Assembly (NCBI GenBank): GCA_902525355.1
Contig: CABZGO010000003.1
Span: 20,666-84,665, forward strand
From: an uncultured Pelagibacteraceae bacterium
GTDB lineage: Bacteria; Pseudomonadota; Alphaproteobacteria; Pelagibacterales; Pelagibacteraceae
DNA length: 64,000 nucleotides
Direction of reading: 5' to 3'
Shown: piece after piece, positions 1-64,000 of the stretch
How positions within the stretch are numbered: the stretch's first letter is position 1
How the letters are laid out: every line of letters starts with the position of its first letter
Notes under the pieces: model-generated
Seen by the model: the letters and a program-made list of their open reading frames with translations, nothing else
The model's database searches: none
Told to the model about the DNA's origin: nothing
Made by a program: the position numbers and the translations under genes

Positions 1-1
1 A

Positions 2-238
2 CAGGCAATATCAGAAAAAAATTTGACAGAGGTTGCAGATGCATTGACAGATATTTTGTATGTTACTTATGGGGCGGGGCATGCTTTTGGTATTAATTTA
101 GATAAGTGTTTTGAGGAAGTTCAAAAATCTAATATGAGTAAATTGGGAAAGGATGGCAAACCAATATACAATGAATTTGGAAAAGTTATGAAAGGACCAA
201 AATATTTTAAACCAGATTTATCAAAATTTATAAAATAA
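2..238 (+). CDS. MazG-like / phosphoribosyl-ATP pyrophosphohydrolase-like protein, C-terminal part (5' end outside window)
   Basis: Frame open from base 2 (QAISEKNLTEVADALTDILYVTYGAGHAFGINLDKCFEEVQKSNMSKLGKDGKP); EVADALTDILYVTYG is MazG-like. Confidence 0.75.
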   Translation, partial: QAISEKNLTEVADALTDILYVTYGAGHAFGINLDKCFEEVQKSNMSKLGKDGKPIYNEFGKVMKGPKYFKPDLSKFIK

Positions 239-239
239 T

Positions 240-1139
240 TTAAATCCAATTCGGTTTTAACGCCTTAATTTTCGCATTTCCACATCTAAGATCAGCGTCA
301 AAGTTAAAATTTTTATTTTCTAATTTAAATAAACCAAAAGGATTTTTATTATTGATTAATAACTTTCCAATATTTTTATCTTCATATGTAATTTCTTCAC
401 TACTTATCACACCATCTAAAACTTTAATTGCAAACAATCTTTTATTAAGTTTATCTTTAAGTTTAATTCTTGCTGTATTCTCTTGACCAACATAACATCC
501 TTTTTTAAAATCAATTCCATTAAGCTCTTCAAAATTGCATTCAATTCCAAATATTTTATTTTGTAGATTATTTGTATCAATTTGGGCAATTCCTAATTCA
601 TGACTATAATTATAATATTCATTAACATCAGAAACTTTTAAACCCAATTTTTTAATAGAAAGATATAATTTTTCCAAATTTATTACTATTCTTGCTCCTA
701 ATTTATCAGATCTAGGATCTAAAAGAATAGGATCTTCTCTAAATTTAATCGTAAAACCAATTTCAGATTTAGAATTTTGTAATTCTAGAAATTTTTCCTT
801 TGTTAAATTAGCAACAACAAACTCATTACTTAGATTTAAGATATCAACTTTAGATCTTAGTTTATATAAATTTAATTGTTTATATAAATTTTCAATAACT
901 TTTTTCTCACAATCTAAAAAATAACCAGATTTATGTTTAATAATTATGAAATCATAGAGATATTTGCCTTGAGGAGTTAAAAGAGCAGAAAAACAACTTC
1001 TATCATCTGATACATTTTCAATATTGTTTGTAATTATATTTTGTAAAAATTCTTTAGCATCATCTCCGTTAATATAAAGGAGACCTCTATCCTCTAAAAT
1101 GTAAACACTATTTCTATTCATGTTGTAATATTGTAACAA
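240..1139 (-). CDS. ygfZ: YgfZ/GcvT-type folate-binding protein
   Basis: KGCYVGQENTARIKLK signature of YgfZ family; 299 aa. Confidence 0.85.
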   Translation of the reverse strand: MLQYYNMNRNSVYILEDRGLLYINGDDAKEFLQNIITNNIENVSDDRSCFSALLTPQGKYLYDFIIIKHKSGYFLDCEKKVIENLYKQLNLYKLRSKVDILNLSNEFVVANLTKEKFLELQNSKSEIGFTIKFREDPILLDPRSDKLGARIVINLEKLYLSIKKLGLKVSDVNEYYNYSHELGIAQIDTNNLQNKIFGIECNFEELNGIDFKKGCYVGQENTARIKLKDKLNKRLFAIKVLDGVISSEEITYEDKNIGKLLINNKNPFGLFKLENKNFNFDADLRCGNAKIKALKPNWI

Positions 1140-1163
1140 ATGATATAAGTACTTTTTTTATAA

Positions 1164-2474
1164 ATGTTAGACCTAATCATTAAAAATGGTAAATGTTATA
1201 TTGATAAAGATCTTAAAGATGTTGATATAGGTATTCAAAATAGTAAGATTGTAAAAATTGGCAAATTAGAAGAAGGCGCCATTCAATCAATTGATGCAAG
1301 TGGACTTACTGTTCTACCTGGTTGCATTGATACTCAAACACATTTCAGAGAGCCAGGTTCAACAGATACTGAGGATTTAGCTTCAGGTAGTAGAGCTGCA
1401 GTTGTTGGAGGAATAACTTCAGTGTTTGAAATGCCAAATACTAATCCTGCAACTACAAATAAAGCAGAGTTTCAAAGAAAAATAGATTTAGCAAAAAATA
1501 GAATGTATTGTAACCACGCATTTTATTTTGGAGCGACCCCCACCAACCAAAGCGAATTAGCAGATCTTAAAAGTTTAGATGGCTGTTGTGGTGTTAAATT
1601 ATTTGCAGGTTCGTCCACAGGTACTTTGCTAGTTCATAAAGAAGAGGACATTGAAAAAGTATTTGAAAGCACATCTAAAATTGTTGCAGTTCACTCAGAG
1701 GATGAAGATATTTTAAATTTAAGAAAGAAATTAAGAGAGAAAGGCAATGTTCATTCCCATCCAATTTGGAGAGATGAAGAATGTGCAATTTCATCTACTA
1801 GAAAGATTGTAAAAATTGCAAAAAGATTAAGTAAAAAAGCTCATATTTTGCATATTACTACAAAACAGGAGATTGATTTTTTATCTCAGAATAAGGGAGA
1901 TATAACTTTTGAAATAACTCCACAACATTTAACAATGTTTGCACCAGATTGTTACGACAAACTAGGCACCTATGCTCAAATGAACCCACCTATTAGAGAA
2001 AAAAGCCATTACGATAGACTGTGGTATGCGGTTAGAAACAATTATAATGATACTATTGGTTCGGATCACGCTCCACATCTGAGATTAAATAAAGACAAAG
2101 AATATCCAGATACCCCTTCAGGAATGCCTGGGGTCCAAACTTTATTGCCTGTGATGTTGAACCATGTAAATGATAAAAAACTAACTTTACTTCAGCTTAT
2201 GAATCTCGTATGTGAAAATCCAGCAAAAATTTTTGGCATAATAGGCAAGGGATATTTAAAAGAAGACTATGATGCAGATCTTACAATTGTGGATATGAAT
2301 AAAATTATCGAAATCAAAAACGAAAAAATTGAGAGTAAGTGTGGATGGTCACCTTTCGATGGATATAAGTTTAAGGGAACCCCAGTCTATACGATCATAA
2401 ATGGGGAGATTAAAATGAAAGATGGAGAAATCCTTGGAGAAGCGTCAGGCAAACCTATAAGATTTGACAATTAA
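1164..2474 (+). CDS. pyrC: dihydroorotase (amidohydrolase)
   Basis: LPGCIDTQTHFREPGSTDTEDLASGSRAAVVGGITSVFEMPNT; GSDHAPH motif. Confidence 0.88.
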   Translation: MLDLIIKNGKCYIDKDLKDVDIGIQNSKIVKIGKLEEGAIQSIDASGLTVLPGCIDTQTHFREPGSTDTEDLASGSRAAVVGGITSVFEMPNTNPATTNKAEFQRKIDLAKNRMYCNHAFYFGATPTNQSELADLKSLDGCCGVKLFAGSSTGTLLVHKEEDIEKVFESTSKIVAVHSEDEDILNLRKKLREKGNVHSHPIWRDEECAISSTRKIVKIAKRLSKKAHILHITTKQEIDFLSQNKGDITFEITPQHLTMFAPDCYDKLGTYAQMNPPIREKSHYDRLWYAVRNNYNDTIGSDHAPHLRLNKDKEYPDTPSGMPGVQTLLPVMLNHVNDKKLTLLQLMNLVCENPAKIFGIIGKGYLKEDYDADLTIVDMNKIIEIKNEKIESKCGWSPFDGYKFKGTPVYTIINGEIKMKDGEILGEASGKPIRFDN

Positions 2475-2480
2475 GCTAAT

Positions 2481-4379
2481 CTATTTGGTAAGAATTCTAT
2501 TTTGTATCAAACTTTGTGTTATCTCATCCAGAATTGCAGGATCGTCAATCGTTGCTGGCATTTTATAATCCTCTTTGTCAGCAATTTTTCTAATAGTTCC
2601 TCTCAATATTTTTCCTGATCTTGTTTTAGGTAATCTTTTAATAACTATAACAACTTTAAATGCTGCGACAGGTCCAATTTTATCTCTTACCATTTGAATA
2701 CATTCCTTTGAAATAGTTTCATTTTCTTTTTCAACACCTGATTTTAAAACAACTAAACCAATAGGCAATTGTCCTTTTAATTTATCTGCAATCCCTAGAA
2801 CCGCACATTCAGCAACTGACTGATGTTCTGATAAAACTTCTTCAATTGCACCTGTTGATAATCTATGACCAGCAACATTAATTATGTCATCAGTTCGTGA
2901 CATAATCCATATATATCCATCTTCATCTATATGACCTGCATCATATGTTTGATAGTAACCTTTATAATTAGTCATATAATTTTCATTATATCTCTTATCA
3001 GCATTCCAAAGTGTAGGAAATGTACCAGGTGGCAAAGGCAATTTAACAACTATATCACCCATCTCATTAGGTTCCGCGATTGAATGATCAGGTTTAATTA
3101 TTTTAACATCATAACCCGGAACTGCTTTACATGCTGAACCATACTTTGTTTTTTGCATTTCTATACCAGTACAATTTGAACTTATTGCCCAACTAGTTTC
3201 TGTTTGCCACCAGTGATCTATCACTGGAACATTTAAAAGATTTTCAGCCCATTTTATTGTATCAGGATCAGCTCTTTCTCCAGCTAGGAATAAAGACTCG
3301 AAAGAACTTAAATCATATTTAGAGAAAAACTTTCCATCTGGATCTTCTTTTTTAATTGCTCTAAATGCCGTGGGAGCTGTAAACAAAGATTTAATTTTAT
3401 ACTCTGAAATTATTCTCCAAAAAACTCCCGCATCAGGAGTTCCAACTGGTTTTCCCTCAAATAAAAGTGTAGTGCATCCTTTGAATAATGGAGCGTAAAC
3501 GATGTACGAATGACCAACAATCCACCCTATGTCACTAGCTGACCACCAAACATCATTCTCATCGATATTATAAATATTTTTCATTGTCCATTTAAGAGCT
3601 ACGATATGACCTCCTACATCTCTAACTATTCCTTTTGGTATACCTGTAGTTCCTGATGTGTACAAAATATAGGCAAATTCATTTGCTCCAATCTCAACAC
3701 AATCTTTATTTTTTGCATTAACAAGTGCTTCCTCCCAGCTAATTTCTAGCGGTGAGTTTAATTTTACTTCGTGATCTTTCCTTTGAAAGAAAATTACTTT
3801 TTCAACTTTGTGTTTTGCAAGTTTTAATGCTCCATCAACTAAAGGTCTATATTCAACAGTTCTCCCTGGTTCAAATCCACAAGAGGCAGTAATTAAAATC
3901 TTTGCTTTACTATCATCAATTCTACTCGCCAATTCATTTGATGCAAATCCACCAAAGACAACCGAGTGTATTGCACCAATTCTTCCACAAGCTAGCATTG
4001 CTATAACTGCTTCGGGAATCATCGGCATGTAGATAATTACTCTGTCACCTTTTTTAATACCTTGATTATCTAGTGCTCCTGCAAATTTTGATATTTTTTC
4101 TTTTAATTCACTATATGTAAATTTTCCTTTACTGTTAGTTATAGGGCTATCATAGATTAAAGCAGTCTTATCACCATTACCATTGTCAATATGAACATCA
4201 ATTGCATTGTAACAGGTGTTTGTAACACCATCTTCAAACCATTTATAAAATGGAGGATTAGATTTGTTTAAAATCTTGCTAGGTTTTTTAAACCAAAAGA
4301 TATCATCTGACACATTTTTCCAAAATTCCTCAGGATTTTGAATAGATTCTTTATAAATTTCTTTAAAACTATTTTTCAT
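2481..4379 (-). CDS. prpE: propionyl-CoA/acetyl-CoA synthetase-type AMP-forming ligase
   Basis: YTSGTTGIPKGIVRDVGGH, WWSASDIGW, WWQTETSW, RLPKTRSGKILR motifs. Confidence 0.88.
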   Translation of the reverse strand: MKNSFKEIYKESIQNPEEFWKNVSDDIFWFKKPSKILNKSNPPFYKWFEDGVTNTCYNAIDVHIDNGNGDKTALIYDSPITNSKGKFTYSELKEKISKFAGALDNQGIKKGDRVIIYMPMIPEAVIAMLACGRIGAIHSVVFGGFASNELASRIDDSKAKILITASCGFEPGRTVEYRPLVDGALKLAKHKVEKVIFFQRKDHEVKLNSPLEISWEEALVNAKNKDCVEIGANEFAYILYTSGTTGIPKGIVRDVGGHIVALKWTMKNIYNIDENDVWWSASDIGWIVGHSYIVYAPLFKGCTTLLFEGKPVGTPDAGVFWRIISEYKIKSLFTAPTAFRAIKKEDPDGKFFSKYDLSSFESLFLAGERADPDTIKWAENLLNVPVIDHWWQTETSWAISSNCTGIEMQKTKYGSACKAVPGYDVKIIKPDHSIAEPNEMGDIVVKLPLPPGTFPTLWNADKRYNENYMTNYKGYYQTYDAGHIDEDGYIWIMSRTDDIINVAGHRLSTGAIEEVLSEHQSVAECAVLGIADKLKGQLPIGLVVLKSGVEKENETISKECIQMVRDKIGPVAAFKVVIVIKRLPKTRSGKILRGTIRKIADKEDYKMPATIDDPAILDEITQSLIQNRILTK

Positions 4380-4546
4380 AGTGATTTGTTTTTTGACACA
4401 CTTTTATAATGATTTTATATAACAGGTTGTATTTAATTTCATAAAGTTAATAAAATCAATACTTATTGCTACAAAATAACTCTTCAACAAACTTATTTTA
4501 TTTGTTATTTAACCCCTAACTTTAGATCATTCATTAGATTGGTCTG

Positions 4547-4564
4547 TAGTTTAAATTTAAACTA
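4547..4564. repeat. 18-bp perfect palindrome TAGTTTAAATTTAAACTA upstream of proteorhodopsin
   Basis: Read directly from sequence; ends 27 nt before the likely start codon. Confidence 0.8.
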
Positions 4565-4591
4565 AAAAAACTAACTATGAGGGAGTTTTTT

Positions 4592-5356
4592 ATGAAGACA
4601 ATGAAAATGTTAGCATTAGCGGCAGTGCTTTTCGGAGCAACTACGGCAGCTAACGCAGCAACTGCCTTTTTAGCCACAGATGATTTTGTAGGTATTTCGT
4701 TTTGGTTAATATCAATGGGTATGTTAGCAGCTACAGCGTTTTTCTTTATGGAACAGGCTAACGTCAGTTCACAATGGAGAAAATCAGTAAACGTAGCTGG
4801 ATTAGTAACAGGTATAGCATTTATTCACTACATGTATATGAGAGCGGTTTGGATCGAAACAGGTGATACTCCAACTGTTTACAGATACATTGATTGGTTA
4901 ATTACTGTACCACTACAGCTAGTAGAATTTTACTTAATTCTTTCAGCGGTACGAAAAGTTGACACAAACATATTTTGGAGAATCTTAATTGGTTCACTAG
5001 TTATGTTAATAGGTGGATATCTTGGAGAAGCTGGATTCATTAACGCTACACTAGGTTTCATAATCGGTATGGCTGGATGGATTTATATTCTTTATGAAAT
5101 CTTTTCAGGAGAAGCAGGAAAAGTTGCTGCCAAATCTGGAAATAAATCTTTAGTAACTGCATTTGGAGCTTTAAGAATGATTGTTACTGTAGGTTGGGCT
5201 ATTTACCCATTAGGTTACATTTTTGGTTACCTAACAGGTGGAATAGATGGTAACGCGTTAAACGTTATCTATAACTTAGCAGACTTTGTTAATAAAATCG
5301 CATTTGGTTTAATTATCTGGTCTTGTGCAGTATCTAACTCTACAAGAAGAGCGTAG
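4592..5356 (+). CDS. proteorhodopsin, proton-pump type, blue-type residue Q105
   Basis: RYIDWLITVPLQLVEFYLIL (D97/T101/E108 proton-pump triad by GPR numbering, Q at 105); retinal Lys in LADFVNKIAFGLIIW. SD-like AGGGAG lies before ATG 4592; track start is ATG 4577. Confidence 0.95.
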   Translation: MKTMKMLALAAVLFGATTAANAATAFLATDDFVGISFWLISMGMLAATAFFFMEQANVSSQWRKSVNVAGLVTGIAFIHYMYMRAVWIETGDTPTVYRYIDWLITVPLQLVEFYLILSAVRKVDTNIFWRILIGSLVMLIGGYLGEAGFINATLGFIIGMAGWIYILYEIFSGEAGKVAAKSGNKSLVTAFGALRMIVTVGWAIYPLGYIFGYLTGGIDGNALNVIYNLADFVNKIAFGLIIWSCAVSNSTRRA

Positions 5357-5378
5357 TAACAATTAGTTACGAAATATA

Positions 5379-5753
<375 letters not shown>

Positions 5754-5754
<1 letters not shown>

Positions 5755-6767
5755 TGATTAAAACTGATGTTGTAATTGTCGGTGCAGGTCCAACAGGATT
5801 ATTTTGTGCACATCAACTTGGTATTATTGGATTAAAGTGTGAAATAGTTGATAACTTAGATAAGATAGGCGGTCAATGCATAGAGCTTTATCCTGACAAA
5901 CCAATTTATGATATTCCTGCGGTCCCAGAGTGTACAGGAGAAGAGCTTGCAAATAACTTATTAGAACAAATAAAACCATTTAATTTTAATTTTCACTTAA
6001 ATGATAGAGTTCAAGAACTTAAAAAAGAAAATGATAATTGGATTGTTAAAACAACGAATGAAAAAGAATTTCACGCACCAAACGTTGTAATTGCTGGCGG
6101 TGTTGGTTCGTTTGAGCCAAGAAAATTTCCAACAAAAAGTGCAGAAAAATTTGATGGAACTTCAGTTTTGTATTCAATTAAAGATAAATCAATTTTTAAA
6201 GATAAGTCAGTTGCAATATTTGGAGGTGGAGACAGTGCTCTTGATTGGGCAATAGAACTTTCTAATACTTCTAAAGTTTCACTTATCCACAGAAGAGATG
6301 AGTTTAGGGGCGCACCTGTGAATGTTCAAAAAATAAAAGAACTTAGTGAAAAAAAAATTATTAATTTATTTACAAAGTATTCTATTAAAGATGTTATTGG
6401 AAATGGATCATTGGAAGAAGTTGAAATTAAAAGTGAAGATGGGGAAAGCAAAATAATTAAAGCTGATTATGTGTTGGGATTCTTTGGTCTGATAATGCAA
6501 CTTGGACCAATAGCTGAATGGGGTCTTAATTTAGATAAAAAAACTATTCCAGTTAATACTGAAAACTTTGAAACCAACAAGAAAGGTATTTTTGCAATTG
6601 GAGATATTTGTAGTTATCCTGGAAAACTCAAATTAATCCTATCAGGTTTTCATGAAGGAGCTCTTGCGGCACGAGGTTGCTTTAAATATGCAAGACCTAA
6701 TGAAAAATACAGATTTGAATTTACGACAGCATCAAATACTATTAAAGACAGGCTGGGTGTAAAATAG
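5754..6767 (+). CDS. ferredoxin--NADP(+) reductase, thioredoxin-reductase-like (no CxxC)
   Basis: VVIVGAGPTGLFCAHQLGIIGLKCEIVD..IGGQCIELYPDKPIYDIP; second GxGxxG (FGGGDSALDWA) without the preceding CxxC of true TrxB. Confidence 0.85.
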
Positions 6768-7393
6768 TGATTGAATTATTTACTGCCGATACTCCTAACG
6801 GTTGGAAAATAAGTATCATGCTTGAAGAAATAAAACTTGATTATAAAGTTACAAAGGTAAATTTATCTGAAGGTGAGCAACATAAAGCAGAATTCAAAAA
6901 AATTAGTCCATTTAACAAAATTCCAGTAATAACCGACCACGAAAATAATAAATCAATCTTCGAGTCAGGAGCAATACTGATGTATCTAGGTGAAAAAAGT
7001 AAAATGTTTTATCCTGAAGAGAATAGACTAGAGATAAATCAGTGGTTAATGGCCCAAATGGGTTTGATTGGTCCAATGATAGGACAACATCATCAGTTTC
7101 ATTATTATCATCAAGGTAAAAGTGAGTGGGGAGAAGAAAGATACTTTAAAATTACAAGAAAACTATACGAAGATTTGGAAGCAAGACTTTCTGCTAGTGA
7201 TTATTTAGCAGGCAAAAAGTATTCAATTGCAGATATTGCAACATGGTCTTGGATTGCGAGACATAAGAGACATGACATTGGATTAGAAAATTATAAAGGT
7301 TTAGCAAGATGGTATGTGGATATTGCAAAACGACCTGCAGTTATAAAAGGATTTAAAGTATTAAATAAAGATGCTGAGATAGATTACCCTTAA
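6767..7393 (+). CDS. glutathione S-transferase family protein
   Basis: Thioredoxin-fold N-term (LFTADTPNGWKISIMLEEI) and GST C-term; GTG start. Confidence 0.85.
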   Translation: MIELFTADTPNGWKISIMLEEIKLDYKVTKVNLSEGEQHKAEFKKISPFNKIPVITDHENNKSIFESGAILMYLGEKSKMFYPEENRLEINQWLMAQMGLIGPMIGQHHQFHYYHQGKSEWGEERYFKITRKLYEDLEARLSASDYLAGKKYSIADIATWSWIARHKRHDIGLENYKGLARWYVDIAKRPAVIKGFKVLNKDAEIDYP

Positions 7394-7806
7394 ATATCAG
7401 CGTAAACTTTTTCTTCTTTTTCGTGCTTTTCTTGCGCCGCTATACATAAAGTTGCAACTGGTCTTGCCATTAATCTTTTAAGACCGATAGGTTCTGCTGT
7501 TTCTTCACAAAAACCATAAGTTCCATCTTGTATTTTTTTTAATGCTCCATCAATTTTAGAAATTAATTTAATCTGCCTATTGATTGCTCTCATCTCAACA
7601 TTTTTTTCTGTATAAGAGCTTGCTTGATCAACGATATCTGCAGATGCACTATTGTCATCCATTGAAGCGTTAAATATTGCTTCATTGTTAGTTCTCTTAA
7701 GATCTTTTTTCCACTCCATTAATTTTTGTTTGAAATATGCAAGATGTTTTGCACACATATATTTTTCAGTTTCTTTTGGGATGTATTTTTTAGAGATCTT
7801 TACCAT
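7390..7806 (-). CDS. dksA: DksA/TraR family protein with CxxT...CxxA finger
   Basis: YGFCEETAEPIGLKRLMARPVATLCIAAQEKHE; likely start MVKISKKYIPKETEKYMCAKHL. Confidence 0.82.
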   Translation of the reverse strand: MVKISKKYIPKETEKYMCAKHLAYFKQKLMEWKKDLKRTNNEAIFNASMDDNSASADIVDQASSYTEKNVEMRAINRQIKLISKIDGALKKIQDGTYGFCEETAEPIGLKRLMARPVATLCIAAQEKHEKEEKVYADI

Positions 7807-7867
7807 ACTCAAATTTATGAATTTGGTGAATATATTCATCATTTATTGAGTGTCAAGAATGGATTAA

Positions 7868-9181
7868 TTGTATAAATTAATGAAAATGGCTATTTTTAAA
7901 AAGGATATAAGTAATTTATTTTATATTTTTGTTTCAGCTCACTTAATCATATGGACATTAGTTCCAAGTTTAACAAATAACAATTTACCACTTGATACTA
8001 TAGAGGCCTTAGCATGGGGTAGTAATTTAGACTGGGGATTTAATAAGCACCCGCCAATGAGTGCATTTTTACCTGAAATATTTTACCAAATCTTTGGACC
8101 TCAAGACTGGGCTTATTATTTGTTAAGTCAAATCTGTATCGCAGTCTCATTCCTTGTAGTTTTTAAGTTAGCTGAAGATTTTTTTGATAACAAAATTTAT
8201 TGTTTATTATCGGTTTTGTTATTAGAGGGAATATATTTCTATAACTTCACTACACCTGAATTTAATGTAAATGTTTGCTTAATACCGTTTTGGTCTCTTT
8301 CTGTATATTATTTATGGAGAGGAATTAAGAATAACAAAATAACAGATTGGCTTTTACTTGGTCTATTTGCTGGACTTGGGTTTCTATCTAAATATTTATA
8401 TGTCTATTTAGGTTTAGCAATAGATGTACTTTTAATTTACATGATTTATACCAAAAGACTAAATTTAAAATGCCTAGTTTCTTTCGTTCCTTTTATTATA
8501 ATTTTATTTCCACACATTATTTGGTTAACTGAGAATGATTATATAACTATTACCTATGGACTTCTCAGAACTGGTTTAGAGGAAGCAAGTATTTTAAACC
8601 ATATAAAACATCCCGCGATCTTTTTAGGTAAGCAAATTGGTATATTATTGCCGTTTTTATTAATGATTTTTATTATAGTTAAAAAGTTTAGATTAAATAT
8701 TAATTTAAACGACGAAAAGCTTTTGTTTTTATTATCAATTAATTTAATTCCAATATTTTTTATTTTTCTTACATCATTTACTATGGGCGTAAAAATTAGA
8801 ACTATGTGGATGACGCCATTTTATATAAGCTTTGGCTTGTTATTTGTTTATATTTTAAAATCAGAAATTAATTTTGAAAAAATGAGAACGTTTTCATCAA
8901 TCTTTTTGATATTATTCTTATTATCTCCAATTTTGTATTCTTATGTTTCAATTACTAAAACTGATAAAAGAACTGATTTTGAGGGTAAAAATTTAGCTAA
9001 GCAGGCTAAAGTTTTTTTTGAAACTGAGGGTGAGGAACTTGGAAAAATGGAATATATTAAAGGTAATGAGTGGATTGCAGGAAATATATCTTACCATCTT
9101 CCAGAAAGACCAAAATGGATTTATAGTTCAAATGAAGTTCAATTGTGCAACAAAGATATGAAATGCTTAACATATAAATGA
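7868..9181 (+). CDS. GT39-like (PMT/ArnT-type) membrane glycosyltransferase
   Basis: Multi-TM protein; DTIEALAWGSNLDWGFNKHPPMSAFLPEIFYQIFG. Confidence 0.8.
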   Translation: MYKLMKMAIFKKDISNLFYIFVSAHLIIWTLVPSLTNNNLPLDTIEALAWGSNLDWGFNKHPPMSAFLPEIFYQIFGPQDWAYYLLSQICIAVSFLVVFKLAEDFFDNKIYCLLSVLLLEGIYFYNFTTPEFNVNVCLIPFWSLSVYYLWRGIKNNKITDWLLLGLFAGLGFLSKYLYVYLGLAIDVLLIYMIYTKRLNLKCLVSFVPFIIILFPHIIWLTENDYITITYGLLRTGLEEASILNHIKHPAIFLGKQIGILLPFLLMIFIIVKKFRLNINLNDEKLLFLLSINLIPIFFIFLTSFTMGVKIRTMWMTPFYISFGLLFVYILKSEINFEKMRTFSSIFLILFLLSPILYSYVSITKTDKRTDFEGKNLAKQAKVFFETEGEELGKMEYIKGNEWIAGNISYHLPERPKWIYSSNEVQLCNKDMKCLTYK

Positions 9182-9303
9182 AATTTCAATTAAACCAAAA
9201 AAACAAGAGACTTTTATTTATTATTGGAATTATTGTTTTAATTGAACTTTCAGGATATGGTTTTTTTGCTTCTCTATTTAGACTGATAGGCTCAGTAAGT
9301 TAA
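9178..9303 (+). CDS. 41-aa single-TM small protein, not in ORF track
   Basis: MKFQLNQKNKRLLFIIGIIVLIELSGYGFFASLFRLIGSVS; ATGA overlap with upstream stop, TAATG overlap with downstream GT2. Confidence 0.6.
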   Translation: MKFQLNQKNKRLLFIIGIIVLIELSGYGFFASLFRLIGSVS

Positions 9304-10172
9304 TGAAAATAGTAATTCTAATTCCAGTCTTTAATGACTTTAAATCTGCATCAAAATTAATTGAAGAAATTGATATTAGTATTTCTGAGCTTAAAGCAGT
9401 ATTTTCAGTAATAGTAGTGAATGATGCTTCCACTGAGGAAAAAATTTTAGAAACTAAAAATTTAAATAATATTAAATCACTAAAATTAATAAATATGAGA
9501 AATAATAAAGGACATGCACGTTGTATTGCAGCAGGTCTTAAACATATTTCAGAAAATGAAGATTTTGATTATGTAATTCCAATGGATGGTGATGGAGAAG
9601 ATAGACCTGAAGAGATAAGTAACTTTGTAGAAAAGATTAAAGACAATCCTAATAATACCATTGTTGGAGAAAGAGTTAAAAGATCAGAAGGTTTAATTTT
9701 TAAAATCTGTTATTTTTTTCATAAAATTTTTACTTATACATTTACAGGAAAATTTATTAAATTCGGAAATTTCACTTGTCTTACAAAACAAACTGTTAAA
9801 AAATTAATCCAAGAGAAAGCAACTTGGAGTAGTTTTTCTGGTTCTTTGGCAAAAACTGAAAATAATTTAATTAAATCTCCATCAATAAGAGGCTCAAGAT
9901 ATTTTGGTCCCTCAAAAATGAGTTTTTTGAATTTAATAAACCATTCTTTAGCAATTATTGCTGTGTTTAAAACTGGGGTAATCTTTAGATCGATAGCATT
10001 TTATGCGATATATTTAATAATTATTGCTGAATATATAAGTGTAATTACAGCAATACCTCTTGTTATAATAATTATTTTTGGTCTAGTTATCTTAAAAATC
10101 TCAGGCAGAGAAAATATGATCGAGTTTAATAATTCTTTAACAAATATAGATAATATTGAAAAAATAAAATAA
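9303..10172 (+). CDS. family 2 glycosyltransferase (polyprenyl-phosphate sugar synthase-like)
   Basis: IVILIPVFNDFKSASKLIEEI..VIVVNDAS..PMDGDGEDRPEEI; C-terminal TM segments. Confidence 0.85.
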   Translation: MKIVILIPVFNDFKSASKLIEEIDISISELKAVFSVIVVNDASTEEKILETKNLNNIKSLKLINMRNNKGHARCIAAGLKHISENEDFDYVIPMDGDGEDRPEEISNFVEKIKDNPNNTIVGERVKRSEGLIFKICYFFHKIFTYTFTGKFIKFGNFTCLTKQTVKKLIQEKATWSSFSGSLAKTENNLIKSPSIRGSRYFGPSKMSFLNLINHSLAIIAVFKTGVIFRSIAFYAIYLIIIAEYISVITAIPLVIIIIFGLVILKISGRENMIEFNNSLTNIDNIEKIK

Positions 10173-10190
10173 TTTTTTATAATATTATGC

Positions 10191-11636
10191 GTGAAAAACT
10201 TTTTTAGAAAAGTTGCTTTTGGTTTAAAACCTGATGAGAAAGCTCCATCTGATCCACTATTTTGGGCTCAAAAACAAGTTGAAACTATTCCTGAATTTAA
10301 TTGGAAAGGAAAATATATCTTGTCTGAAAAAGAGATGAGAAAGTATTGGATTAAGTTGAGAGTAGAAGAAAATACAACATTAACAAAAAAATATAAAAAT
10401 GATCCAGAAGGATTTAGAATAGCTGAACGTCAATTAGAAAATGATGTTGGTAAAAAATTTTGGCCAAATAATGAAATTTGTATAAGACACGCAGAAGCAT
10501 TAAGAAGTGACCACCCAGTTCTTGCAAAGCTTTGGTACTTTTGGGGAAATCATTTTACTATAAGTGATACTCAAACTTTGTCTTCTTTTTCAACTGGAGC
10601 TTATCAAAGAGAATTTTTAAGATCCAATATGAATAAAACATTTGAGACCATGGTAACAGAAGCCACTCTTGCTTGGCCAATGATAATGCATCTTGATAAT
10701 AAAGATAATGTTGGTCCAAAATCAATTAGTGGAAAAGAAGATTGGAGAAGACAAAAAAAAAGACCAGCAACTTTAAATGAAAATCATGCCAGAGAATTAA
10801 TGGAACTGCATACTATTTCTCCAGATGGAGGATATACACAAGAGGATGTAATAGAGCTTGCAAAAATTATGACTGGTTGGAGACCTAAATGGACAAAGGG
10901 AAGAGAACATGGTCATGACGTATCATTTGACAGAGAAATACATGAACCAGGTAAGAAAAAAGTATTAGGAAAAGTTTACAAAAGCGGAAAGAAAGGTATT
11001 AAGCTTGCAATAAAAGATTTAGTTAATCACCCGTCTTGTAGAGAGTTTATATCAACAAAACTATGTAAATATTTAATTACTGACAATCCAACGCCTGAAA
11101 TGATTGCACCAGTTATAAAAGCTTGGGAAAAATCAGACGGTCTACTTCCAGAAGTTCATAAAGCTGCAATTAAAGTTGCATTTGAATACAATGATAAATA
11201 TAAAAAATTTCAAAATCCAGAAAATTGGTGGTTAACAACAATTAATATGTCAGGTTCTAATTATAAATATCCTGTTAGTGAATATAAAATGAATCAATTT
11301 GTATTCGGTTTTAAACCATCTCATGAAATGAGATTTCCAAGTTGGTTACTAGAAGATATTGGGTGTCATCCTTATAAGCAAAAACAACCAAATGGATATT
11401 CAGACTTAGAAAAGGATTGGCTATCAACAGAGTTAGTTATTAGAAGATTAATTTATGCTAAAAAAGCATTCCATCAGTATAATATAAGTGATCAAATCGA
11501 TAATACTATCCATGAAAGAATAATTCGTACTAACTTTGATAATCCTGATAAAATTTTAAAAATTGTAGCAAGAGCTAAAACTAATGAAGAAAAACATATG
11601 ATACTATTTAATTTACCAGAGGTATTAAAAGCATGA
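10191..11636 (+). CDS. DUF1800 domain protein
   Basis: WGNHFTIS, NENHARELMELHTI, GYTQEDVIELAKIMTGW motifs; GTG start. Confidence 0.88.
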   Translation: MKNFFRKVAFGLKPDEKAPSDPLFWAQKQVETIPEFNWKGKYILSEKEMRKYWIKLRVEENTTLTKKYKNDPEGFRIAERQLENDVGKKFWPNNEICIRHAEALRSDHPVLAKLWYFWGNHFTISDTQTLSSFSTGAYQREFLRSNMNKTFETMVTEATLAWPMIMHLDNKDNVGPKSISGKEDWRRQKKRPATLNENHARELMELHTISPDGGYTQEDVIELAKIMTGWRPKWTKGREHGHDVSFDREIHEPGKKKVLGKVYKSGKKGIKLAIKDLVNHPSCREFISTKLCKYLITDNPTPEMIAPVIKAWEKSDGLLPEVHKAAIKVAFEYNDKYKKFQNPENWWLTTINMSGSNYKYPVSEYKMNQFVFGFKPSHEMRFPSWLLEDIGCHPYKQKQPNGYSDLEKDWLSTELVIRRLIYAKKAFHQYNISDQIDNTIHERIIRTNFDNPDKILKIVARAKTNEEKHMILFNLPEVLKA

Positions 11637-12805
11637 AGATATCAAGAAGAGATTTTTTAAAAGGTTCAGCAGCAACTACTTTATTTTTATCAGGATTTAA
11701 TTTGCCTATCTTAGCCTCTTCATCTAGAAAGAAAAATCTAGTAGTTATTATGCTTAGGGGAGGAATGGATGGACTTTGTGCAGTACCCGTAATCGGAGAT
11801 AAAAATTTTGAAAAAAGAAGAAGGAATATTTTAATCGAAAACACAATTAAGCTAGACTCAGATTTTGCTTTGCATCCAAAACTAAAAACTTTCCATAGTT
11901 GTTGGCAGGAAAATACAGGGGCTATAGTCCATGCTACAAGTATTCCGTACACAGCAAGATCTCACTTTGAAGGTCAAAACCTAATGGAGTCTGGCGGAAG
12001 AACTCCATATAAAGAAAAGACAGGTTGGGTAGGAAGAGCTATGAAATTAGCTAAGCTTCAAGGAGAAGGATTGGCATTATCTTTACCTATGCCACTTTTA
12101 TTAAGAGGAGTTCCTAAAAATAATAATTATTTTCCATCAGATGGAAAACTTCCAAGAGAAGATACATTAAATTTGCTACAATCTATATATGCCGATAGCT
12201 CAGAAGAAGAGTTAATGGATATGATGAACTACATAAAAAAACGAAAAAATGAAGAGAAGATGGCTGGATATTCTAGCAATTGGGATAGAAGAGAAAATAA
12301 CAATCTTTCAAAACAAGCTGCAGTATATTTAAGAAAACCAAATGGGCCAAAAGTTGCAGTGTTTGAGGTAAATGGTTTTGATACACATACGGCCCAAGGT
12401 GGAGTGAACGGTACTCATACAAAATGTTTAGTTGAAATGGATGATATTATAAAAAATTTAAAAGCTGAACTTAAAGATTCATATAAAGAAACGTTGATAC
12501 TAACTGTTACTGAGTTTGGGAGAACCATAAAACAAAATGGTGGTAATGGAACTGAGCATGGTTATGGAACAGCAATATTTATGGCTGGTGGATTAATTAA
12601 GAAAAGTCAAGTGCACACTGACTGGCCAGGTTTAAAAAAGAAAGAGCTTTTTGATGGCAGAGATCTTAATGTAACATTAGATGCTAGATCTGTTTATGCA
12701 TCAGCAATGTCTACTGTTTTTGATATTGATTTTACTAGAATACAAAAAGAAGTTTTTTGGGGAGAAAAGTTAGATAACCTCTCTGACAAATTGTTCAAAG
12801 CATGA
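11633..12805 (+). CDS. DUF1501 domain protein, Tat-exported
   Basis: SRRDFLKGSAATTLFLSGF Tat signal; VVIMLRGGMDGL, VTEFGRTIKQNGGNGTEHGYG. Confidence 0.88.
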   Translation: MKISRRDFLKGSAATTLFLSGFNLPILASSSRKKNLVVIMLRGGMDGLCAVPVIGDKNFEKRRRNILIENTIKLDSDFALHPKLKTFHSCWQENTGAIVHATSIPYTARSHFEGQNLMESGGRTPYKEKTGWVGRAMKLAKLQGEGLALSLPMPLLLRGVPKNNNYFPSDGKLPREDTLNLLQSIYADSSEEELMDMMNYIKKRKNEEKMAGYSSNWDRRENNNLSKQAAVYLRKPNGPKVAVFEVNGFDTHTAQGGVNGTHTKCLVEMDDIIKNLKAELKDSYKETLILTVTEFGRTIKQNGGNGTEHGYGTAIFMAGGLIKKSQVHTDWPGLKKKELFDGRDLNVTLDARSVYASAMSTVFDIDFTRIQKEVFWGEKLDNLSDKLFKA

Positions 12806-13764
12806 AGAAAAAATTTTTTTTAATTTTAATACTTTTTATTTTTGCATCTGTAAATTCTAATGCTTCTGAAAATCCGTATAAATTTTTGAAAAAAGAAATT
12901 TTGATTGGAAAAGCAAAAAAAGAACTATCTAAGGAAAATAGATCTATATCAAAGAAAAAAACGCTATCTATACATCAAGATGAAGATGGTAAAGCAATAA
13001 AAATTACTTTAGATACGAAATTTAAAGGTCATAAAAACGATTGGGAAAGAACTGGTGAGAGAAATCAAAGATGGGAGATAGCAAATAAAAAAAAACCAAG
13101 AAAATTTAAAAAGCCAACATACATCAAATATACTTTTAAATTAAATGAGTTTCCTATACATCCTGCAGTAGGTGGAAGTTTCTTTCAAGTTATAGCCAAC
13201 AAAGGATCTTCGAGACTTTTACCTTGGATGAAATTACAATATAGAGGAAATCAAGTTATTCATCAGCTGAACTTCACTAAAGAAGTTTTCTATTTAAAAG
13301 GTGACCCAGAAAACTCTAATTTCGACAAGGTTTCATATAAATTTCCATTAGGAACTGTAGAACAATTTAAAAATTACAGAACAATAAGTTTTAAAATTTT
13401 AGCATCAAAAGAAGATAATGGAGAATTAATAGGTTGGATTGATAATAAGAAAGTTTTTGAGGTTTATGGTCCTAATTTTACTATAGGAGACGGATATACT
13501 TTTAAATGGGGTTTCTATCGATGGCTTAAAGATGCGCTTTTAAATGAAACTCCGACACAATCTTTAACAGTAAAAGAATTCGGATTTAGTGATAAATGCG
13601 AGGAAATTTTAGATCAAGATAAATGCTTATACAAATCAGAAAATAAAGAATCAATTTCATATGTTAGATATAGAAAATATAGTCATAGAAGTAATACGTA
13701 TGGTAAAAAAATTACTAAATCAATCAAATGGAAAAAGCCTTTACCAGAAATCAAAATAAATTAA
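12802..13764 (+). CDS. exported polysaccharide-lyase-like (heparin lyase I-fold-like) protein
   Basis: Sec signal; late FKWGFYRW motif resembling PF14099. Confidence 0.5.
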   Translation: MKKKFFLILILFIFASVNSNASENPYKFLKKEILIGKAKKELSKENRSISKKKTLSIHQDEDGKAIKITLDTKFKGHKNDWERTGERNQRWEIANKKKPRKFKKPTYIKYTFKLNEFPIHPAVGGSFFQVIANKGSSRLLPWMKLQYRGNQVIHQLNFTKEVFYLKGDPENSNFDKVSYKFPLGTVEQFKNYRTISFKILASKEDNGELIGWIDNKKVFEVYGPNFTIGDGYTFKWGFYRWLKDALLNETPTQSLTVKEFGFSDKCEEILDQDKCLYKSENKESISYVRYRKYSHRSNTYGKKITKSIKWKKPLPEIKIN

Positions 13765-13767
13765 TTA

Positions 13768-14778
13768 ATGAAAAAATTATTAACGATTTTATTATCACTT
13801 TTATTTTTAACTAATTTTGCAAATTCTCAATCTAGATTTGGTGAATTAACCGAGATGAGAGATAAAAAAATGCGTGGCAAAGACGGACAATGGGTTAGAC
13901 CTCATCCAGGACCTTTCGTTTGGAATCACATTGAAAGTGAAAAGGGTAATTTTTTTTGGGAAGATGTGGATGAATACGTCTCTTATGCTCAAGATCACAA
14001 TCAAACAATTTTAGCAACCATCTGGCCTCATACAAATTGGGATCAAAAATCTTGTAAAAGAAAAAAAGCCAGAAGTCCATTTGGAAAACATTTTACAAAA
14101 TATTTGAGCAAACCATGTTCAATGGAAGATTATAAAACTTTTCTCATAAAATTGGTGGATCGATATGATGGAGATGGTTCAAATGACATGCCTGGATTAA
14201 CAAAACCAATTATATATTGGGACGTAATGAATGAACCTGAGTTTGATATGTTTTTTAAAGGAAGTGAGGAAGATTTTGTTGAAATTTTTAATTTTTCTTC
14301 AAAAGTAATTAAAGAACAGCAACCAGATGCAGTTATTGTTATGGCTGGTGCTGCAGGAATGTTTCCAGAAAATAAAAAATACTGGAAATCAGCTTTGCCA
14401 AAAATTAAGGATCATTTTGATATTGCAAACATTCACCATATTAGTGGTCCAGATGGTCAGTGTGATAAACAGCTTTGGATTGATGAATTTGCAGATTTGT
14501 TAAAAAGCGTTGATATTGATAAGCCAATTTGGTTGACAGAGGCTATGACCTGTGGTCCTCCGATAAAAGCTTATGTAAATGCTTTTCTAAATGGTGCTGA
14601 ATTAATCATTGATGTAGGTGTAAACGCACCAGGTAAAAAAATGTCAAAGAAAAGTAGAAAAAAATTAAACGAATTTATAACTGAATATGATGGTTTTACA
14701 TCAATAAAGTCTATTTCAAAAGAAGAGGTAGAGTTTACTTATAAAGATGGTTCAACAAAAAATTTAAAACTTAACTAA
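13768..14778 (+). CDS. exported clan GH-A-like glycoside hydrolase
   Basis: Signal peptide; YWDVMNEPEFDMF (acid/base NE) and IWLTEAM (nucleophile E). Confidence 0.7.
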   Translation: MKKLLTILLSLLFLTNFANSQSRFGELTEMRDKKMRGKDGQWVRPHPGPFVWNHIESEKGNFFWEDVDEYVSYAQDHNQTILATIWPHTNWDQKSCKRKKARSPFGKHFTKYLSKPCSMEDYKTFLIKLVDRYDGDGSNDMPGLTKPIIYWDVMNEPEFDMFFKGSEEDFVEIFNFSSKVIKEQQPDAVIVMAGAAGMFPENKKYWKSALPKIKDHFDIANIHHISGPDGQCDKQLWIDEFADLLKSVDIDKPIWLTEAMTCGPPIKAYVNAFLNGAELIIDVGVNAPGKKMSKKSRKKLNEFITEYDGFTSIKSISKEEVEFTYKDGSTKNLKLN

Positions 14779-14787
14779 AACATACAA

Positions 14788-16206
14788 ATGAAAAAAATGA
14801 TATTTTTATTCTTTATAGTACCTTCGATTTTATCAGCAGGTGAAAAAAACTATATTAGCAGTGAATATGATTATGAATTAAAGAATAAAATACCTCAAAT
14901 TTTTCACATTGATAAAAACTTAAAATTTAAAAGTACAATTATTAGACACAAAGGTGAAAAACTTCATAGAAAGAGTATAGCCGCAAAAGACGGAGCAATT
15001 TTAGTATCAAATTTTCCTGGAGTTAAAGGGAATGTACAAAGATTTCAGTTAACTAAGGGATGTGCTGATAATAATTGGGATTGCAGAGAAAAAAGTCTGG
15101 CAATAAAACTTAAAAGAAGTGAATTAAATTTTCCTAATGACAATAATATGGCAGCAAGATATGGGCACAGAACAAATATAAAATTTAGTGTTTTTATACC
15201 TGATAATCCATCAGTAGATCATCTTGGTGTTTATGATGATATTATGCATTTTGGCCAACTTCACGGGTATGGCGATGAGGATGTGCCTTATAAGTTTGTT
15301 ATAGTTCCAAGTTCTGATTTAGGCAGAGTTAACACTGTTGACAATAAAGGAAATGTAATAGCTTCAAAAGCTGGCACTTTAAACCCAAATGCGATGCAAC
15401 AAGGTGATTTAGCTTTCTATTTTAGATCAGTAATTTTTCCTGATAATTTAGACTCTCATAGTAAAGAAAATGCATTGATAATCTCTAGAATGGGAAAATT
15501 CCATAATAAATGGCTTGAATTTGAAATAGATATTTTATGGGCTCAGAATAAACTTGGTGAATTAACTTTAAAGCATGACAATCGAGAAATTTTTAGTTGT
15601 ATAAAATGTGTAACTGCTCCAATTAATCAAGATGTAGCCAAAAGAGATGGTAAAAAAAGCCAGCAGAGATTTAATTTTCAATGGGGTATTTACTCTTGGA
15701 GAAAAGGTGGTGAAAGTATAAAGAAATTTTCAGACTTTGAGCCACCTATGGCAGTTGCATTTTATAAAGATATACATTGGAGTAATAAAAAAGAAATCTC
15801 TAAAAAAAAAGCAAAATTAATTTTACCAAAAAGTAAAATAAAACTTGAGGGAAAATATAAACTCAATTGGTACTGGGTTAATACTGATAATGTTACAAAC
15901 AGAGTAACTAGCAGTGAACATATAGTTTCAGATGTAATTATTTTTAAAAATGGCAAATTTCAATTTGAAAAAATTGGATCAAGCAATACTATTTCTGATA
16001 AATATCGTAAAAAAATAAAAATTTTACAGTATTACGATGATGAAATCAGAATTCAGGGAGATCTTGATCTTGATACTGATCAAGAGACTACTTCTGTTTT
16101 AGTTATTTTAAAAAATAACAATGCTACATTTAAAGGATCGGGAATATTTGAAGAATATTCTGATAAAACTGAAAATATTAAAATTGTTTTAGCGCCTTTA
16201 AATTAA
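14788..16206 (+). CDS. second exported polysaccharide-lyase-like protein
   Basis: Signal peptide; [14 protein letters not shown] similar to preceding lyase-like protein. Confidence 0.5.
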
Positions 16207-17480
16207 GTCCTGATTGTTGGTAGCAAGTAGAAATCAGCTGTATCTATTTTAGAAGAATGCTCCCTTCTCATGTTCCATCTTTTTTGAACACCAGCGCTAG
16301 CAAGACTTAACGTAGATCTTCCGTACCGGTAGTTAGTATTATCAATAGACTTCATTAAACCCTTAATTTTCTCGTCTTTTTCAGAATAAAATAGGTTCTT
16401 ACTACGATCTTCATTAGATAAACCAGTAAGCATCACACCTGCTTTTTGATAACGATAACCGTTTTTAAAGATAGAGTCTAAAGCAACTAGAGCAGTTTTA
16501 ACTATTTCAATGCTGTTGTTTGTAGAAATTGCAAAATCTATCGTTTTTGAGTTTGAATAATACCCAAATCTACTTTGAAAAGGACTTGTTCTAACAAAAA
16601 CAGTAATTGATTTTGCAATCAAAGACTCAGATCTAATTTTCTCAGATGCATTCAAACAATAATTTGCAACCGCTTCTTTTAATTCTTGGTATTTTTCAAT
16701 TCTTTGACCAAAAGAACGAGATACAACACAGCTTTTTCTTTTTGTTTGTGTTGTCTCTAAGTCAATGCAAGGAACTCCTCTTAACTCCATTGCAGTTCTT
16801 GAACCCAAAACATTAGAGTTTTTCTTTATCCATGTATTTGATTTATTCTTTAGTTGTTTTGCATTATAAATTCCGTTTTTGTGATAAAATTTTGTTAACT
16901 GTCTTCCCACACCCCATACATCGTTAATTTCAACTTTTTCTAATATAGGATCAATATTTTCAATTCCTATCAAGCTTGTTACACCTGATTTTTTTTTCTT
17001 TGCAATATGATTTGCAACCTTGCTTAAAGTTTTTGTCTTAGCAATACCAATACTAGTTGGAATACCTGTCCACTTTAAAACTGTTTCTCTGATTTCTTTT
17101 CCAACTTTTTCAACTTCATTATCTGAAAAGTTTGATAAATCTAAAAATGCTTCATCAATAGAATAAACTTCAATAGCAGAGTTAAATCTTTTTAATGTTC
17201 TCATTACTCTTCTAGATAAATCTCCATACAAAGAATAATTAGATGAAAAAACATTAACTTTATTTTTAATAATAATATCTTTTGCCTTGAAGTAAGGCTC
17301 TCCCATTTTAATACCTAAAGCTTTTGCTTCAGTTGATCTTGAAATTATACAACCATCATTATTAGATAAAACGACAACAGGTTTTTTTCTTATTTTAGGA
17401 TTGAATAATCTTTCACAAGAAACATAAAAAGAATTACAATCAATAAGTGCTATTTTTTTAGTATACTGAATGGATGACAT
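16203..17480 (-). CDS. umuC: DNA polymerase V catalytic subunit UmuC
   Basis: [48 protein letters not shown]. Confidence 0.95.
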
Positions 17481-17853
17481 AAGTTACAACTCCCCAAATA
17501 AATATATCTTCATCTTCGTTAATTAAAATTCGATCTGTAAATTCTTTAGAACCTGATGTTAAAAATTTTTTATCTCTTTCTTGAACTAAACTTTTAACAA
17601 CTAGTTCGTCATGAACATTTGCAATAACTGTTGAGAAGTTTTTTGGTGTTAAACTTTTATCAACAACCAATAAATCACCATCGTTAATTCCAACATCCAC
17701 CATTGATTTCCCTTGAACTCTTATGATGAAAGTTGCTGGAACATTTTTGATCAAATGAATATTTAAATCGATATCTTCTTCAATATAGTCTGTGGCAGGG
17801 GACGGAAAACCCGCACCAGCTTTATGTAAATAATAAGGTATAGTTAGCTTCAT
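17458..17853 (-). CDS. umuD: UmuD-like S24 peptidase
   Basis: [40 protein letters not shown]. Confidence 0.93.
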
Positions 17854-17857
17854 AAAT

Positions 17858-17872
17858 GTTCTTATTTTGTTC
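17858..17872. promoter_or_regulatory. Putative alphaproteobacterial LexA/SOS box GTTC-N7-GTTC upstream of umuD
   Basis: GTTCTTATTTTGTTC (minus strand GAACAAAATAAGAAC), 4 nt from umuD start codon. Confidence 0.8.
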
Positions 17873-17929
17873 TAATTAATATCTAAGTTATTCAATAGTG
17901 TCAATCAGGTTGTATTTTGAGTCTGTAAC

Positions 17930-17950
17930 TGAATCAAAAGTGAATCAAAA
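17930..17950. repeat. Two direct copies of TGAATCAAAA at 11-bp period
   Basis: TGAATCAAAA-G-TGAATCAAAA. Confidence 0.7.
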
Positions 17951-17964
17951 CGTGAACATCGAAA

Positions 17965-17985
17965 CCACATGTTGTATACATGTGG
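17965..17985. repeat. Inverted repeat CCACATG-N7-CATGTGG
   Basis: CCACATGTTGTATACATGTGG, 34 nt upstream of GFA gene start. Confidence 0.7.
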
Positions 17986-18019
17986 ATAACTTTAACCATA
18001 AATAGTTTGAATATAATAA

Positions 18020-18502
18020 ATGGAAAAAAATGAAAGCTTAACAGGAAGATGTATTTGTGGTCAGGTTAAATATAGAATTACTGAGAAGCCTCTATTCACC
18101 CAAGCTTGCCATTGCAAAGATTGTAAAATTATAACTGGGTCTTCCTACGTAATTAATACCAGCGTTTTAGATAATACTTTAATTATAGAGGGTGATATTT
18201 CGTCAACTGAACTTAAAACAGGTAGTGGAGCTACCTCAAGAGCTTATTTTTGTAACAAATGTGGTACTTATATTTATACAGATTATGCTACGGCAGTTGG
18301 TCGATCAACAGTTAGGACTAAAACTTTAGATAATTCCGAAAACTTTCCTCCTGAAGCGCATATATTTACAAAAGATAAAGATCCATGGTTAAAACTTACA
18401 GATGATGCAAATTGTTTTGAAAAAATGTATGATTTAAAAAATACTTGGCCAAAAGAAAGTTACGAAAGATATAAAAATTATTTAAAAGTTAATAAAAGAT
18501 AA
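18020..18502 (+). CDS. GFA family protein
   Basis: GRCICGQVKYRI..ACHCKDCKIITGSSY..FCNKCGTYIY. Confidence 0.88.
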   Translation: MEKNESLTGRCICGQVKYRITEKPLFTQACHCKDCKIITGSSYVINTSVLDNTLIIEGDISSTELKTGSGATSRAYFCNKCGTYIYTDYATAVGRSTVRTKTLDNSENFPPEAHIFTKDKDPWLKLTDDANCFEKMYDLKNTWPKESYERYKNYLKVNKR

Positions 18503-18521
18503 ATTTTTAGGAGATTGAAAT

Positions 18522-18890
18522 ATGAAAAAATTATCCTGTCATTGTGGTGCAATAGAAGCAGAGGTCAAGATGCCTTTGGGTGGTATTGAAAAAATCATGC
18601 GTTGCAATTGTTCAATATGCAAAAAAAAAGGTTATATTATAGGTGTTCTTGGTCCTGATGATTTTAAACTTACAAAAGGGAAAGATAAACTATCTCTTTA
18701 TCAGTTTTATACTAATACTGCCAAACATTATTTTTGTTCAATTTGTGGAATTCATACTCACAACAGACCTAGAAGTAATCCAAAAATATTCGGTGTAAAT
18801 ATTGCTTGTATAGAAGGTGTAGAGCCATTTGAAATTGATGATGTGCCAGTGAACGATGGCAAAAATCATCCTTTAGATCAAAAACAATAA
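18522..18890 (+). CDS. GFA family protein, tandem paralogue
   Basis: CHCGAIEAEV..CNCSICKKKG..FCSICGIHTHN. Confidence 0.85.
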   Translation: MKKLSCHCGAIEAEVKMPLGGIEKIMRCNCSICKKKGYIIGVLGPDDFKLTKGKDKLSLYQFYTNTAKHYFCSICGIHTHNRPRSNPKIFGVNIACIEGVEPFEIDDVPVNDGKNHPLDQKQ

Positions 18891-18897
18891 ATTTTTT

Positions 18898-19824
18898 ATG
18901 CAATCAATTAATGAGTGTTATAAAAAAGTTAGTAAAGACTGTTTAAAATTTATAAGATCTCAAGAAACAACAAGGGAAAAATTTAAAAATAAAGACAAGA
19001 TGATTAAATCTTTTCTAATTCCAATTTGTTTCTGGATCAATAATAGAACAAATAAATCTAAGCCCTATTTAATAGGCTTAGGCGGAGGCCAAGGGACTGG
19101 TAAAACAACCATTAGTTCTATTTTAAAGATTATTCTTACAAAATACTTTAAGTTAAATGTTTTTAAAATTTCAATAGATGATTTATACAAAACCCGAAAA
19201 GATAGAATAAAACTGTCTAAAAGAATTCACCCTTTATTAATGACAAGAGGTGTTCCAGGTACTCATGATATAAATTTTATTTTTGATTTATTAAAAAAAG
19301 TTAAAAATAAGAAATTTAATCAACAAAGACTTCCCAAGTTTAATAAAGCAATTGATGACAGATTAAAAAGAAAGTCTTGGTATTTAGTTAAAAAAGTCCC
19401 TGATGTTATAATCTTTGAGGGATGGTGTGTAGGGGCTAGGGCAGAAAAAAATATAACTTTAAAAAAATCGATTAATTTCCTTGAAAGAACAGCAGATAAA
19501 AATTTAAAATGGAGAAAATATGTAAATGGTCAACTACAAACAAAATATAAAAAATTATTTTCTAAATTAGACTGTTTGTTATTTTTAAAAGCAGGTAATT
19601 TCAAATTATTACAGAGTTGGAGGCTTAAACAGGAGACTTTACTTAAATTAAACACAAAAAATAAATTAAATAGCAAGATTATGAGTAAAAATGAGGTTTT
19701 AACATTTATGCAAACTTACCAAAGGGTCACACAAAATATGTTCAAATTTGCTCCAAAATATTCCTCAATTGTAATAAATTTAAATAGAAATCATCAAATT
19801 AAATCCTTAAAATATAATAAATGA
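18898..19824 (+). CDS. D-glycerate 3-kinase-like P-loop kinase
   Basis: LGGGQGTGKTTISSIL, SIDDLYKTRKDR, RGVPGTHDINF, FEGWCVGA. Confidence 0.75.
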   Translation: MQSINECYKKVSKDCLKFIRSQETTREKFKNKDKMIKSFLIPICFWINNRTNKSKPYLIGLGGGQGTGKTTISSILKIILTKYFKLNVFKISIDDLYKTRKDRIKLSKRIHPLLMTRGVPGTHDINFIFDLLKKVKNKKFNQQRLPKFNKAIDDRLKRKSWYLVKKVPDVIIFEGWCVGARAEKNITLKKSINFLERTADKNLKWRKYVNGQLQTKYKKLFSKLDCLLFLKAGNFKLLQSWRLKQETLLKLNTKNKLNSKIMSKNEVLTFMQTYQRVTQNMFKFAPKYSSIVINLNRNHQIKSLKYNK

Positions 19825-21119
19825 AAAATTTTTTTCTTATCTTTTTACTTTTATTGCTTTCTGTAACACCTGTAACAGCAGCAACTTTAAGTGATGCATT
19901 AAAAACTACTTTTCAAAATAATCTAGAACTACAAGCTGAGCGAAAAAACTTGGAAGTTCAAAAAGAAGTTTTGAATATTTCTAAAAGTGATTTTTTTCCA
20001 ACATTAACTCTTTCAGGTACCAAAAGTTTTGAAGATACAAATAAACTTACAAATCAAGATGGTACTGATGCTTCAATAACTAATACAAACCCAATGACAT
20101 CTTCTATAAAGTTAGAACAAACTCTTTTAGATGGTAGTGAACGTGGCACAAAATATGAAAAAAGTAAGTTAGGACTAAACTTATCGGAAGCACAACTTAT
20201 TAAAAAAGAGCAAGATGTTTTTATGAAAGCAATTGAGGCTTACACAGGTTTAATCCTTGCTTATGAGAAATTAGGTATCAATGAAGAAAATGTTAACTTA
20301 CTTCAAAGACAATTCGAAATAGATAATGCAAGACTATCTAGAGCTCAAATAACTGCAACTGACTTAGCGCAGTCTCAATCTTCTTTATCAGGAGCACAAG
20401 CGGGCTATATCGGTGCACAAAATAATATAGTAACCAGCAAATTAGCCTATGAAAATATAATTGGACCAATCAACAGCAATGAAAAATTAAAAAAAATCTA
20501 TATTTCTGAAGTTCCATTACCTTCAAGTTTAGTTGATGCAAAAAAAATATCTGAACAAAAAAGTCCTGACCTTATAATCGCAGAAATAGAATATGGACAA
20601 TCAGAATTAGATGTAAAAATTGCAAGGTCAGATTTATCTCCGACAGCAAAACTTTCACTTGAAAGATCATATACAGATGATTTAAGCGCAACTTATGATG
20701 AAAGGGAAAAAGATGTACTGCAAGCAACAGTAAGTTGGCCATTTCAATTTGGAGGAAAGAATAAATCTAATATAAATAAAAATCTTCAAGTAAAAGGAAT
20801 GAAAAAATTATTACTTGAAAATGCTTTTAGAAATAATACGCAAGGTGTTACTGCAGCTTGGTCCACTTTAGAATCTTCGAAAAGTCTACTAAGAGCCGTA
20901 CAATCACAAGTTAAGGCTGCTGAAATCGCAAATGAAGGGATTAGTTTTGAATATGAGAGTGGTTTGAATAGATCTACATTTGATGTTCTTCAATCAAGAT
21001 CAAATTTAATAAATGCTAAAATTAATCTTGCGGAAGCTGAGAGAAATTATTTATTAGCTCAATATAGACTTTTAAAGTCTGCAGGTTTATTAAATAGCGA
21101 ATACCTAAAACTTAGATAA
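19821..21119 (+). CDS. tolC: TolC family outer membrane efflux protein
   Basis: Signal peptide plus TolC-like coiled coil (SDFFPTLTLSGTKSFEDTN..., LNRSTFDVLQSRSNLINAKINLAEAERNYLLAQYRLLKSAG). Confidence 0.85.
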   Translation: MKNFFLIFLLLLLSVTPVTAATLSDALKTTFQNNLELQAERKNLEVQKEVLNISKSDFFPTLTLSGTKSFEDTNKLTNQDGTDASITNTNPMTSSIKLEQTLLDGSERGTKYEKSKLGLNLSEAQLIKKEQDVFMKAIEAYTGLILAYEKLGINEENVNLLQRQFEIDNARLSRAQITATDLAQSQSSLSGAQAGYIGAQNNIVTSKLAYENIIGPINSNEKLKKIYISEVPLPSSLVDAKKISEQKSPDLIIAEIEYGQSELDVKIARSDLSPTAKLSLERSYTDDLSATYDEREKDVLQATVSWPFQFGGKNKSNINKNLQVKGMKKLLLENAFRNNTQGVTAAWSTLESSKSLLRAVQSQVKAAEIANEGISFEYESGLNRSTFDVLQSRSNLINAKINLAEAERNYLLAQYRLLKSAGLLNSEYLKLR

Positions 21120-21162
21120 ATAGCGACTTCTAGCCCTAATTTTAAAAAAATATTGCCAATGA

Positions 21163-21177
21163 GAACAAAATGTGTAC
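21163..21177. promoter_or_regulatory. Putative SOS box variant GAAC-N7-GTAC upstream of recA
   Basis: GAACAAAATGTGTAC, similar to umuD box GAACAAAATAAGAAC. Confidence 0.6.
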
Positions 21178-21206
21178 ATTTATTTTCATGATTCGAATGT
21201 TAATAA

Positions 21207-22352
21207 ATGAAAAAAATGAGGCAAAAAATGACCAAAAATAACCTAAAAGTGGTGAAAACCACAAAAGATAAAGAATTGGAAGATAAAGAAAAAAATAAAG
21301 CACTAGATGCAGCAATCAGCCAGATAACAGACAGCTTTGGAAAAGGCTCTGTGATGAAGCTTGGAGAACAAAAAGCAATGGATGTAGAGTCTATTTCCAC
21401 TGGATCTTTAAGTTTAGACTTGGCACTTGGGATAGGTGGATTACCAAAAGGCAGAATTGTTGAAATTTATGGACCAGAGTCCTCTGGTAAAACTACATTA
21501 GCATTACAAGTTGTAGCAGAAGCTCAAAAAGCAGGAGGTATTTGTGGTTTTGTAGATGCAGAGCATGCGTTAGATCCAGTTTACGCTAAAAAATTAGGTG
21601 TTAATACTGAGGAATTGCTGATTTCACAACCAGATACTGGTGAGCAAGCATTAGAGATAACAGATACTTTAATTAAATCTGGCTCTATGTCAGTTCTAGT
21701 TGTTGACTCTGTTGCAGCACTAACTCCAAGAGCAGAAATTGAAGGAGATATGGGAGATCACCATGTTGGTCTTCAAGCAAGACTTATGTCCCAAGCTCTT
21801 AGAAAATTAACAGGATCAATTTCAAGAACTAATACAATGGTTATATTTATTAACCAAATTAGAATGAAAATTGGTGTAATGTTTGGAAGTCCAGAGACAA
21901 CATCAGGGGGTAACTCTTTAAAATTTTATTCTTCTGTAAGAATGGATATTAGAAGAATTGGAGCAATAAAAGATAAAGAACAAATAGTTGGAAATACAAC
22001 AAGAGTAAAAGTTGTTAAAAATAAAGTTGCACCACCATTTAAAGTTGTTGAGTTTGACTTAATGTATGGAAAAGGAATTAGTAAAGTAGGGGAACTAATC
22101 GACCTTGGTGCCAAAGCTGAGATTGTTGAAAAATCAGGAGCATGGTACGCTTATAAAGGTGAAAAAATTGGTCAAGGTAGAGAAAATGCTAAACTTTACC
22201 TTGAGCAAAATCCAAAAGCTGCTGCTGAAATTGAAATGGCTATTAGAGAAAAAGCTGGTGTTATTTCAAAGAAGATTGAGGGCAATCCTTTAAGTGAGGA
22301 AAAGCTTGAAGCGCAGAAAAAAGAGGAAGAAGTTCCTACTAAAAAAAATTAG
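21207..22352 (+). CDS. recA: recombinase RecA
   Basis: [43 protein letters not shown]. Confidence 0.98.
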
Positions 22353-22373
22353 CAGATAACTTTTAGTTATTAA

Positions 22374-22403
22374 AAAAAAGGCGCTCTATTGGGCGCCTTT
22401 TTT
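22374..22403 (+). terminator. Rho-independent terminator after recA
   Basis: AAAAAAGGCGC-TCTATTGG-GCGCCTTTTTT. Confidence 0.9.
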
Positions 22404-22452
22404 CCCTTCAGAAGTGTAGACATCATATAAAAATGCTGTATTTTGGTTGAAT

Positions 22453-25116
22453 ATGGCTAAAACATTAAATGAAATTAGGTCAGCATTTTTAAATTATTTT
22501 GAAAAAAATGATCATAAAATAGTTGAGTCTAGTAATTTGGTTCCAAACAATGATCCAACATTGATGTTTGCTAATTCAGGTATGGTCCAATTTAAAAATG
22601 TGTTTACTGGACTAGAAAAGAGAGATTATCAAAGAGCTACAACATCTCAAAAATGTGTAAGAGCTGGAGGAAAGCATAACGATCTTGAAAATGTTGGTTA
22701 TACTCCGAGACACCATACATTTTTTGAAATGTTGGGAAACTTTTCCTTTGGCGACTACTTTAAGGAAAGAGCTATTGAACTTGCGTGGAACTTAATAACA
22801 AAAGAATTTGGTTTAGATAAGGACAGGCTTTATGTAACTGTCTACCATGAAGATGACGAAGCTTTTAATTACTGGAAAAAAATTGCTGGGTTAAGTGAAG
22901 ATAAAATCATAAGGATAGCAACATCTGACAATTTTTGGTCCATGGGTGAAACAGGACCTTGCGGACCTTGTTCAGAAATATTTTATGATCATGGAGACCA
23001 CTTAGAAGGTGGATTACCAGGAACAAAAAATGAGGATGGAGACAGATTTATTGAAATTTGGAATTTAGTCTTTATGCAATATGAGCAAATTTCAAAAGAT
23101 AAGCGAATTAATCTGCCAAAACCATCAGTTGATACTGGAATGGGTTTAGAGAGAATTGCTGCATTACTTCAAGGAACTCACGACAACTATGAAACCGATC
23201 ATTTTAAAAAAATAATAAACTCTACTTCAGAAATTTTAAAAGTTGAGCTAAATAATGATAATTTAGCAAGTTTTAGAGTAATAGCTGATCACTTACGAGC
23301 AAGTTCATTTTTAATTGCTGAGGGAGTTTTGCCATCAAATGAAGGAAGAGGATATGTCTTAAGAAGAATTATGAGAAGAGGAATGAGGCATTCCCATCTT
23401 CTAGGTTCTAAGGAACCAATTTTTTATAATATTTTTAAAACTTTAAAAGATGAGATGAAAGGGAATTATTCAGAAATAGAAAGAGCTGAGTCTTTAATAA
23501 AAGAAACTTTAAGAATGGAGGAAGAAAAATTTTTAATACTTTTAGACAGAGGTATTAAAATATTAAATGAGGAAATAACAAAAATAGATAAGATATTACC
23601 TGGAGAAGTAGCTTTTAAACTCTATGATACTTACGGTTTTCCATTGGATCTTACTCAAGATATTTTAAAAAATAAATCTTTGACAATTGATAATAATAAA
23701 TTTCAAAGTTTAATGAAAGAGAGCAAAGAATTAGCTAAGAAAAATTGGAAAGGCTCAGGTGATAGTACTGTGGATGATATTTGGTTTTCAATAAAAGATA
23801 GACTAGGTCCTTCAGAATTTCTAGGATATGAGACAGATCAAGCAGAAGGCATTATTTTGTCATTATTAAAAGACAACAAAGAAGTAAATGAATTAAATGA
23901 AAATGATGAAGGAATTATTATTTTAAATCAAACTCCTTTTTATGGAGAGTCTGGTGGACAGGTAGGAGATACTGGTGAAATAATTTCAAGAGATTTTAAG
24001 TTTGAAATAACAGATGTACAAAAAAAATTAGGAGATCTGTTTGTACATTATGGCAAAGTTAAATCAGGAAGTATAAAGATCAAAGACAATGTTGAGATGA
24101 AGATCGATATAGATAGACGTAATAATATAAGAGCTTATCATTCAGCAACACACCTTTTGCATGAATCTTTAAGAAGAGTACTAGGAACACATGTAACACA
24201 AAAAGGGTCATTAGTAGCGCCAGATAGACTAAGATTCGATTTTAGTCATATGAAACCAATTTCAGACCAGGAAATAGAGAAAATAGAAAATCACGTTAAT
24301 TCTATGGTTCAAAAAAAATCAGAAGTTAAAACAAGGATCATGACTCCCAAAGAAGCAGTAAATAATGGGGCTCTAGCACTCTTTGGAGAAAAATATGGAG
24401 AAGAGGTTAGAGTTTTATCTATGGGAGATGAGAAAGAAAAGTATTTTTCAACTGAATTATGTGGGGGAACACATGTTAGAAACACTGGTGACATTGGAAA
24501 ATTTAAAATTATTAGTCAATCTTCAATTGCAGCTGGAATTAGAAGAGTAGAAGCTCTTAGAGAAAATCAATTAAATAGTTTTTTACAAAATAAAGAGAAA
24601 CTATCTGATTTATCTGCAAAAAAAGATGAAGAAATGATTAATGATTTATCAAAACAAATAATTAAATTGAATGGCAAACCAAACTTAGAGCATCAAGATA
24701 ATAAAATTTTAATTAAAGAATTGTCAAAACAACTAGAGCAATTAAAGTTTAGTGCGATTTTGGATGATAATTCAAAAAATATAATTCAAGATAATAAAAT
24801 TAATAATATTAATGTAAGATTTCAAAAAGTTGATGATCTTCCACCTAAAGAACTAAGAAAATTAGTAGATGAAGGAAAAAAAGAGCTTAAATCAGGTATT
24901 ATAATAGTTTTTGCTAGTTTAGAGGATAAAGTAGGTCTTGCGGTTGGAATTACAGAGGGGCTTATCGATAAGTATGATGCTATAAAATTTGCAAAAACAG
25001 GCTCAGAGATTATTGGTGGAAAAGGTGGTGGAGGTAGAAAAGATTTTGCACAAGCTGGTGGCCAATTTAAGGATAAAATTGATGAAGCTTTTAAAAAAAT
25101 TAAGTCTCTAATTTAG
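22453..25116 (+). CDS. alaS: alanyl-tRNA synthetase
   Basis: [51 protein letters not shown]. Confidence 0.98.
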
Positions 25117-26322
25117 TTTCTGTCTTAACTTACCATCTAAAGTATCTAAAAATTGATTAGTTGTTAAATACTTTGTTGAGGGTCCTATTAAGATAGCTAA
25201 GTCCTTAGTCATGGCACCTTCTTCCACACAATCAACACATACTTTTTCAAGTGTTTCTGCAAATTTTATCAATTCTTCATTTCCATCTAATTTTCCTCTG
25301 TGTGCCAAACCTCTTGTCCATGCAAAAATAGAAGCAATAGGATTTGTTGATGTTTCTTTTCCTTGTTGATGCATTCTAAAATGTCTAGTTACTGTTCCAT
25401 GTGCAGCTTCAGCTTCCATTGTTTTACCATCTGGAGCTAATAAAACGCTTGTCATTAAACCTAAAGACCCGTATCCTTGCGCAACAGTATCCGACTGTAC
25501 GTCTCCATCATAATTCTTACATGCCCAAATATATTTTCCATGCCATTTCATTGCACATGCTACCATATCATCAATTAATCTATGTTCATAAGTGATCTTA
25601 TTTTGATCAAATCTATCTTTAAATTCTTTTTCAAAAACCTCTTGAAAAATATCTTTGAATCTTCCATCATATCTTTTTAAAATAGTATTTTTGGTAGAAA
25701 GATAAACTGGCCATTTTTTAATTAATCCATAATTAAAGCAAGATCTTGCAAAGTCCTCTATTGATTTATCCAAATTATACATTGATAATGCAATTCCTGG
25801 ACCTGGGAAGTTAAAGACTTCATATTTTCTCTCATCAGATCCGTCCTCAGCTGTCCATTTAATTTCTAATTTACCTTTACCAGGTACTGTAAAATCAGTT
25901 GCTCTATATTGATCACCAAATGCGTGTCTACCTATAATCAATGGGTCTGTCCATGAGGGTACAAGTTTCGGAATATTTTTACAAATTATTGGTTCTCTAA
26001 AAACAGTTCCTCCGATAATATTTCTTATTGTACCATTTGGAGACCTCCACATTTTTTTGAGATTGAATTCTCTTACTCTTGCTTCGTCTGGTGTGATTGT
26101 TGCACATTTAATACCGACTCCATTCTTTTTAATTGCATTAGCACATTCTATTGTGATCTTGTCTTCAGTTTTATCTCTACTTTCCATACCTAAATCGTAG
26201 TACTCAATTTTAAGATCTAAATAAGTTAGAACAAGTTTATTTTTAATGAAGTTCCATATAACTCTGGTCATTTCGTCACCATCAAGCTCTACAATGGGTT
26301 TTTTTACCTTTATTTTACTCAT
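25108..26322 (-). CDS. icd: NADP-dependent isocitrate dehydrogenase (eukaryotic-type, monomer ~404 aa)
   Basis: [45 protein letters not shown]. Confidence 0.96.
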
Positions 26323-26400
26323 TTTTTCGATATATCTTATTAGTTGAATTTATTCTTTTTGTATACATATTAATCCAAAATTATCAATTATAGGATTGTC

Positions 26401-27045
26401 ATGAGTAAAATATTTCCAAAAATACACAATGAAGGATACAAATTTGTCATTATTTTTGTAATCGCAACTATAATTCTCTATTTCATAAATGGATTTCTTG
26501 GTTTTATCGGGCTGGTATTAACCATTTGGTGTTATTATTTTTTTAGAGACCCTGAAAGAGTTTCCATAGGTGATGATAATTATCTTACAAGTCCCGCTGA
26601 TGGAGTTGTACTACAAGTAATGGATACAACTGGTCCAAAAGAACTTGGTTTAGAAAATAAACAAATGAAAAAAATAAGCATTTTCATGGATGTGTTTGAC
26701 TGTCATGTAAATAGATCACCCTGCTCTGGAGCAATATCAGAAATACTTTATAAACCTGGAAAATTTTTCAATGCATCTTTAGATAAAGCAAGTGAAGATA
26801 ATGAGAGAAATTATTATAAAATTAAAAACTCTGATGGAGAAGATATTATTGTTGTACAAATAGCTGGACTTGTTGCAAGAAGGATTGTGACAGAAGTTTC
26901 CAAAGATGAACTTGTAGAACAAGGTTCAAGAATAGGTATGATCAGATTTGGAAGTAGAGCAGATATGTATTTTGAAAATTATACTCCTTTGGTAAAAGTT
27001 GATCAAAAAACTTTAGCAGGTGAAACTTTAATTGCAAAAAAATAG
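26401..27045 (+). CDS. psd: phosphatidylserine decarboxylase (short type)
   Basis: FFRDPER, SPADGVV, FDCHVNRSP, RFGSRADMYF. Confidence 0.93.
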   Translation: MSKIFPKIHNEGYKFVIIFVIATIILYFINGFLGFIGLVLTIWCYYFFRDPERVSIGDDNYLTSPADGVVLQVMDTTGPKELGLENKQMKKISIFMDVFDCHVNRSPCSGAISEILYKPGKFFNASLDKASEDNERNYYKIKNSDGEDIIVVQIAGLVARRIVTEVSKDELVEQGSRIGMIRFGSRADMYFENYTPLVKVDQKTLAGETLIAKK

Positions 27046-27049
27046 TTTA

Positions 27050-27844
27050 ATGCAACAAAATAAAAACATTAAATTAGTTTCAAATAAAAAAACAAGAGTT
27101 ATCTTGCCAAATATTTTAACACTTGTTGGAGTATGTATTGGATTGACTTCAATTAAGTTTGCATTTGATGGAAAATTTGAATTATCTATAATAGCAGTTA
27201 TAGTAGCTGCGATCATTGATGGATTAGATGGTAGAATTGCAAGATTGATTAAAGGAACTTCTAAAGTTGGTAAGGAATTAGACTCACTTACCGATGTTAT
27301 AAGTTTTGGTGTTGCACCAGCTTTTATTATGTATTTTTGGGCTTTATCTGAAACTGGAAGATTAGGTTGGTTAATTTCATTAATTTATGTTGTTTGCGTA
27401 GCACTTAGACTTGCTAGATTTAATGTTTCATCAAATGAAGAGAGTTCTTGGAAAGATAATTTTTTTGAAGGTATACCTTCTCCTGCAGGAGGAGTTTTAG
27501 TTTTAATGCCGCTAATATTAAGTATTAGTGAATTTCAGTTTTTAAACTTAAATTATCAAATTATTGTGCCAATTCTGTTTATCATTGTCTCAATATTATT
27601 AATAAGTAAAATACCCACTTATTCTTTTAAAAGGATTGCGGTGCCAAGAAGTACATCAATATTTTTGTTATTTGGAATAATTTTATATTTTGGTTTAATT
27701 CTTGTTTATACTTTTAATACCATCATTATTTCAGGTTTAATTTATTTGATAATGGTGCCAATAAGCTCAATGCATTATCTAATGATTAAAAAAAATGAGA
27801 AAGCCATCAGATATGACACTGATCATCATGAAGATGTGTTATAA
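27050..27844 (+). CDS. pssA: CDP-diacylglycerol--serine O-phosphatidyltransferase
   Basis: DGLDGRIARLIKGTSKVGKELDSLTD; ATG 27050 preferred over TTG 27032. Confidence 0.92.
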   Translation: MQQNKNIKLVSNKKTRVILPNILTLVGVCIGLTSIKFAFDGKFELSIIAVIVAAIIDGLDGRIARLIKGTSKVGKELDSLTDVISFGVAPAFIMYFWALSETGRLGWLISLIYVVCVALRLARFNVSSNEESSWKDNFFEGIPSPAGGVLVLMPLILSISEFQFLNLNYQIIVPILFIIVSILLISKIPTYSFKRIAVPRSTSIFLLFGIILYFGLILVYTFNTIIISGLIYLIMVPISSMHYLMIKKNEKAIRYDTDHHEDVL

Positions 27845-28744
27845 ATGCAAGAAAATACAATAATCTCACTAGCAGATTCAAATTACTTCAATCTTCTTAA
27901 TGAATTAATAGACTCAATTAGCAGATTTGAACAAAGTAAAATAGTTGATATTTGCATTATGGATGCAGGATTAACTGAAGAGCAAATTGAAATATTAGAA
28001 AAAAAAGTATTTCAAATCAAGAAGGCTGAGTGGGATATAAAAGTTCCTAATTTCAAGGTAAAAGGAAAAGAGTGGTTGAAGAGTCAGGTATCAAGAGCAT
28101 TCTTACCAAATTATTTTCCAGGATATAAAAAATATTTATGGATAGATGCAGACGCATGGGTAAACTCTTGGTATGCAATCGATCTTTACTTTAAGGGCTG
28201 TGAGAATAAAAAATTAGCTATAGCAACTTCAGCAGATAGATCTTATGGAAGAGTTTTAAGAGCAGATTGGGTATGGGGAGGTTTTGCAAAAATAAAATCA
28301 CAAAATTACAAACACGCTAAATCATCTGGTTTTTCAGAAAAAATTTCAAGAGAAGTTGCACTTAAACCTCATTTAAATATTGGATTATTTTGCTTAGAAG
28401 AAAGTGCTCCTCATTGGAAAGTATGGCAGAAAAATTTAAAAAAAGCTTTATCCTCAGGAAAAATTTGGGGTTCAGAACAAATAGCAATGAATATAACAAT
28501 ATATTCTGATAAGTTAGATGTAGAAATTTTACCAGCTTATTGTAATTGGACTCTTATTGAGGCGATTAAATTTGATAAAAAACAAAATACTTTTGTTGAG
28601 CCTTATTTACCAAACCATGAAATAGGAATTATTCATTTAGCGGGAAAAAATAATGATAATATAAGAAATAATAAAAATTATATATCCAAAATTAAAACAT
28701 TGGATGGAGATATAATTGAAAAATCTTTAAGATTTGAGAATTAG
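27845..28744 (+). CDS. GT8-like glycosyltransferase
   Basis: SLADSNYFNLLNELIDSI..KYLWIDADAWV DxD; HLA near C-term. Confidence 0.6.
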   Translation: MQENTIISLADSNYFNLLNELIDSISRFEQSKIVDICIMDAGLTEEQIEILEKKVFQIKKAEWDIKVPNFKVKGKEWLKSQVSRAFLPNYFPGYKKYLWIDADAWVNSWYAIDLYFKGCENKKLAIATSADRSYGRVLRADWVWGGFAKIKSQNYKHAKSSGFSEKISREVALKPHLNIGLFCLEESAPHWKVWQKNLKKALSSGKIWGSEQIAMNITIYSDKLDVEILPAYCNWTLIEAIKFDKKQNTFVEPYLPNHEIGIIHLAGKNNDNIRNNKNYISKIKTLDGDIIEKSLRFEN

Positions 28745-29356
28745 TTGAAAAAGAATAAATTTTCAAAGAATTGGATCATTAAGCAAAAAAGAGATATTTA
28801 CGTAAAGAAATCAAAATTAGAGGGTTACAGGTCTAGAGCTATATACAAATTGCAAGAAATAAACGATAAATTTAAAATAATCAGAAATAATATCTTGGTT
28901 GTAGATCTTGGTGCAGCCCCAGGTAGTTGGTCTCAGTATATATCAAGAAATTTCAATAACCCAAAAATAATTTCTATTGATCTTAAAGATATTGAACCAA
29001 TTAAGAATTTAGTACATATAAAAGGAGATTTTAATGAAGAGCATCATAAAAAAAATATTCAGAATTTTTTCGGTAAGAAAGTAGATCTGATTATGTCTGA
29101 TATGGCTGTTAATACTACAGGTAATAAAAGTATAGACTCACTAGTCACAGGTGAATTATGTATAGAAGCAATGAATTTTGCGGTTGAACTTTTAAATAAA
29201 AAAGGAAGTTTTGTTTCAAAACTTTTTATGGGATCATCTTTTAACGAGATTGTCGCATTAGGCAAAAAATCATTCAAAGATGTAAATATTTTTAAGCCAC
29301 CTTCAAGCAGGAAAGACTCTAAGGAAAATTTTATAATTTGTAGAAATTTGAGATAG
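28745..29356 (+). CDS. rlmE: 23S rRNA (uridine-2'-O-)-methyltransferase RlmE/FtsJ
   Basis: YRSRAIYKLQEINDKF, VVDLGAAPGSWSQY; TTG start. Confidence 0.92.
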   Translation: MKKNKFSKNWIIKQKRDIYVKKSKLEGYRSRAIYKLQEINDKFKIIRNNILVVDLGAAPGSWSQYISRNFNNPKIISIDLKDIEPIKNLVHIKGDFNEEHHKKNIQNFFGKKVDLIMSDMAVNTTGNKSIDSLVTGELCIEAMNFAVELLNKKGSFVSKLFMGSSFNEIVALGKKSFKDVNIFKPPSSRKDSKENFIICRNLR

Positions 29357-29395
29357 TTACCCTTTTATTTTTTCAAGAATCATTTATATAAGGAC

Positions 29396-30460
29396 ATGGA
29401 TACTATTAAAGAGGCTTTAACATTTGATGATGTTACTTTAGCTCCAAATTACTCAGAAATTCTGCCTAGTGAAGTAAACACTTCAGTCAATTTGACAGAT
29501 CAATTAAAGTTAGAAATACCGCTTTTATCTTCTGCAATGGACACTGTCACAGAGTCATCAATGAGTATAGCAATGGCAAAGGCTGGAGGATTAGGAATAA
29601 TTCATAGAAATTTAAATATTGAGGAGCAAATAAAAGAAATTAGAAAAGTAAAATCAAAAAATAAACTAGTTGGAGCAGCAGTTGGAGTAAGTGAAAAAGA
29701 ATTAAAAAGAACTGAAAAAATATTAAAAGAGAATTTAGATATGATTATTATAGATACTGCACATGGTCATACCAAAAAAGTTGGAGATGCAATAAAAAAG
29801 ATCAAAAAATTACGTCCAACAAAAACAGCAATTTGTGCTGGAAATATAGCTACTGAGGAAGGTGCAAAGTTTTTAGTTGGATTAGGTGTAGATATTATAA
29901 AAGTTGGGATTGGTCCAGGATCTATTTGTACAACAAGACTTGTAGCAGGAATTGGAGTTCCACAACTAAGTGCGATATTAAATGTTAAAAAGGGCATTGG
30001 AAAAAGAAAAACAAGATTAATTGCTGATGGAGGTATTAAATTTTCTGGTGATATTGCAAAAGCGCTAGCGGCTGGTGCAGATGCAGTAATGATAGGTTCA
30101 TTATTTGCAGGAACTGATGAAGCCCCTGGAAAAACAATAAGAAAAAATGGCAAATTATATAAATATTTTAGGGGTATGGGATCCATAGGTGCAATGAATA
30201 AAGGATCAGCAGATAGATATTTTCAATCAAAACAAAAGAATACTTCAAAATATGTACCAGAAGGAGTAGAGGGATATATTAAATATAAGGGTAACGTTGA
30301 TAAAATAATCTATAACTTAGTTGGAGGTTTGAAATCTTCAATGGGCTATATGGGAGCTAAGAAAGTGATTGATTTAAGAAAAAAACCAAAGTTTGTAAAA
30401 ATTACTAAAGCAGGTTTTTATGAAAGTATGGTACATAATATAGATGTAATAAAAAAATAA
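29396..30460 (+). CDS. guaB: IMP dehydrogenase lacking CBS domains
   Basis: LTFDDVTLAPNYSEILPSEV, GIGPGSICTTRLVAGIGVPQ, YFRGMGSIGAM; GGLGIIHRNLNIEEQIKEIRKVK runs straight into LVGAAVG; 354 aa. Confidence 0.93.
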   Translation: MDTIKEALTFDDVTLAPNYSEILPSEVNTSVNLTDQLKLEIPLLSSAMDTVTESSMSIAMAKAGGLGIIHRNLNIEEQIKEIRKVKSKNKLVGAAVGVSEKELKRTEKILKENLDMIIIDTAHGHTKKVGDAIKKIKKLRPTKTAICAGNIATEEGAKFLVGLGVDIIKVGIGPGSICTTRLVAGIGVPQLSAILNVKKGIGKRKTRLIADGGIKFSGDIAKALAAGADAVMIGSLFAGTDEAPGKTIRKNGKLYKYFRGMGSIGAMNKGSADRYFQSKQKNTSKYVPEGVEGYIKYKGNVDKIIYNLVGGLKSSMGYMGAKKVIDLRKKPKFVKITKAGFYESMVHNIDVIKK

Positions 30461-30462
30461 TT

Positions 30463-30891
30463 ATGAGACAACTAATTTTAATATTGATATTTTTTTCATT
30501 AAGTATTTTTGCTAAAGCAAATGAAAACAATTTTTTTAATGAAGCAAAAGACTTGTTTGATAAGAAAAAATATGAAGACTCAAAATTTTTATTTCATAGA
30601 AATATTGTTTACAACCCAAAAGACTCAGAATCTTACCTCTATTTAGCTAAAATATTTAAAATTGAAGATGACAAAAGACAAGAAGAAAAAAATATAAGAA
30701 CTACTTTACTTTTAGATCCTAAGAACGAAGAAGCAATGTACCTGTTAATTGATATGGAATTAGAAAGATCAAACTTTTCGAAAGCAAATGAATTAAGTGA
30801 AGATTTTAAGAAAATTTGTGTAGATATGTGTGAAAAAATTGCTTCAATAGAAAATCGGTTAAAGGATTTTGAGATAAAAGATGCGTCTTGA
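30463..30891 (+). CDS. exported TPR-like protein
   Basis: Signal peptide; [36 protein letters not shown]. Confidence 0.6.
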
Positions 30892-32443
30892 GGACACTCT
30901 CAATAAGATACTTATTGTAGACTTTGGTTCTCAATTTACACAATTAATAGCAAGAAAAATAAGAGAACTGGGTGTTTATTGTGAAATTATAAGTCACAAA
31001 AAAATAAAAAAGTTCCAAAATTTTGAAAAAAATATCAAAGGCATTGTTTTATCTGGCGGCCCACTGAATGTCTATGAAAGCAAAAAAGTAAAGTTTAATA
31101 GTAAAATTCTTAAATTAGGGACACCTGTACTAGGTATTTGTTTTGGACATCAAATTATTTCAAAAACAATGGGCGGAAGTGTAAAAAATTCAAAATATAG
31201 AGAATTTGGACTAGCAGAGGTAAAAGAAATTAAAAAAAGTAAGTTAACAAAAAATTTTTTTTCTAAAGGAAAAAATAATGTATGGATGAGTCATGCTGAT
31301 CAAGTAACAAAATTACCAAAAAACTTCAAAATAATTGCGCAAAGTAAAAATTCTAAGATGTGTGTAATTGAAAATGTAGAAAAAAAAATGTTTGGTATTC
31401 AATTTCACCCAGAGGTAAGTCATACAATTAAAGGAAAATTATTACTAAAAAATTTTTTATTTTCTATTTGTAAATTAAATAAAAATTGGTCAGCAAAAGA
31501 TCAGAAAACAAAGTTAATAAATGAAGTAAGAAAAAGCGTAGGAAATTCCAAGGTTATTTGTGCTTTATCTGGTGGTGTAGATAGTAGTGTAGTCGCTAAA
31601 TTACTATCAAATGCAATAGGAAAAAAATTAACATGCATCTTTGTTAATACTGGTCTACTTAGAAAAAACGAGGAAAAGCAAGTTGTAAACACATTCAAAA
31701 AGAAATTTAAAATTAATCTAATTTACGTGAATGCTGAAAATTTATTTTTATCAAAATTAAAAAATATATCAGATCCAGAAAAAAAAAGAAAAATAATAGG
31801 AAATCTTTTTATTAAAATATTTGAAAAATATGCAAATAAAATTAAAAATGTAAAATTTTTAGCTCAAGGAACTTTGTACCCCGACTTAATTGAAAGCAAA
31901 TCTGTGACTGGAAGTCAAACGTCAAAAATTAAATCACATCATAATGTAGGTGGTTTGCCAAAAAGAATGAAACTTAAATTAGTTGAACCGCTGAAATACC
32001 TTTTTAAAGATGAGGTTAGAAAGTTAGGATCAGAACTAGGATTAAGTAATGAAATAATTTCTAGGCACCCATTTCCTGGACCAGGTCTGGCAATAAGAAT
32101 GCCTGGTGTAATAACTAAAGAAAAAATTAACATTTTAAAGGAGGCTGATAATTATTTTATTAACTCTTTAAAAGAAAATAACCTATATAACAAGATTTGG
32201 CAGGCTTATGCTGCATTACTACCTGTAAAAACAGTCGGTGTAATGGGAGATAATAGAACTTATGAGTTTCTTTGTCTTTTAAGGGCAATTACTTCAGAAG
32301 ATGGAATGACAGCTGATTTCTTTCAATTTAATAAATCTTTCATGCAAACAGTATCTAATCAAATCGTAAATAATATAAGAGGTATTAATAGAGTAGTTTA
32401 TGATATTACTTCTAAGCCACCGAGTACTATTGAATTGGAATAA
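30881..32443 (+). CDS. guaA: GMP synthase (glutamine-hydrolysing)
   Basis: [56 protein letters not shown]. Confidence 0.97.
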
Positions 32444-32464
32444 TAAGGCTGTATAAATAAATTT

Positions 32465-32884
32465 ATGAAATATTTACATACAATGATAAGAGTTTCAAAT
32501 ATTAAAGATTCATTAAGGTTTTTTTGTGATGGATTAGGTCTAAAAGAAACAAGAAGAAAAGAAAGTGAGAAGGGAAGATACACATTAGTATTTTTGGCCG
32601 CCCCAAATGATAAAGGTGCTGAAATAGAATTGACTTATAATTGGGATGGAGACAGTTTAGGTGATGGATCAAGAAATTTTGGACACTTAGCTTATAGAGT
32701 TGATAACATATATGAGACTTGTCAGAGATTAAAGGATATGGGATATACAATAAATAGACCACCACGAGATGGTCACATGGCATTTGTTAGATCTCCAGAC
32801 AAAATATCAGTTGAAATTTTACAAGATGGTTATTTAGAACCTTTAGAGCCATGGAAATCAATGGAAAATACAGGTATTTGGTAA
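32465..32884 (+). CDS. gloA: lactoylglutathione lyase
   Basis: HTMIRVSNIKDSLRFFCDGLGLKETRRKESEKGRYTLVFLA..ELTYNW. Confidence 0.93.
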   Translation: MKYLHTMIRVSNIKDSLRFFCDGLGLKETRRKESEKGRYTLVFLAAPNDKGAEIELTYNWDGDSLGDGSRNFGHLAYRVDNIYETCQRLKDMGYTINRPPRDGHMAFVRSPDKISVEILQDGYLEPLEPWKSMENTGIW

Positions 32885-32894
32885 GCAGGTATAT

Positions 32895-33674
32895 ATGCTT
32901 ACAAAAATAAGTAGGCTTGTTCTTAAAAAAAAACATAAATTAAAAATTGTTTGTTTAACTGCTTATTCAAAAAATATAGCAGAAGTAATTGATAATTACG
33001 CAGATTTAATACTTGTTGGCGACTCTTTAGGGTCAGTTTTATATAACTTTAAAACTACAAGAAAAGTCAATCTTTCAATGATGATTGAACATTCAAAGAG
33101 CGTAAGACAGGGAGTTAAAAAAAGTTTAATGATCGTAGATATGCCTTTCAATACATACAAAAATAAATCGCAAGCACTTAAAAATTCTAGAAAAGTAATG
33201 AAAGAAACAAAATGTGATGGAGTAAAATTAGAGGGAGGAAGAAATATTAATGAAATTGTTAAATACTTACACAAACATAAAATACCTGTGATGGGACACA
33301 TAGGTATCACACCACAATCAGTAAGAGGAAAGTTCAGATACAAAGGTAAATCAGATATTGAAAAAAAAAATTTATTAAAAGACTCAAAATCTTTAGAAGA
33401 CGCAGGTGTATTTGCAATTGTTTTGGAATGTGTTGAAAGAATAACTTCTAAGGAAATTACAGAGTCAATTAAAATTCCCACAATAGGAATTGGTTCATCA
33501 AATTTTTGTGATGGTCAGATTTTAGTTACAGATGATTTATTGGGACTAACAGATACTAAAATAAAATTTGTAAAAAAATATGCTGATTTGAAAAGTAATA
33601 TGAGGAAAGCAGTTAAAAAATTTAAGTTAGATGTTAAGAAGGGATCATATCCATCAATTAAATATTCTTATTAA
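32895..33674 (+). CDS. panB: 3-methyl-2-oxobutanoate hydroxymethyltransferase
   Basis: CLTAYSKNIAEVIDNYADLILVGDSLGSVLY, DGVKLEGG, PVMGHIGITPQS. Confidence 0.93.
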   Translation: MLTKISRLVLKKKHKLKIVCLTAYSKNIAEVIDNYADLILVGDSLGSVLYNFKTTRKVNLSMMIEHSKSVRQGVKKSLMIVDMPFNTYKNKSQALKNSRKVMKETKCDGVKLEGGRNINEIVKYLHKHKIPVMGHIGITPQSVRGKFRYKGKSDIEKKNLLKDSKSLEDAGVFAIVLECVERITSKEITESIKIPTIGIGSSNFCDGQILVTDDLLGLTDTKIKFVKKYADLKSNMRKAVKKFKLDVKKGSYPSIKYSY

Positions 33675-34285
33675 AAATATTTTTTAAACTGTTCGTTAAT
33701 TTTTAAAACTTCTAAGTCTACAAGTCCTCCTATAATAAGTTGTATTGCGAGTATAAGAATAAATGCCATTCCAACATAGACGACCCATAAATGTTTCTGG
33801 ACATAATTAGCTAAATAAGTAGCCATTGCACCAGTAAGCACAACAGATAAAATCAAACCAAAAATCATAAATCCAAAGTTCCCTTTAGAAGCCCCAACAA
33901 CACCAATAACATTATCGAAACTAATTGTAATATCTGCAAAAAGCACTTTATACATACCCTTAGAAAATGATGGTTCTAAAGATTTTTTTGTAGGTGATTT
34001 AGTTTGCTTTTGAACTTGTAAAAGGTCTTTTCTTAAATCGTTAACTATCCAAATCAGCAGCAAACCTCCTAGAATTTTTATAAAATAAAATTTAAATAAA
34101 TATGTTGCAAATACTGCAAATAAAACTTTAAAGACTAAAGCTCCAACTACTCCCCAAAATATAATTTTTTTTCTATTTTTAGGGACAAAATTAGATGCGA
34201 TAAGACCAATTATTATGGCATTATCAGCAGTCAAAATTATATTTATAAATATAATTTGAAGTAAAATAAGGGCTTCTTCAATCAA
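33671..34285 (-). CDS. TerC/YjbE family integral membrane protein
   Basis: IILTADNAIIIGLIASNF..ADITISFDNVIGVVG. Confidence 0.88.
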   Translation of the reverse strand: MIEEALILLQIIFINIILTADNAIIIGLIASNFVPKNRKKIIFWGVVGALVFKVLFAVFATYLFKFYFIKILGGLLLIWIVNDLRKDLLQVQKQTKSPTKKSLEPSFSKGMYKVLFADITISFDNVIGVVGASKGNFGFMIFGLILSVVLTGAMATYLANYVQKHLWVVYVGMAFILILAIQLIIGGLVDLEVLKINEQFKKYF

Positions 34286-34398
34286 GATGACTGTATAATA
34301 GTAGTATTTTCTTATTTTTCAATAAAACATAGAAAATTTTTTATTGATTTAGCAGATAATACATAATCAGATGTATCTTTTAAAAATTAGGAGGTTAA

Positions 34399-35370
34399 AT
34401 GAAAATTTTAAAAACTTTATTTTCAGTATTGTTTTCAGTTTTGTTAATTGCAAATGTAAATGCTGCTGAGAAGTGGGATATGGCCTTAGCTTATGGTGCG
34501 AGTAACTTTCACTCAGCAAATGCTGCAGAATTTGCTAAAAATGTTTCAGAAAAAAGTGGTGGAAAGCTAACAATAGTTACACATCCTGGAGGATCTTTGT
34601 TTAAGGGTGGAGAAATCTTCAGAGCCGTAAGAACTGGTCAAGCTCAAATGGGTGAGAGATTTATGTCAGCACTAGGAAAAGTTGATCCTATTCTTGAGAT
34701 TGATTCACAACCATTCTTAGCAACATCTTATGACGATGCAATGAAACTTTATCAAGCTTCAAAGCCATCTATTATTGAAAGTTTGGATCAAAAAGGATTA
34801 GTATTTTTATACGCTGTTCCATGGCCTGCACAAGGTTTATACAGTAAAAATGAGATTAACAGTGTTGCAGACTTAAATGGACTAAAATTTAGAGCTTATA
34901 ATTCTGCAACAATCAGGATTGCTGAACTTACTGGTATGGCTCCAACAAAAATTGAAGCTGCAGAAATAAGTCAAGCATTTTCTACTGGAGCAGTTGAGAG
35001 TATGATTACTTCGCCAACTACCGGAAAAAATAGTAAAATTTGGGAGAACGGAGTTAAATATTTCTATGATATAGCTGCTTGGTTCCCGAAAAATATGGTA
35101 GTTGCTCATAGAGGATCCTGGAACAAACTAGATGCAGATACTCAAAATCTAATAATGAAAGAAGCAATTGCTGCTGAAGAAAAAGGTTGGATGCTCTCTA
35201 GAGTTGGAAATATTGAGGATAAAAAAGCTTTAGCTGCTGCAGGAATGACAGTAGGCAAAGTAAATGCTGAGTTAGAAAAACATTTCCAAAAAGTTGGAAA
35301 AAAAATGGCAAAGGAATGGAAGAAAAAGGCTGGCAAAACAGGAGCTAGCGTGCTTGCTGCTTACAAATAA
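34399..35370 (+). CDS. dctP: TRAP transporter substrate-binding protein (DctP)
   Basis: Signal peptide; LAYGASNFHSANAAEFAKNVSEKSGGKLTIVTHPGGSLFKGGEI. Confidence 0.9.
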   Translation: MKILKTLFSVLFSVLLIANVNAAEKWDMALAYGASNFHSANAAEFAKNVSEKSGGKLTIVTHPGGSLFKGGEIFRAVRTGQAQMGERFMSALGKVDPILEIDSQPFLATSYDDAMKLYQASKPSIIESLDQKGLVFLYAVPWPAQGLYSKNEINSVADLNGLKFRAYNSATIRIAELTGMAPTKIEAAEISQAFSTGAVESMITSPTTGKNSKIWENGVKYFYDIAAWFPKNMVVAHRGSWNKLDADTQNLIMKEAIAAEEKGWMLSRVGNIEDKKALAAAGMTVGKVNAELEKHFQKVGKKMAKEWKKKAGKTGASVLAAYK

Positions 35371-35383
35371 AATAATTATAATC

Positions 35384-35415
35384 AAAAAGGCCGTTTAAAA
35401 AAAAACGGCCTTTTT
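35384..35415 (+). terminator. Terminator/attenuator hairpin between dctP and dctQ
   Basis: AAAAAGGCCGTTT-AAAAAA-AAACGGCCTTTTT; T-run ends on the base before the dctQ ATG. Confidence 0.88.
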
Positions 35416-35904
35416 ATGTTACAAAAAATTAATAAATCTTTAAATAACCTTTATAATTTCTCAGGATATATCGCTGCGTTTTTTTTAATATTGATAGCAA
35501 TTTTTATTTTAACTGGAATTGCCTCAAGAATGTTTGGTTTTTACATAAGAGGTCTTGCTGAGTATTCTGGTTACTGTATGGCGGCTTCCTCATTTTTTGC
35601 ACTTTCATACACTTTTGTAAATGGAGGCCATATTAGGATCACATTATTTTTAGAAAAAGCCACCGATCTAAGAAAAAAGTTTCTAGAAATTTGGAGTTTA
35701 ATCATTGCATCTATATTTTCAGGATATATGGCATTTTATTTTCTTAAAATGTTAAAGATATCTTATGAGTTTCAAGAAAGAAGTGAAGGTGCCGATGAAA
35801 TTTTAATTTGGATACCTCAATCAAGTGTAGCAATTGGTTCTATGTTATTTTTTATATGTGTGTTTCATCAATTAATTTTAAGAATAGTTAATAAGAATGA
35901 TTGA
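35416..35904 (+). CDS. dctQ: TRAP transporter small permease (DctQ)
   Basis: Four-TM small permease, between dctP and dctM. Confidence 0.85.
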   Translation: MLQKINKSLNNLYNFSGYIAAFFLILIAIFILTGIASRMFGFYIRGLAEYSGYCMAASSFFALSYTFVNGGHIRITLFLEKATDLRKKFLEIWSLIIASIFSGYMAFYFLKMLKISYEFQERSEGADEILIWIPQSSVAIGSMLFFICVFHQLILRIVNKND

Positions 35905-37207
35905 AATTTTATTAGCATTTTTTTTTATTAGTGTTTTACTATTTTTTTTAGGATCTGGGATATGGGTAGCCATCAGTATGGTTGGTGTATCTTCAATAGG
36001 CATGATTTTGTTTACTTCTAGACCAGTAGGAGATGCGATGGCCACAACAATATGGGGAGCTTCATCATCGTGGACACTTACAGCATTACCATTATTTGTG
36101 TGGATGGGTGAAATTCTTTTTAGAACTAAATTATCGGAAAATTTATTTGAGGGATTGGCACCATGGCTTCAGAAGTTACCAGGAGGTTTGATACACGTTA
36201 ATGTTGTTGGTTGTGCCTTGTTTGCCGCTATCTCTGGATCATCTGCTGCAACAGTTGCTACAGTTGGAAAAATGGCAATTCCAGAACTAAGAAAAAGAAA
36301 ATATCCTGAAAAAATTTTACTTGGAAGCTTGGCAGGTTCAGGAACATTAGGTCTTTTAATTCCACCCTCAATAATTTTAATTATTTATGGTGTAACTGTT
36401 CAAGAATCAATTGCAAAACTTTTTATAGCAGGAATAATTCCAGGTATAATGATTGCTCTAATCTTTATGGGCTATGTAATTGTTTGGTCTTTATTAAATA
36501 AAAATAAAATGCCTACTAATTATGAAAATTTTTCATTTTTAAATAAACTAGGTAAATCCAAACAATTAATTCCAGTTATTTTATTAATACTTGGAGTGAT
36601 AGGTTCAATATATACTGGTATAGCAACAGCAACCGAAGCTGCATCTTTAGGTGTTGTTGGAGCTTTAATTCTCTCTTATTTTCAAAAGAGTTTAACTTTA
36701 AAAACATTTAAAGACTCATTGCTTGGAGCAACAAAAACTTCATGTATGATTGCATTTATTTTAGCTGGGGCAACTTTCTTGTCACTTGCTATGGGATTTA
36801 CAGGTTTGCCCAGAAATCTTGCATTGTGGATACAGAATATGGAGTTATCACCGTATGTATTAATATTTGTATTAATGATTTTTTACATAGTTCTAGGGAT
36901 GTTTCTTGATGGAATTTCTGCAGTTGTTCTTACCATGGCAATAATTGAACCAATGATAAGGCAGGCAGGCTTTGATATGATTTGGTTTGGAATATTTTTA
37001 GTTATTGTTGTAGAAATGGCTCAAATTACCCCACCTGTTGGTTTTAATCTATTTGTTCTCCAAGGAATGGCAAACAAAGATATGGGGTTCATAGCAAAAA
37101 GTGCCTTCCCATTATTTTTATTAATGATTTTTGCAGTTCTATTGATTGTATTGTTCCCACAAATTGCTTTATGGATGCCCCAACAAATGATTCAAAATAT
37201 CAATTAG
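35897..37207 (+). CDS. dctM: TRAP transporter large permease (DctM)
   Basis: GSSAATVATVGKMAIPELRKRKYPEKILLGSLAGSGTLGLLIPPSI. Confidence 0.93.
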   Translation: MIEILLAFFFISVLLFFLGSGIWVAISMVGVSSIGMILFTSRPVGDAMATTIWGASSSWTLTALPLFVWMGEILFRTKLSENLFEGLAPWLQKLPGGLIHVNVVGCALFAAISGSSAATVATVGKMAIPELRKRKYPEKILLGSLAGSGTLGLLIPPSIILIIYGVTVQESIAKLFIAGIIPGIMIALIFMGYVIVWSLLNKNKMPTNYENFSFLNKLGKSKQLIPVILLILGVIGSIYTGIATATEAASLGVVGALILSYFQKSLTLKTFKDSLLGATKTSCMIAFILAGATFLSLAMGFTGLPRNLALWIQNMELSPYVLIFVLMIFYIVLGMFLDGISAVVLTMAIIEPMIRQAGFDMIWFGIFLVIVVEMAQITPPVGFNLFVLQGMANKDMGFIAKSAFPLFLLMIFAVLLIVLFPQIALWMPQQMIQNIN

Positions 37208-37683
37208 TATTTTGATTTTTTTGTTCCTTCAATAATTTCTTTTAAGTCTTGATACTCCTCACAATTACAGCTTTTCAAAATTTCCAATCTTTCTTTTGCT
37301 AAATCAATTCTGTTGGTTACAACATATAATTCACCTAAGTATTCATTAATACCAACATGCTTTGGATCAACTTGCAAACCTAACAAATAATATTTTTCTC
37401 CTGCTTCAAAGTCCCCAAGTTTTCTAGTTGTAAAACCTAGGTAGTTTAGTGTATCAGCTTGTAAGGGCTTTTCTTTGTCAAGTTTTAATAAAATTTTTTG
37501 AGCTTTTTCGTATCTTTTTAATGCTTTATCCATTTTATTTTTGGATTCGTATTTCTTAGCTGCTTCAATTATTTTTACAGCATTTTTATAGCTCGGTTTT
37601 TTATCTGATGAACTTGTTCCAGCAGCAAAAGTTTCAGCAGTTAAAAAAAAGAATATAAAAAGAGTAAGTAGTTTTTTAATCAT
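37204..37683 (-). CDS. exported TPR-like protein
   Basis: Signal peptide; LNYLGFTTRKLGDFEAGEKYYLLGLQVDPKHVGINEYLGELYV. Confidence 0.7.
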   Translation of the reverse strand: MIKKLLTLFIFFFLTAETFAAGTSSSDKKPSYKNAVKIIEAAKKYESKNKMDKALKRYEKAQKILLKLDKEKPLQADTLNYLGFTTRKLGDFEAGEKYYLLGLQVDPKHVGINEYLGELYVVTNRIDLAKERLEILKSCNCEEYQDLKEIIEGTKKSKY

Positions 37684-37685
37684 TA

Positions 37686-38459
37686 TTATATAAACTTTTT
37701 CATTTTATTTAGAGGCTTTAACTCTAAATTATTTTTAATCAAGTTTTCTCTTACCTGTTTTGCAGTCGAAAGAGAACTTACATTATCTCCATGTATGCAA
37801 ATTGAATCGATTTCACAAGGTATTTGTTTTCCACTGTGACAATTAAGAGTTTGGTTTTTTACCATATTGAATACATGCTCCTTAGCTCTTTCAGGATCTG
37901 TTATTAGTGCATGATCCTTACTTCTTGACACAAGTGTTCCATCGTCTTCATAATTTCTATCTGCAAAAATTTCACATGCAATTTTCATATCTAATTTTTT
38001 AGCTGCAATTTCCATTTTTGAACCTGTTGGTACTAAATAAATTATATCTTTATCAATACTATAAATAGTTTTTGCCAAAATTGTTGCTAGTTCAAGGTCC
38101 TCACAAGCCATGTTATTCAAGGCTCCATGTGGTTTAATATGAGAAACCTTTTCATCTAATTTAATGGCGATATTTTGCAAAATTTCATATTGATCTATTA
38201 AAAGCTTAGAAATCTCTTCAGCACCAAGATTAATCCGTTTTCTGCCAAAGTTTTCTGGATCATTGAAAGATGGATGTGCGCCAATACTCACATTATTTTG
38301 CTTTGAAATCTCTACAACTTCCCTCATAGTTTCTTCATCTCCAGCGTGGTACCCACAAGCCACATTTGCAGAGTTTACTATTTTGAGTAAATCGGGATCA
38401 TTTTCATTTGAATGATGCTTTGATTTCTCGCCTAAATCACAATTTAAATTAATTTCCAT
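37686..38459 (-). CDS. pxpA: 5-oxoprolinase subunit A (LamB/YcsF)
   Basis: MEINLNCDLGEKSKHHSNENDPDLLKIVNSANVACGYHAGD; start adjusted to Met9 of track ORF. Confidence 0.93.
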   Translation of the reverse strand: MEINLNCDLGEKSKHHSNENDPDLLKIVNSANVACGYHAGDEETMREVVEISKQNNVSIGAHPSFNDPENFGRKRINLGAEEISKLLIDQYEILQNIAIKLDEKVSHIKPHGALNNMACEDLELATILAKTIYSIDKDIIYLVPTGSKMEIAAKKLDMKIACEIFADRNYEDDGTLVSRSKDHALITDPERAKEHVFNMVKNQTLNCHSGKQIPCEIDSICIHGDNVSSLSTAKQVRENLIKNNLELKPLNKMKKFI

Positions 38460-38486
38460 GCTATAAAGCTTAAAGTATAACATGAC

Positions 38487-39161
38487 ATGATTAAAAATAT
38501 ATCAAATCTTGGTGACGCAGCATTGTACTGTGACTTTGGTAGTGAAGTAAATAAACAAATAAACAGAAATGTTATAAATTATTTTAATAATTTAAGAGAT
38601 AGTAATTTTTTAGGTATTACAAATATTACGCCAAGTTATAATAAACTAGTAATTAGTTTCGATTTAAAAATTACAAGTTTTAATAAATTAAAAAAAAAAG
38701 TTGAAAATTTAGAGTTAAAAAAAAATAAAAATCAAAATTATAATCTAATTGAAATTCCAGTTTGTTGCGCAGAGGAATTTGCATTAGATATAAAACGTTT
38801 ACAAAAATTATTAAAAATAAATGAAGCAAAAATTTATGAGACATTCTTTTCAAAAAATTATTATTGTTATATGACAGGTTTTATTGCGGGAATGCCATTC
38901 CTAGGAGATATGGATAAATCTCTTTTTGCAAAGCGTTTAGAAACACCAAGAGTTAAGGTTCCAAAAAATTCCATTGGTATAACAGAGCAATTTTGTAATA
39001 TTTATACTTTTGAAAGTCCAGGTGGTTGGAATATAATTGGCAAAACACCAATTGATATTTTCAATAATAAAAAAAATGTTGAACCAAATCTAATCAATCC
39101 AGGTGATACAATATCATTTTACCCAATCTCTAAGCTAGAGTATGAAAAAAAATATGAATAA
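38487..39161 (+). CDS. pxpB: 5-oxoprolinase subunit B (KipI-like)
   Basis: GFIAGMPFLGDM..TPRVKVPKNSIGI..NIYTFESPGGWNIIGKTP. Confidence 0.9.
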   Translation: MIKNISNLGDAALYCDFGSEVNKQINRNVINYFNNLRDSNFLGITNITPSYNKLVISFDLKITSFNKLKKKVENLELKKNKNQNYNLIEIPVCCAEEFALDIKRLQKLLKINEAKIYETFFSKNYYCYMTGFIAGMPFLGDMDKSLFAKRLETPRVKVPKNSIGITEQFCNIYTFESPGGWNIIGKTPIDIFNNKKNVEPNLINPGDTISFYPISKLEYEKKYE

Positions 39162-40101
39162 AAATTATTTTGAGGTATTGCGACCGGGTATTAATTCTAC
39201 ATTTCAAGATAATGGTAGAAATAATTTTTATCACATAGGCATCCCTTTTAGTGGAGCAATGGATAATAGAAATTTTTTATTAGCAAATACCATTTCAAAC
39301 AATGGAATAAATAATCCAGTCCTAGAATTTGCATATCAAGGTCCAAAATTGAAATACATAGGAGAAAAAATCTCCATTAATGTTACTGGAGATGTTAATT
39401 TTAAAATTATAAGAAAAAATAAAAATTTAGAATTTAGTTGTTACGAAAATATTGTTTTAGAAAATAATGATTGCTTGGATATACTGTCTACCAATCGATC
39501 AGTATATGGTTATTTATCTATTGGAGGTACATTTGAGGTAGACTATTATTTAAATAGTTGTTCTACAAATACTAAGGCTAAAATTGGAGCAAATAAGGGG
39601 GAAAAACTAGAGAAAGGACAAATAATTAAATTAAAAAATATAAAAAAAATCCTGTCAAAAAATAAAATAGAATACCTAAACTCTAAAATTGAAAATATTA
39701 GAATAATAAAAGGACCTCATTTTGATTATTTTTCAAAGGACGCAATAAATTTATTTTTTGGTAGTGAATTTAATGTAACGAAATTAAGTGACCGTATGGG
39801 AATGAGACTTAAAGGACCTAAGATTAGTAATATAAAAAATACAAATATAAAGTCGGAAGGGTTAGTGAAGGGTGTTATCCAAATAACTGCAGATGGGGAT
39901 CCAATAATTATGCTATCAGATCATGGAACCATAGGGGGTTACCCTAAGATTGGAGTTGTAATAAGTGCTGATTATGACAAACTAGTACAAATACCTCCAG
40001 GATCAAAAATTAAATTTAAAGAAATTAATTTAAAAGATGCAGAAACAATTTTTAAGTTGTATGTGATGGAAACTCAAAATTTGATTTCCAATATTAAATG
40101 A
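39142..40101 (+). CDS. pxpC: 5-oxoprolinase subunit C (KipA-like)
   Basis: LRPGINSTFQDNGRNNFYHIGIPFSGAMDNRNFLLAN; SDRMGMRLKGP. Confidence 0.9.
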   Translation: MKKNMNKNYFEVLRPGINSTFQDNGRNNFYHIGIPFSGAMDNRNFLLANTISNNGINNPVLEFAYQGPKLKYIGEKISINVTGDVNFKIIRKNKNLEFSCYENIVLENNDCLDILSTNRSVYGYLSIGGTFEVDYYLNSCSTNTKAKIGANKGEKLEKGQIIKLKNIKKILSKNKIEYLNSKIENIRIIKGPHFDYFSKDAINLFFGSEFNVTKLSDRMGMRLKGPKISNIKNTNIKSEGLVKGVIQITADGDPIIMLSDHGTIGGYPKIGVVISADYDKLVQIPPGSKIKFKEINLKDAETIFKLYVMETQNLISNIK

Positions 40102-40976
40102 ATTTCATTTCAAAGATACCAGGTCCATTATTAATCTTTTTTGGCGCATTTTGTCTTAGTTTTGGTGGGTTGATTGTTAAATCATTTGAAGGATCAACTT
40201 TGTGGCAAATCTTATTTTGGAGACAGGTTTTTTTTATAATCGTTGTAACTATTTTTTTAATTGCAACTTACAAAAGAGAGGTATTTAAAAAAATTTATGT
40301 ATCGGGAATTCCTGGCTTAATCGGTGGAATTATATTGGGTATTGGATTTAGCAGTTATGTTTTTGCTATGTACAATACTACTGTTGCAAATACAAATTTC
40401 ATAATACAAACACAAACAATTTTCTTAGCGATATTTGGATATTTTTTTTTAAAAGAAAAAATTTCAAAAATTACTCTAGCTTCCATTATTTTAGCAATTT
40501 CTGGATTAATTTTAATGCTAGGAAATACTCTATCAAGTGGACAAATGTCTGGAAATATTGTTGCCTTTGTTATGCCAATTACCTTTGCAACTCTAATTTT
40601 AATTGTAAGAAAATATCCTCGTGTGGATATGGTTCCCCTACAATTAGTTGCAGGAATAGTTGCAATGATAATAGGTTTTTTAGCTTCAACAAAAATTTCT
40701 ATATCTTTAAATGATATGTTTTTGGCATTTTTGTCTGGGACATTTCAAATAGGGCTAGGCTTTATTTTAATAACAATTGGAGCAAGAAAAACTCTATCAG
40801 CTATGGTTGGCATTATAATGCTTACAGAGGCAATACTTGGTCCTCTTTGGGCTTGGCTATTTGTAAATGAAAACCCTTCATTCTACGTATTAATAGGAGG
40901 AAGTATTATAATTCTTGCAGTTTTTCTACAATTTGTCTCATCCTTTACTAGAGAAAATAATTATAATCCTCAATAA
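40098..40976 (+). CDS. EamA/DMT family transporter
   Basis: Two EamA repeats, multi-TM. Confidence 0.85.
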   Translation: MNFISKIPGPLLIFFGAFCLSFGGLIVKSFEGSTLWQILFWRQVFFIIVVTIFLIATYKREVFKKIYVSGIPGLIGGIILGIGFSSYVFAMYNTTVANTNFIIQTQTIFLAIFGYFFLKEKISKITLASIILAISGLILMLGNTLSSGQMSGNIVAFVMPITFATLILIVRKYPRVDMVPLQLVAGIVAMIIGFLASTKISISLNDMFLAFLSGTFQIGLGFILITIGARKTLSAMVGIIMLTEAILGPLWAWLFVNENPSFYVLIGGSIIILAVFLQFVSSFTRENNYNPQ

Positions 40977-42214
40977 TGAAATTAGCTATTATTGGCTCTG
41001 GTATATCAGGTCTAAGTGCAGCGTATAGTTTATCTAAAAAATATAAAGTAGATCTATTTGAGAAAGAGGACCATTTTGGAGGTCATTCTCATACTATTGA
41101 TGTTGATATTGGAGATAATATAGTCCCTGTTGATATAGGCTTTATTGTATTTAATAAAAAAACTTATCCAAATTTAATAAATTTTTTTCAAGAAAATGAT
41201 ATTGCTATCGAAAAAAGCAACATGTCATTCTCAGTATCTGTTAGAGATTCAAATATAGAATATTGTGGAAAAGGTCTTTCCGGAATTTTTAGCAATAAAT
41301 CAAACTTGTTAAATATAAAATTTTTGAAGATGTTTTTTACTATAATCAGTTTTTATAAACAAAGTGAAAACCAAGATCCAATTAACAAAAATATTACTTT
41401 AGGCAGCTATTTAGACAATTTAAAATTGTCAGAGTATTTTATCAAATTCCATATTATACCTATGGTATCAGCTATATGGTCAATGCCCCCTTATGAGGCA
41501 AAACAAATGCCATTAAAATTTTTTTTTAAATTTTTTCAAAATCATGGATTATTCAAATTAAAAGATCGACCGCAATGGTTCACAGTTTCCAAAAGAAGTA
41601 GAACATATGTAAATAAAATTCTAAGTAAAATCAGCGGAGAATATTATAAAAATTACAATATTAATAAAATTAAAAGAATTGGATCAGGAGTTCAGGTTTA
41701 TTATGGAGATAAAAATGAATATTTTACTTACGATAAAGTCGTATTGGCCACTCATGCTAATCAAGCTCTCTCTTTAATTGAAAATCCTGAAGAAATAGAA
41801 AATAAGATCTTAAGTAATTTTAAATATAAAACAAATGAGGCTATAGTCCATGAGGATATAAGTTATATGCCAAATAATAAAAGTGCTTGGTGTTCATGGA
41901 ATTCCTCTATCGAGTCCGAGAATAGTGAAAAAAATTCAATTACCTATTGGTTAAACCTATTACAAAATTTGAATATAAATAAAAATATTTTTTTAACATT
42001 AAATCCTTATTTAGAGATACCTGAAGATAAAATAATACGAAAAGTAATATTTACTCACCCTTACTTTGATCAAAATGCAATCAATAGCCAGAAAGATCTT
42101 CACCTGATTCAAAATAAAAATAATATTTTATTTTGTGGAAGCTATTTTGGATATGGATTTCATGAAGATGGTATAAAATCATCAATAGATATGATTAAGT
42201 ATATAAATGCTTAA
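40976..42214 (+). CDS. FAD/NAD-binding amine oxidase-like protein (COG2907)
   Basis: LAIIGSGISGLSAAYSLSKKYKVDLFEKEDHFGGHSHT..CGSYFGYGFHEDGIKSS. Confidence 0.9.
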   Translation: MKLAIIGSGISGLSAAYSLSKKYKVDLFEKEDHFGGHSHTIDVDIGDNIVPVDIGFIVFNKKTYPNLINFFQENDIAIEKSNMSFSVSVRDSNIEYCGKGLSGIFSNKSNLLNIKFLKMFFTIISFYKQSENQDPINKNITLGSYLDNLKLSEYFIKFHIIPMVSAIWSMPPYEAKQMPLKFFFKFFQNHGLFKLKDRPQWFTVSKRSRTYVNKILSKISGEYYKNYNINKIKRIGSGVQVYYGDKNEYFTYDKVVLATHANQALSLIENPEEIENKILSNFKYKTNEAIVHEDISYMPNNKSAWCSWNSSIESENSEKNSITYWLNLLQNLNINKNIFLTLNPYLEIPEDKIIRKVIFTHPYFDQNAINSQKDLHLIQNKNNILFCGSYFGYGFHEDGIKSSIDMIKYINA

Positions 42215-42983
42215 AAACTCTAAAATATATGTAGGAAAAGTAATACACAGACGATTTAAACCTAAAAATCATTATTTTAAATATAGGGTTTTTTCATTAT
42301 TGATAGACTTAGATGATTTAAATGAAATAGATAATAAAATTAAATTATTTTCCTATAATAAATTCAATATCATTAGTTTTTTTGACAAAGACCATGGGGA
42401 TAGAGATGGCACATCTTTAAAAAACTGGGTAAAAAAAAAACTAGAAAATATTGGTATCGATAATAAAGAGGTTAAAATCAAATTATTCTGTTATCCAAGA
42501 ATATTAGGTTACGTATTTAATCCTCTAAGTGTTTTCTTTATATATGATAAATACGATAAGATAATCTCCTTATTTTATGAGGTTAAAAATACATTTGGTG
42601 AACAACACACATACATTTTCAAAGTTGAAGATAATGAAACTTTAAGAAATAGTTGTGTAAAAAAATTTCATGTATCGCCCTTCATAGATATGGATTGTAA
42701 TTACAAATTTAGAGTAAATAAGCCTACAGACAAGATATCAGTTATAATTGACCAATCTGATAATGATGGTAAACTTTTATTCGCATCCCAAGACGGTACC
42801 GCAAAAGAATTTAGTAATAAAAATCTATTCGTTTCCTATATTTTTCACCCCTTGATGACATTTAAAGTTATTGTCGCAATCCACTATGAGGCATTTAAAC
42901 TGTGGTTAAAAGGAATAAAGTTTATTACAAAAAAAATAAACATTAAAAACAATAGTTCGGTAGAAAAAAGTGAATTTGAATAA
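42207..42983 (+). CDS. DUF1365 protein
   Basis: GKVIHRRFKPKNHYFKYRVFSLLIDLDD; YPRILGYVFNPLSVFFIYD. Confidence 0.9.
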   Translation: MLKNSKIYVGKVIHRRFKPKNHYFKYRVFSLLIDLDDLNEIDNKIKLFSYNKFNIISFFDKDHGDRDGTSLKNWVKKKLENIGIDNKEVKIKLFCYPRILGYVFNPLSVFFIYDKYDKIISLFYEVKNTFGEQHTYIFKVEDNETLRNSCVKKFHVSPFIDMDCNYKFRVNKPTDKISVIIDQSDNDGKLLFASQDGTAKEFSNKNLFVSYIFHPLMTFKVIVAIHYEAFKLWLKGIKFITKKINIKNNSSVEKSEFE

Positions 42984-44142
42984 ATTATCAGATAAAATTG
43001 TCTTTAACTCACTTAAATTTATTAAACATGGAAATTTAAAAATAACAAACCATGATGGAAAAGAATATAACTTCGGAAATAGTAATGAAAGGTTAATTGC
43101 TGATCTAAAAATAAATAAACCAGGGCTAACTTTTAAAATTATCAAAAATGGAAGTATAGGTCTGGCAGAAGCATATATGGATAATTATTTTGAGACAAAT
43201 AATTTAACTAATCTTATAGAGCTAGCAGCAAAAAATATAAAAATAGTTCATAAATTTTCTGGCTCTTTCGATCTTTCAATATTAAATAAAATCAAAGGTT
43301 TGTTTATTAAAAATAATAAATCTAGAAGTAAAGAAAACATTAGAAAGCATTACGATTTAGGGAATGAATTTTTCTCATTATGGCTTGATAAAACTCTAAC
43401 CTATTCAAGTGCAATTTTTGACGATAGTAATGATTTGGAAAAAGCTCAATTAAATAAATATAAAAAACTTTCAAATCTTGTTAAACCTAAATCAGGCGAT
43501 AAGATGCTTGAGATTGGTTGTGGTTGGGGAGGATTTGCAGAATATATTGGAAAAAATTATGACGTAAATTTAGATTGTATAACAATCTCCCAAAAACAAT
43601 ACGAATATTCAAAAGAAAGAATTCACAAAGAAGGTTTGAATGAAAAAATAAATATACAAATGTTAGATTTTAGAGATGTAAAAAATAATTACAATTCAAT
43701 AGCTTCTATAGAAATGATAGAAGCCGTAGGACAGAGTTATTTAAAAAAATATTTTAATACTATTAAAGAGAACTTAGTCGAAGGCGGAACAGCAGCCATA
43801 CAATCAATTACTATAGATGACTCCATCTATGATAGATATAAAAGTAAAACTGATTTTATTCAAAAATATATTTTTCCTGGTGGTTTTTTACCTAGTAAAA
43901 ATGAGTTAGTAAATCTAGCAAACCAAACTGGACTTAAGTTTGAGAATTGCAATTCTTATGGTGATCATTACTCAAATACATTAAATATTTGGAGAGAAGA
44001 GTTCTTAGAAAAATGGGAACAAATTTCATCTCAAGGCTTCGATAATACTTTTAAAAGAATGTGGAATTTTTACTTATCTTATTGTGAAGCAGGTTTTAAA
44101 TCTAAAAATATAGACTTAATCCAATTTGCTCTTCAAAAATAA
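42970..44142 (+). CDS. cyclopropane-fatty-acyl-phospholipid synthase family methyltransferase
   Basis: NIRKHYDLGNEFFSLWLDKTLTYSSAIF, LEIGCGWGGFAEYI. Confidence 0.92.
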   Translation: MNLNKLSDKIVFNSLKFIKHGNLKITNHDGKEYNFGNSNERLIADLKINKPGLTFKIIKNGSIGLAEAYMDNYFETNNLTNLIELAAKNIKIVHKFSGSFDLSILNKIKGLFIKNNKSRSKENIRKHYDLGNEFFSLWLDKTLTYSSAIFDDSNDLEKAQLNKYKKLSNLVKPKSGDKMLEIGCGWGGFAEYIGKNYDVNLDCITISQKQYEYSKERIHKEGLNEKINIQMLDFRDVKNNYNSIASIEMIEAVGQSYLKKYFNTIKENLVEGGTAAIQSITIDDSIYDRYKSKTDFIQKYIFPGGFLPSKNELVNLANQTGLKFENCNSYGDHYSNTLNIWREEFLEKWEQISSQGFDNTFKRMWNFYLSYCEAGFKSKNIDLIQFALQK

Positions 44143-44150
44143 ATAATACG

Positions 44151-44687
44151 ATGAAAATTAAATATTTCTTATTGATAATAATTACAGTATTGATTACAAG
44201 TTGTTCATCAAACCAAGCAATGAAACCAGAAGATTTCAAAAACCAAAAACCTAGATTGATAATAGAAGAGTATTTATCTGGAAATGTAAAAGCATGGGGG
44301 ATTTTACAAAATAGATCAGGTAAAGTGACAAGACAATTTTCTGCAGACCTGGATGGAAAGTGGGACGGAAAACAATTGATACTTGATGAAAAGTTTGTTT
44401 GGAATGATGGAGAAATTCAAAATAGACAATGGACAATCAATAAAATCGATGAACATAACTATGAAGGGACTGCTGGAGATGTAGTTGGAACTGCAAAAGG
44501 TTTCTCTTATGGTCCTGCATTTAAATTTGAATATGTTCTGTTAGTTCCGGTTAAGGGAAGAGAAATGAAAATAACTTTTGATGATTGGATTTTCATGCAA
44601 GATGAGAGAGTAGCAATTAATAGAGCAAAAATGACAAAGTTTGGTATTAAAGTTGCAGAATTAACTGTAATGTTTGTTAAAGATTAA
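44151..44687 (+). CDS. DUF3833 lipoprotein
   Basis: Lipobox (LITSCSS); EDFKNQKPRLIIEEYLSGNVKAWGILQNRSGKVTRQF. Confidence 0.85.
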   Translation: MKIKYFLLIIITVLITSCSSNQAMKPEDFKNQKPRLIIEEYLSGNVKAWGILQNRSGKVTRQFSADLDGKWDGKQLILDEKFVWNDGEIQNRQWTINKIDEHNYEGTAGDVVGTAKGFSYGPAFKFEYVLLVPVKGREMKITFDDWIFMQDERVAINRAKMTKFGIKVAELTVMFVKD

Positions 44688-44689
44688 AC

Positions 44690-45445
44690 TTATTTTTTTT
44701 GAAGCTTCGTCATTTTTCTTATCAAATATAAGTAAATCCCATTTGGCAAAATTTTAAAAAATTTTAATATTAAAAATAAACTTCTAGGAAAAGCTATTTC
44801 AAATGAATTTTTATTTATTAAACCATCATAAATCTGTTCAGCTGCATATTGTGTAGTTTTTAAAAATGGCATTTTAAAAGTGTTTTTATCTGTTAATCTT
44901 GTTTTAATAAACCCAGGACTGACCAGACAAATACGAACATCGTATCTTTGAAAATCAAGATATAAACTTTCTGCTAAATTAATTAGAGCAGCTTTTGCGG
45001 GCCCATAGGCGGTTGAATTTGGCAATCCTCTGTATCCTGCAGTAGAAGATACAATTGATATGACACCTTGCCTTTTTTCTTTGTAATATTTTTCAACAGC
45101 TTTAATACAATTTATGGTTCCAATATAATTCACATTTGTAACATCAATTATATTCTGAAGATCAAAATCCTTCTCTTTTTCAGGCTCATATATTGCAGTA
45201 GAAAAAAAACAAATATCAACCTTATTGTATTTCTCCACAATAGTTTTAAAAACTGAATCACATGCTTCATAATCAACGATATCTAATTTCAAATAATCAA
45301 TATTTTCATTTTTATCTGAAATATCTTTTAAAACTTCTTCACGTCTTGATGATATAATTACCTGCCATCCTTTATTTGCAAACTTTAATGCAACTGCTTT
45401 TCCTATTCCACTGCTGCCCCCAGTTATCCAAATTACTTTTTTCAT
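44690..45445 (-). CDS. SDR family oxidoreductase
   Basis: IWITGGSSGIGKAVALKFANKGW; YGPAKAAL. Confidence 0.9.
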   Translation of the reverse strand: MKKVIWITGGSSGIGKAVALKFANKGWQVIISSRREEVLKDISDKNENIDYLKLDIVDYEACDSVFKTIVEKYNKVDICFFSTAIYEPEKEKDFDLQNIIDVTNVNYIGTINCIKAVEKYYKEKRQGVISIVSSTAGYRGLPNSTAYGPAKAALINLAESLYLDFQRYDVRICLVSPGFIKTRLTDKNTFKMPFLKTTQYAAEQIYDGLINKNSFEIAFPRSLFLILKFFKILPNGIYLYLIRKMTKLQKK

Positions 45446-45483
45446 CTATTTTTCATTGTTTTATCACATAAAATTTTATCGAC

Positions 45484-45777
45484 ATGCGACAAGAATTGAA
45501 TAGTATTAATTATATTGAGAACTATATCAACCATATGTTCAAAATTATAATCATATATGAGTTAATTTTCGTCGCGTTTTGGAATATTCTTTATTATTCT
45601 AACTCTGGAGTAGAGAACTGGTTCCAAGAAAAAATTTTGACAGCCATCTTTGTGTTTCTATCTACTATGGCTTTAGGACTAACTTTAATTTATGTGATTT
45701 ATTATAGTTTAAAAATTACGGGGCTATCAAAAATCTTAAAGTCACTTAAAGATCCTAGAAAAAGCAATACACAATAA
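45484..45777 (+). CDS. small two-TM hypothetical protein
   Basis: 97-aa ORF with two hydrophobic segments. Confidence 0.5.
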   Translation: MRQELNSINYIENYINHMFKIIIIYELIFVAFWNILYYSNSGVENWFQEKILTAIFVFLSTMALGLTLIYVIYYSLKITGLSKILKSLKDPRKSNTQ

Positions 45778-45906
45778 TTAATTACTAGAGGCGCATCTCT
45801 TAGAGCAATACTTAACTTTTTCCCAATTAAGTTTCCATTTTTTTCTCCAAGAAAAAGGCTTGTTACAAACTTTGCATACCTTAGTTGGTAGGTTTTGTTT
45901 TTTCAT
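45778..45906 (-). CDS. DUF2256 zinc-finger-like small protein (42 aa), not in ORF track
   Basis: [42 protein letters not shown]; matches DUF2256 pattern CxxC..FxWRKKW..W..VKYCSxRC. Confidence 0.85.
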
Positions 45907-46252
45907 TTAATTGTTTTCTGTTTTTTAAAAATAAGAAAAACGCAGCAATTTCGTATATATAATGAAAAATAATAAATAAGGGTTTTATTGAAAAAATTTT
46001 AGATAGGATTTTATATTTTGGTATTTTTGACCAAATTATAATAAATGCTTTAGCACCTCCAATAACTTCACCATCATTTATTACATGCAACCTTCTAAGC
46101 AACTCTTTTTGCGACTTAGATGTTATTTTTATAGCCTCATCATTATTTGTAATATCTATCCACTCCAAATCACTATTTGCAATTTTTTTATAATGATTTA
46201 TTTCCATTCTACAAATATTGCAAGAATCGTTAAAATAAACTTTAATTCCCAT
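45881..46252 (-). CDS. DCC family thiol-disulfide oxidoreductase-like protein (DUF393)
   Basis: [20 protein letters not shown]. Confidence 0.85.
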
Positions 46253-47738
46253 AAGTATTATCTTTAATGAATTTATTTGCTTCTGATAATATTAATTTTT
46301 TTCTATCTTCTTTCATTTTATCAAAAATTCTTACCATCATAGACAACCTTGGATTTTTCAAAAAAAATTTTCTATTTCTATCTATGAAACGCCAATAAAG
46401 ACCATCCATAACATTACACCAGTTGCCCCTTTTAAAATCCATCATTTTCATAAAATAACTTGATCCACAGATATAAGGCTTAGTTGCGAAAATTCCACCA
46501 TCACTAAACAAACCCATTCCATAAACATTTGGAACCATAACCCAATCAGATGAGTCCACAAACATTTCCATGAACCATTTATAAACTGATTTTGGTTCAA
46601 CTTCGCATAAATTCATAATATTTGACAATATCATTAATCTTTCAATGTGGTGCGACCAACCAAATTTGTCAGCATTTTTAATTGCATGATCTAAAGGATC
46701 CAAACCAGTGCTGCCATCATAGAATGTATCTTTCATTTTTCTATTATGTTTAAAGAAATTTCCACTTTCCATTTCTTTACTATAATTTTGATATATTCCT
46801 CTCATAAACTCTCTCCAACCAATTATTTGTCTTATATAACCTTCTAAAGAATTTAGTCTCACACTCTTACTATGGTGATAAGTCATTATTTTTTGAATGA
46901 TAATGTCTGGAGTTATTAAACCTAGATTTAAATACGGACTAAGAGCACTGTGAAATAAAATATTATTCTTTTGATCAACAGCATCTTCGTAATCACCAAA
47001 TAGGTTTAACTTATCTTTAATAAAAAAATCTAATAATTTTGAAATATCTTTATATTCAGTTGCAAACCAAAATTTTTTGGTATCACCTGGATGTTTACAA
47101 AATAATTTTTCAATAATTGGTTTTAAACTTTTTGTATGTTTAGTTTCTTTAATTTCTGGAAATTTTGGTATTAAGATATTTTTTGGCAGTTTTTTTCTAT
47201 TATCTTCATCAAAACTCCATTTTCCTCCCTCTGGTGTACCATCTTTGTTTAACAAAATATTTAATCTTTCTCGCTTTTCTTTATAAAACTTTGCCATAAA
47301 GGGTTTTTTTGTTTTTGATAAATATTTTTTAAAATCTTCACGACTATCTAAAAACATTGGTGATCGAATTATATTCCACTGAATATTTTGTTTTTTTAAA
47401 AAATTATTTATTTTTGTTTCAAAAAATTTATCCTCTATTTCAAAACTAGTTACTTCTTTTATCTTATTAATCTTTAACAATTTTTCTAATTTCTTCGTAT
47501 AGTCCTTTTTAAAATCAGTAGAATCAATTTTTGAGTAATTAAGCTTAAATTTATTTTCCTTCAATTTATCCGCATAAGATCTCATTGAAGATAAAAATAG
47601 TAGAATTTTTAATTTATGATGTCTTTCATATGTACATAATTGGTAGTCTTCTGACATAAAAAATAGGTGGTCTTTTTTGAAGCGGTCGAGGTTTTTTAAT
47701 GGAAATAACTGATTTCCAAGTATAAAAAATAATTTCAT
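46242..47738 (-). CDS. cryptochrome/photolyase-related protein (DPRP / PhrB-like)
   Basis: LGNQLFPL..LFFMSEDYQLC; GWREFMRGIYQNY, WSHHIERLMILSNIMNL, DSSDWVMVPNVYGMGLFSDGG. Confidence 0.9.
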   Translation of the reverse strand: MKLFFILGNQLFPLKNLDRFKKDHLFFMSEDYQLCTYERHHKLKILLFLSSMRSYADKLKENKFKLNYSKIDSTDFKKDYTKKLEKLLKINKIKEVTSFEIEDKFFETKINNFLKKQNIQWNIIRSPMFLDSREDFKKYLSKTKKPFMAKFYKEKRERLNILLNKDGTPEGGKWSFDEDNRKKLPKNILIPKFPEIKETKHTKSLKPIIEKLFCKHPGDTKKFWFATEYKDISKLLDFFIKDKLNLFGDYEDAVDQKNNILFHSALSPYLNLGLITPDIIIQKIMTYHHSKSVRLNSLEGYIRQIIGWREFMRGIYQNYSKEMESGNFFKHNRKMKDTFYDGSTGLDPLDHAIKNADKFGWSHHIERLMILSNIMNLCEVEPKSVYKWFMEMFVDSSDWVMVPNVYGMGLFSDGGIFATKPYICGSSYFMKMMDFKRGNWCNVMDGLYWRFIDRNRKFFLKNPRLSMMVRIFDKMKEDRKKLILSEANKFIKDNTYGN

Positions 47739-47748
47739 TAATTATTAT

Positions 47749-48459
47749 ATGTCAGAAAAATATCTAATTGTCGGTGCGACAGGTTCTATCGGATCCAATT
47801 TAGCAGAGCAAATGTATTCTTCTGGTAAAGAAATTCATTTAGTTGGAAGAGATGAAAGTCAACTTAAAAATTTAGCTGAGAAATTGAACTCTTCTTATAC
47901 TGTGGCAGATGTATTACAAGAGGGGTTCGTGGATACAATTAAATCAGACATATCAGAAATCAAAGGTGTAGCATATTGTGTTGGGTCTATAGATTTGAAG
48001 CCTTTAAAGATGGCAACTGAGAATGATTTCAATAAATGTATGAAACTTAATTTTTATTCTGCGGTAGACTTAATCAAAGGATATCAAGATAACCTAAAAC
48101 AAAATAATGGTTCAATTGTTTTATTTTCAACAGTTGCAGCTCAAAGAGGTTTTACAAATCATTCAATAATAGCATCAACCAAAGCGGCTATTGAGGGACT
48201 AACTGTATCATTAGCAGCTGAATTTGCTCCAAACATAAGAGTTAATAGTGTTGCTCTAAGTTTAACTAATTCTAAGATAGCTCAACCAATGTTAAAAAAT
48301 ACAGCAATTGCTCAAGGAATAGCTAAAGCCCACCCACTTAAAAGACTAGGTGAGGGTAAAGATGGAGCAGCTTTGGCAAAATTTTTACTTACCGAGGAAA
48401 GTTCCTGGGTAACGGGTCAAATAATTGCAGTTGATGGTGGAAGATCAAAACTTTCATAA
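47749..48459 (+). CDS. SDR family oxidoreductase
   Basis: YLIVGATGSIGSNLAEQMYSSGKEIHLVGRDE; GQIIAVDGGRSKLS. Confidence 0.9.
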   Translation: MSEKYLIVGATGSIGSNLAEQMYSSGKEIHLVGRDESQLKNLAEKLNSSYTVADVLQEGFVDTIKSDISEIKGVAYCVGSIDLKPLKMATENDFNKCMKLNFYSAVDLIKGYQDNLKQNNGSIVLFSTVAAQRGFTNHSIIASTKAAIEGLTVSLAAEFAPNIRVNSVALSLTNSKIAQPMLKNTAIAQGIAKAHPLKRLGEGKDGAALAKFLLTEESSWVTGQIIAVDGGRSKLS

Positions 48460-48460
48460 A

Positions 48461-49525
48461 GTGAAAAAAATAATATACGTTTTAATTCTTTTTTTCGTAT
48501 TTGCCTCAAAATCGTATTCACAAAACTTTAAATTAGAAAAATTAGTTAACCTAGATTCACCTTGGGGATCCTCTTTTATTAATAGTAATGAAATAATAAT
48601 TACAGAAAAAAGCGGCAAAATAAAAATTGTAAATATTTTATCTAGAGAAGTTCAAGAAATTAGTCATCAACTTAACTTTGTTGTCCATGGTCAAGGAGGC
48701 TTATTAGATATTATTCATAAAGACAATAATATTTGGATTTCATATACTGAAGATAGAGGTGGATATAAAACTAGCACTTCTATTGCAAAAGCAAAATTTA
48801 ATAGGAAACAATTAAACTTTAAAAATATTTTTCAAGCAAATCCCCCAATAGACTCTGGTTATCATTTTGGATCAAGATTAGTTATCAAAGATAATTTTAT
48901 ATTTGCATCTGCGGGTGAGAGAGGACAAGGTATGATTGCACAAGACGCCTCAAAGCATCCAGGTAGTATTATAAGAATTCATTTAGATGGAAGTATACCA
49001 AAAGATAATCCAAAGTTTGAGGGTATGGTAGATTGGTTGCCAGAGATTTATCAAATTGGAATTAGAAATCCTCAAGGGATGGCACTTTCTGAATTTGATG
49101 GAAAAGTTTACATGAGTAATCATGGGGCAAAAGGTGGAGATTGGTTCGGAGAAGTTAAAAAAGGTGAAAATTATGGATGGAAAATTTTAGGATGGGGAGG
49201 AACCAATTATTCTGGAATTCCAATTGGCCCAAAATGGAAACCTGGATTTACAAAAGCTATTCAATATTGGGTACCCTCAATAGCAACTAGCGCAATAACT
49301 ATTTATAAAGGTGACGAGTTTAATGAGTGGAATAGTCATGCTTTAATCACTTCTTTAAAAGATAAATCCTTAAGAAAACTGATATTTGATGACTTATCAA
49401 ATGTAAAAGAAGAGGTTATTTTTAAAAATAAAATTGGAAGAATTAGAGACATTCAAGTGCATCCCTCTAACGGAAAAATTTATTTTTTATCTCAAGATGC
49501 TTTATGGTTAATGCAAAGAAAATAG
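48461..49525 (+). CDS. exported PQQ-dependent sugar dehydrogenase-like (GSDH) protein
   Basis: GQGGLLDIIHKDNNIWISY..YQIGIRNPQGMALSEFDGKVYMSNHGAKGGDWFGEVKKGENYGW; signal peptide fits GTG 48461. Confidence 0.88.
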   Translation: MKKIIYVLILFFVFASKSYSQNFKLEKLVNLDSPWGSSFINSNEIIITEKSGKIKIVNILSREVQEISHQLNFVVHGQGGLLDIIHKDNNIWISYTEDRGGYKTSTSIAKAKFNRKQLNFKNIFQANPPIDSGYHFGSRLVIKDNFIFASAGERGQGMIAQDASKHPGSIIRIHLDGSIPKDNPKFEGMVDWLPEIYQIGIRNPQGMALSEFDGKVYMSNHGAKGGDWFGEVKKGENYGWKILGWGGTNYSGIPIGPKWKPGFTKAIQYWVPSIATSAITIYKGDEFNEWNSHALITSLKDKSLRKLIFDDLSNVKEEVIFKNKIGRIRDIQVHPSNGKIYFLSQDALWLMQRK

Positions 49526-49540
49526 TATATATTAAAATTT

Positions 49541-50645
49541 ATGGATGATGTCGTCATAGTTGGTGGAGGTATAATAGGCGCTGCTACTGCATACTTTTTA
49601 TCAATGGAAGGTAGAAAAGTTAAGGTAATTGAGAGAGACCCTACATATAAGACTGCCTCATTTCCTTTGTCTTTAGGTGGATTTAGAAGACAATTTTTTC
49701 AAAAAGAAAATATACTTTTAGGTAAGTTTGCTAGAGAATTCATTTTTAAAATACCAGAATTGTTAAAAACAAAAAAAAATCCAAACCCAACGGCAAGCAT
49801 GGTTCCTAATGGATACCTTTTAATGTTTGGACCAGAACATGCAGAGGAACAATATAAAGCTTTGGAAAATCATAGAGAATGCGATGCTGGTACAAAAAAT
49901 ATTAAAGGTTCAGAATTAAATAAAATTTTTCCATATATAAATAACGAAGGTATAGAAACAGCTACATATACTGATAATAAAAGTGAAGGTTGGATTGATC
50001 CTTTTATGTTTCATAGTGCTTTAAAAAAGTAAAGCAATTGAGTTAGGCGCAGAGTTTCTTAAAGGTGAGGTTAAAAATTTGTCTGAGATAAATGCAAAAA
50101 CTATCATTTCAGCAGCAGGATGTTGGACTAAAGAATTGTTATCAGATATTCCAGTTGAACCACAAAAGCACACTGTGTTTCGAGTTAAATGTCCAAAACA
50201 TTTTCCTGATATGCCACTAACTGGAGATTTAACAACAGGTGTATATTGGAGACCAGAGGGTAAAGAGTTCTTAGCAGGTTCACCTATATCTGTATTTGAT
50301 GCGAAAGATTTAGAACCAGCATGGAATGATTTTGAAGAACTAGTTTGGCCTGCTCTGGCAAAAAGAGTTCCAGCCTTTGAAGAACTAAAATTAACCGGTG
50401 GTTGGGCAGGATTTTATGATTGTAATAAACTTGATAACAACGCTGTTGTAGGCAAACATCCAAAATATGACAATGTTTATTTAGCCTCTGGTTTCACTGG
50501 AAGAGGTTTGATGCAGGCACCAGGTATTGGAAGAGCTCTAACTGAATTGATCACAACAGGTAGCTATCAATCAATAGATATAAGTGTTTTTGACGTAGAA
50601 AGAGTTTTAAAAAGCAATGCTAGACCAGAACCTTACGTTTTATAA
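49541..50645 (+). pseudogene. FAD-dependent (DAO-family) oxidoreductase split by a frameshift
   Basis: ORF 49541..50032 (GGGIIGAATAYFLSMEG) and in-order C-terminal ORF ending 50645; frame rejoins if one A of the A6 run 50023-50028 is removed. Confidence 0.75.
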
Positions 50646-50819
50646 TTTTTTAATATAAACTCCTAGTATTCCGTTAAATATAGATACAGCTAATATCAAT
50701 AATTGTCCTTTAAACGAGTAAAATTCAAAGGATGGATAAAAACTTATGCCAATCGAAAAAAAAAGATAAGTTAATACAAATGGCCGATAAGATTTTTTTA
50801 TAAAATTTAAAATTTTCAC
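50640..50819 (-). CDS. 59-aa small membrane protein, GTG start, not in ORF track
   Basis: MKILNFIKKSYRPFVLTYLFFSIGISFYPSFEFYSFKGQLLILAVSIFNGILGVYIKKL; start directly abuts stop of upstream EamA gene. Confidence 0.5.
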   Translation of the reverse strand: MKILNFIKKSYRPFVLTYLFFSIGISFYPSFEFYSFKGQLLILAVSIFNGILGVYIKKL

Positions 50820-51668
50820 TTACTTTCTAGTTGCAATATAAACGCCAATTGTTGCAAGTATAAATCCTGCTATATCAATATTAGATAACTTTTCTCCTAA
50901 AAATAAATAGGCCATCAAAGCTGTTGTAGGTGGGACTAGAAAAAATAATGTTGAAGTTTTACTTACTGAACCTGCTTTTATTAAAAACATTAAAATTGTA
51001 AAGGCTCCAAACGACACTAGAATAATCTGATGTGTCATCCCTAATAAAAATCCTGTTGTAAAATTTATATAAGGAGTTTCAAATATTGATATTAAAATTA
51101 AATTAAAAGAACAGCCCCCAAAAGCTTGAAATCCATTATTAACTGATAATGGGACATTACCACTTAGTTTTTTTTGCCACAAGGTTCCTGTAGTGATTGC
51201 AGCAAGGGCAATAAAACAAGTTACTAATCCATCTTTAGGAAACTCTTCTCCAAAATCTACTCCAAGTACTAGCAAAGAGCCTACAAAACCAAAAACAATA
51301 CCAACCCACTGCCTCCATCCTATTACCTCTTTATAGATTGGTCCTGATAATAAATTAGTTAATATCGGTTGAAGAGTAACAATTAATGCTACAACACTTG
51401 CAGGAACTCCTACATGAAAAGCGTACCAACAACCGCCAAGATATAATCCATGAAATAATACGCCGGTGGTTATGCTTTCTAATATATATCTCACTTTTGT
51501 AAAAATTATCTCTTTTTTAAGTAATGCGAATAAGAAGAAACCTATTGTTACAATTCCAAATCTAAAGGCAAGTGCTGCAAAAGGTGATGCATTCTGAACT
51601 ATAATATCACCTGAGATGAATGCAGATGACCATAGCAATATAAATAGTAAAGGAAATGTTTTAATCAT
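50820..51668 (-). CDS. EamA/DMT family transporter
   Basis: LPLLFILLWSSAFISGDIIVQNASPFAALAFRF; ten-TM pattern. Confidence 0.88.
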   Translation of the reverse strand: MIKTFPLLFILLWSSAFISGDIIVQNASPFAALAFRFGIVTIGFFLFALLKKEIIFTKVRYILESITTGVLFHGLYLGGCWYAFHVGVPASVVALIVTLQPILTNLLSGPIYKEVIGWRQWVGIVFGFVGSLLVLGVDFGEEFPKDGLVTCFIALAAITTGTLWQKKLSGNVPLSVNNGFQAFGGCSFNLILISIFETPYINFTTGFLLGMTHQIILVSFGAFTILMFLIKAGSVSKTSTLFFLVPPTTALMAYLFLGEKLSNIDIAGFILATIGVYIATRK

Positions 51669-51701
51669 TTATTGAGGATTTTAAGTCACAAAATTTCTAA
51701 A

Positions 51702-52709
51702 CTAAATTTTGACAAGCATTTTGCCAATATTTTTACCGTTTAATAAATCAATAAATGACTTTGGAGCATTCTCTATTCCTTCGTAGATAGTTTCTTTAAA
51801 TTTTATTTTACCATCCGCCAACCATTTTGACATTTCAGTTTCAAATGACTCTCTTTCATTATCGTGATCAAAAATAAGAAATCCTTTAATTGTAAGTCTT
51901 TTTACTAAAACATAAGCCATATTTTTCAAACCGGATCCAGGATTTGTTGCATTCATCTGTGAAATTCTTCCACAAATCACAATACGACCATATGTTTTCA
52001 TTTGGAAAATAGCGGACTCTAAAAAGTCTCCACCAACATTATCAAAATAAAGATCAAAACCATCAGGACAAATTTCCTTGAAATGTAATACAAGGTTTTC
52101 TACTTTCTTATAATTAAAAGCATGATCAACTTTTAATTCATTTTTTAACCAATCAACTTTTTCATCAGACCCTGTGCTTGCAATAACTTTACAACCAAGA
52201 TTTTTTGCAATTTGGCAAACTGTAGATCCAACACTACCTCCAGCAGAGGAGACTAATATAGTTTGCCCAGATTTCAATTCTCCATGTTTGAAAAGTCCAA
52301 TGTAAGCTGTATGACCTGTCATTCCAAGTGGACCCAAGTATGACTGTATAGGTATATCAATTGGTTTTAATTTCTTTAATTCATCAGAACTACAAACAAA
52401 TTTATCTCTCATACCAAGACTGCTGAATACTAAATCTCCAACACTAAAATTTTTATTATTTGAGAGTTCTACTTTACCAATTGCATACCCTTCCATTTCT
52501 TCACCAATTTTAAATGGTGGTTTATAATTTTTTCTCTCAGTCATTCTTGCACGCATGTATGGATCAACTGATATCCATGAATTTGATACTAAAATATTTT
52601 TTTCATCATTAATTGAAATTTCTTTTGACTTTATTTCAAAATCTGTCTCTTGTGGTAAGCCGGTTGGAATATAATTTTTTAATGATACGTATTTACTAAC
52701 AACAGACAT
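51702..52709 (-). CDS. MDR-family NADP-dependent oxidoreductase
   Basis: WISVDPYMRARM, GMTGHTAYIGLFKHGELKSGQTILVSSAGGSVGSTVCQIAKNLGCKV. Confidence 0.9.
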   Translation of the reverse strand: MSVVSKYVSLKNYIPTGLPQETDFEIKSKEISINDEKNILVSNSWISVDPYMRARMTERKNYKPPFKIGEEMEGYAIGKVELSNNKNFSVGDLVFSSLGMRDKFVCSSDELKKLKPIDIPIQSYLGPLGMTGHTAYIGLFKHGELKSGQTILVSSAGGSVGSTVCQIAKNLGCKVIASTGSDEKVDWLKNELKVDHAFNYKKVENLVLHFKEICPDGFDLYFDNVGGDFLESAIFQMKTYGRIVICGRISQMNATNPGSGLKNMAYVLVKRLTIKGFLIFDHDNERESFETEMSKWLADGKIKFKETIYEGIENAPKSFIDLLNGKNIGKMLVKI

Positions 52710-52710
52710 T

Positions 52711-53289
52711 TTAAGATCCCCAAATAGTATTTAATATTGCTTCGCGTCTACATCCTTTTTTATATCTTAAGTAATTAAGAAAATTTATTTGGTAATAATC
52801 TTGATGAACAGCCTCCGCAATATAAAATTTATCAAATTTTCTCACATAAGTTACTACTTTTTTTTTAAATTTTTTCTCTATTTCCTTAATACTATTTTCT
52901 ATTAAGTTTTTTTGCTTATCATTTTGATAAAATGCCACTGATCTATAGCTATATCCTTTATCACAGAATTGTCCTGCAGCATCAAAAGGATCAATATTAA
53001 TCCAGAATTCTTCTAAAAGTTTTTCGTAGCTAACTACTTCTGGGATATATATGACCTCTATAACTTCAAAATGACCTGTGTTTCCATAAGTAACTTCTTT
53101 ATATGTAGGATTTTCGGTAGTACCACCTGAGTATCCAGAAATTACTTTTGATACACCAAGAATATTTTCAAAAGATTCCTCCATGCACCAAAAACATCCT
53201 CCAGCAAAATAAGCTCTTTCAAAATTTGGAGAATTGGCAAAGCTTATTGAGGAAATAAGAATGAAAATTATTGATAAAAGTTTTTTCAT
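52711..53289 (-). CDS. msrA: peptide-methionine (S)-S-oxide reductase with signal peptide
   Basis: ERAYFAGGCFWCMEESFENI..SGYSGG; N-term MKKLLSIIFILISSISFANS. Confidence 0.94.
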   Translation of the reverse strand: MKKLLSIIFILISSISFANSPNFERAYFAGGCFWCMEESFENILGVSKVISGYSGGTTENPTYKEVTYGNTGHFEVIEVIYIPEVVSYEKLLEEFWINIDPFDAAGQFCDKGYSYRSVAFYQNDKQKNLIENSIKEIEKKFKKKVVTYVRKFDKFYIAEAVHQDYYQINFLNYLRYKKGCRREAILNTIWGS

Positions 53290-53290
53290 T

Positions 53291-53325
53291 AAAGGTAGCT
53301 ATCTTAATGCTGATAGCTTACCTTT
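53291..53325 (-). promoter_or_regulatory. Intergenic hairpin between fdh and msrA abutting the msrA start
   Basis: AAAGGTAGCTATC-loop-GATAGCTTACCTTT (one bulge), one base from msrA ATG. Confidence 0.6.
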
Positions 53326-53345
53326 AATAATTTATATTTAAAACT

Positions 53346-54545
53346 CTATTTTTTTTGATATTTTGCCGCTTCTTCTGAACCACCGGTAGCGCTTCCTTTA
53401 CTATAAGAATGCGCTCCCATTCCAGCTAATTGTCCGTCTTTAACAATCAAGTATTGATTACGTATTTCACTACCTTCAAAGAAACATTCCAATATTTCTC
53501 TTACACCATCAGCATATCTAGCTTGGGCAGATAGTGATGTTCCAGAAGTATGAGGTGTCATTCCATGGTTTGGCATTGTTCTCCATACATGATCGTTTGG
53601 AGCTGGTTGAGGAAACCATACGTCTCCCGCATATCCACTTAATTGTCCACTCTTCAAGGCTTTTGCTATTGCGTCTCTATTACAAATTTTACCCCTTGCA
53701 GTATTTACAATATATGCACCTTTTTTCATTTTACCTATCATCTCATCATCAAATAAGTTTTCTGTTTCAGGATGCAGAGGACAGTTGATTGTTACAACAT
53801 CACATACTTTAACCATAGACTCCACAGTTTCATGGAAAGTAAGATTTAACTCCTTTTCAACTGACTCAGGTAATCTATGCCTATCAAAATAGTGAAGATG
53901 AACATCAAATGGTTTCATTTTTCTGAGTGCATCTAAACCAATTCTTCCAGCTGCTACAGTTCCAATATGCATTCCCTCAACATCGTAAGATCTTTGAACA
54001 GCATCTGCAATATTCCATCCACCTTCATTAACGATTCGATGTTGGTTGTGGTAATCTCTAACAAGTGAAACTATCATCATTACTATGTGCTCAGCAACTG
54101 ATCTTGAGTTACAGAAAGTAACTTCTACGACATCAATTTTATGATCCATTGCTGCTTGTAAATCTACGTGATCTGAACCAATTCCCGCAGTTATTGCCAT
54201 TTTCAAGTTTTTTGCTTTTTCAATCTTTTCTTTTGTTAAATAATAAGGAAAGAATGGTTGAGAAATAACTATATCTGCATCGACTATATGTTTATCAGCC
54301 TCGCATCCTTCTCCATCTTTACTATTAGTTACAACTAACTCATGACCATTGCTCTCTAAAAATTTTCTTAATCCTAATTCACCAGATACACATCCTAATA
54401 ATTCTCCAGGTGTGAAATCTCTACCTTTTGGACTAGGTAAAGTCATTCCATCAGGGTATTTTTCTAATTTTGGAAGATCTGATAAAGGGTAAGCTTTAGG
54501 CATACCACCTTTAGGATCATCATATAACACGCAAAGTACTTTCAT
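53346..54545 (-). CDS. fdh: NAD-dependent formate dehydrogenase
   Basis: D-2-hydroxyacid DH fold; CNSRSVAEHIVMMIVSLVRDY, YDVEGMHIGTVAAGRIGLDALRKMKPFDVHLHYFDRHRLP. Confidence 0.93.
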   Translation of the reverse strand: MKVLCVLYDDPKGGMPKAYPLSDLPKLEKYPDGMTLPSPKGRDFTPGELLGCVSGELGLRKFLESNGHELVVTNSKDGEGCEADKHIVDADIVISQPFFPYYLTKEKIEKAKNLKMAITAGIGSDHVDLQAAMDHKIDVVEVTFCNSRSVAEHIVMMIVSLVRDYHNQHRIVNEGGWNIADAVQRSYDVEGMHIGTVAAGRIGLDALRKMKPFDVHLHYFDRHRLPESVEKELNLTFHETVESMVKVCDVVTINCPLHPETENLFDDEMIGKMKKGAYIVNTARGKICNRDAIAKALKSGQLSGYAGDVWFPQPAPNDHVWRTMPNHGMTPHTSGTSLSAQARYADGVREILECFFEGSEIRNQYLIVKDGQLAGMGAHSYSKGSATGGSEEAAKYQKK

Positions 54546-54644
54546 TTTTTCTCCTAATATTTATGTTTTAAAATCTCTCTATAGATATTTTCTTATGAAA
54601 GTGTAGCATAAAATAAGAACATCAATCAAACGAATAGTACTTGA

Positions 54645-55106
54645 TTAGGGGTATTTCTTTTTAGCAACGAATTTATTCAGAATAATTCCAAAGGCTATTA
54701 TAATCAAACATCCAGTTAATATTGGGGAGAATAAATAGTCAAACGATACTGACCCCAATATGACTATAATAGGATTTCCTCCAGCTGGAGGGTGGGTTAC
54801 ATCTAGTAAAATCATTAATCCAACACCAAGACCTACCGCTAAAGGTATTGATATATAAATTGGCAACGGAATAAAATTATAAAATAGAATTCCAATTGTT
54901 GAAGTTACTAGATGACCAAATAATATATTTTTAGGTTTTGCAAATGGACTTTCTGGATAGCCATATAAAAGAACCATTGAGGATCCAAATGATGCAATTA
55001 AAAAAAGTCCAAAATTAGTTTTATAAGTTAATAAAGTGAGAACACCAATTGTAATAGTCGAAAAAATTAATGCAAAAAGAGATTTTAAAATTTTATCTTT
55101 ATTCAT
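54645..55106 (-). CDS. HPP family membrane protein
   Basis: LFLIASFGSSMVLLYGYPESPFAKPKNILFGH; LDVTHPPAGGNPI. Confidence 0.88.
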   Translation of the reverse strand: MNKDKILKSLFALIFSTITIGVLTLLTYKTNFGLFLIASFGSSMVLLYGYPESPFAKPKNILFGHLVTSTIGILFYNFIPLPIYISIPLAVGLGVGLMILLDVTHPPAGGNPIIVILGSVSFDYLFSPILTGCLIIIAFGIILNKFVAKKKYP

Positions 55107-55505
55107 TTATTGTATTACTTTTTTTAATGCTTTTATTGGAAGCGTTAAACATTCTTTTCTTGCATAATTTTTTTTATCAAAGAGTTTTTTAAACTCTTTC
55201 CATTCACTTGGAAATGATATATTTTTTTTATCATTAAACTGATCTAATAATTTTAAAAAATTTTTAATTTTATCTTTACTTTTTTTTTTAAAATTTTTTG
55301 TAGCTAAATTTGCAGATGCATTGCAATATATGCAAGATTGAGACTGATAAGAGAAATCTTTTATAACATTGTCTTTAATAATTAAAAAAATTTCAATCTC
55401 ATCACCACAAATTTGACTTTTATATTTCATTGAATGAGTGCAATTATTGATATGTTTATTATTTTTGGTATCAGAAGCTATTTTTAAAATATTTATATCC
55501 ATCAA
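55107..55505 (-). CDS. NifU/SufU-like Fe-S scaffold protein
   Basis: CGDEIEIFLIIKDNVIKDFSYQSQSCIYCNASANL..RKECLTLPIKAL. Confidence 0.75.
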   Translation of the reverse strand: MMDINILKIASDTKNNKHINNCTHSMKYKSQICGDEIEIFLIIKDNVIKDFSYQSQSCIYCNASANLATKNFKKKSKDKIKNFLKLLDQFNDKKNISFPSEWKEFKKLFDKKNYARKECLTLPIKALKKVIQ

Positions 55506-55580
55506 TTTGAGTATTTATTTGATTGTTATTATACAAATTTATATTTATATTTTCATACTTCTTAAATAAAAAAATAGCAC

Positions 55581-56486
55581 ATGCTAAACTTAAAAAATCC
55601 TAAAGTAGCTATCCCAATCGTATTAATTGCTGGTATTTTTTGGTCATTTGGTCCATATGTTGTAAGACACATCGATCAGCCAGAAACAGTTCCTTGGCAA
55701 TATTTATTTACTAGAGGAATAGTTATTTTTCTTTTGCTTAATATGTATTTGTTCCTCGAGGAAGGAAAAGAGTTTTATAAAAATTATTTTAAAGTTGGTA
55801 TATCGGGTCTAATTGGAGGTATTGGTCTTGGTACCGCAATGATAACATTTATATGGTCAATTACTAATACGACAGCAGCTATCACTTTACTTTGTCTTGC
55901 GGCAATGCCATTTATAACAGCATTATTAGGATTTTTGTTTTTAAAAGAAAAAATCTCATTAACAGTATGGATTGCGATTGTAGTTGCAGCAGCGGGTATA
56001 TGTATAATGGCTTTTGACAATTCAGGTAAAAATTCATTGCCAGGGCTTGTTTTTGGACTTATTTCTGCATTAGGTTTCTCAATTTTTTCTGTTTCACTTA
56101 GATGGAGAAAAGAAACACCAAAATTTACTACTGTAGCATTTGCGGGATTATTCTGTTTCATATTTTCTGCTGTAATACTTATTTCGAACGACGCTAATTT
56201 TCTATCTAGTGGAAAAAATGAAGCCTTATTTGCTACTCATGGAACTCTAGTATGCATGGGTTTGATTTTGTACTCAATTGGATCAAAAAATATTCCAGCA
56301 GCTGATCTAACTTTACTCTCACTTACTGAGGTAATAGGTGGAATATTCTGGGTGTGGTTACCATGGATGGGAATTAATGAAGTCCCATCGACGAATACTA
56401 TTATTGGTGGATTTTTTATCTTTATGTCAATTTTTTACTATAGCCTCATTATGCAGTCTAATAGAAGATTTATAGGTTTAAATTAA
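55581..56486 (+). CDS. EamA/DMT family transporter
   Basis: Two EamA repeats; multi-TM. Confidence 0.87.
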   Translation: MLNLKNPKVAIPIVLIAGIFWSFGPYVVRHIDQPETVPWQYLFTRGIVIFLLLNMYLFLEEGKEFYKNYFKVGISGLIGGIGLGTAMITFIWSITNTTAAITLLCLAAMPFITALLGFLFLKEKISLTVWIAIVVAAAGICIMAFDNSGKNSLPGLVFGLISALGFSIFSVSLRWRKETPKFTTVAFAGLFCFIFSAVILISNDANFLSSGKNEALFATHGTLVCMGLILYSIGSKNIPAADLTLLSLTEVIGGIFWVWLPWMGINEVPSTNTIIGGFFIFMSIFYYSLIMQSNRRFIGLN

Positions 56487-57602
56487 ATGAATGATGAAAA
56501 AGTAATTGTTAATAGTTGGAATGAATGGGATCCACTGAAACATGTAATAGTAGGTAAAGCAGATGGTACTTGTATACCTGCCCCTGAGCCAGCATTAGAT
56601 GCCAAAGTTCCAGAAGACAGCGATATGAGAGGAAAATTTGGTCCAAGAACTAAAGATACTGTAGATAAAGCAAATCAACTTTTAGATAATTTCTCATATA
56701 TATTAAAAAAAAGAGGGATTAAAGTTGATAGACCAGATCCAATTGATTTTAATCAAAAAACATCCACACCTGATTGGCAAGCGGAGACGATGTTTGGATG
56801 TATGCCACCGAGAGATGTTTTGTTAACTGTCGGTAATGAAATTTTAGAGGCTACAATGAGTTATCGTTGCCGATGGTTTGAATATCTATGTTACCGACCA
56901 CTTTTAAAACAATATTATAATTCAGATCCAAATATGAGACACGAATCTGCTCCTAAACCAAGATTAACAGATGAGGATTACAGAGAAGATTACTTATCAG
57001 ATAAAATAGGAATTCAAAAAAGACTGGAATGGACAGAAAATAAATATTTTGTAACCACTGAAGAGGAGCCATTATTTGATGCTGCTGACGTTCTAAGATT
57101 TGGTAAAGATTTAGTAGTACAACATGGTTTTACAACAAATTTAAAAGGAATTGATTGGTTAAAAAGACATTATAAAGATCATAGGGTTCATGCTGTTAAT
57201 TTTCCAGGTGATCCTTATCCAATTCATATAGATGCAACTTTTACACCTATCAAGGAGGGTTTAATAATTAACAATCCTCAAAGAAGGCTTCCTAAAGAGC
57301 AAAGAAGATTGTTTGAAAATAACGGATGGGAAATTATTGATAGTGCTCAACCTGCACACAACGAACCCCCACCTCTATGTTACTCTTCAACTTGGCTATC
57401 AATGAATGTTTTAGTTTTAGATCCTAAAACTGTATGTGTAGAAAAAAGTGAAGTATACCAAGCAGAACAATTAGATAAATTAGGAATGGAGGTTGTTCCT
57501 GTTGAGCTTAGAGACGCTTATGCATTTGGAGGTGGATTACATTGTTGTACAGCAGATGTTTATAGAGAAGGCGAATTAAAAGATTATTTTCCAAAGCAAT
57601 AA
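56487..57602 (+). CDS. glycine amidinotransferase-like (AGAT) enzyme
   Basis: VNSWNEWDPLKHVIVGKADG..PFDAADVLR-like LFDAADVLRFGKDL..VNFPGDPYPIHIDATFTPI..GGGLHCCTADV. Confidence 0.88.
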   Translation: MNDEKVIVNSWNEWDPLKHVIVGKADGTCIPAPEPALDAKVPEDSDMRGKFGPRTKDTVDKANQLLDNFSYILKKRGIKVDRPDPIDFNQKTSTPDWQAETMFGCMPPRDVLLTVGNEILEATMSYRCRWFEYLCYRPLLKQYYNSDPNMRHESAPKPRLTDEDYREDYLSDKIGIQKRLEWTENKYFVTTEEEPLFDAADVLRFGKDLVVQHGFTTNLKGIDWLKRHYKDHRVHAVNFPGDPYPIHIDATFTPIKEGLIINNPQRRLPKEQRRLFENNGWEIIDSAQPAHNEPPPLCYSSTWLSMNVLVLDPKTVCVEKSEVYQAEQLDKLGMEVVPVELRDAYAFGGGLHCCTADVYREGELKDYFPKQ

Positions 57603-57604
57603 TT

Positions 57605-58652
57605 GTGACTGAGATAAAAACAAAAAGAGAAAGAGTAAAATTTGCCTCAGATAATGTTACAGGTGCATGTCCAGAAGTCTTAAATGCACTTCTTAAAGCT
57701 AATGAGGATGATAAAACTCCATATGGTAATGATGAGTTATCGAAAAACTTACAAAACAAATTTTCAGAAATATTTGAAAAAGAAGTTATAGTATTTCCAA
57801 CAGCATCAGGCACAGCAGCTAATGCTTTAGCCTTATCAACTATGACTCCTTCTTTTGGAAATATCTATTGCCATAGACTTTCCCATATAAATGTAGATGA
57901 ATGTGGGGCTCCAGAATTTTATACTGGAGGTGCAAAGTTAGTTAATCTGGACGGTAATAATGGAAAAATAATAGCAGAAGAACTAGATAGAAACATCTCT
58001 GGAAAAGGTGTTGTACATCATACTCAACCCTCATCAGTAAGTATTACCCAATTATGTGAGACAGGTGTTGCTTACAATTTAGATGAAATAAAAAAAATAT
58101 CAGAAATTACTCATAAACATGATCTAAATATTCATATGGATGGTGCAAGATTTGCAAATGCGTTAGTTTCATTAAACTGTACTCCAGCAGAAATGACATG
58201 GAAGTCTGGAATTGATGTACTTTCATTTGGAGCAACTAAAAATGGATGCCTAGCAGCAGAAGCCATTATTTTTTTTAAACCAGAGTTAGTTGGAAATTTA
58301 CCTTTTTTAATGAAAAGAGCAGGGCATTTACTATCAAAGATGCGTTTTGTATCAGCTCAATTAGATGCTTATATCTCAAATGAGGTTTGGTTAAAAAAAT
58401 GCGAAGCATGCAAATGCCATGGGAAAAAAATTAAGCCAAGGTTTACTGAAGTACAAAAATATTGAATTAGCTTACCCAACAGATGCAAATGAAGTTTTTG
58501 TAAAAATACCAAAAAATATAATTGATCAATTTAATTCGCATGGTTACAAAATTAACGATAACGAGTGGGAAGATAAAGCCGTTCGATTAGTTGCCGCCTG
58601 GAATACTCATCCAGATGATGTAGAATCGTTTTTAAATATAATTAAATCTTAA
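57605..58652 (+). pseudogene. low-specificity threonine aldolase / beta-eliminating lyase split by a frameshift
   Basis: ORFs 57605..58465 and 58419..58652 rejoin as ..NEVWLKNAKHANAMGKKLSQGLLKYKNIELAYP.. if one A of the A7 run 58393-58399 is removed. Confidence 0.8.
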
Positions 58653-58653
58653 T

Positions 58654-58881
58654 TTAGCTAGGATTTTCTTTAAGGAAATTTATATAATTTACTATTTCAT
58701 CAAATTTTTCATCCTCAATATCTTTATAACTTGCATTAAATTTACTCTTTACGCAAATTGCGACATGTGCATAAGGATTTCTGCCTTTAGGATGATTAGG
58801 ATGATCTGGAAGTTGTCCTTGTAAATAATCGCCAGCTTCTTGAATAATTTTCCAGAGTTTACTTGCGTTTTCTTTATTCAC
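58654..58881 (-). CDS. conserved-looking small hypothetical protein (GTG start)
   Basis: MNKENASKLWKIIQEAGDYLQGQLPDHPNHPKGRNPYAHVAICVKSKFNASYKDIEDEKFDEIVNYINFLKENPS; 5' end duplicated at 62439-62507. Confidence 0.65.
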   Translation of the reverse strand: MNKENASKLWKIIQEAGDYLQGQLPDHPNHPKGRNPYAHVAICVKSKFNASYKDIEDEKFDEIVNYINFLKENPS

Positions 58882-58947
58882 ATTGCCCCATTTCTTGTTT
58901 TATCTCTTCATTATCGAGTTATTATCGAGTTATCCTATAAAATCCTA
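58821..58947. repeat. Left copy of ~127-bp imperfect direct repeat
   Basis: GTAAATAATCGCCAGCTTC...TTATCCTATAAAATCCTA, about 80% identical by eye to 62447-62573. Confidence 0.88.
58910..58931. repeat. Tandem 11-mer ATTATCGAGTT x2
   Basis: ATTATCGAGTTATTATCGAGTT. Confidence 0.95.
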
Positions 58948-58973
58948 TTAACACAGAGCCACATTAATTAAAC

Positions 58974-61900
58974 TTATTTATAACCATAGTTATCAAGAAT
59001 TTTTTTTAATTTTACTTTGTTTAAAGTTTTAAATACATAAAATTTTTTTTTATTTAATGGGATAAAGTCCAAATTAATTTTTTTTAAAATTAATGGATCT
59101 TTCTTTAATATTAATTCTGTTCTAATTCCTTTTGATTTCTTATAAATTATAAAATCTGAATAATAGCTAAGAACATCATGTTTTTCTCTAAACTCTTTTC
59201 TTATAATAGAGTCTATTTTTAACGCTTCTTTAAATTTTTTAATACTCAAAATTTTATAAAAAACATACTCACCATCTGGTATAGAGATTTTTTTATATTT
59301 TTTTAAATAATTTTTGTATCTAGTTATACTCCTTTTGGTAAAATTACATTGATAGGATCCATCATAAAATACTTGGTCAATATGAATATACTTATTGTCT
59401 TTTATTAATTTTCTTGCTTCTGTAATTTTTTGACTTAACTCATCAACAGTTTTTTTTTCATAAAAACCACTAAATGTCACTTTTTTGTTAATTCTATCTA
59501 TGCCAAGTTTATAAGCTATTGGTTTAAAAGGAACTGTATAGATATTTTTGTTTTTGAGATCTTTGTAAATATAAAAATTATTAAAATTTTTCATAAGTAC
59601 TATTTTTTCTTTTTTTAAAAAATCATTAATATTAAATTTAGATTTTTCTATGAAAGGAACAACAAATCCATCATAGTATGATTGCACTTTTATCTTCTTT
59701 GAAACCAAATAATGTTTAAAAATTTCTCTATCAGAAACTAAAAAATTTCTTTGCTTAAAGAACTTTTTTAGAATGTAGTCTAATGTAAAAATATTTTTTA
59801 AATATATTTCATCAACAAAATAATCAAAATTTAATATTTTCTTAATTTTATCTTTGTCTAAATCATACACATCAACATATGTTCCAGCCTCACTAGAATA
59901 GATTTGCCCCTTAGGTTTTACTAAAGACCACAATCGATGAACAGCAGCTATATTAAATTTTTTATATATTTCACCTCTAGTTAAAAATTTAGTAGGAAAA
60001 GCAACTGTTTCTTTATCAAAAGTCCATCTAAAACCTTCTTTGTTTAATTGATTGATGTTTCCAACTGACAAAGTATTCAATTTTTTTCGTCTTCTAATTA
60101 ATCTTAAATTATGAACCCATTCTCCAAGTTCTTTAAATTCACCTTTTGCTAAGAAGGGGACATTACAATTTCCAAATTTATCTTTATATCTTAATAATGT
60201 ACCAAACATATCATCCCAATTATTTCTAAATGTTTCTAATACTTTTATGAAAATATGTTTTTTTAAATTTTTTATATTAATTTCATTTTCTAAAAAAATA
60301 ATTTTTTCACTTAACTTTTTAATTGTTTTAGAAAAGTAACCATGTCCTCTTTTATGATTTCGATTTGCTTCGTTAAGCAATAGATCTAAATTGTCATCTT
60401 GTTCTCTTAATGCATCAAGTACTTCCGATATTGTTTCATAATTTGAGCGCTTAGTTGCTTCTGTAATTTTTTCACTTCTGAATTTTTCTTTAAAAATAGG
60501 TACTAATATGTATCCATATTTTTTATTTTGATTATGTCTATTTCTTACGGCACGCCCTAGAGATTGAACTATATCTATTTTACTTTTCTTTGGACTAACA
60601 TAAGCAATTGCGTCAACTTCTGGCACATCAACACCTTCTATTAAACAACGAGCGTTTGAAATTAATCCTTTCTTGCTTTTTTTAAAATTATTAATAATTT
60701 CTTCCCTTTCTGTGGTTCTCATTTTTGCTTCAATATAGTTTATGTAAAAATTTGGAAGTAAATGAGAAATATCTGTATTAAATTTATTTTTCTTTGCGAA
60801 TGATTGGGTTTGAGGAATTCGTGAATGAAATGTAAAAATTTTTGATAAATTAAATTTTTGGATAGATTTTTTTATAGCAACCTGATGTGCTATTTGGTCA
60901 GTTATGATTTTATTTTTTTTAATGTAAGTAACTGATCTTTTTCTTAATTCCTCTGTTAGTTCTGCACTTTCTGTTCCTGAAATAACTATTCTGTAATCAC
61001 TAATAGCGCCAAGTTTTTGGGCTTCATAAAAATTTAATCTATAACTTACATTTCCGTATATATCAGGATTATTCATATTAAATTTTATTTTTGGATTACC
61101 ATATTCATCTACAATCTTTGAATTATAGCTTTTTTGTGTTGCTGTAAAAAATACACGTTTTTTGATTAATATATTTTTATTTAGCAAGCCCATATTAAAT
61201 TTAGTCTCTTGATGTTTTAAAGAAAAATTAGTTGTTCTATGAGCTTCATCGAATATTCCAATATCAAATGAAATTCCTTTACAAGCTTTAGAAACTGCTT
61301 CTGATGAGTGATATGTAGTAAATATTATTTTAGTTGAATTATCTTTTTTTTGTATAAATTTTCTAATTTCTTTAGGATCTGTATCAATTTTAAAATTTAA
61401 ATCTTTTTTGTTAAGTTTAATTTGATCATACAATTTAGGCTCGGTTTTATCTGAACAGACAGCAAATGATGTTAAATTTTCTAGCGATGTATTAGATAAC
61501 CAGTCTCCTCGAATTTGTTTTAACAATGCAATTGAAGGGACAAAGACAATAATTCTTTTTGGCAATAATCTCTCAATTAACCATAATGCTACATATGTTT
61601 TTCCAGTACCACATGCCATTAAACATGTGGTTCGATCATTATTATTTAGATCATTTATGATACTTTCAATTGCTTTAAGCTGATAATTATCAATTTTTTT
61701 ATCTGACTTTTTTAAAAGATTTTTATTTTTAAAAATATTATTTATATTTTCAATTTCATTTTTAGTTAAATTATGAAAATCTACACCTCTAAAAGCAATA
61801 TTGTTACCTCTTTTAAAATATTCTCCAGCTATAAAATTGCAATTCGTAAAAAGTATTTTTTGATTTGCTCTAGAGCTTTGATCTTTAAATCCTTGGAGCT

Positions 61901-62246
61901 CTTCATAGGATAGCTTTCTTGAACTCCTAAATTTAACTTGATATGGAATTATATTATTTTCTGTATCAATTATTATTCCATCTATTCCTTTATCAGTACG
62001 TGGGATTTCTAATTTTGTAAATAAATCAGATGGAAAATTTCTTTGGGCAGAATAAACATGTTTAACATTAAATAATTTCGTAGTTTTTAAAAATGCCTCA
62101 ATATAAACTTCAAAAATTTCACCTTTTGAATCATCATCAATTGAGAGATTAATTAAAGTATTTTCAAATTGTTCAAAGGTCGCAAACTTAAAATATTTTT
62201 CTTTTATTTTGTGAAGTTTTGGATGTTCAAGTCTATTTAAATTCAT
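58974..62246 (-). CDS. Nuclease-like N-term + SF2 DEAD/DEAH helicase + helicase-associated (HA) domain protein
   Basis: KGIDGIIIDTENNIIPYQVKFR (Mrr-like D..QxK), MACGTGKTYVALW, IFDEAHR, FTATQ, SLGRAVRN; HA-like YKDKFGNCNVPFLAKGEFKELGEWVHNLRLIRRRKKLNTLSVGNINQLNKEGFRW. Confidence 0.85.
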   Translation of the reverse strand: MNLNRLEHPKLHKIKEKYFKFATFEQFENTLINLSIDDDSKGEIFEVYIEAFLKTTKLFNVKHVYSAQRNFPSDLFTKLEIPRTDKGIDGIIIDTENNIIPYQVKFRSSRKLSYEELQGFKDQSSRANQKILFTNCNFIAGEYFKRGNNIAFRGVDFHNLTKNEIENINNIFKNKNLLKKSDKKIDNYQLKAIESIINDLNNNDRTTCLMACGTGKTYVALWLIERLLPKRIIVFVPSIALLKQIRGDWLSNTSLENLTSFAVCSDKTEPKLYDQIKLNKKDLNFKIDTDPKEIRKFIQKKDNSTKIIFTTYHSSEAVSKACKGISFDIGIFDEAHRTTNFSLKHQETKFNMGLLNKNILIKKRVFFTATQKSYNSKIVDEYGNPKIKFNMNNPDIYGNVSYRLNFYEAQKLGAISDYRIVISGTESAELTEELRKRSVTYIKKNKIITDQIAHQVAIKKSIQKFNLSKIFTFHSRIPQTQSFAKKNKFNTDISHLLPNFYINYIEAKMRTTEREEIINNFKKSKKGLISNARCLIEGVDVPEVDAIAYVSPKKSKIDIVQSLGRAVRNRHNQNKKYGYILVPIFKEKFRSEKITEATKRSNYETISEVLDALREQDDNLDLLLNEANRNHKRGHGYFSKTIKKLSEKIIFLENEINIKNLKKHIFIKVLETFRNNWDDMFGTLLRYKDKFGNCNVPFLAKGEFKELGEWVHNLRLIRRRKKLNTLSVGNINQLNKEGFRWTFDKETVAFPTKFLTRGEIYKKFNIAAVHRLWSLVKPKGQIYSSEAGTYVDVYDLDKDKIKKILNFDYFVDEIYLKNIFTLDYILKKFFKQRNFLVSDREIFKHYLVSKKIKVQSYYDGFVVPFIEKSKFNINDFLKKEKIVLMKNFNNFYIYKDLKNKNIYTVPFKPIAYKLGIDRINKKVTFSGFYEKKTVDELSQKITEARKLIKDNKYIHIDQVFYDGSYQCNFTKRSITRYKNYLKKYKKISIPDGEYVFYKILSIKKFKEALKIDSIIRKEFREKHDVLSYYSDFIIYKKSKGIRTELILKKDPLILKKINLDFIPLNKKKFYVFKTLNKVKLKKILDNYGYK

Positions 62247-62308
62247 TAATTAAAAATTATATAATTTTATATTCTTAGTTACCAGTCTGTCACTTGACTT
62301 ATCTATTT

Positions 62309-62331
62309 ATTATCGAGTTATAGATCGAGTT
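62309..62331. promoter_or_regulatory. ATTATCGAGTT + ATAGATCGAGTT repeat upstream of the helicase gene
   Basis: Exact 11-mer shared with 58910-58931, followed by a degenerate copy. Confidence 0.75.
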
Positions 62332-62404
62332 TTTTAATTAAATTAATGAGTCTTTCAGCGATTTATTTCAAACTAACTTTTTAATATTCGCATAAGTACT
62401 GTAG

Positions 62405-62434
62405 TTTAATGTAGCTTAATGTGGATTAATGTGA
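62405..62434. repeat. Three tandem 10-bp repeats (NTTAATGTRR)
   Basis: TTTAATGTAG / CTTAATGTGG / ATTAATGTGA. Confidence 0.75.
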
Positions 62435-62438
62435 ACCT

Positions 62439-62507
62439 CTAATCCCGTAAATAATCGCCAGCTTCCTGTATCATTTTCCACAGTTTACTTGCATTTTCTT
62501 TATCCAC
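62439..62507 (-). pseudogene. Truncated 5' copy of the 58654..58881 gene
   Basis: GTG start, VDKENASKLWKMIQEAGDYLRD* vs MNKENASKLWKIIQEAGDYLQG. Confidence 0.8.
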
Positions 62508-62573
62508 ATTAACCTATTTTATGTTTCATCTCTTTTGATACAAGTTTGATACAAGTTATCCTATAAAATCCTA
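62447..62573. repeat. Right copy of ~127-bp imperfect direct repeat
   Basis: GTAAATAATCGCCAGCTTC...TTATCCTATAAAATCCTA. Confidence 0.88.
62534..62555. repeat. Tandem 11-mer TTTGATACAAG x2
   Basis: TTTGATACAAGTTTGATACAAG, positional equivalent of 58910-58931. Confidence 0.95.
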
Positions 62574-62584
62574 CATTATTTATA

Positions 62585-63370
62585 TTAATCTGGGCAATTC
62601 TGATACTCTCCAGGATATCTTGCACATAACTCTAAATGTGCTTTCTCATTTTCAAGTTCCCTTTCTCGAAATCTTGAAGTTTTCAAATTCTGTTGACTTC
62701 TAAAGAATTGTCTATTTAAATTATTTCTTTGTTGTTTAAGTGAATTTACCTCATCTTGCAGTCTTTGAATGTTATAGATTTTACTTGCTTGATAAGAAGC
62801 TGTCTCAACTTTGAATTTCCAATCGTTTATTTTATCTTGATTTACATCCATTATTTTTTTGGCTTTTCTATTAAATTCTCCCCAAGATATTTCTGAATTA
62901 TCTATACTTGCAAATAAAAACAGTATTTCAGCATATGTTCTATTCATTAGTAATGCTATTTCCATAACTAGTGGAGAAGAATAATTTACGTTGATTACAT
63001 CAATAAAACAATATTCAGCCTTAGGTATATACCAAGACAGTGCATCTCTCTCTAAGCTCGTTATATAATCTTTATCACTGAAGTGTTTATAAGTCATTTT
63101 CTCTATATCAGGAGATTTACGATCTATAACTAAATAGATAGGGTTTTTTTCTATTTCAGTTACACATTTTTCAGCATCAACTAATTTAGTCTCATAATTT
63201 CTCATTTCTTTTTGACTATAACCAACAGATTTAAGTGCTGCTCTTTTTTGTTGTTTTTCTTTCATCATTATAGATGACTCATCTAACACTGCTGTGACTA
63301 ATGTGGGATCACATGCAGTTGAAAATAAAAGTATCAAACTCAGAATGATTCTTACCGAATTTTTTTTCAT
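62585..63370 (-). CDS. hypothetical lipoprotein
   Basis: Lipobox-like LLFSTAC, coiled-coil C-terminus (LQDEVNSLKQQRNNLNRQF). Confidence 0.6.
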   Translation of the reverse strand: MKKNSVRIILSLILLFSTACDPTLVTAVLDESSIMMKEKQQKRAALKSVGYSQKEMRNYETKLVDAEKCVTEIEKNPIYLVIDRKSPDIEKMTYKHFSDKDYITSLERDALSWYIPKAEYCFIDVINVNYSSPLVMEIALLMNRTYAEILFLFASIDNSEISWGEFNRKAKKIMDVNQDKINDWKFKVETASYQASKIYNIQRLQDEVNSLKQQRNNLNRQFFRSQQNLKTSRFRERELENEKAHLELCARYPGEYQNCPD

Positions 63371-63909
63371 TTTATATTTCTTAAAGGCATAATTGTTAAT
63401 TTGTTTTTAATATTGTATAGCCCATAAACTGTCATACCAAATAATTTAACCCTAGTTTTTGAATAGTGCTTTACAAGTACTATGCTAAGACAATCATTAT
63501 TAATATTTGGTGCAAAATCATTGCAAAAATATAAAGGTAATTCAGAGATTACAGTATAATCAAATTCATCTCCTGTATTACATTCATCCAGGTATCTTGT
63601 TAAAGACATCTCCTCACCCCATGAAGAATTATATTTGTCTCCAATAGGTATCTCTTTTCCTAAATAATCACCAATTTTATTAACAAATAATTCAAATTTA
63701 GGATTGCCCCAATGTTTATCTAATTTATTAATATAATTATCGTAGTATGATTCATACCAATCTCCAGATGCTAAGGGGTATAGGTTATTCAAACATTTTT
63801 CTGAGATTTTAATATTGTTATATGTCCACGGTTTGTATTTTGTGTCATCTGCATTAACTGTTACAAACCAAAACAAACCCAGAACCACGATCCCTAAAAG
63901 TTTTTTCAT
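63367..63909 (-). CDS. hypothetical exported protein
   Basis: Signal peptide MKKLLGIVVLGLFWFVTVNA; no recognised domain. Confidence 0.55.
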   Translation of the reverse strand: MKKLLGIVVLGLFWFVTVNADDTKYKPWTYNNIKISEKCLNNLYPLASGDWYESYYDNYINKLDKHWGNPKFELFVNKIGDYLGKEIPIGDKYNSSWGEEMSLTRYLDECNTGDEFDYTVISELPLYFCNDFAPNINNDCLSIVLVKHYSKTRVKLFGMTVYGLYNIKNKLTIMPLRNIK

Positions 63910-64000
63910 TTATTTTTTAATCCAATATGCTTTTCCATTAATGGCCATCTAGTATCAAGTTTTTGTTCTTTTCTTAACTTTTGTGATTTCTTAATATCAG

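What the first reader, a model, noticed from the sequence alone, without database searches (positions are those of the whole stretch)
58821..62573. Single-gene accessory module flanked by ~127-bp direct repeats
58821-58947 and 62447-62573 align without gaps over 127 bp at about 80% identity (by-eye count 102/127). They bracket ~3.5 kb holding essentially only the helicase gene. The repeat spans the upstream region and first ~20 codons of a small gene, intact on the left (58654..58881) and truncated on the right. This resembles an integration that duplicates and restores a gene 5' end (attL/attR-like), or recombination between two related elements. No integrase is present in the window.
Basis: partly seen in the sequence, partly recalled or inferred. 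Interest (0 to 1): 0.8.

Follow-up and report, generated by a model that had tools for sequence, protein, structure and literature searches.

The report
Integrase-less gene cassettes in SAR11
In the ocean bacterium SAR11, single genes arrive as small DNA cassettes that slot into the front of one fixed gene or tRNA and rebuild it, apparently using an integrase borrowed from a separate 8-16 kb element, which may help explain how these stripped-down genomes gain new genes.

Summary
The repeat is real: exactly 102/127 identical, with sharp edges. It marks a site-specific insertion that duplicates and restores the 5' end of a conserved 75-aa gene. The window holds two stacked units. The helicase unit is 3,626 bp start codon to start codon; an older unit runs off the contig. 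The same hot spot carries tandem units in many SAR11 genomes, with different cargo and no recombinase. A close pair of genomes shows the site with and without a 1,199-bp unit. A second site with the same architecture is the 5' half of tRNA-Leu(UAA). I found likely helpers: 8-16 kb elements, circular or integrated, with a 500-580-aa tyrosine recombinase beside a complete attP matching these ends. Each arm carries a direct-repeat word; the word differs between elements but matches between the two ends of one element (0 of 100,000 permutations did as well). Helper integrase occurs in 4 of 397 genomes; duplicated 5' ends occur in about 46 of 239 (small gene) and 113 of 274 (tRNA-Leu). Best reading: non-autonomous integrative cassettes mobilised in trans. 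Excision, trans-mobilisation and transfer are inferred, not shown.

The parts
58654..58881 (-). Target gene, 75 aa, intact; its first ~20 codons and upstream region were supplied by the incoming unit (attR side)
   Evidence: conserved in 239/397 Pelagibacterales genomes
58822..58841 (-). Core block in attR; the ~20-bp block shared by host gene and helper attP, probable crossover region
   Evidence: crossover position inferred
58894..58931 (-). Proximal arm motif: word ACTCGATAAT twice, 11 bp apart, then GAGATAAAACAA, 24 bp from the start codon
58932..58946 (-). Box AGGATTTTATAGGAT, found in many cassettes at both sites and not in helpers
58974..62246 (-). Cargo: 1090-aa ResIII/DEAD helicase with HA domain; resembles the nuclease-helicase half of the restriction enzymes LlaBIII/LlaGI
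   Evidence: no match at E<=1e-100 in the other 199 genomes searched
62293..62331 (-). Distal arm motif of the same unit (same word ACTCGAT), AGATA at +203 from the truncated start codon
62338..62367 (-). Conserved cassette block (AATAAATCGCTGAAAGACTCATTAATTTAA), absent from helpers
62399..62433 (-). Tandem ~10-bp iterons (CACATTAATC CACATTAAGC TACATTAAAC TACAG) next to the core
62439..62507 (-). Truncated copy of the target gene 5' end (about 22 codons then stop), attL of the helicase unit
62448..62467 (-). Core block in attL
62522..62557 (-). Proximal arm motif of the OLDER unit, different word (ACTTGTATC twice)
62558..62572 (-). AGGATTTTATAGGAT box of the older unit
62585..63370 (-). Cargo of the older unit: 261-aa protein with lipoprotein-like N-terminus, no family match
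63367..63909 (-). Cargo of the older unit: 180-aa protein starting MKKLLGIVVLGL; the unit's distal end lies beyond the contig end

Best explanation
The helicase module is a non-autonomous integrative cassette. Its ends are the two halves of a tyrosine-recombinase attachment site: proximal arm plus the first ~20 codons of the target gene on one side; core, 10-bp iterons and distal arm on the other. A helper element that carries the integrase supplies the enzyme in trans. A circularised cassette recombines at a ~20-bp core in codons ~14-21 of the 75-aa gene. It leaves the old 5' end as a truncated copy upstream and gives the gene a new 5' end and upstream region. Repetition stacks units in tandem, newest next to the gene. 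The direct-repeat word in both arms is an element-specific address, presumably the arm-type site read by the matching integrase (or its accessory factor). Shown here: the architecture, its geometry, word matching, an occupied/unoccupied pair, stacking, a second site, and helpers with the same attP. Inferred: catalysis in trans, the circular cassette intermediate, what reads the words, and the route between cells.
For: Occupied/unoccupied pair: G031 and G047 are 98% identical on both sides and differ by a 1,199-bp insert bounded by a 60-bp copy of the gene start. Truncated 5' ends lie 1-6 kb upstream of the intact gene in many genomes; G024 has three, plus a further distal block. Fixed geometry at the small gene: proximal motif at -24 in 4/4 helpers and 11/12 cassettes; distal motif at +204 in 4/4 helpers and +203 in 10/12 cassettes, one of the others being 10 bp (one iteron) shorter. 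Distal and proximal words of the same unit: 7.54/8 identical vs 5.19 permuted, 0/100,000. Helpers: circular contigs L139, L148, L149 have small-gene attP beside the recombinase, L150 tRNA-Leu attP, L151 a tRNA-Cys-like 5' half; integrated copies lie at tRNA-Leu in L153, L155, L156, L158 and at the small gene in L154. In helpers the distal arm lies in the first codons of the integrase gene. Words recur across classes: ACTATGCC in helper L144 and cassette L045; CCAGCACA in helper L156 and a cassette in L158. No recombinase family was listed for the 54 cargo ORFs scanned (top 25 of 39 families); 51 of 55 cargo ORFs point toward the target.
Against: No excision, circular cassette or trans reaction was observed. 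The window's genome has no helper integrase, so mobility in this cell is at best past or occasional. Some units have damaged or missing distal ends (L046; the -9100 copy in L125), so part of each array is dead. Cassette-specific blocks missing from helpers could mean the true helper for these cassettes is a related element not yet seen.
Confidence: 0.83

Rival explanations
1. Immobile remnants: each unit is the decayed residue of a formerly complete integrase-carrying element (a CIME in the strict sense), piled up by accretion and no longer mobile.
For: The definition of a CIME (integration genes lost, attL and attR kept) fits the anatomy (PMC5704250). Some ends are degenerate. Helper integrase is rare (4/397).
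Against: Units share end blocks that helpers lack (distal block 25-30/30 in cassettes, at most 15/30 in helpers; the AGGATTTTATAGGAT box occurs at both sites), so they look like established non-autonomous families rather than independent decays. Cargo is not helper sequence. Arms and spacing are kept almost to the base. One insertion distinguishes 98%-identical flanks.
Confidence: 0.1
2. Homologous recombination alone: cells take up DNA and recombine through the short gene or tRNA 5' end shared by all units; no dedicated recombinase.
For: The duplicated block is 42-60 bp and highly similar; SAR11 recombines often (PMC2217521 reports the view that flanking conserved DNA promotes cassette exchange).
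Against: Does not predict arm motifs at fixed distances on both sides, the iterons, or word matching between the two ends, nor helpers with the same attP next to a recombinase.
Confidence: 0.03
3. The host's own single tyrosine recombinase (Xer-like, ~305-325 aa) mobilises the cassettes, as XerCD does with dif modules.
For: Most cassette genomes searched have one PF00589 protein and no serine recombinase match.
Against: Cassette-free genomes have that protein too (G012, G004, G086), one cassette genome (G044, incomplete) gave no match, and helpers carry their own, different, 500-580-aa recombinase beside the same attP geometry.
Confidence: 0.02
4. The arm motifs are ordinary promoters or operators of the downstream genes and the repeats come from duplication of the gene start.
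For: Motifs lie just upstream of start codons or the tRNA and are AT-rich.
Against: The word differs from unit to unit yet matches between the two ends of one unit; the distal motif is inside integrase coding sequence in helpers; an occupied/unoccupied pair exists.
Confidence: 0.02

Closest known systems
Cis-mobilizable elements (CIMEs) and tandem accretion, e.g. ICESt1-related elements of Streptococcus thermophilus (review PMC5704250)
   Same: attL/attR kept, no integrase or transfer genes, tandem stacking at one target gene, mobilisation by a related element's integrase
   Different: Here the units are small, carry cassette-specific ends that the helper lacks, are far more common than the helper, rebuild the 5' end of the target, and the helper shows no sign of being conjugative (no relaxase or secretion genes recognised)
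Dehalococcoides ssrA genomic islands (PMC3146451)
   Same: Many tandem islands marked by direct repeats of one RNA gene, many without integration module, strain-specific cargo
   Different: Serine recombinase, downstream (3') end of ssrA, much larger islands, no matched arm words described in the passages I read
Integron gene cassettes
   Same: Single-gene, integrase-less, stacked at one site, mostly one orientation
   Different: Helper tyrosine recombinase is a phage-type integrase with attP arms; the ends do not fold consistently as single-strand hairpins (z -0.2, -0.3, -1.4, -3.9); each unit restores a host gene
Tycheposons (Prochlorococcus; reported in Methylophilaceae, PMC10872708)
   Same: tRNA-targeted, tyrosine recombinase, cargo-carrying elements in streamlined marine bacteria
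   Different: Units here lack a recombinase and are 0.8-6.4 kb; one target is the 5' end of a protein gene. Relatedness of helper and tycheposon recombinases was not tested
Phage satellites / small marine satellites (PICMI, PMC10803314; P4-like satellites)
   Same: Helper has integrase, P4-family primase/helicase and RusA-like resolvase, 8-16 kb circular, in IMG/VR, no capsid or terminase recognised
   Different: Packaging or induction by a phage not shown; cassettes are one level further reduced
dusA 5'-end integrases (PMC4482086)
   Same: Integration within the 5' end of a protein-coding housekeeping gene
   Different: Different target; there the integrase is on the island itself

Membership tests
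CIME (cis-mobilizable element) | Retains attL and attR | tested here: met
   Both ends with core and arms in the window and in 28 units
CIME (cis-mobilizable element) | Encodes no integration or transfer genes | tested here: met
   54 cargo ORFs scanned; no recombinase or relaxase among the 25 Pfam families listed of 39; ORF lists
CIME (cis-mobilizable element) | Derived by decay of a complete ICE or IME | tested here: inconclusive
   Arms match helper attP, but cassette-specific blocks are absent from known helpers
CIME (cis-mobilizable element) | Mobilised by the integrase of a related element | not testable with these tools
   Needs an excision or integration assay
Integron gene cassette | attC site folding as an extended single-strand hairpin | tested here: not met
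   No consistent stable fold in three distal ends
Integron gene cassette | IntI integrase and attI in the genome | tested here: not met
   Only PF00589 protein of G000 is a 305-aa Xer-like protein on another contig, not next to the array; IntI-specific patch not scored
Tycheposon | Own tyrosine recombinase, at a tRNA gene, large cargo element | tested here: not met
   No recombinase in the unit; target is a protein gene 5' end
Phage satellite (for the helper) | Integrase plus replication genes, no structural genes | tested here: met
Phage satellite (for the helper) | Packaged in the capsid of a helper phage | not testable with these tools
   IMG/VR listing alone is not proof
Prophage | Terminase, portal, capsid genes | tested here: not met
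   None recognised in window units or in the helper proteins scanned
pdif/Xer module | 28-bp XerC/XerD site at each end | not tested
   No dif search was run; the attP is ~250-400 bp with arms, unlike a dif site

The most novel reading that the evidence does not exclude
SAR11 bacteria use a distributed gene-cassette system: a pool of small, integrase-less cassettes stacks at a few fixed sites (5' end of a core gene, 5' half of tRNA-Leu, possibly tRNA-Cys), and an interchangeable ~8-nt direct-repeat word in both arms tells which visiting helper integrase may move which cassette.
Probability: 0.45. Interest if true: 0.87.

Novelty: new variant of a known kind. Interest (0 to 1): 0.74.

Why it matters
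SAR11 genomes are small and short of recognised mobile elements, yet have a large flexible gene pool; a 2007 survey found no integron attC sites in their hypervariable regions (PMC2217521). This gives a concrete, common and testable route: about 41% of sampled genomes with the tRNA-Leu pattern and about 19% with the small gene show extra 5' ends, with cargo that includes restriction-modification and exported proteins. It also offers a natural set of matched integrase/arm-word pairs for studying how integrases choose their arms. In the literature I could search (8 queries, open-access papers only) I found no description of it.

Tried and rejected
Rfam scan of 54-64 kb: nothing. Exact distal-block and proximal-box patterns in IMG/VR: no hits; the core pattern gave the first helper. 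INPHARED phages: no hit for the small-gene att; hits for tRNA-Leu are tRNA sequence, including Pelagibacter phage HTVC119P. PF00589 in cassette genomes: one Xer-like protein in most, not tracking cassettes; serine recombinases: none. attC-like folding: not consistent. Exact crossover base: cannot be placed, because SNPs in the 60-bp block do not divide cleanly between the copies in the G031/G047 comparison. Family searches for the small gene (Pfam, PHROGs, NCBIfam): none. First proximal-box script used a window slightly too short; corrected.
Full report
OBSERVATION. The two stretches align at 102/127 without gaps and with abrupt ends. In the window's own genome the second copy scores E = 1.7e-29 and there is no other long copy. 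Two short partial matches were informative: one at window 62293-62331, inside the module, and one on contig C12, just upstream of a tRNA-Leu(UAA) gene.

HOT SPOT. The 75-aa gene is found in 239 of 397 Pelagibacterales genomes. In 150 relatives, many genomes carry extra copies of only its first 20-27 codons, on the same strand and 1-6 kb upstream of the intact gene; G024 has three. By my count from the table, 46 of the 239 have more than one match. I fetched 40 of these loci. Each well-preserved unit has the same order, read toward the gene: truncated gene start, stop, 10-bp tandem iterons (CACACTAGCT or CACATTAAGC type), a conserved ~60-bp block, an arm motif (two copies of an 8-10-nt word 11-12 bp apart, then GAGATAAATCAA), cargo, a second arm motif with the same word (then GAGATAAAACAAG), 24 bp, and the start codon. 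The distal block pattern was found 11 times in 150 genomes, all at this locus, 0 times in the reversed control.

WINDOW ANATOMY. The helicase unit is 3,626 bp from start codon to start codon. Both its arms carry ACTCGAT. The right-hand long repeat carries ACTTGTATC and belongs to an older unit, whose cargo is the 261-aa and 180-aa ORFs and whose far end is beyond the contig. So the 127-bp repeat is the proximal arm plus gene 5' end of two related but different elements.

EMPTY SITE. G047 and G031 are 98% identical across both flanks (744/759 and 294/301 bases); G031 has 1,199 bp more, bounded by a 60-bp copy of the gene start. The exact crossover cannot be read from the SNPs. Helpers diverge from hosts over the first ~14 codons and share the block AGGAAGCTGGCGATTATTTG (allowing single substitutions), which is the likely core.

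SECOND SITE. Searching the C12 motif found tandem units at tRNA-Leu(UAA) in many genomes. They carry the first ~42 nt of the tRNA, ~11-bp iterons (AGTCTCACAC), a distal word motif, cargo, the proximal word motif and the intact tRNA. A 38-nt tRNA 5'-half pattern occurs in 274 of 397 genomes and more than once in about 113 by my count of the table; the reversed control gave none.

HELPERS. The core pattern in IMG/VR found one contig, L139, with a complete attP directly upstream of a 568-aa tyrosine recombinase. Relatives: L148, L149, L150, L151 in IMG/VR; L139 and these have terminal overlaps of 29-127 bp, indicating circles of about 9 or 16 kb. In SAR11 single cells there are L152 (= L144, AG-447-P19), L153, L154, L155, L156, L157 and L158; of these L153, L155, L156 and L158 are integrated at tRNA-Leu with the recombinase just inside the truncated half and the intact tRNA 7.8-10.2 kb away, and L154 at the small gene. 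The recombinase alignment keeps R383, K504, R507, H531 and Y541 invariant; reading these as the catalytic set is my inference. Other genes: primase with AEP/DUF5906 or P4-family domains, RusA-like resolvase, small possible HTH proteins, in one a T7-like SSB; no capsid or terminase recognised. The L151 attP contains what I read as a tRNA-Cys 5' half and the word GTTGCCTTG in both arms. Helper integrase was found in 4 of 397 genomes and not in the window's genome.

WHY CASSETTES AND HELPERS BELONG TOGETHER. At the small gene the proximal motif sits 24 bp before the start codon in 4/4 helpers and 11/12 cassettes. The distal motif sits at +204 in 4/4 helpers and +203 in 10/12 cassettes; one exception is at 193, one iteron shorter. 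At tRNA-Leu the proximal motif lies at -81 in three helpers and -80 in cassettes, with the tRNA reference base used in that script. In helpers the distal motif is inside the first codons of the integrase gene. The words at the two ends of a unit agree at 7.54 of 8 positions against 5.19 when ends are shuffled among units of the same site; 0 of 100,000 shuffles reach it. Relatedness among units is not modelled, but shuffling is within site. Cassettes also have blocks that helpers lack, so they are a family of their own, not just fresh deletions. G088's gene start (MSPEKSQKLW) matches that of helper L139.

CARGO. 55 ORFs in 27 units, 51 pointing toward the target. Families include restriction and methylation proteins (Eco57I, EcoRI methylase, N6-methylase, HsdS-like, Mrr, GmrSD), helicases, a TypA/BipA-like GTPase, transport and exported proteins. 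The window's helicase resembles residues 13-657 of LlaBIII (E = 4.6e-51) without the methyltransferase part and has no match at E <= 1e-100 in the other 199 genomes searched. A defence role is plausible, not tested.

MECHANISM, steps marked. Shown: insertion at one point, duplication of the 5' end, stacking, conserved att geometry, matched words, helper attP. Inferred: helper integrase in trans, circular intermediate, words as integrase (or accessory factor) sites, transfer between cells by an unknown route.

LITERATURE. Searches found analogues (CIME accretion PMC5704250; ssrA islands PMC3146451; tycheposons PMC10872708; dusA 5' end PMC4482086) but no account of this system in SAR11. The library holds open-access papers only, so prior description elsewhere is possible.

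LIMITS. Genomes are single-cell or metagenome assemblies and incomplete; counts from tables are mine; the helper search may miss distant integrases; nothing was tested at the bench.

Noticed in passing
window 63880-63909; L043, L041, L046, L049, L059 (upstream of the proximal motif): The DNA ATGAAAAAACTTTTAGGGATCGTGGTTCTGGG (MKKLLGIVVLGL signal peptide start) recurs both at the start of cargo genes just after the distal arm and just before the proximal arm, as if the cassette backbone carried a reusable export signal.
   Followed up: partly
window 58654-58881: The 75-aa target protein is predicted as three helices (pLDDT 85) and weakly resembles a domain of phage repressor-like proteins (best viral Foldseek hit prob 0.99, TM 0.60, E 0.17; nothing significant in PDB).
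   Followed up: partly
L139, L144, L148, L149 attP; L041; L154: Helper insertion replaces the N-terminus of the host protein (MNEENRRKLW, MSPEKSQKLW and others instead of MNKENASKLW), so the host gene carries alleles supplied by mobile elements.
   Followed up: partly
L151 8590-9400; L147: A 16-kb circular helper has an attP with a tRNA-Cys-like 5' half and word GTTGCCTTG in both arms; G452 contig C21 has two tRNA-Cys genes near a partial integrase match: a likely third site.
   Followed up: no
L131 about -7100 to -1800 from tRNA-Leu; L146 4978-7075: Units at tRNA-Leu carry long runs (up to about 10) of tandem type IV pilin-like genes with a common N-terminus and different tails.
   Followed up: no
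window 57605-58465 and 58419-58652: The beta-eliminating lyase (threonine aldolase-like) gene next to the target is split into two overlapping ORFs here but is one 348-aa ORF in relatives: frameshift or assembly error.
   Followed up: no
L042 -3399 to -58: One cassette carries a TypA/BipA-like GTPase and a DEAD-box RNA helicase, normally housekeeping genes.
   Followed up: no

Follow-up and report, generated by a model that had tools for sequence, protein, structure and literature searches.

Introduction

PICMI satellites carry int, alpA and a primase gene (PMC10803314), and at the ssrA locus of Dehalococcoides tandem islands without an integrase have been suggested to be cis-mobilizable elements (PMC3146451). 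Arm-binding domains, in turn, mark the integrases of mobile elements (PMC8138268). In this study, a window of 64,000 nucleotides, the whole stretch of DNA analysed, was found to carry two homologous repeat copies with tandem 11-mers that belong to two neighbouring integrated elements, one of them an integrase-less cassette. Our search of the open literature found no account of such cassettes in SAR11, nor of arm types that match between ends. As argued below, the tandem units are very probably arm-type sites that co-evolve with a tyrosine integrase, and the cassettes that they bound would be integrase-less passengers.

Results

Two repeat copies as the ends of neighbouring elements

The left copy (58821-58947) and the right copy (62447-62573) align without gaps over 127 bp at an offset of 3626. 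There are 25 mismatches, 13 of them within the tandem 11-mer stretch, and these counts, taken from an earlier note on this DNA, were correct to the base. The left copy contains ATTATCGAGTT twice (58910-58931; on the minus strand ACTCGATAATA + ACTCGATAATG at 58909-58930) and the right copy TTTGATACAAG twice (62534-62555; on the minus strand ACTTGTATCAA twice at 62535-62556), and both tandem pairs are directly followed by TTATCCTATAAAATCCTA. On the minus strand the order in both copies is TAGGATTTTATAGGATA, two units, a short spacer and the start of a 75-aa gene. A third site at 62308-62330, absent from the earlier note, consists of ATTATCGAGTT and an adjoining near-copy. Because this site and the left copy are of the same unit type and flank the helicase stretch, they were assigned to the two ends of one 3.6-kb element. 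The right copy, whose ACTTGTATCAA type differs from that of the helicase element, is by its layout the right end of a neighbouring element. The left end of that element would lie beyond the contig, which stops where the window stops. The earlier note had described a swap of units between homologous copies; the sequence difference is real, but each copy is the end of a separate element, and the swap itself does not stand.

The following features all lie on the minus strand. The complete 75-aa target gene (MNKENASKLW..., from its ORF and translation) occupies 58654-58881, and its 5' end appears to have been regenerated by the integrated element. Its 5' codons form the attR core (58822-58881), a repeat (D1) shared with the truncated attL copy. 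The box TAGGATTTTATAGGATA of the helicase element (58931-58947) adjoins the putative right-end arm sites in the left copy, and the cargo (58974-62246) is a 1090-aa ResIII/DEAD helicase with an HA domain according to Pfam and PADLOC, resembling type IIG/type I restriction proteins. The putative left-end arm sites, ACTCGATCTATA + ACTCGATAATA (62308-62330), agree in type with those at the right end. They sit in the apparent decayed start of a lost integrase gene (62290-62352; GACTCATTAATTTAATTAAAAA plus the units), recognised by frame translation of cassette left ends and Int starts, which reads KKLDL*LDNK*ISQ compared with KLDIKLELGEIKQ in the Int of L234. The attL core (62447-62507) is a truncated repeat of the target gene that covers its first ~20 codons, and arrays L032 and L073 show the same truncation. 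In the neighbouring element, the box TAGGATTTTATAGGATA (62557-62573) adjoins the putative right-end arm sites, and two ORFs of 261 and 180 aa with signal-peptide-like starts (62585-63909) are the presumed cargo. Another cassette of this kind in the genome of the window sits at tRNA-Leu, on contig C12.

The 75-aa gene had no match in Pfam or PHROG. Its relatives comprised more than 500 matched stretches in genome contigs, of which 80 loci were kept, all from Pelagibacteraceae/Pelagibacterales, and going by these relatives the host of the window is a member of the Pelagibacteraceae (SAR11). Beside the gene, an aldolase-like frame (57605-58652) is split into overlapping ORFs (57605-58465 and 58419-58652), which suggests a frameshift or a sequencing error.

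Pairing and end matching of unit types

The survey combined the 80 loci around the 75-aa gene with sixty array regions from members of the genus, and the loci showed a common plan with many unit types. The targets were the 75-aa gene (target A) and tRNA-Leu(UAA) (target B), and the 84 distinct right-end sites comprised 60 of target A (27 types) and 24 of target B (14 types). The two units of a right end were identical at the six variable letters in 72% (A) and 79% (B) of cases, compared with 4% and 12% of unit pairs taken across loci, and the observed pairing was reached in none of 5000 shuffles. The concerted change of both units, which the earlier note had read from the window, is thus general, with right unit 1 unlike unit 2 in about a quarter of the sites.

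Matching also extends from one end of an element to the other. In 35 of 49 cassettes left unit 2 equalled right unit 2 at all six letters (22 of 33 A-type and 13 of 16 B-type), and the across-element identity of unit 2 was 5% (A) and 18% (B); none of 10000 permutations matched the observed totals (p<1e-4). Between the ends of a cassette a mean of 5.2 (A) and 5.8 (B) letters matched, compared with 3.0 and 3.5 across elements. The other 14 of the 49 cassettes were imperfectly matched, L012, L020 and L047 being among those fully mismatched, and the ends can thus diverge or be swapped. A neutral process, such as replication slippage or gene conversion, might homogenise the units without any protein reading them, and slippage can indeed turn adjacent tandem copies into identical pairs. 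This neutral origin is hardly credible, since units also match between opposite ends, over distances of 0.5-6.6 kb, the unequal units 1 and 2 of L027 and L176 keep the same inequality at both ends, and the integrase domain changes along with the unit, as described below.

Two pairs of closely related cassettes bear on what sets the unit type. L039 and L158, 97% identical over 2.6 kb, differ by one A-to-C change that is present in both right units and in left unit 2, and L053 and L063, 96% identical over 1.55 kb, show a similar coordinated unit change. These pairs indicate that unit type is not set by the cargo and that the copies of one element move together. A link between cargo and unit type was looked for among the cassettes and none was found, the same cargo occurring with two unit types. 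Of the two correlates that had been proposed for unit type, neighbouring gene content and integrase type, the first fails for the cargo genes of the cassettes and the second is supported for the integrase N-domain.

Attachment-site geometry

The stretch from a right end to the left end that follows it contains the 5' target piece, either ~20 codons of the gene or a tRNA-Leu cut in the anticodon loop. Right and left units are separated by 226-227 bp (A) or 265-268 bp (B), a constancy as would be expected if attP had a fixed layout in a circle. The att core, within the tRNA or gene end, is duplicated at both element ends. At the left ends of A-type cassettes the units are spaced by 12 bp, that is by whole codons, in 31 of 33 cases, and most of these cassettes are still in frame with the reading KKLxxKLxxxEINQ, which by its translation is the apparent fossil of a lost integrase gene. 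Beside the core, tandem repeats of ~10 bp are kept across unit types (CACATTAA in A, TAGTCTC in B). In the window they are CACATTAATC CACATTAAGC TACATTAAAC on the minus strand next to the attL core (62398-62436) and in L236 they follow position 41; these repeats are candidate excisionase sites.

The box TAGGATTTTATAGGATA occurs at cassette right ends, and the full-size elements checked have no box at their own right ends, for which reason the first idea of the box as an integrase arm site was dropped. The tRNA-Leu cassettes have an inverted counterpart of the box on the left side. A search of viral contigs with the box TAGGATTTTATAGGAYA returned 24 matches, none with the unit architecture, and three attP patterns searched in viral contigs gave nothing.

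Cassette cargo

The 49 cassettes hold 0.5-6.6 kb of cargo (median 1.8 kb), with 67 Pfam families among 92 proteins, most seen once. Examples are restriction-like helicases, methylases, peptidases, polysaccharide lyases and one TRAP transporter, and about half of the cargo proteins have a signal-peptide-like start by a rough pattern count. Many cargo genes (e.g. L073 3352-4863) open with near-identical MKKLLGIVVLGLL signal peptides, and in some cassettes a truncated version of this start is joined to the box. L016 (900-4100) and L168, from different genomes, have cargo (99% identity over 1.2 kb) and unit type in common, one at target A and the other at tRNA-Leu.

No integrase of the full-size-element family described below was found in any of the 49 cargo segments, that of the helicase element in the window included. 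Being att-flanked and lacking an integrase, the cassettes have the make-up of cis-mobilizable elements. The cassette box, with one mismatch allowed, was present in 128 of 399 genus genomes sampled, and integrase matches, some weak or broken, in 9 of the 399. Two other groups of recombinases, the integrases at tRNA-Met and XerC/XerD-like proteins, were also looked at, and none was located at the arrays.

Full-size relatives

Full-size elements were reached through contigs bearing the tRNA-Leu or gene core. They are rare, 7.7-10 kb long, occupy the same targets as the cassettes and have matched units, and their gene set comprises an integrase, an HTH protein, a primase and a RusA-like resolvase; no capsid or structural genes were recognised in them. 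L236, a 7.8-kb contig, begins and ends with the core (positions 4 and 7704) and is therefore probably a 7.7-kb circle. Its genes include those for a 545-aa tyrosine integrase and small HTH-like proteins, along with an AEP/DUF5906 primase-helicase and a RusA-like resolvase. Host genomes G168, G120 and G202 contain complete elements between attL and attR with the end-matched units ACTAGAAAC, ACCAGCACA and TTCCACAC, respectively, and further full-size elements with matched units are L236, L251, L257, L255 and L234. Their left units lie inside the first codons of int (e.g. MNEKLDIKLELGEIKQ), 12 bp apart where read. The type ACCAGCACA is common to the full-size element of G120 and the cassette upstream of the element in G202, and shared unit types of this kind suggest that a cassette may be mobilised by the integrase of another element. 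One integrase was located at tRNA-Ser, and in another genus L277 (G403) has a partial related integrase near tRNA-Cys with the start units GTTGACCAGG/GTTGACCAG.

The position of the left units bears on whether the units might be promoter operators of the cargo and the target gene, either OmpR/PhoB-like tandem sites or sites of a self-specific repressor. Tandem 11-bp direct repeats upstream of genes would fit such a function, and GAGATAAA after each pair could be a -10 region. Yet the left set of full-size elements falls within the reading frame of int, unit type does not depend on the cargo, both element ends match, and the same plan also precedes a tRNA gene. OmpR/PhoB-type sites would moreover be expected upstream of a regulated promoter with a common consensus, whereas about 40 unit types occur here. 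An operator role is accordingly very unlikely.

Some of the full-size copies came from a virus contig collection, which is no more than suggestive of phage packaging. Pelagiphages HTVC105P, HTVC109P and MedDCM-OCT-S35-C6 were considered as a source; they have the tRNA-Leu core in common with the elements, but their flanking repeats are different. A tblastn search of the phage collection with the integrase returned no match, and on both grounds the pelagiphages are not the source. The pelagiphages L228, L229 and L230, with the tRNA-Leu core, carry inverted flanking repeats (e.g. GAAGTAGCGGA / TCCGCTACTTC) that also seem to change together between phages.

The integrase N-domain and the unit type

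Only the full-size relatives encode a tyrosine recombinase with predicted catalytic and arm-binding domains. Their integrase matches Phage_integrase in Pfam and a PHROG integrase (E 4e-20), and its model (mean pLDDT 79.6) resembles lambda Int and XerH. For the N-domain, Foldseek gave a probability of 1.00 for similarity to the arm-type binding domains 3ju0 and 3jtz, the E-values of the arm-domain entries alone being weak, about 0.1. Three integrases were compared closely at residues 80-105, a sheet region picked after viewing the alignment: L257 and L251, which have different units, differ at 12 of 26 residues there compared with 27 of 490 elsewhere (p 3e-8), and L236 and L257, which have one unit type, at 3 of 26 compared with 25 of 490. 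The direct contrast between these two pairs gave only p 0.075. Among 10 related integrases, with units assigned by hand and some from left arms alone, unit distance correlated with N-domain distance when the rest of the protein was allowed for (partial Mantel r 0.55, reached in 0 of 5000 permutations). No integrase with the exact unit type of the window was found in the data.

A different reader of the units would be an excisionase, or recombination directionality factor (RDF), a small HTH protein whose gene lies near int. Full-size elements do have a gene for a small HTH-like protein downstream of int, and the position of the right units, on the arm near the core, is roughly that of the lambda Xis sites. 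Direct repeats spaced by one helical turn are typical of RDF sites (PMC7498355). Between L251 and L257, however, the units differ and the integrase N-domain is strongly different, whereas this putative excisionase has 2 substitutions only and an identical putative recognition helix. The ~10-bp repeats beside the core, constant across unit types, would also suit an RDF better, and an excisionase as the reader is therefore unlikely. Reading of the units by an integrase arm-binding domain, the co-evolution idea of the earlier note, is supported by the general pairing, the end-matched types and the change of the N-domain with the unit.

Discussion

The proposed mechanism assigns the tandem 11/12-mers to arm-type binding by a tyrosine integrase. 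At the right end, two units stand just before the regenerated 5' part of the 75-aa gene or of tRNA-Leu UAA; at the left end, two or three units match the type of the right end and, in full-size elements, fall within the first codons of int itself. The units would be read by the AP2-like N-terminal domain of the integrase, which may bind them directly, so that all copies in an element would have to change along with the domain. Joint change of units and domain would then yield an element-specific key. The helicase element, like all 49 cassettes, appears to have lost the integrase gene and kept a decayed start, and would thus need an integrase with the matching key in trans, for excision or integration of cassettes alike.

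More tentatively, and with our confidence not quite evenly balanced in its favour, SAR11 could maintain a shared pool of integrase-less cassettes under dozens of integrase specificities, each an arm-site key set by one small domain and all its sites. Rare satellite integrases would move only the cassettes of their own key, and cargo could be re-keyed at both ends. If true, streamlined SAR11, among the most abundant cells of the sea, would have a route to swap defence and surface genes without recombinases of their own. The pattern would be easily missed, its sole constant signal being a short att geometry, and the paired unit and integrase data offer a natural set for how AP2-like arm-binding domains choose DNA.

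Like PICMI and P4-like satellites (PMC10803314, PMC8628076), the full-size relatives are small and integrated, encode an integrase, a small HTH protein and a DUF5906-type primase, and have no recognised structural genes. Unlike them, they occur in a different host, at tRNA-Leu UAA, the 75-aa gene and in one case tRNA-Ser, amid many integrase-less derivatives. Integration in fis, typical of PICMI, was not seen; int and DUF5906 are present, and Pfam gave no AlpA match for the HTH protein. With the CIMEs and tandem accretion of Dehalococcoides ssrA (PMC3146451) the SAR11 cassettes share att-bounded tandem islands, many without an integration module, but the Dehalococcoides islands use a serine recombinase and a common repeat, whereas the SAR11 system has a tyrosine integrase and arm units that are specific to each element and match between its ends. 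The arm-type domains of the HPI and HAI7 integrases (PDB 3jtz, 3ju0, 3rmp) have the same fold as that predicted for the SAR11 N-domain; unlike HPI and HAI7, the SAR11 system has about 40 unit types in one host genus and left sites inside int. Integron gene cassettes resemble the SAR11 arrays in holding cargo without its own recombinase at a fixed locus. In contrast to integrons, no IntI or attC was seen in the SAR11 arrays, and each element restores the 5' end of its target.
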